Shown piece by piece: positions 1-8,316 of a DNA stretch of 8,316 nucleotides. The notes beneath the pieces were generated by a model, which saw only the letters and a program-made list of their open reading frames with translations, searched no databases and was not told where the DNA came from. The DNA comes from Nitrospinota bacterium (GTDB taxonomy: Bacteria > Nitrospinota > Nitrospinia > JACRGO01). Position numbers and translations under genes: made by a program. Location of the stretch: the NCBI GenBank assembly GCA_016212295.1, contig JACRGO010000097.1, positions 1-8,316 on the forward strand, read 5' to 3'. The first letter of the stretch is position 1, and every line of letters starts with the position of its first letter.

Positions 1-83
1 AAGTGGTGATAATAGGAAACTTGATAATAAATGGATACCCAAACAAATATTTTCGAAAAGGAGAAATTCACACTACCAAATTT

Positions 84-137
84 TTTCCTTTGAAAAATTC
101 CCCTCTTGAGAGGGATGGCCGAAGGCCGGGGTGTGTC
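84..137. repeat. REP-like intergenic palindromic element
   Basis: The stretch contains two adjacent dyads: CCCTCT-TG-AGAGGG at 101-114 and GGCC-GAA-GGCC at 117-127, ending in GGGGTGTGTC. The arrangement 'CCCTCTTGAGAGGG, GGCCGAAGGCC, GGGGTGTG' looks like a dispersed intergenic palindromic repeat rather than coding DNA. Only one copy is present in this window, so the repeat status rests on its structure and on resemblance to elements I recall from other genomes; it is not proven here. Confidence 0.45.
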
Positions 138-162
138 AGCGTGCTTTTTATACCAATCGCAT

Positions 163-190
163 GTTTGCCATTCATGGCAAACTTTTTTTT
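163..190 (+). terminator. Rho-independent terminator, + strand
   Basis: GTTTGCCA (163-170) and TGGCAAAC (175-182) form a perfect stem around a TTCA loop, followed directly by eight T residues (183-190). This is a textbook intrinsic terminator for rightward transcription. No + strand gene is visible between 1 and 162, so the transcript it ends must start outside the window. It also lies just past the end of the minus-strand BRO-N pseudogene, but on that strand no T-run follows the hairpin. Confidence 0.75.
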
Positions 191-202
191 CAAGACAGCT
201 TC

Positions 203-546
203 TTAGCCTCGCTCACCACAACCTCTCCTGATTTTCTTTTTCGATTGTGCCGTAGGCAAAAAATTCTCATCGGTCACCACGCTCTTTCCGGTTTTTTGCT
301 CCAGATCAAGGCGCGCTTTTTTGGCGATCTTTCCGCAACCAGCTTCAACCGGTTACATTTTGTAACCATTTGACTCCCCTCGTTTTTCAAAACCTTCCAG
401 TAATTTCTGGCCGCCTGATAATCCGGCTGCTGAATCAACGCCGCGATGATGTCCACCACGGAAAAATACCAAAGATTGGCTTGGTCATCATAAACTCTAC
501 GAATTTTGTAGTCCTCGAAAACAGCCAGTGCTTGTTGTTTATTCAT
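203..546 (-). pseudogene. BRO-N family phage antirepressor, internally deleted and frameshifted
   Basis: Translation from the ATG at 546 gives a typical BRO-N domain start: MNKQQALAVFEDYKIRRV, then WYFSVVDIIAAL, DYQAARNYWKVLK and VTKCNRLKL. After about residue 70 the frame runs into RSPKKRALIW and stops at 274. One frame over, the same DNA reads IAKKARLDLEQKTG, then KSVVTDENFLP, to a stop at 203-205, which resembles the C-terminal tail of full-length BRO-N proteins. The middle of a normal family member is therefore missing and the two ends are out of frame. A Shine-Dalgarno (AGAGGTGG) precedes the ATG. BRO-N proteins are DNA-binding antirepressors common in prophages and other mobile DNA; this copy is probably dead. 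The family call is from recognisable motifs, without a profile search. Confidence 0.75.
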
Positions 547-580
547 ATTCCACCTCTACTGATTGCTCGCTGCTTCAGCC

Positions 581-597
581 GTCGACAAATTGTCGAC
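581..597. promoter_or_regulatory. Perfect 17-bp palindrome upstream of the BRO-N gene
   Basis: GTCGACAA-A-TTGTCGAC is a perfect dyad centred 43 bp upstream of the BRO-N start codon at 546. Its position suits an operator. It could also be coding in origin: on the minus strand this stretch can be read as part of an open frame ending at the BRO-N ribosome-binding site, so a remnant upstream gene is an alternative explanation. Confidence 0.35.
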
Positions 598-639
598 AAC
601 TGAAATCCGTCCTATATTTTCACGCGGATTTTATTTTTC

Positions 640-714
640 TCAAAAGCCACGAGCGATAGCGGCTTCCAGTTTCAGTTGGTTACAATTTGTAACCGACTGA
701 CTGCCCTCCTTATT
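640..714 (-). pseudogene. Second BRO-N antirepressor remnant
   Basis: Between in-frame stops at 715-717 and 640-642 the minus strand reads NKEGSQSV then TNCNQLKLEAA before IARGF-stop. This matches the EGSQMVTKCNRLKLVAE segment of the neighbouring pseudogene (203-546) residue for residue apart from a few changes, with the same GGTTACAA...TTGTAACC dyad in the DNA (678-694). It has no start codon and is only 24 codons long, so it is a fragment of a second, duplicated copy. Both copies lose similarity to intact family members at the same point, just after LKL. Confidence 0.6.
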
Positions 715-730
715 TCAAATGACAAAGATG

Positions 731-840
731 TCGGTAGACCCCGAACATTGAACCTTGCCTCCAGCTTTCAGCTTCCTGAATTCTGTATCTTGTTTCCTGC
801 TCCCTGACATCTGCCCCCTTGCTTCTGAATCCTGGTTTTG
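731..840. repeat. Degenerate word-like repeat tract
   Basis: The + strand reads as a loose run of roughly 8-12 bp units: GAACATTGAACCTTG, CTTTCAGCTTCCTG, AATTCTGTATCTTG, TTTCCTGCTCCCTG, TTGCTTCTGAATCCTG. The units share a TTCCTG/ATCCTG core but vary too much for a simple tandem repeat. It fills most of the space between the BRO-N remnants and the pYEATS gene. Open frames crossing it are repeat artefacts, not genes. The first 25 codons on the minus strand after 901 (start MIMGKPIAAHPP) overlap the preceding stop as TAATG and could be a truncated downstream gene, but nothing else supports that. Confidence 0.55.
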
Positions 841-900
841 CTTGCTTAGGTTTCTGTGTAAGCATTGGAGGGTGTGCTGCAATAGGTTTCCCCATGATCA

Positions 901-1563
901 TTATTGTTTGTGGACAAAATCAGCGTCGCGGTCTTCTGTCCTCCGGATTTTGTGTTGAGCGTCTATCATCTTTCCCATTTCAAAATCTATATATCTGTTT
1001 AACACTACTACTGTCCCATCTTTTAAATGCACACGACATGTACAAAGAAAAGGACCATATGCGGATGTAGATATCCCGATTACGCCCCGCTTGGGATATT
1101 CTTTGAATACTTTGTTTCCCCACATATGACCAAAGAAAAACTCTGAGAATTCGACAGCTGAAAGATCGGTAGTTTTATGCTTAATCAGATAAATGTAGAT
1201 ATCGTACTTCTGTCCGGAAGATCGCGAAGGCGTCAGCACATGAGTAAGAAAATAACCGTCGTTTTTTTTGTAAATATCATTACGTTCCTGCTCCCAACTT
1301 AGTGCAGCTTTATCTATGGCAATGTTTTTATCCTGCGAGGGCTGGGCATATTCTAACTGTTTGAGGTCCTCCCCAATTTCTAATGGACCTGCTTTAAAAG
1401 AACTGCCTCTTTCAATACGTTGCCTAACCGCTCCGATTATTTCACGCGCTTGTTTTTTATAGATGAAGAGCACAATAGAAATGAAAGCGGGCCAGACAAA
1501 CGATTGAAGAAGCGGTACATATGGTTGGAGTTTATCAAGTGCTTTCGCGATAAATTGTATCAT
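901..1563 (-). CDS. Single-pass membrane protein with predicted pYEATS domain
   Basis: The 220-residue protein starts at the ATG at 1563, preceded by GGGAG at normal spacing. A longer frame back to 1725 (TTG) lies inside an inserted MITE and is rejected. Residues about 16-36 form one hydrophobic membrane segment followed by basic residues (YKKQAREIIGAVRQRIERG), then the juxtamembrane motif FKAGPLEIG at 57-64. From about 117 the domain shows YDIYIYLIKHKTTDLS, VEFSEFFFGHMWGNKVF, GISTSAYGPFLCTC and NRYIDFEMG. This pattern fits the prokaryotic YEATS (pYEATS) domain as I recall it; the family is predicted from comparative genomics to act as a sensor in bacterial immunity and conflict systems. The ligand is unknown. 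The gene appears richer in A and T than the central housekeeping genes. No effector partner such as a caspase or nucleotide cyclase is visible nearby. Domain assignment is by eye, moderately sure. Confidence 0.7.
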   Translation of the reverse strand: MIQFIAKALDKLQPYVPLLQSFVWPAFISIVLFIYKKQAREIIGAVRQRIERGSSFKAGPLEIGEDLKQLEYAQPSQDKNIAIDKAALSWEQERNDIYKKNDGYFLTHVLTPSRSSGQKYDIYIYLIKHKTTDLSAVEFSEFFFGHMWGNKVFKEYPKRGVIGISTSAYGPFLCTCRVHLKDGTVVVLNRYIDFEMGKMIDAQHKIRRTEDRDADFVHKQ

Positions 1564-1602
1564 GTGTTTTCTCCCTGCTGCCCAAGTTATCCTGTTTCCT
1601 AT

Positions 1603-1732
1603 GAGCCTCTTGCAAAAATCAAAAATGGTTGTCATTTCGCCGTTTTTTGAGTCGAAATCCAGTGCCTTTGTATTAAAAACCTCTGGATTCCGGCTTAAAA
1701 ACTGCCGGAATGGCGAGTTTTGCAAGAGGCTC
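1603..1732. mobile_element. 130-bp MITE with 15-bp inverted ends and CTAT target duplication
   Basis: GAGCCTCTTGCAAAA at 1603-1617 is the exact reverse complement of TTTTGCAAGAGGCTC at 1718-1732. The element is flanked by CTAT on both sides (1599-1602 and 1733-1736), as expected of a target-site duplication. Inside, ATTCCGGC (1687-1694) and GCCGGAAT (1704-1711) make a REP-like hairpin. No coding capacity is visible, so it would need a transposase in trans. It lies 40 bp upstream of the pYEATS start codon and truncates an open frame entering from the other side. Confidence 0.8.
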
Positions 1733-1907
1733 CTATTATAATCACTTTTAAAATTATAACCGGAAAAACGGCTTTATGGTATAAATATTTCAATGTTTTT
1801 GCAAGGTATAATTCACCTTGCATCCAGTCCCATATAATTTTCCTTTCTTCCACTTTTGGAAGACCGGACAACGCCTTCCTGACACGCTCCGTGTCATAAT
1901 GTTTCAT
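1695..1907 (-). pseudogene. Unrecognised short ORF truncated by the MITE
   Basis: From the ATG at 1907 the minus strand encodes about 58 native residues (MKHYDTERVRKALSGLPKVE, then ERKIIWDWMQGELYLA and a hydrophobic stretch around AVFPVIILKVIII) before running into the MITE, where the last dozen residues are element-derived. I do not recognise it. The ATG overlaps the stop of a further open frame (GELGNKMREALGA-stop, ending at 1904), an ATGA overlap typical of translational coupling; that upstream frame fades into repeat DNA near 1994. If the MITE and one CTAT copy are removed, this frame continues in register into the pYEATS gene. It may be the broken front part of the same gene, a separate short gene, or a chance open frame. 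Confidence 0.35.
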
Positions 1908-1993
1908 GCGCCAAGCGCCTCCCTCATTTTATTCCCCAATTCTCCGAGGGCCTTGATGGAGCACGCATGAGCCTCGAAGTTGTTTATTCCAAT

Positions 1994-2083
1994 GGCGCGA
2001 CTTCTCCGCAACCAAAAGGAAAACAAAATCCCAAATCCCAAATGACAAATGACAAATAGCAAATTACAAATTACAAATTGTGA
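1994..2083 (+). repeat. Intergenic repeat module, copy 1 (AAATGACAAAT-type)
   Basis: The order is GGCGCG, a decayed GC-rich dyad, CAACCAAAAGGAAAACAAAAT, then a tract of AAATCCCA / AAATGACA / AAATTACA words. The reverse complement of 4241-4323 shows the same order: GGCGCGGCAGAGCCGC, AAACAAAAGTGAAACAAAAT, then the AAAT-word tract with the shared run GACAAATAGCAAATTACAAA. The two are therefore diverged copies of one module in opposite orientation. Function unknown. Confidence 0.6.
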
Positions 2084-2089
2084 TACAGA

Positions 2090-2292
2090 TTAATTCTACT
2101 CAGACAGATATTTTGTAAATTTGAAGCAATAGGAAAGTCTTTCCAAAAAAGCGCCCTGACGTCACCCTGAACTTGTTTCAGGGTCTCATAACGCATTGTT
2201 ATTATTAGATGCTGAAACAAGTTCAGCATGACAAAATACACGGTTTTTGGAAAAACTAACCTGCTACCATTTATCTGTCTGAGTAGAATTAA
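2090..2292. mobile_element. 203-bp foldback element with 21-bp perfect terminal inverted repeats
   Basis: The left end 2090-2110 (starting TTAATTCTAC, ending CAGACAGATA) is a perfect inverted match of 2272-2292. Nested within it are CACCCTGAACTTGTTTCAGGG (near 2163-2183) and GCTGAAACAAGTTCAGCATGACA (near 2211-2233), a widespread REP-type palindrome, and further paired segments (TTTCCAAAAA on the left, TTTTTGGAAAA on the right). The whole element could fold into one long imperfect hairpin. No clear target duplication is visible and there is no real gene inside. A non-autonomous MITE or foldback element is the best call. Confidence 0.7.
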
Positions 2293-2306
2293 ATTATTTT
2301 TTATAA

Positions 2307-2342
2307 AATCCGTGTAACCGGTGAAACCCGTGGTTAAAAATA
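2307..2342 (+). repeat. CCGTGTAAC...CCGTGGTTAAA word-type repeat
   Basis: ATCCGTGTAACCGGTGAAACCCGTGGTTA-type text recurs in altered form at 4324-4352 (GTGATCGGTGGAATCCGTGGTTTATT). It is a short dispersed intergenic word pattern lying between the foldback element and the RRM promoter. Together with the preceding elements it accounts for most of the gene-free stretch 1908-2350. Confidence 0.35.
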
Positions 2343-2359
2343 CTTTTAAAAGCACACCC

Positions 2360-2388
2360 TTGCCTTCGATTAAAAGTTATCGTATTAT
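2360..2388 (+). promoter_or_regulatory. Sigma-70-type promoter for the RRM gene
   Basis: TTGCCT (2360-2365) and TATTAT (2383-2388) are separated by exactly 17 bp and match the consensus at 4/6 and 5/6 positions. Initiation near 2395 would give a leader of about 150 nt before the RRM start codon. There is no competing gene between. Predicted from sequence only. Confidence 0.5.
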
Positions 2389-2462
2389 TTTAGCTCGTAC
2401 GGTGAAGCTTCCACGGGAGACCATCACTAATAATTCCACAACTCTTTAGGCGTCCGCCATTT

Positions 2463-2508
2463 TCAGCCGGTCCATCGACAGGCCGGCTGACACGAACCGG
2501 TTGGGTTC
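2463..2508 (+). promoter_or_regulatory. Two leader hairpins upstream of the RRM gene
   Basis: TCAGCCGG (2463-2470) pairs perfectly with CCGGCTGA (2483-2490) around a 12-nt loop. GAACC (2494-2498) pairs with GGTTC (2504-2508) around a 5-nt loop. Both lie in the predicted long 5' leader and neither is followed by a T-run, so they are not terminators. A structured leader on an RNA-binding-protein gene suggests possible autoregulation or temperature response; that is inference. It matches no riboswitch class I know. Confidence 0.4.
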
Positions 2509-2543
2509 AATCTATTAAAGTTTAATAAAAAAAGGAGGTCAGG

Positions 2544-2978
2544 ATGAATATTTACGTCGGCAATATTTCGCATGACGCAACAGAGGATGATTTGCGGGAG
2601 GCTTTCGCGGCTTTTGGCCAGATCGATTCCGTAAGTATTATCAAGGACAAATTCAGCGGCGAATCAAGAGGGTTCGGGTTTGTTGAAATGCCCGACAAAG
2701 GCGAGGCCCAGGCCGCCATTGAAGGCATGAACGGGAAGGACTTGAAGGGACGGGACCTCTCCGTCAATGAGGCCCGCCCACGTGAAGAACGCAGCGGCGG
2801 CAGGGGCGGAAGGCCGGGCGGCGGTGGTGGTGGAAGGCCGGGTGGCGGCGGTGGATATGGCGGAGGTGGAAGACACGGCGGCGGCGGAAGGCCGGGCGGC
2901 GGTGGCGGACACGGCGGCGGTGGAAGATCTGGCGGAGGACCAGGCGGAGCAAGGAGGGGCGGAGGACGGCCCTTCTAA
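2544..2978 (+). CDS. Glycine-rich RRM RNA-binding protein
   Basis: The 144-residue protein has a single RNA recognition motif at residues 1-80, with RNP2 (IYVGNI, 3-8) and RNP1 (RGFGFVEM, 42-49) both intact, including the aromatic residues that stack on RNA bases. Residues about 84-144 form a glycine/arginine tail built of RPGGGGG, YGGGG, RHGGGG and RSGGG units, like the Gly-rich tails of cyanobacterial Rbp and eukaryotic GRP proteins. Such bacterial proteins bind single-stranded RNA in the cytoplasm and are often cold- or stress-linked. The start is fixed by a strong AGGAGGT 5 bp before the ATG. It is monocistronic: own promoter-like sequence, structured leader and strong terminator. The long frames on the opposite strand are by-products of the Gly codons. 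The domain call is firm; the target RNAs are unknown. Confidence 0.95.
   Translation: MNIYVGNISHDATEDDLREAFAAFGQIDSVSIIKDKFSGESRGFGFVEMPDKGEAQAAIEGMNGKDLKGRDLSVNEARPREERSGGRGGRPGGGGGGRPGGGGGYGGGGRHGGGGRPGGGGGHGGGGRSGGGPGGARRGGGRPF
2796..2972 (+). repeat. GGC/GGT-rich coding repeat of the RRM tail
   Basis: The tail is encoded by near-repeats of GGAAGGCCGGGCGGCGGTGG and shorter GGCGGCGGTGGA units, so the coding strand is extremely G-rich and almost free of C runs. Expansion or contraction by recombination is expected. Runs such as GGTGGTGGTGG could form G-quadruplexes in the mRNA. Confidence 0.7.
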
Positions 2979-3024
2979 ATATAAAGGCATTACACATCCT
3001 GATTGACGTTTTCATTCATGGCGG

Positions 3025-3071
3025 CAGCCGCGGTTTTAAGTGGAATTAAAACCGCGGCTGTTCCTTTTATT
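3025..3071 (+). terminator. Intrinsic terminator of the RRM gene
   Basis: A perfect 15-bp stem (CAGCCGCGGTTTTAA at 3025-3039 with its complement at 3046-3060) encloses a 6-nt loop and is followed by TTCCTTTTATT. The T-run is interrupted but the stem is very strong. It separates the RRM gene from the cyclophilin operon. Confidence 0.85.
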
Positions 3072-3150
3072 CCGCACCTCCACCGGATTTTGCGGACGAA
3101 TGATTCATTTTAATTTTGATCAAAAATTTATTTATTGAAGAGAGACTCCC

Positions 3151-3675
3151 ATGAAAACCTCATCCATTAAATCTATTGTATCCATAGCCATCCTCTTTCT
3201 ACTCATTTTTTCCTTTCAAAACGCCAATGCGGAAAAGAAAAACCCCTTTGTCACCCTGGAAACCAGTAAGGGTGAAATCACCATTGAACTCTACCCCAAG
3301 AACGCCCCTGTGACGGTCGCTAACTTCCTGAAATTGATCGGCAGAAAATTCTACGACGGCCTGACCTTTCATCGCTATGAGCCTAATTTCGTAATTCAGG
3401 GGGGCGATCCAAAAGGAGACGGGACCGGCGGCCCTGGTTATACCGTCAAGGACGAACATCAAAACGGTCTGATACACGTGAAGGGCGCCGTGGCAATGGC
3501 AAGGACAATGGCCCCGAATTCCGCAGGAAGCCAGTTTTATATATGCCTGGAAAAAATTCCCCACCTGGACAACCAATACACCGTTTTCGGGCAAGTGGTC
3601 CAGGGTATGGACGTGGCCTTACAATTAAGGGCGGGCGATACCATGAAAAAAGTCACCGCCAAGGAATTCGAGTAA
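3151..3675 (+). CDS. Secreted cyclophilin-type peptidyl-prolyl cis-trans isomerase
   Basis: The 174-residue protein opens with a Sec signal peptide (basic MKTSSIK, hydrophobic core to about residue 21, likely cleavage after ANA at 27), so it should act in the periplasm. The cyclophilin domain follows at about 32-170: FHR at 73-75 with the catalytic arginine, VIQGGDP at 81-87, MARTMAPNSAGSQFYICL at 116-132 and the closing LDNQYTVFGQVV at 139-150. Length and motif order fit the compact bacterial PpiA/PpiB type. It catalyses cis-trans isomerisation of X-Pro bonds in folding proteins. The stop is 17 bp before the cytochrome gene on the same strand, so the two are probably co-transcribed. GAAGAGAG just upstream of the ATG serves as ribosome-binding site. 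Function confident; not assigned to ppiA or ppiB specifically. Confidence 0.95.
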   Translation: MKTSSIKSIVSIAILFLLIFSFQNANAEKKNPFVTLETSKGEITIELYPKNAPVTVANFLKLIGRKFYDGLTFHRYEPNFVIQGGDPKGDGTGGPGYTVKDEHQNGLIHVKGAVAMARTMAPNSAGSQFYICLEKIPHLDNQYTVFGQVVQGMDVALQLRAGDTMKKVTAKEFE

Positions 3676-3692
3676 CATAGGAGTGAAGTCTT

Positions 3693-4136
3693 ATGCGCGG
3701 CCCTGATTCCATGGTCAAAAAATATCTCTTTCTCGCCTTTATTCTCACAACCCTTGGACCAGTGCAAGCGCAGTCCGGCGCTCAAGAAAAGGTCCAGACC
3801 CAGGAAACCAAAAAGAAATATTCCGTTGACGCAAACATCGTCCTGAGCAAGGCCAGGGAGAACTATCTGCTTCACTGCTCCCAATGCCACGGGGAAAAGG
3901 GGGACGGGAAAGGGCCGGTTGGGGAATCCCTGGACGCCCCTCCACGGAACCACCAAGACTCGGCGATCATGGGCCGCCGCACGGACGAGGATATTTTCAA
4001 GGTGATAAGCGGGGGAGGACTGGCGCTTGGCCTGTCTGAATCCATGCCTCCACACAGCTCAATAATTCCAGAGGACGAAAGACGGGGGCTTGTTAAGTAT
4101 ATCCGGAAGCTGTGCAATTGCGAATATAAAAAATAA
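3693..4136 (+). CDS. Periplasmic monohaem cytochrome c
   Basis: The 147-residue protein has an N-terminal signal peptide (MVKKYLFLAFILTTLGPVQA from residue 7; cleavage near VQA/Q, about 26-27). A single c-type haem motif CSQCH is at 62-66 in the context YLLHCSQCHGEKGDGKGPVG, and ESMPPHS provides the likely axial methionine (M118). The closing helix is GLVKYIRKL. This is a class I, cytochrome c555/CccA-like small electron carrier (cytochrome c domain about 52-142). The start at 3693 is chosen because AGGAG sits 8 bp upstream; the second ATG at 3711 has no such site. It is 17 bp after the cyclophilin, suggesting one transcript. Two extra cysteines (C141, C143) near the C-terminus are not part of a second haem motif. 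Its electron donor and acceptor cannot be told from this window. Confidence 0.93.
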   Translation: MRGPDSMVKKYLFLAFILTTLGPVQAQSGAQEKVQTQETKKKYSVDANIVLSKARENYLLHCSQCHGEKGDGKGPVGESLDAPPRNHQDSAIMGRRTDEDIFKVISGGGLALGLSESMPPHSSIIPEDERRGLVKYIRKLCNCEYKK

Positions 4137-4140
4137 AGTT

Positions 4141-4212
4141 TTATGAAGCACCAAATCTCAATTGCCAAATAACAAATAAATCTCAATAACCAAAATCACA
4201 AAAAAACAAACA
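4141..4212. repeat. AAAT-word repeat tract after the cytochrome gene
   Basis: The + strand reads CAAATCTCAATTGCCAAATAACAAATAAATCTCAATAACCAAAATCAC, the same kind of AAAT/CAAATAAC word text as at 2030-2083. It faces the inverted module at 4241-4323. The convergent intergenic region 4137-4346 holds these repeats and no gene; no convincing terminator for either flanking gene was found. Confidence 0.45.
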
Positions 4213-4240
4213 AGGAAATGACATTGTTTGGGGCATTCGG

Positions 4241-4323
4241 TAATTGCAATTTGTAATTTATTTGTAATTTGCTATTTGTCATCTGGAATTTTGTTTCACT
4301 TTTGTTTGCGGCTCTGCCGCGCC
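4241..4323 (-). repeat. Intergenic repeat module, copy 2 (AAATGACAAAT-type)
   Basis: This is the inverted partner of 1994-2083, with the GC dyad better preserved here: GCGGC-TCT-GCCGC at 4308-4320. On the minus strand the dyad is followed by AAACAAAAGTGAAACAAAAT and the AAAT-word tract. The dyad is not followed by a T-run on either strand, so it is unlikely to be a plain terminator. Confidence 0.55.
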
Positions 4324-4346
4324 ATGTGATCGGTGGAATCCGTGGT

Positions 4347-5558
4347 TTATTTAATATTATTCAATGACATCTTCTCCTTCACCTTATTCAATAACTTTCT
4401 TGCCCAGATGAATTCAGTGGCGAGAATGGCAAGCCCCAAGGGAATTACCACAAACGCCGGCCCAGGCAGCACGATCATGGCGATCCCCACCAGAAGCACG
4501 GAACTTCCAATAACCAGTATCCCCACGCGGCGCGCGTTTTTATAGCTGTGCCATATCAGGTACTCCACATTGTTCCCCAAGGGAGAGATGAGAGGCGCTG
4601 GGTCTCGGCCTGTCCCCATGAATGACGCCAGCAGTCCAACTGAGAGTATCCCGGCGATGACCGCGAGGGAGGCGGCGTTGGATATATGGAGATGATGCGT
4701 GAGAAGCATTTTCACGCCTATAAAGGCCAGGAGAAATACAAGGCTCATCCTCACATAGCGGAATTTTTCCATGAGCGCGGCAAGGGCGAAATAGAGGGAG
4801 CGAAGCCCGAGAATCGCGAATATGTTGGAGGTGAAAACCAAAAAAGGATCGGTTGTAATGGCGAAAATGGCCGGGATGGAGTCCACCGCGAACAAGACGT
4901 CCGAACTCTCCACCATGAGCAATGCCAGGAAAAGAGGGGTGACGGCGCGCCGGCCATCCACGCGGCTGAAGAATTTCTCTCCCTCGAAATCCGGGGTCAC
5001 GGCGAAAAATCTCCTTGCCAGCCTGACCACCGGATTTTTCCCGGGCTCCAGATTGTCATGCCGGGCGATGAGCATCTTCGCCGCTGTCATGATCAGAAAC
5101 ACGCCGAAGACATAAACGATCCATTCAAACCTCTTGATCAGCACCGCGCCGGCGGCTATCATGGCCCCGCGCATGACCAGCGCCCCAAGTATCCCCCAAA
5201 AAAGCGTCCGGTGCTGATACAGGAGGGGGACCTTAAAATAGGTGAAGATGAGGGCGATGACGAAAATATTATCAAGGCTCAAGGATTTTTCCACCAGATA
5301 GCCTGTGAAAAAGTCCAGCGCGGCCTGCTTGCCCTGCGTGGCTGACCCTGCCCCCTGGCCCCCTATGCCCAAAACGTTGTGTTCGTACAAAAAATAAACC
5401 CCGGCGTTGAAGGAAAGGGCCAGGGTGACCCAAAAAGCTGTCCAGGCCAGGGCCTCTCCCATTGTTACCACGTGGGCCTTCCTGTTAAGGACGCCCAAAT
5501 CGAGCGCCAGGAGCGCAAGGACTATGCAAAAAAATCCTATCCAGAGCCAGATGGCCAT
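4347..5558 (-). CDS. TerC/Alx family membrane protein with C-terminal PGPGW-like domain
   Basis: The 403-residue polytopic inner-membrane protein carries a TerC domain at about 5-315. The membrane-embedded acidic residues typical of the family are visible: D20 in LALDLGVL, E90 and D96 in VEKSLSLDNIFV, and E217, D220, D226 in MVESSDVLFAVDSIPAIFA. TerC/Alx proteins are linked to manganese efflux and to tellurite resistance. The usual length is near 320; the extra C-terminal part (about 335-400) contains VGIAMIVLPGPAFVVIPLGLAIL..ATEF, matching the PGPGW-type small membrane domain, so this is a two-domain fusion. The long TM2-TM3 loop has a Gly/Ser/Gln-rich insert (62-78). The start at 5558 is preceded by GGAGGAAG about 10-12 bp away. 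It is convergent to the cytochrome operon and has no strand partner. No Alx-type (yybP-ykoY) riboswitch was recognised upstream. Substrate inferred from family only. Confidence 0.92.
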   Translation of the reverse strand: MAIWLWIGFFCIVLALLALDLGVLNRKAHVVTMGEALAWTAFWVTLALSFNAGVYFLYEHNVLGIGGQGAGSATQGKQAALDFFTGYLVEKSLSLDNIFVIALIFTYFKVPLLYQHRTLFWGILGALVMRGAMIAAGAVLIKRFEWIVYVFGVFLIMTAAKMLIARHDNLEPGKNPVVRLARRFFAVTPDFEGEKFFSRVDGRRAVTPLFLALLMVESSDVLFAVDSIPAIFAITTDPFLVFTSNIFAILGLRSLYFALAALMEKFRYVRMSLVFLLAFIGVKMLLTHHLHISNAASLAVIAGILSVGLLASFMGTGRDPAPLISPLGNNVEYLIWHSYKNARRVGILVIGSSVLLVGIAMIVLPGPAFVVIPLGLAILATEFIWARKLLNKVKEKMSLNNIK

Positions 5559-5586
5559 TATAAAAAACTTCCTCCGCTAATATGTG

Positions 5587-5643
5587 TCATGAGTCATGAG
5601 TTGTGTGTCATGAGTTGTGAGCGCATGACTCATCACGCATGAC
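5587..5643. repeat. GTCATGAGT short tandem/inverted repeat
   Basis: GTCATGAGTCATGAGTTGTGTGTCATGAGTTGTGAG is followed by the inverted words CATGACTCATCACGCATGACTC. The stretch can fold back on itself. It lies in the leader of the TerC gene, directly upstream of its Shine-Dalgarno, so a transcript from a distal promoter would carry this structure. Confidence 0.55.
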
Positions 5644-5838
5644 TCTCTTCGGCATTCGGTGTCAATTCTTTAAAGTCCGCCCGAAAGTTTGAACCAGAAC
5701 GAAGATAATTATATCAAACATCCCCGCTGAAAACCTGTTTTAGGGGCTGAAAATTTCGTTTTATAAAAAACCAGTTCATGGAAATATTTGAAACCCTTAA
5801 AGGCAAGGGTTATAATCCAGACCGGAATAACTTATCAG
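5644..5838. other. AT-rich intergenic stretch without recognisable gene
   Basis: I see no credible coding frame here. On the minus strand there is a -10-like TATAAT within GATATAATTATC near 5710-5722 that could serve TerC, but no matching -35 at the right distance. GGCATTCGGT at about 5651-5660 recurs at 4231-4240 and looks like another intergenic word. Confidence 0.4.
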
Positions 5839-5984
5839 AATAGTTGACAGGGGACAGTTATCAGGGTGCAGGATGGTACAGAAATTAAGAAATTTAGAAA
5901 AAAAATCGTGAGATTGAGCGATAATTTCACAGTACCTCGAATTAAAGACTAATATTTTCTGCCCCCTGATAACTGACAACTATT
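5839..5984. repeat. 146-bp imperfect inverted-repeat element
   Basis: AATAGTTG (5839-5846) and CAGTTATCAGGG (5855-5866) at the left have their complements CCCTGATAACTG (5964-5975) and CAACTATT (5977-5984) at the right, with an extra 8 bp on the left side. The 90-100 bp between are AT-rich with no gene. It resembles the CTGATAACTG word repeats of some bacteria or a decayed MITE. It ends 33 bp before the start of the receiver-domain gene and so forms its upstream region. Confidence 0.5.
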
Positions 5985-6017
5985 ACAAGAATTATTCTAA
6001 TAAGTGAGTCAACATCC

Positions 6018-7523
6018 ATGGCCCAGGAATCCATTAAAATTCTTTTAGCCGTAAAGGACCAGAACCTGGGGGAGACCATCAAGCTCCTCCTGAATGAACA
6101 ACTGGGGCTCTGGGACATAGAAATAACGGACCCAGGCCCTGGCGTTATTGAAAAAATCAAAGCCTCCTCAGGCAAAAGCGCCGGGATGTCCGCCTTGCTA
6201 GGAGGACTCACCGCCACCAACGCCCCCTCCCAGCCGTCCTGCGGATTCAATTTACTGATTATGGACTGGCACCTTGATGAAGGAGAATTCGCCTCCCTGA
6301 AGGAAATCAGAAAGCTTCATGACAGAAAAACCCTCCCGGCGCTCCTTATCACGAAAGACAGGAACGAACAGGAAATCCGGGCGGCCATTCTCGCGGGCGC
6401 GAATAACTTCCTTTTCGTGCCTATTACGGCTGACCTTTTGAACGCCAGGTTCAAGGATGTATTGGGAAAAAAACACGACTTCAAGGCACAGGCGGCCCTG
6501 TCTGTTTTCCAGAAGCAGGAGGGAGGACAAAAAAAGGAAGATAAAAAGAATAAAGAGCGGAAGCAGCAAATTCTCACTGGGGGCGCTTCCTACCACTCTA
6601 AAAAGGAAGTTTCCGAGGAAGAGGCCCGGTTCGCTGTTTCCAGGTTCCTCGCGCCTGATGAAAAAATAAACGGGCACTTCCACAGAATGGTGGATGTGGT
6701 CGGGGGAGGCCGGAATTGTTTTTGGGCCAGGGAAGGGGACACCGAGGCTGGGGGAACTCCCGTTGAATTGCAATACGTCACGCCTGCCGGAAATTCAAGC
6801 GGCATTCACGCCGACACCATTTCAAAAAGCCGGTTCATGGAAACTTTTTATATATGCACTGAGGAAAATTGTTCCATTATGAGATCGAAATCGTCAAACG
6901 GCCTTTCCCAATCGCAAGCCTCAGCCGGGCCGGACCAGACGCAGACCTCGAAATTACCCTTGCACGTGCATGAAATCATGGATGACGGAAAAAGAAGCTC
7001 GGCTTGCTACCTGGCGGAAAGGAAAAGCGGGAACGGGAAACCAATCATGTCCATCAATTACATGAGTTCCAGCGAAAGGACCCTAGGCCATGCCAAAAAC
7101 GTTGATATCGACTATTTTCAAAAGCGATTTTTGGAATGCACCCCCCTGAACTGCGCTGTCCTCAAGAAAAAGGAAGAACAAAAACAACTGGAAGAGCGCG
7201 CTAAAAAAGAGCGGCTGGCGGCGGCTCCCGAAGTAAAGGCGGGCGTGGCGCCTTCTCCCGCCATTCCCGTGGTGGAAACGCCGCGCGACGAAGGTCCTCC
7301 CATTAACGGCCATTACCAGGAAAAGTTGAAAGGCGGGGGCACGAATTGCATGTGGGCAAAGGAGATAGTCCGCGACGGGAAAAAAATAATAGAAACATTC
7401 ATTATGAGCGCAAAAGGAAAATCCACCGGCATACACGACTCCTACGTCGGCATGGAGGAATTCAAAAACCGGTTCACCCCCTGCTCCAGGGACAATTGCG
7501 GCATAATGAAGAGGTTAGATTGA
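6018..7523 (+). CDS. Receiver-like protein with three novel His/Cys modules
   Basis: The 501-residue cytoplasmic protein begins with a response-regulator receiver-like domain (about 5-150): KILLAVKD, then LLIMDWHLDEGE with the candidate phospho-acceptor D83, LLITKD with T112, and AGANNFLFVPITADLL. The lysine normally before that proline is V134, and an extra Gly/Ser/Ala-rich loop (50-75) is inserted, so phosphorylation is doubtful. A charged Lys/Glu linker (165-200) follows. Then come three modules at about 217-290, 312-385 and 429-500, each with His, Cys, His, Cys-x4-Cys: H220-C234-H264-C280-C285, H316-C330-H358-C374-C379 and H432-C444-H473-C489-C494. Each ends F-x3-F-x2-C-x3-N-C. Modules 2 and 3 are joined by a KKKEEQKQLEERAKKERL charged helix and a Pro/Ala-rich linker. 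The pattern suggests metal or cofactor binding, or redox disulphides; this is inference and I know no named family. The ATG at 6018 has only a weak ribosome-binding site (AAGTGAG). It stands alone on its strand. Confidence 0.85.
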   Translation: MAQESIKILLAVKDQNLGETIKLLLNEQLGLWDIEITDPGPGVIEKIKASSGKSAGMSALLGGLTATNAPSQPSCGFNLLIMDWHLDEGEFASLKEIRKLHDRKTLPALLITKDRNEQEIRAAILAGANNFLFVPITADLLNARFKDVLGKKHDFKAQAALSVFQKQEGGQKKEDKKNKERKQQILTGGASYHSKKEVSEEEARFAVSRFLAPDEKINGHFHRMVDVVGGGRNCFWAREGDTEAGGTPVELQYVTPAGNSSGIHADTISKSRFMETFYICTEENCSIMRSKSSNGLSQSQASAGPDQTQTSKLPLHVHEIMDDGKRSSACYLAERKSGNGKPIMSINYMSSSERTLGHAKNVDIDYFQKRFLECTPLNCAVLKKKEEQKQLEERAKKERLAAAPEVKAGVAPSPAIPVVETPRDEGPPINGHYQEKLKGGGTNCMWAKEIVRDGKKIIETFIMSAKGKSTGIHDSYVGMEEFKNRFTPCSRDNCGIMKRLD

Positions 7524-7610
7524 CCACAAAGCGCATAAAGCAGGCACAAAGATCGCAAAAATCACGAAACTTATCCTAAATTTTTTTATTCGTGTTATTC
7601 ATGGCTATTT
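7524..7610 (+). repeat. CACAAAG / TTCGTGTTATTCATGGCTATTTA word repeats
   Basis: Directly after the stop codon are GACCACAAAGCGCATAAAG, CAGGCACAAAGATCGCAAAA and then TTCGTGTTATTCATGGCTATT, dispersed intergenic word patterns of the same general style as those elsewhere in this window. No terminator hairpin for the preceding gene is evident. Confidence 0.4.
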
Positions 7611-7636
7611 ATTTTTCCTATTATTCGGGTTTGGGG

Positions 7637-7676
7637 ATACGTATAACTACGTAGGGAAAATACGTATAACTACGTA
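7637..7676 (+). promoter_or_regulatory. Tandem operator: two 17-bp direct repeats with four TACGTA sites
   Basis: ATACGTATAACTACGTA occurs exactly at 7637-7653 and 7660-7676, 23 bp apart. Each copy contains two palindromic TACGTA hexamers (7638, 7648; 7661, 7671) spaced 10 bp, one helical turn. The second copy ends at the base before the -35 box at 7677. This is the geometry of an activator binding side by side on one face next to RNA polymerase, as with helix-turn-helix response regulators. The cognate regulator is not identified. Confidence 0.7.
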
Positions 7677-7704
7677 TTGACATTTTATTTTTTAAGCATA
7701 TAGT
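7677..7704 (+). promoter_or_regulatory. Near-consensus sigma-70 promoter
   Basis: TTGACA (7677-7682) and TATAGT (7699-7704) are 16 bp apart. Transcription would begin near 7711 and reach the Shine-Dalgarno AAAGGA (7724-7729) and ATG (7736) within about 25 nt. It drives the exported-protein gene downstream. Confidence 0.7.
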
Positions 7705-7717
7705 ATTAGAAATACTA
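7697..7717. promoter_or_regulatory. Palindrome overlapping the -10 and start site
   Basis: ATAGTATT-AGA-AATACTAT (arms at about 7700-7707 and 7711-7718) is a dyad lying across the -10 hexamer and the predicted start point. A repressor bound here would block the promoter. It could also form a small hairpin at the 5' end of the RNA. Either role is inference. Confidence 0.45.
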
Positions 7718-7742
7718 TGCGCTAAAGGAAAAATAATGAATA

Positions 7743-8192
7743 TTGTCTTTTCTCAAAATCTACCCCCCCCCCCCCCCGCAACTCCGTCCGTCTTTCTTTA
7801 ATAGCAGCCTTTTTATCCCCCAAGATTTAAAAAAATTTCCCGCAATAGCCGCGTTCGCCTGTTTCCTCCTAATTTTTCTTACTGGTCTTTTCGTCCTTGG
7901 ATCGTCTCCCGCCCACGCCGCCACCATAAGGGATATCCCGCTTCAGGAAAGGATTGAGTCTGCTGATATGGTTTTCGAGGGGACCGTCACGCGGGTGGAA
8001 TCCGGCAGGCAGGGGAAGGAAATAGCCACCTTTGTCACTTTCAAGGTTATGGAAGTTATAAAGGGCAGATATGACGGGAGGTTAATTGTCCTGAAATTCC
8101 AGGGAGGGGATGACGGCGAATACGGATTGAGGGTTCATGGGATGCCAGAATTTAAACGTGGGGAAAAAAATATTTTATGCCTATCCAGTTAG
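7743..8192 (+). CDS. Exported protein of unknown function, poly-C frame switch, 3' end cut by IS
   Basis: The open frame gives 149 residues from a TTG at 7743. Residues about 29-59 form a signal peptide (LKKF, a hydrophobic core, cleavage after AHA at 57-59), so the mature part is exported. It reads IPLQERIESADMVFEGTVTR, FVTFKVMEVIKG and GLRVHGMPEFKRGEKNIL, a beta-rich pattern that I associate with uncharacterised exported proteins. The sequence stops at LCLSS where IS1595-type DNA begins, so the C-terminal part is lost. The natural start is more likely the ATG at 7736 with AAAGGA 6 bp upstream, but with 15 C at 7763-7777 that frame ends after 21 codons at 7799-7801. With 14 or 17 C it would join this frame. 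The TTG lacks a well-spaced ribosome-binding site. Promoter and tandem operators lie directly upstream. Confidence 0.6.
   Translation: MSFLKIYPPPPPQLRPSFFNSSLFIPQDLKKFPAIAAFACFLLIFLTGLFVLGSSPAHAATIRDIPLQERIESADMVFEGTVTRVESGRQGKEIATFVTFKVMEVIKGRYDGRLIVLKFQGGDDGEYGLRVHGMPEFKRGEKNILCLSS
7763..7777 (+). repeat. Homopolymeric tract of 15 C near the start of a gene
   Basis: Fifteen consecutive C follow codon 9 of the ATG-initiated frame at 7736. Poly-C or poly-G tracts of this length slip easily during replication and are used as on/off switches in contingency genes. It may equally be a length error from sequencing. Confidence 0.85.
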
Positions 8193-8316
8193 CTCCTAAT
8201 TTGATATACTCTGTTGCAAGAGGGTATTGCAATGGCGAAATCGTACAAAGAGCGGAGCCTATTGGATTTTCAGAAAGATTTTTCTACAGACGAAGCCTGT
8301 GCTAGGCACTTGGCCG
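8188..8316 (+). mobile_element. Left end of an IS1595-family insertion sequence (partial)
   Basis: The exported-protein sequence ends abruptly at about 8189 and is followed by TAGCTCCTAATTTGATATACTC and, 30-40 bp on, a transposase start. The exact terminal inverted repeat and the 8-bp target duplication cannot be fixed because the other end is outside the window, so the left boundary is good to a few bases only. Confidence 0.65.
8232..8316 (+). CDS. IS1595-family transposase, N-terminus (runs off the window)
   Basis: The frame starts at the ATG at 8232, 7 bp after AGAGGG, and is open to the window end (28 codons). It reads MAKSYKERSLLDFQKDFSTD then EACARHLA, the characteristic opening of IS1595-type transposases (L-x-x-F-Q-x-x-F-x-T-[ED]-E-A-C), which is normally followed by the zinc-ribbon segment WPxGFxCPxCG just beyond this window and then the DDE/DDN catalytic domain. 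Its insertion has removed the end of the exported-protein gene. Whether the transposase is intact cannot be seen. Confidence 0.8.
   Translation, partial: MAKSYKERSLLDFQKDFSTDEACARHLA

Follow-up and report, generated by a model that had tools for sequence, protein, structure and literature searches.

CheY-like receivers (PF00072), among them the pseudo-receiver subtype, small barrels of the SH3-like, tudor and chromo types, and zinc fingers of the WRKY/GCM1 type (PF03106), in which C-x4-5-C and then H-x-H lie in one beta-sheet, are the described systems closest to the protein analysed here. In outline, receivers carrying a small metal-stabilised barrel are a known kind; the module family, the exchange of its ligands and a fixed gene order are new. 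By profile, the same domain as in our protein is found in Nitrospinota, to which the marine nitrite oxidiser Nitrospina belongs, both in proteins with one receiver and one module (REC-module), encoded in the order bioB-bioF-X, and in module-TPR proteins, so that a conserved, unannotated domain is defined in this phylum. The window, namely the whole stretch of 8,316 nucleotides of DNA that was analysed, differs from these single-copy relatives in encoding, not next to bio genes, a protein with three modules and an extra histidine, H264. Its relevant features are the following.

6018-7523, + strand: module-bearing open reading frame of 501 aa, with a degenerate receiver, a linker and three modules (from translation, models and homologues)
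6039-6464, + strand: receiver (REC) domain, residues 8-149 (weak Response_reg match; model match to CheY/SLN1 receivers)
6576-6596, + strand: linker motif TGGASYH, residues 187-193 (from alignments)
6660-6887, + strand: module 1, residues 215-290 (from alignments; model pLDDT 86)
6681-6683, 6717-6719, 6855-6857 and 6870-6872: candidate ligands of module 1, respectively H222, C234, C280 and C285
6675-6677 and 6807-6809: further histidines of module 1, H220, often conserved, and H264, not conserved in homologues
6951-7169, + strand: module 2, residues 312-384, with H316/H318, C330, C374 and C379
7299-7517, + strand: module 3, residues 428-500, with H432, C444, C489 and C494, the second His being replaced by Q434

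The N-terminal domain shares the fold of CheY-like receivers, as indicated by the structural match of its AlphaFold2 model to the receivers of CheY and SLN1 (E about 3e-7), despite a weak score with Response_reg (Pfam PF00072, E 3.5e-4 for residues 8-149). Residue comparison shows that the Asp at the acceptor position (D83) and T112 are kept, whereas the acidic pair is replaced by V12/K13 and the position of the active-site Lys is occupied by V134. Only one of the readable receiver homologues retains the second acid and most lack the Thr, and a relative in genome G013 has Asn in place of the acceptor Asp. These losses, in the window protein and among its homologues, therefore identify a degenerate receiver, whose probable role is docking and not that of a normal phospho-switch. 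Further differences from CheY-like receivers are its fusion to unnamed modules and a GMSALLGG insertion before beta3 (residues 56-63), which in the form GM(S/A)xLLGG is common to the window protein and most single-module homologues. The same holds for the linker motif, with the form G-G-x-S-[FYW]-[YH] in an otherwise disordered linker, and the single-copy Nitrospinota REC-module proteins also share the REC-linker-module order.

Sequence comparisons indicate that the three modules are homologous and not alike by chance. Pairwise BLASTP gave E-values of 3e-15 (1 vs 3), 3e-8 (1 vs 2) and 1e-8 (2 vs 3), and a profile made from 33 copies of other proteins, with the window protein excluded, recovered modules 1, 2 and 3 at E 2.5e-22, 8e-6 and 4.6e-16, respectively. 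Module 2 is the most diverged copy, having lost the GGG and the strand-2 Trp. The three copies likely originated by duplication within the window protein; in the module tree, modules 2 and 3 group together with a support of only 0.325, the modules being too short for firm branching. All three carry the ligand set of the REC-module proteins, that is, a strand-1 His, a Cys before the strand-2 aromatic, and C-x4-C. The sequence-only reading had described fifteen Cys and His residues in register, five per module, and all of them are at the positions given in the translation, from which the spacings also follow (14/14/12 from His to Cys, 30/28/29 from Cys to His, 16/16/16 from His to Cys and 5/5/5 from Cys to Cys), each module closing with F-x3-F-x2-C-x3-N-C. 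That it could assign the module to no named domain agrees with our profile searches, in which neither Pfam, NCBIfam, PHROG nor PDB yielded a sequence match (for PHROG, none below E 0.1), and nothing on the family was found in the literature.

Modelled alone (pLDDT 86, pTM 0.77), module 1 has four strands followed by a helix and a short strand, then the C-x4-C loop and a final helix. The same order of elements is displayed by all three modules in the full-length model (about residues 218-293, 315-402 and 430-500), whose pTM of 0.39 leaves the relative placement of the domains not fixed by the model. Each module is thus predicted to be a four-stranded small barrel with helices. A hairpin in the module 1 model is made up of strands 1 (16-23) and 2 (29-37), and H222 should lie about opposite C234 across it; we infer that the C-x4-C loop reaches this H222/C234 hairpin. 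Fold searches matched no named fold, which does not show the fold to be new; SH3-like, tudor and chromo-barrel domains head the weak matches, the best being the BAHCC1 tandem tudor, Spindlin and the MSL3 chromo-barrel, with Z up to 5.8, rmsd 3.3 over 73 residues and Foldseek E 0.2, values that are not significant in Foldseek and below the level of kinship in Z. Unlike these matches, the module is bacterial and carries a Cys/His site.

H222, C234, C280 and C285 are invariant in an alignment of 19 REC-module sequences, one of them window module 1, and H220 is nearly so. The five-residue site proposed earlier for module 1 is not supported in that form: homologues have E, M, V, Q or D in place of its member H264; this residue is private to the window protein, and none of H264, H358 and H473 is conserved outside it, which excludes a five-ligand site including H264 as a family feature. 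Overlooked in that proposal was a second His two residues further on in modules 1 and 2 (H222 and H318), which is better conserved in homologues.

The ligand positions were then read in 53 module copies. Where C-x4-C is present, the C234 position, just before the strand-2 aromatic, is Cys in 21 copies and His in 20, while in 10 copies lacking C-x4-C it is Arg, Lys, Asn or Phe. Both elements are therefore present in 41 copies and both absent from 10, with two exceptions, one being a truncated copy (L034) and the other (L047) having kept the His and lost the Cys pair (Fisher p 3e-9, uncorrected for shared ancestry). The 20 His-type copies are of the TPR type; all those with the Cys pair have the form C-x2-H-x-C, longer by one residue in a single copy, and no longer carry the strand-1 H-x-H. 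Both types of site thus count about four ligands each: H, C, C, C or H, C, H, C. Because His and Cys are exchanged for one another and lost as a unit, as predicted by a tetrahedral site and not by a disulphide, a four-ligand metal site is moderately supported by these alignments, in line with the metal site suspected by the sequence-only reading. Considering the established preference of such His/Cys ligand sets for zinc, the metal is probably zinc with a structural role. Nonetheless, the module-TPR proteins of a further phylum (L102-L109) have lost all Cys/His ligands, with Arg/Lys at the C234 position, and since copies free of any Cys/His exist, the barrel can fold without metal. The result is a testable metal site, with Cys replaced by His at a single position in some homologues and the whole ligand set lost jointly in others.

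These same residues bear on a redox switch, in which disulphides would be made and broken, or a labile metal freed by oxidation, to gate the binding of the barrel to its partner. The proximity of three Cys per module in the predicted fold and their invariance in REC-module proteins fit such a switch, but it is unlikely considering that (i) His at the C234 position in the 20 TPR-type copies makes a disulphide impossible, (ii) these have an extra His inside C-x2-H-x-C, and (iii) a reducing cytoplasm is expected for a receiver protein without evident signal peptide.

Scanning the contigs with the window protein alone gave no matches, while the family alignment as query did; its last two matches (L089, L090), limited to a 10-residue GGG-NC-W stretch, were set aside, and weak profile matches were not accepted (L035-L037, E 0.008-0.04; L011-L015, E 0.04-0.4). 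Whole-genome profile searches located the module in 4 of 77 species of the window's own phylum (the window's genome, G001 of the same genus, G013 and, truncated, G008). A second phylum (Nitrospinota) has it in 17 of 24 genomes and a third in 8 of 18; the rest of the several hundred genomes sampled across the domain gave no match. The records of the second-phylum relatives and of G013 are mostly labelled Nitrospinota, Nitrospinales or Nitrospinaceae, and three Nitrospirae. Two main architectures were observed, a receiver with one module and one module with about four TPRs, proteins with three modules being seen in a single genome. REC-TPR proteins are present in the same genomes as module proteins, so that all three pairwise fusions of receiver, module and TPR occur; TPR similarity alone, being generic, was given little weight. 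A protein of G001 (L101, 983-1705, + strand) has two modules free of the Cys/His set and no receiver, and is encoded behind a histidine-kinase gene. The module-TPR gene of G008 (L034, 1495-1927) is missing, in frame, the last part of the module together with the first TPRs, owing to either a real deletion or an assembly error.

In 12 Nitrospinota loci (L046, L063-L073) a module-TPR gene and a canonical cheY are arranged tail to tail, the encoded CheY proteins being 78-100% identical to that of L067; in the window's genome neither module gene is beside cheY. Taken together, the three pairwise fusions and the cheY adjacency in these 12 loci indicate signalling, and from fusions and neighbours an adaptor function in signalling of the two-component type may be proposed. 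Our main reading, to which we give a probability of about 0.5, sees in the window protein a signalling adaptor of the cytoplasm, composed of a degenerate docking receiver and three metal-pinned, partner-binding barrels. The receiver would dock to a signalling partner, while in each module a metal ion, most likely zinc, would join the C-x4-C knuckle, placed between the two C-terminal helices, to the first beta-hairpin, whose ligands would be a His in strand 1 and a Cys where strand 2 begins. The metal would be structural and the barrel surface would bind partners, with three copies allowing multivalent binding of higher avidity.

A second set of neighbours raises a different possibility, namely that single-module relatives serve biotin synthesis in an iron, sulphur or biotin role, for instance as donors of metal or Fe-S to BioB or as regulators of bioB-bioF, the window protein being a relocated form. 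The degenerate receiver is indeed placed in a near-constant biotin gene cluster: the gene for a degenerate receiver with a single module immediately follows the 3' end of bioF, on the same strand, in all 16 loci with enough flank to be testable (L010, L043, L044, L048-L057, L059, L061, L062), with bioB in front of bioF wherever the locus reaches that far; only bioF is seen at the G013 locus, with no bioB in view. BioB and BioF were identified in these loci by their Pfam domains, and the single-module gene is possibly a third member of the cluster. On the contrary, G008 has bioB-bioF without a module gene, no enzyme-like or DNA-binding domain is present, gene order by itself may mean co-expression, and the window protein is unlinked to bio genes, the bioF genes of its genome being on other contigs and its own neighbours encoding TerC/Alx, a c-type cytochrome, a cyclophilin and an RRM protein. 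In terms of gene position the biotin link is thus strong in one phylum and G013, and it is not evidence for the function of the window protein; the biotin reading as a whole seems improbable. A broader proposal, doubtful as a whole, takes in both settings: the metal-knuckled barrel family, with its exchangeable His/Cys set, would be a signalling module of Nitrospinota and neighbours, common to pseudo-receivers, TPR scaffolds and CheY, whose single-copy form ties signalling to biotin synthesis via the fixed bioB-bioF-X order and whose freed, triplicated, multivalent version is the window protein.

A nucleic-acid-binding zinc finger of the WRKY/GCM1 type shares the H-x-H and C-x4-C pairs but is very unlikely, as the local likeness of the aromatic-x-x-C-x4-C strand (2 of 36 members, best E 0.012; PDB E 0.13) is not significant given the number of searches, the H-x-H precedes C-x4-C in the module, in reverse of WRKY, an extra invariant Cys is present and the WRKY heptad absent, and fold searches return barrel domains instead. 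An Ogr/Delta zinc finger (E 0.48) was also rejected, as was a c-type haem site (C-x2-C-H), the modules having C-x4-C without a following His.

Elsewhere in the window, the protein encoded at 901-1725 (- strand) carries at its C-terminus a pYEATS domain (Pfam E 1e-10), which is known from prokaryotic proteins with a predicted part in conflict or signalling. The RRM RNA-binding protein (2544-2978, + strand) has a long glycine/arginine-rich tail and resembles eukaryotic and cyanobacterial glycine-rich RNA-binding proteins.
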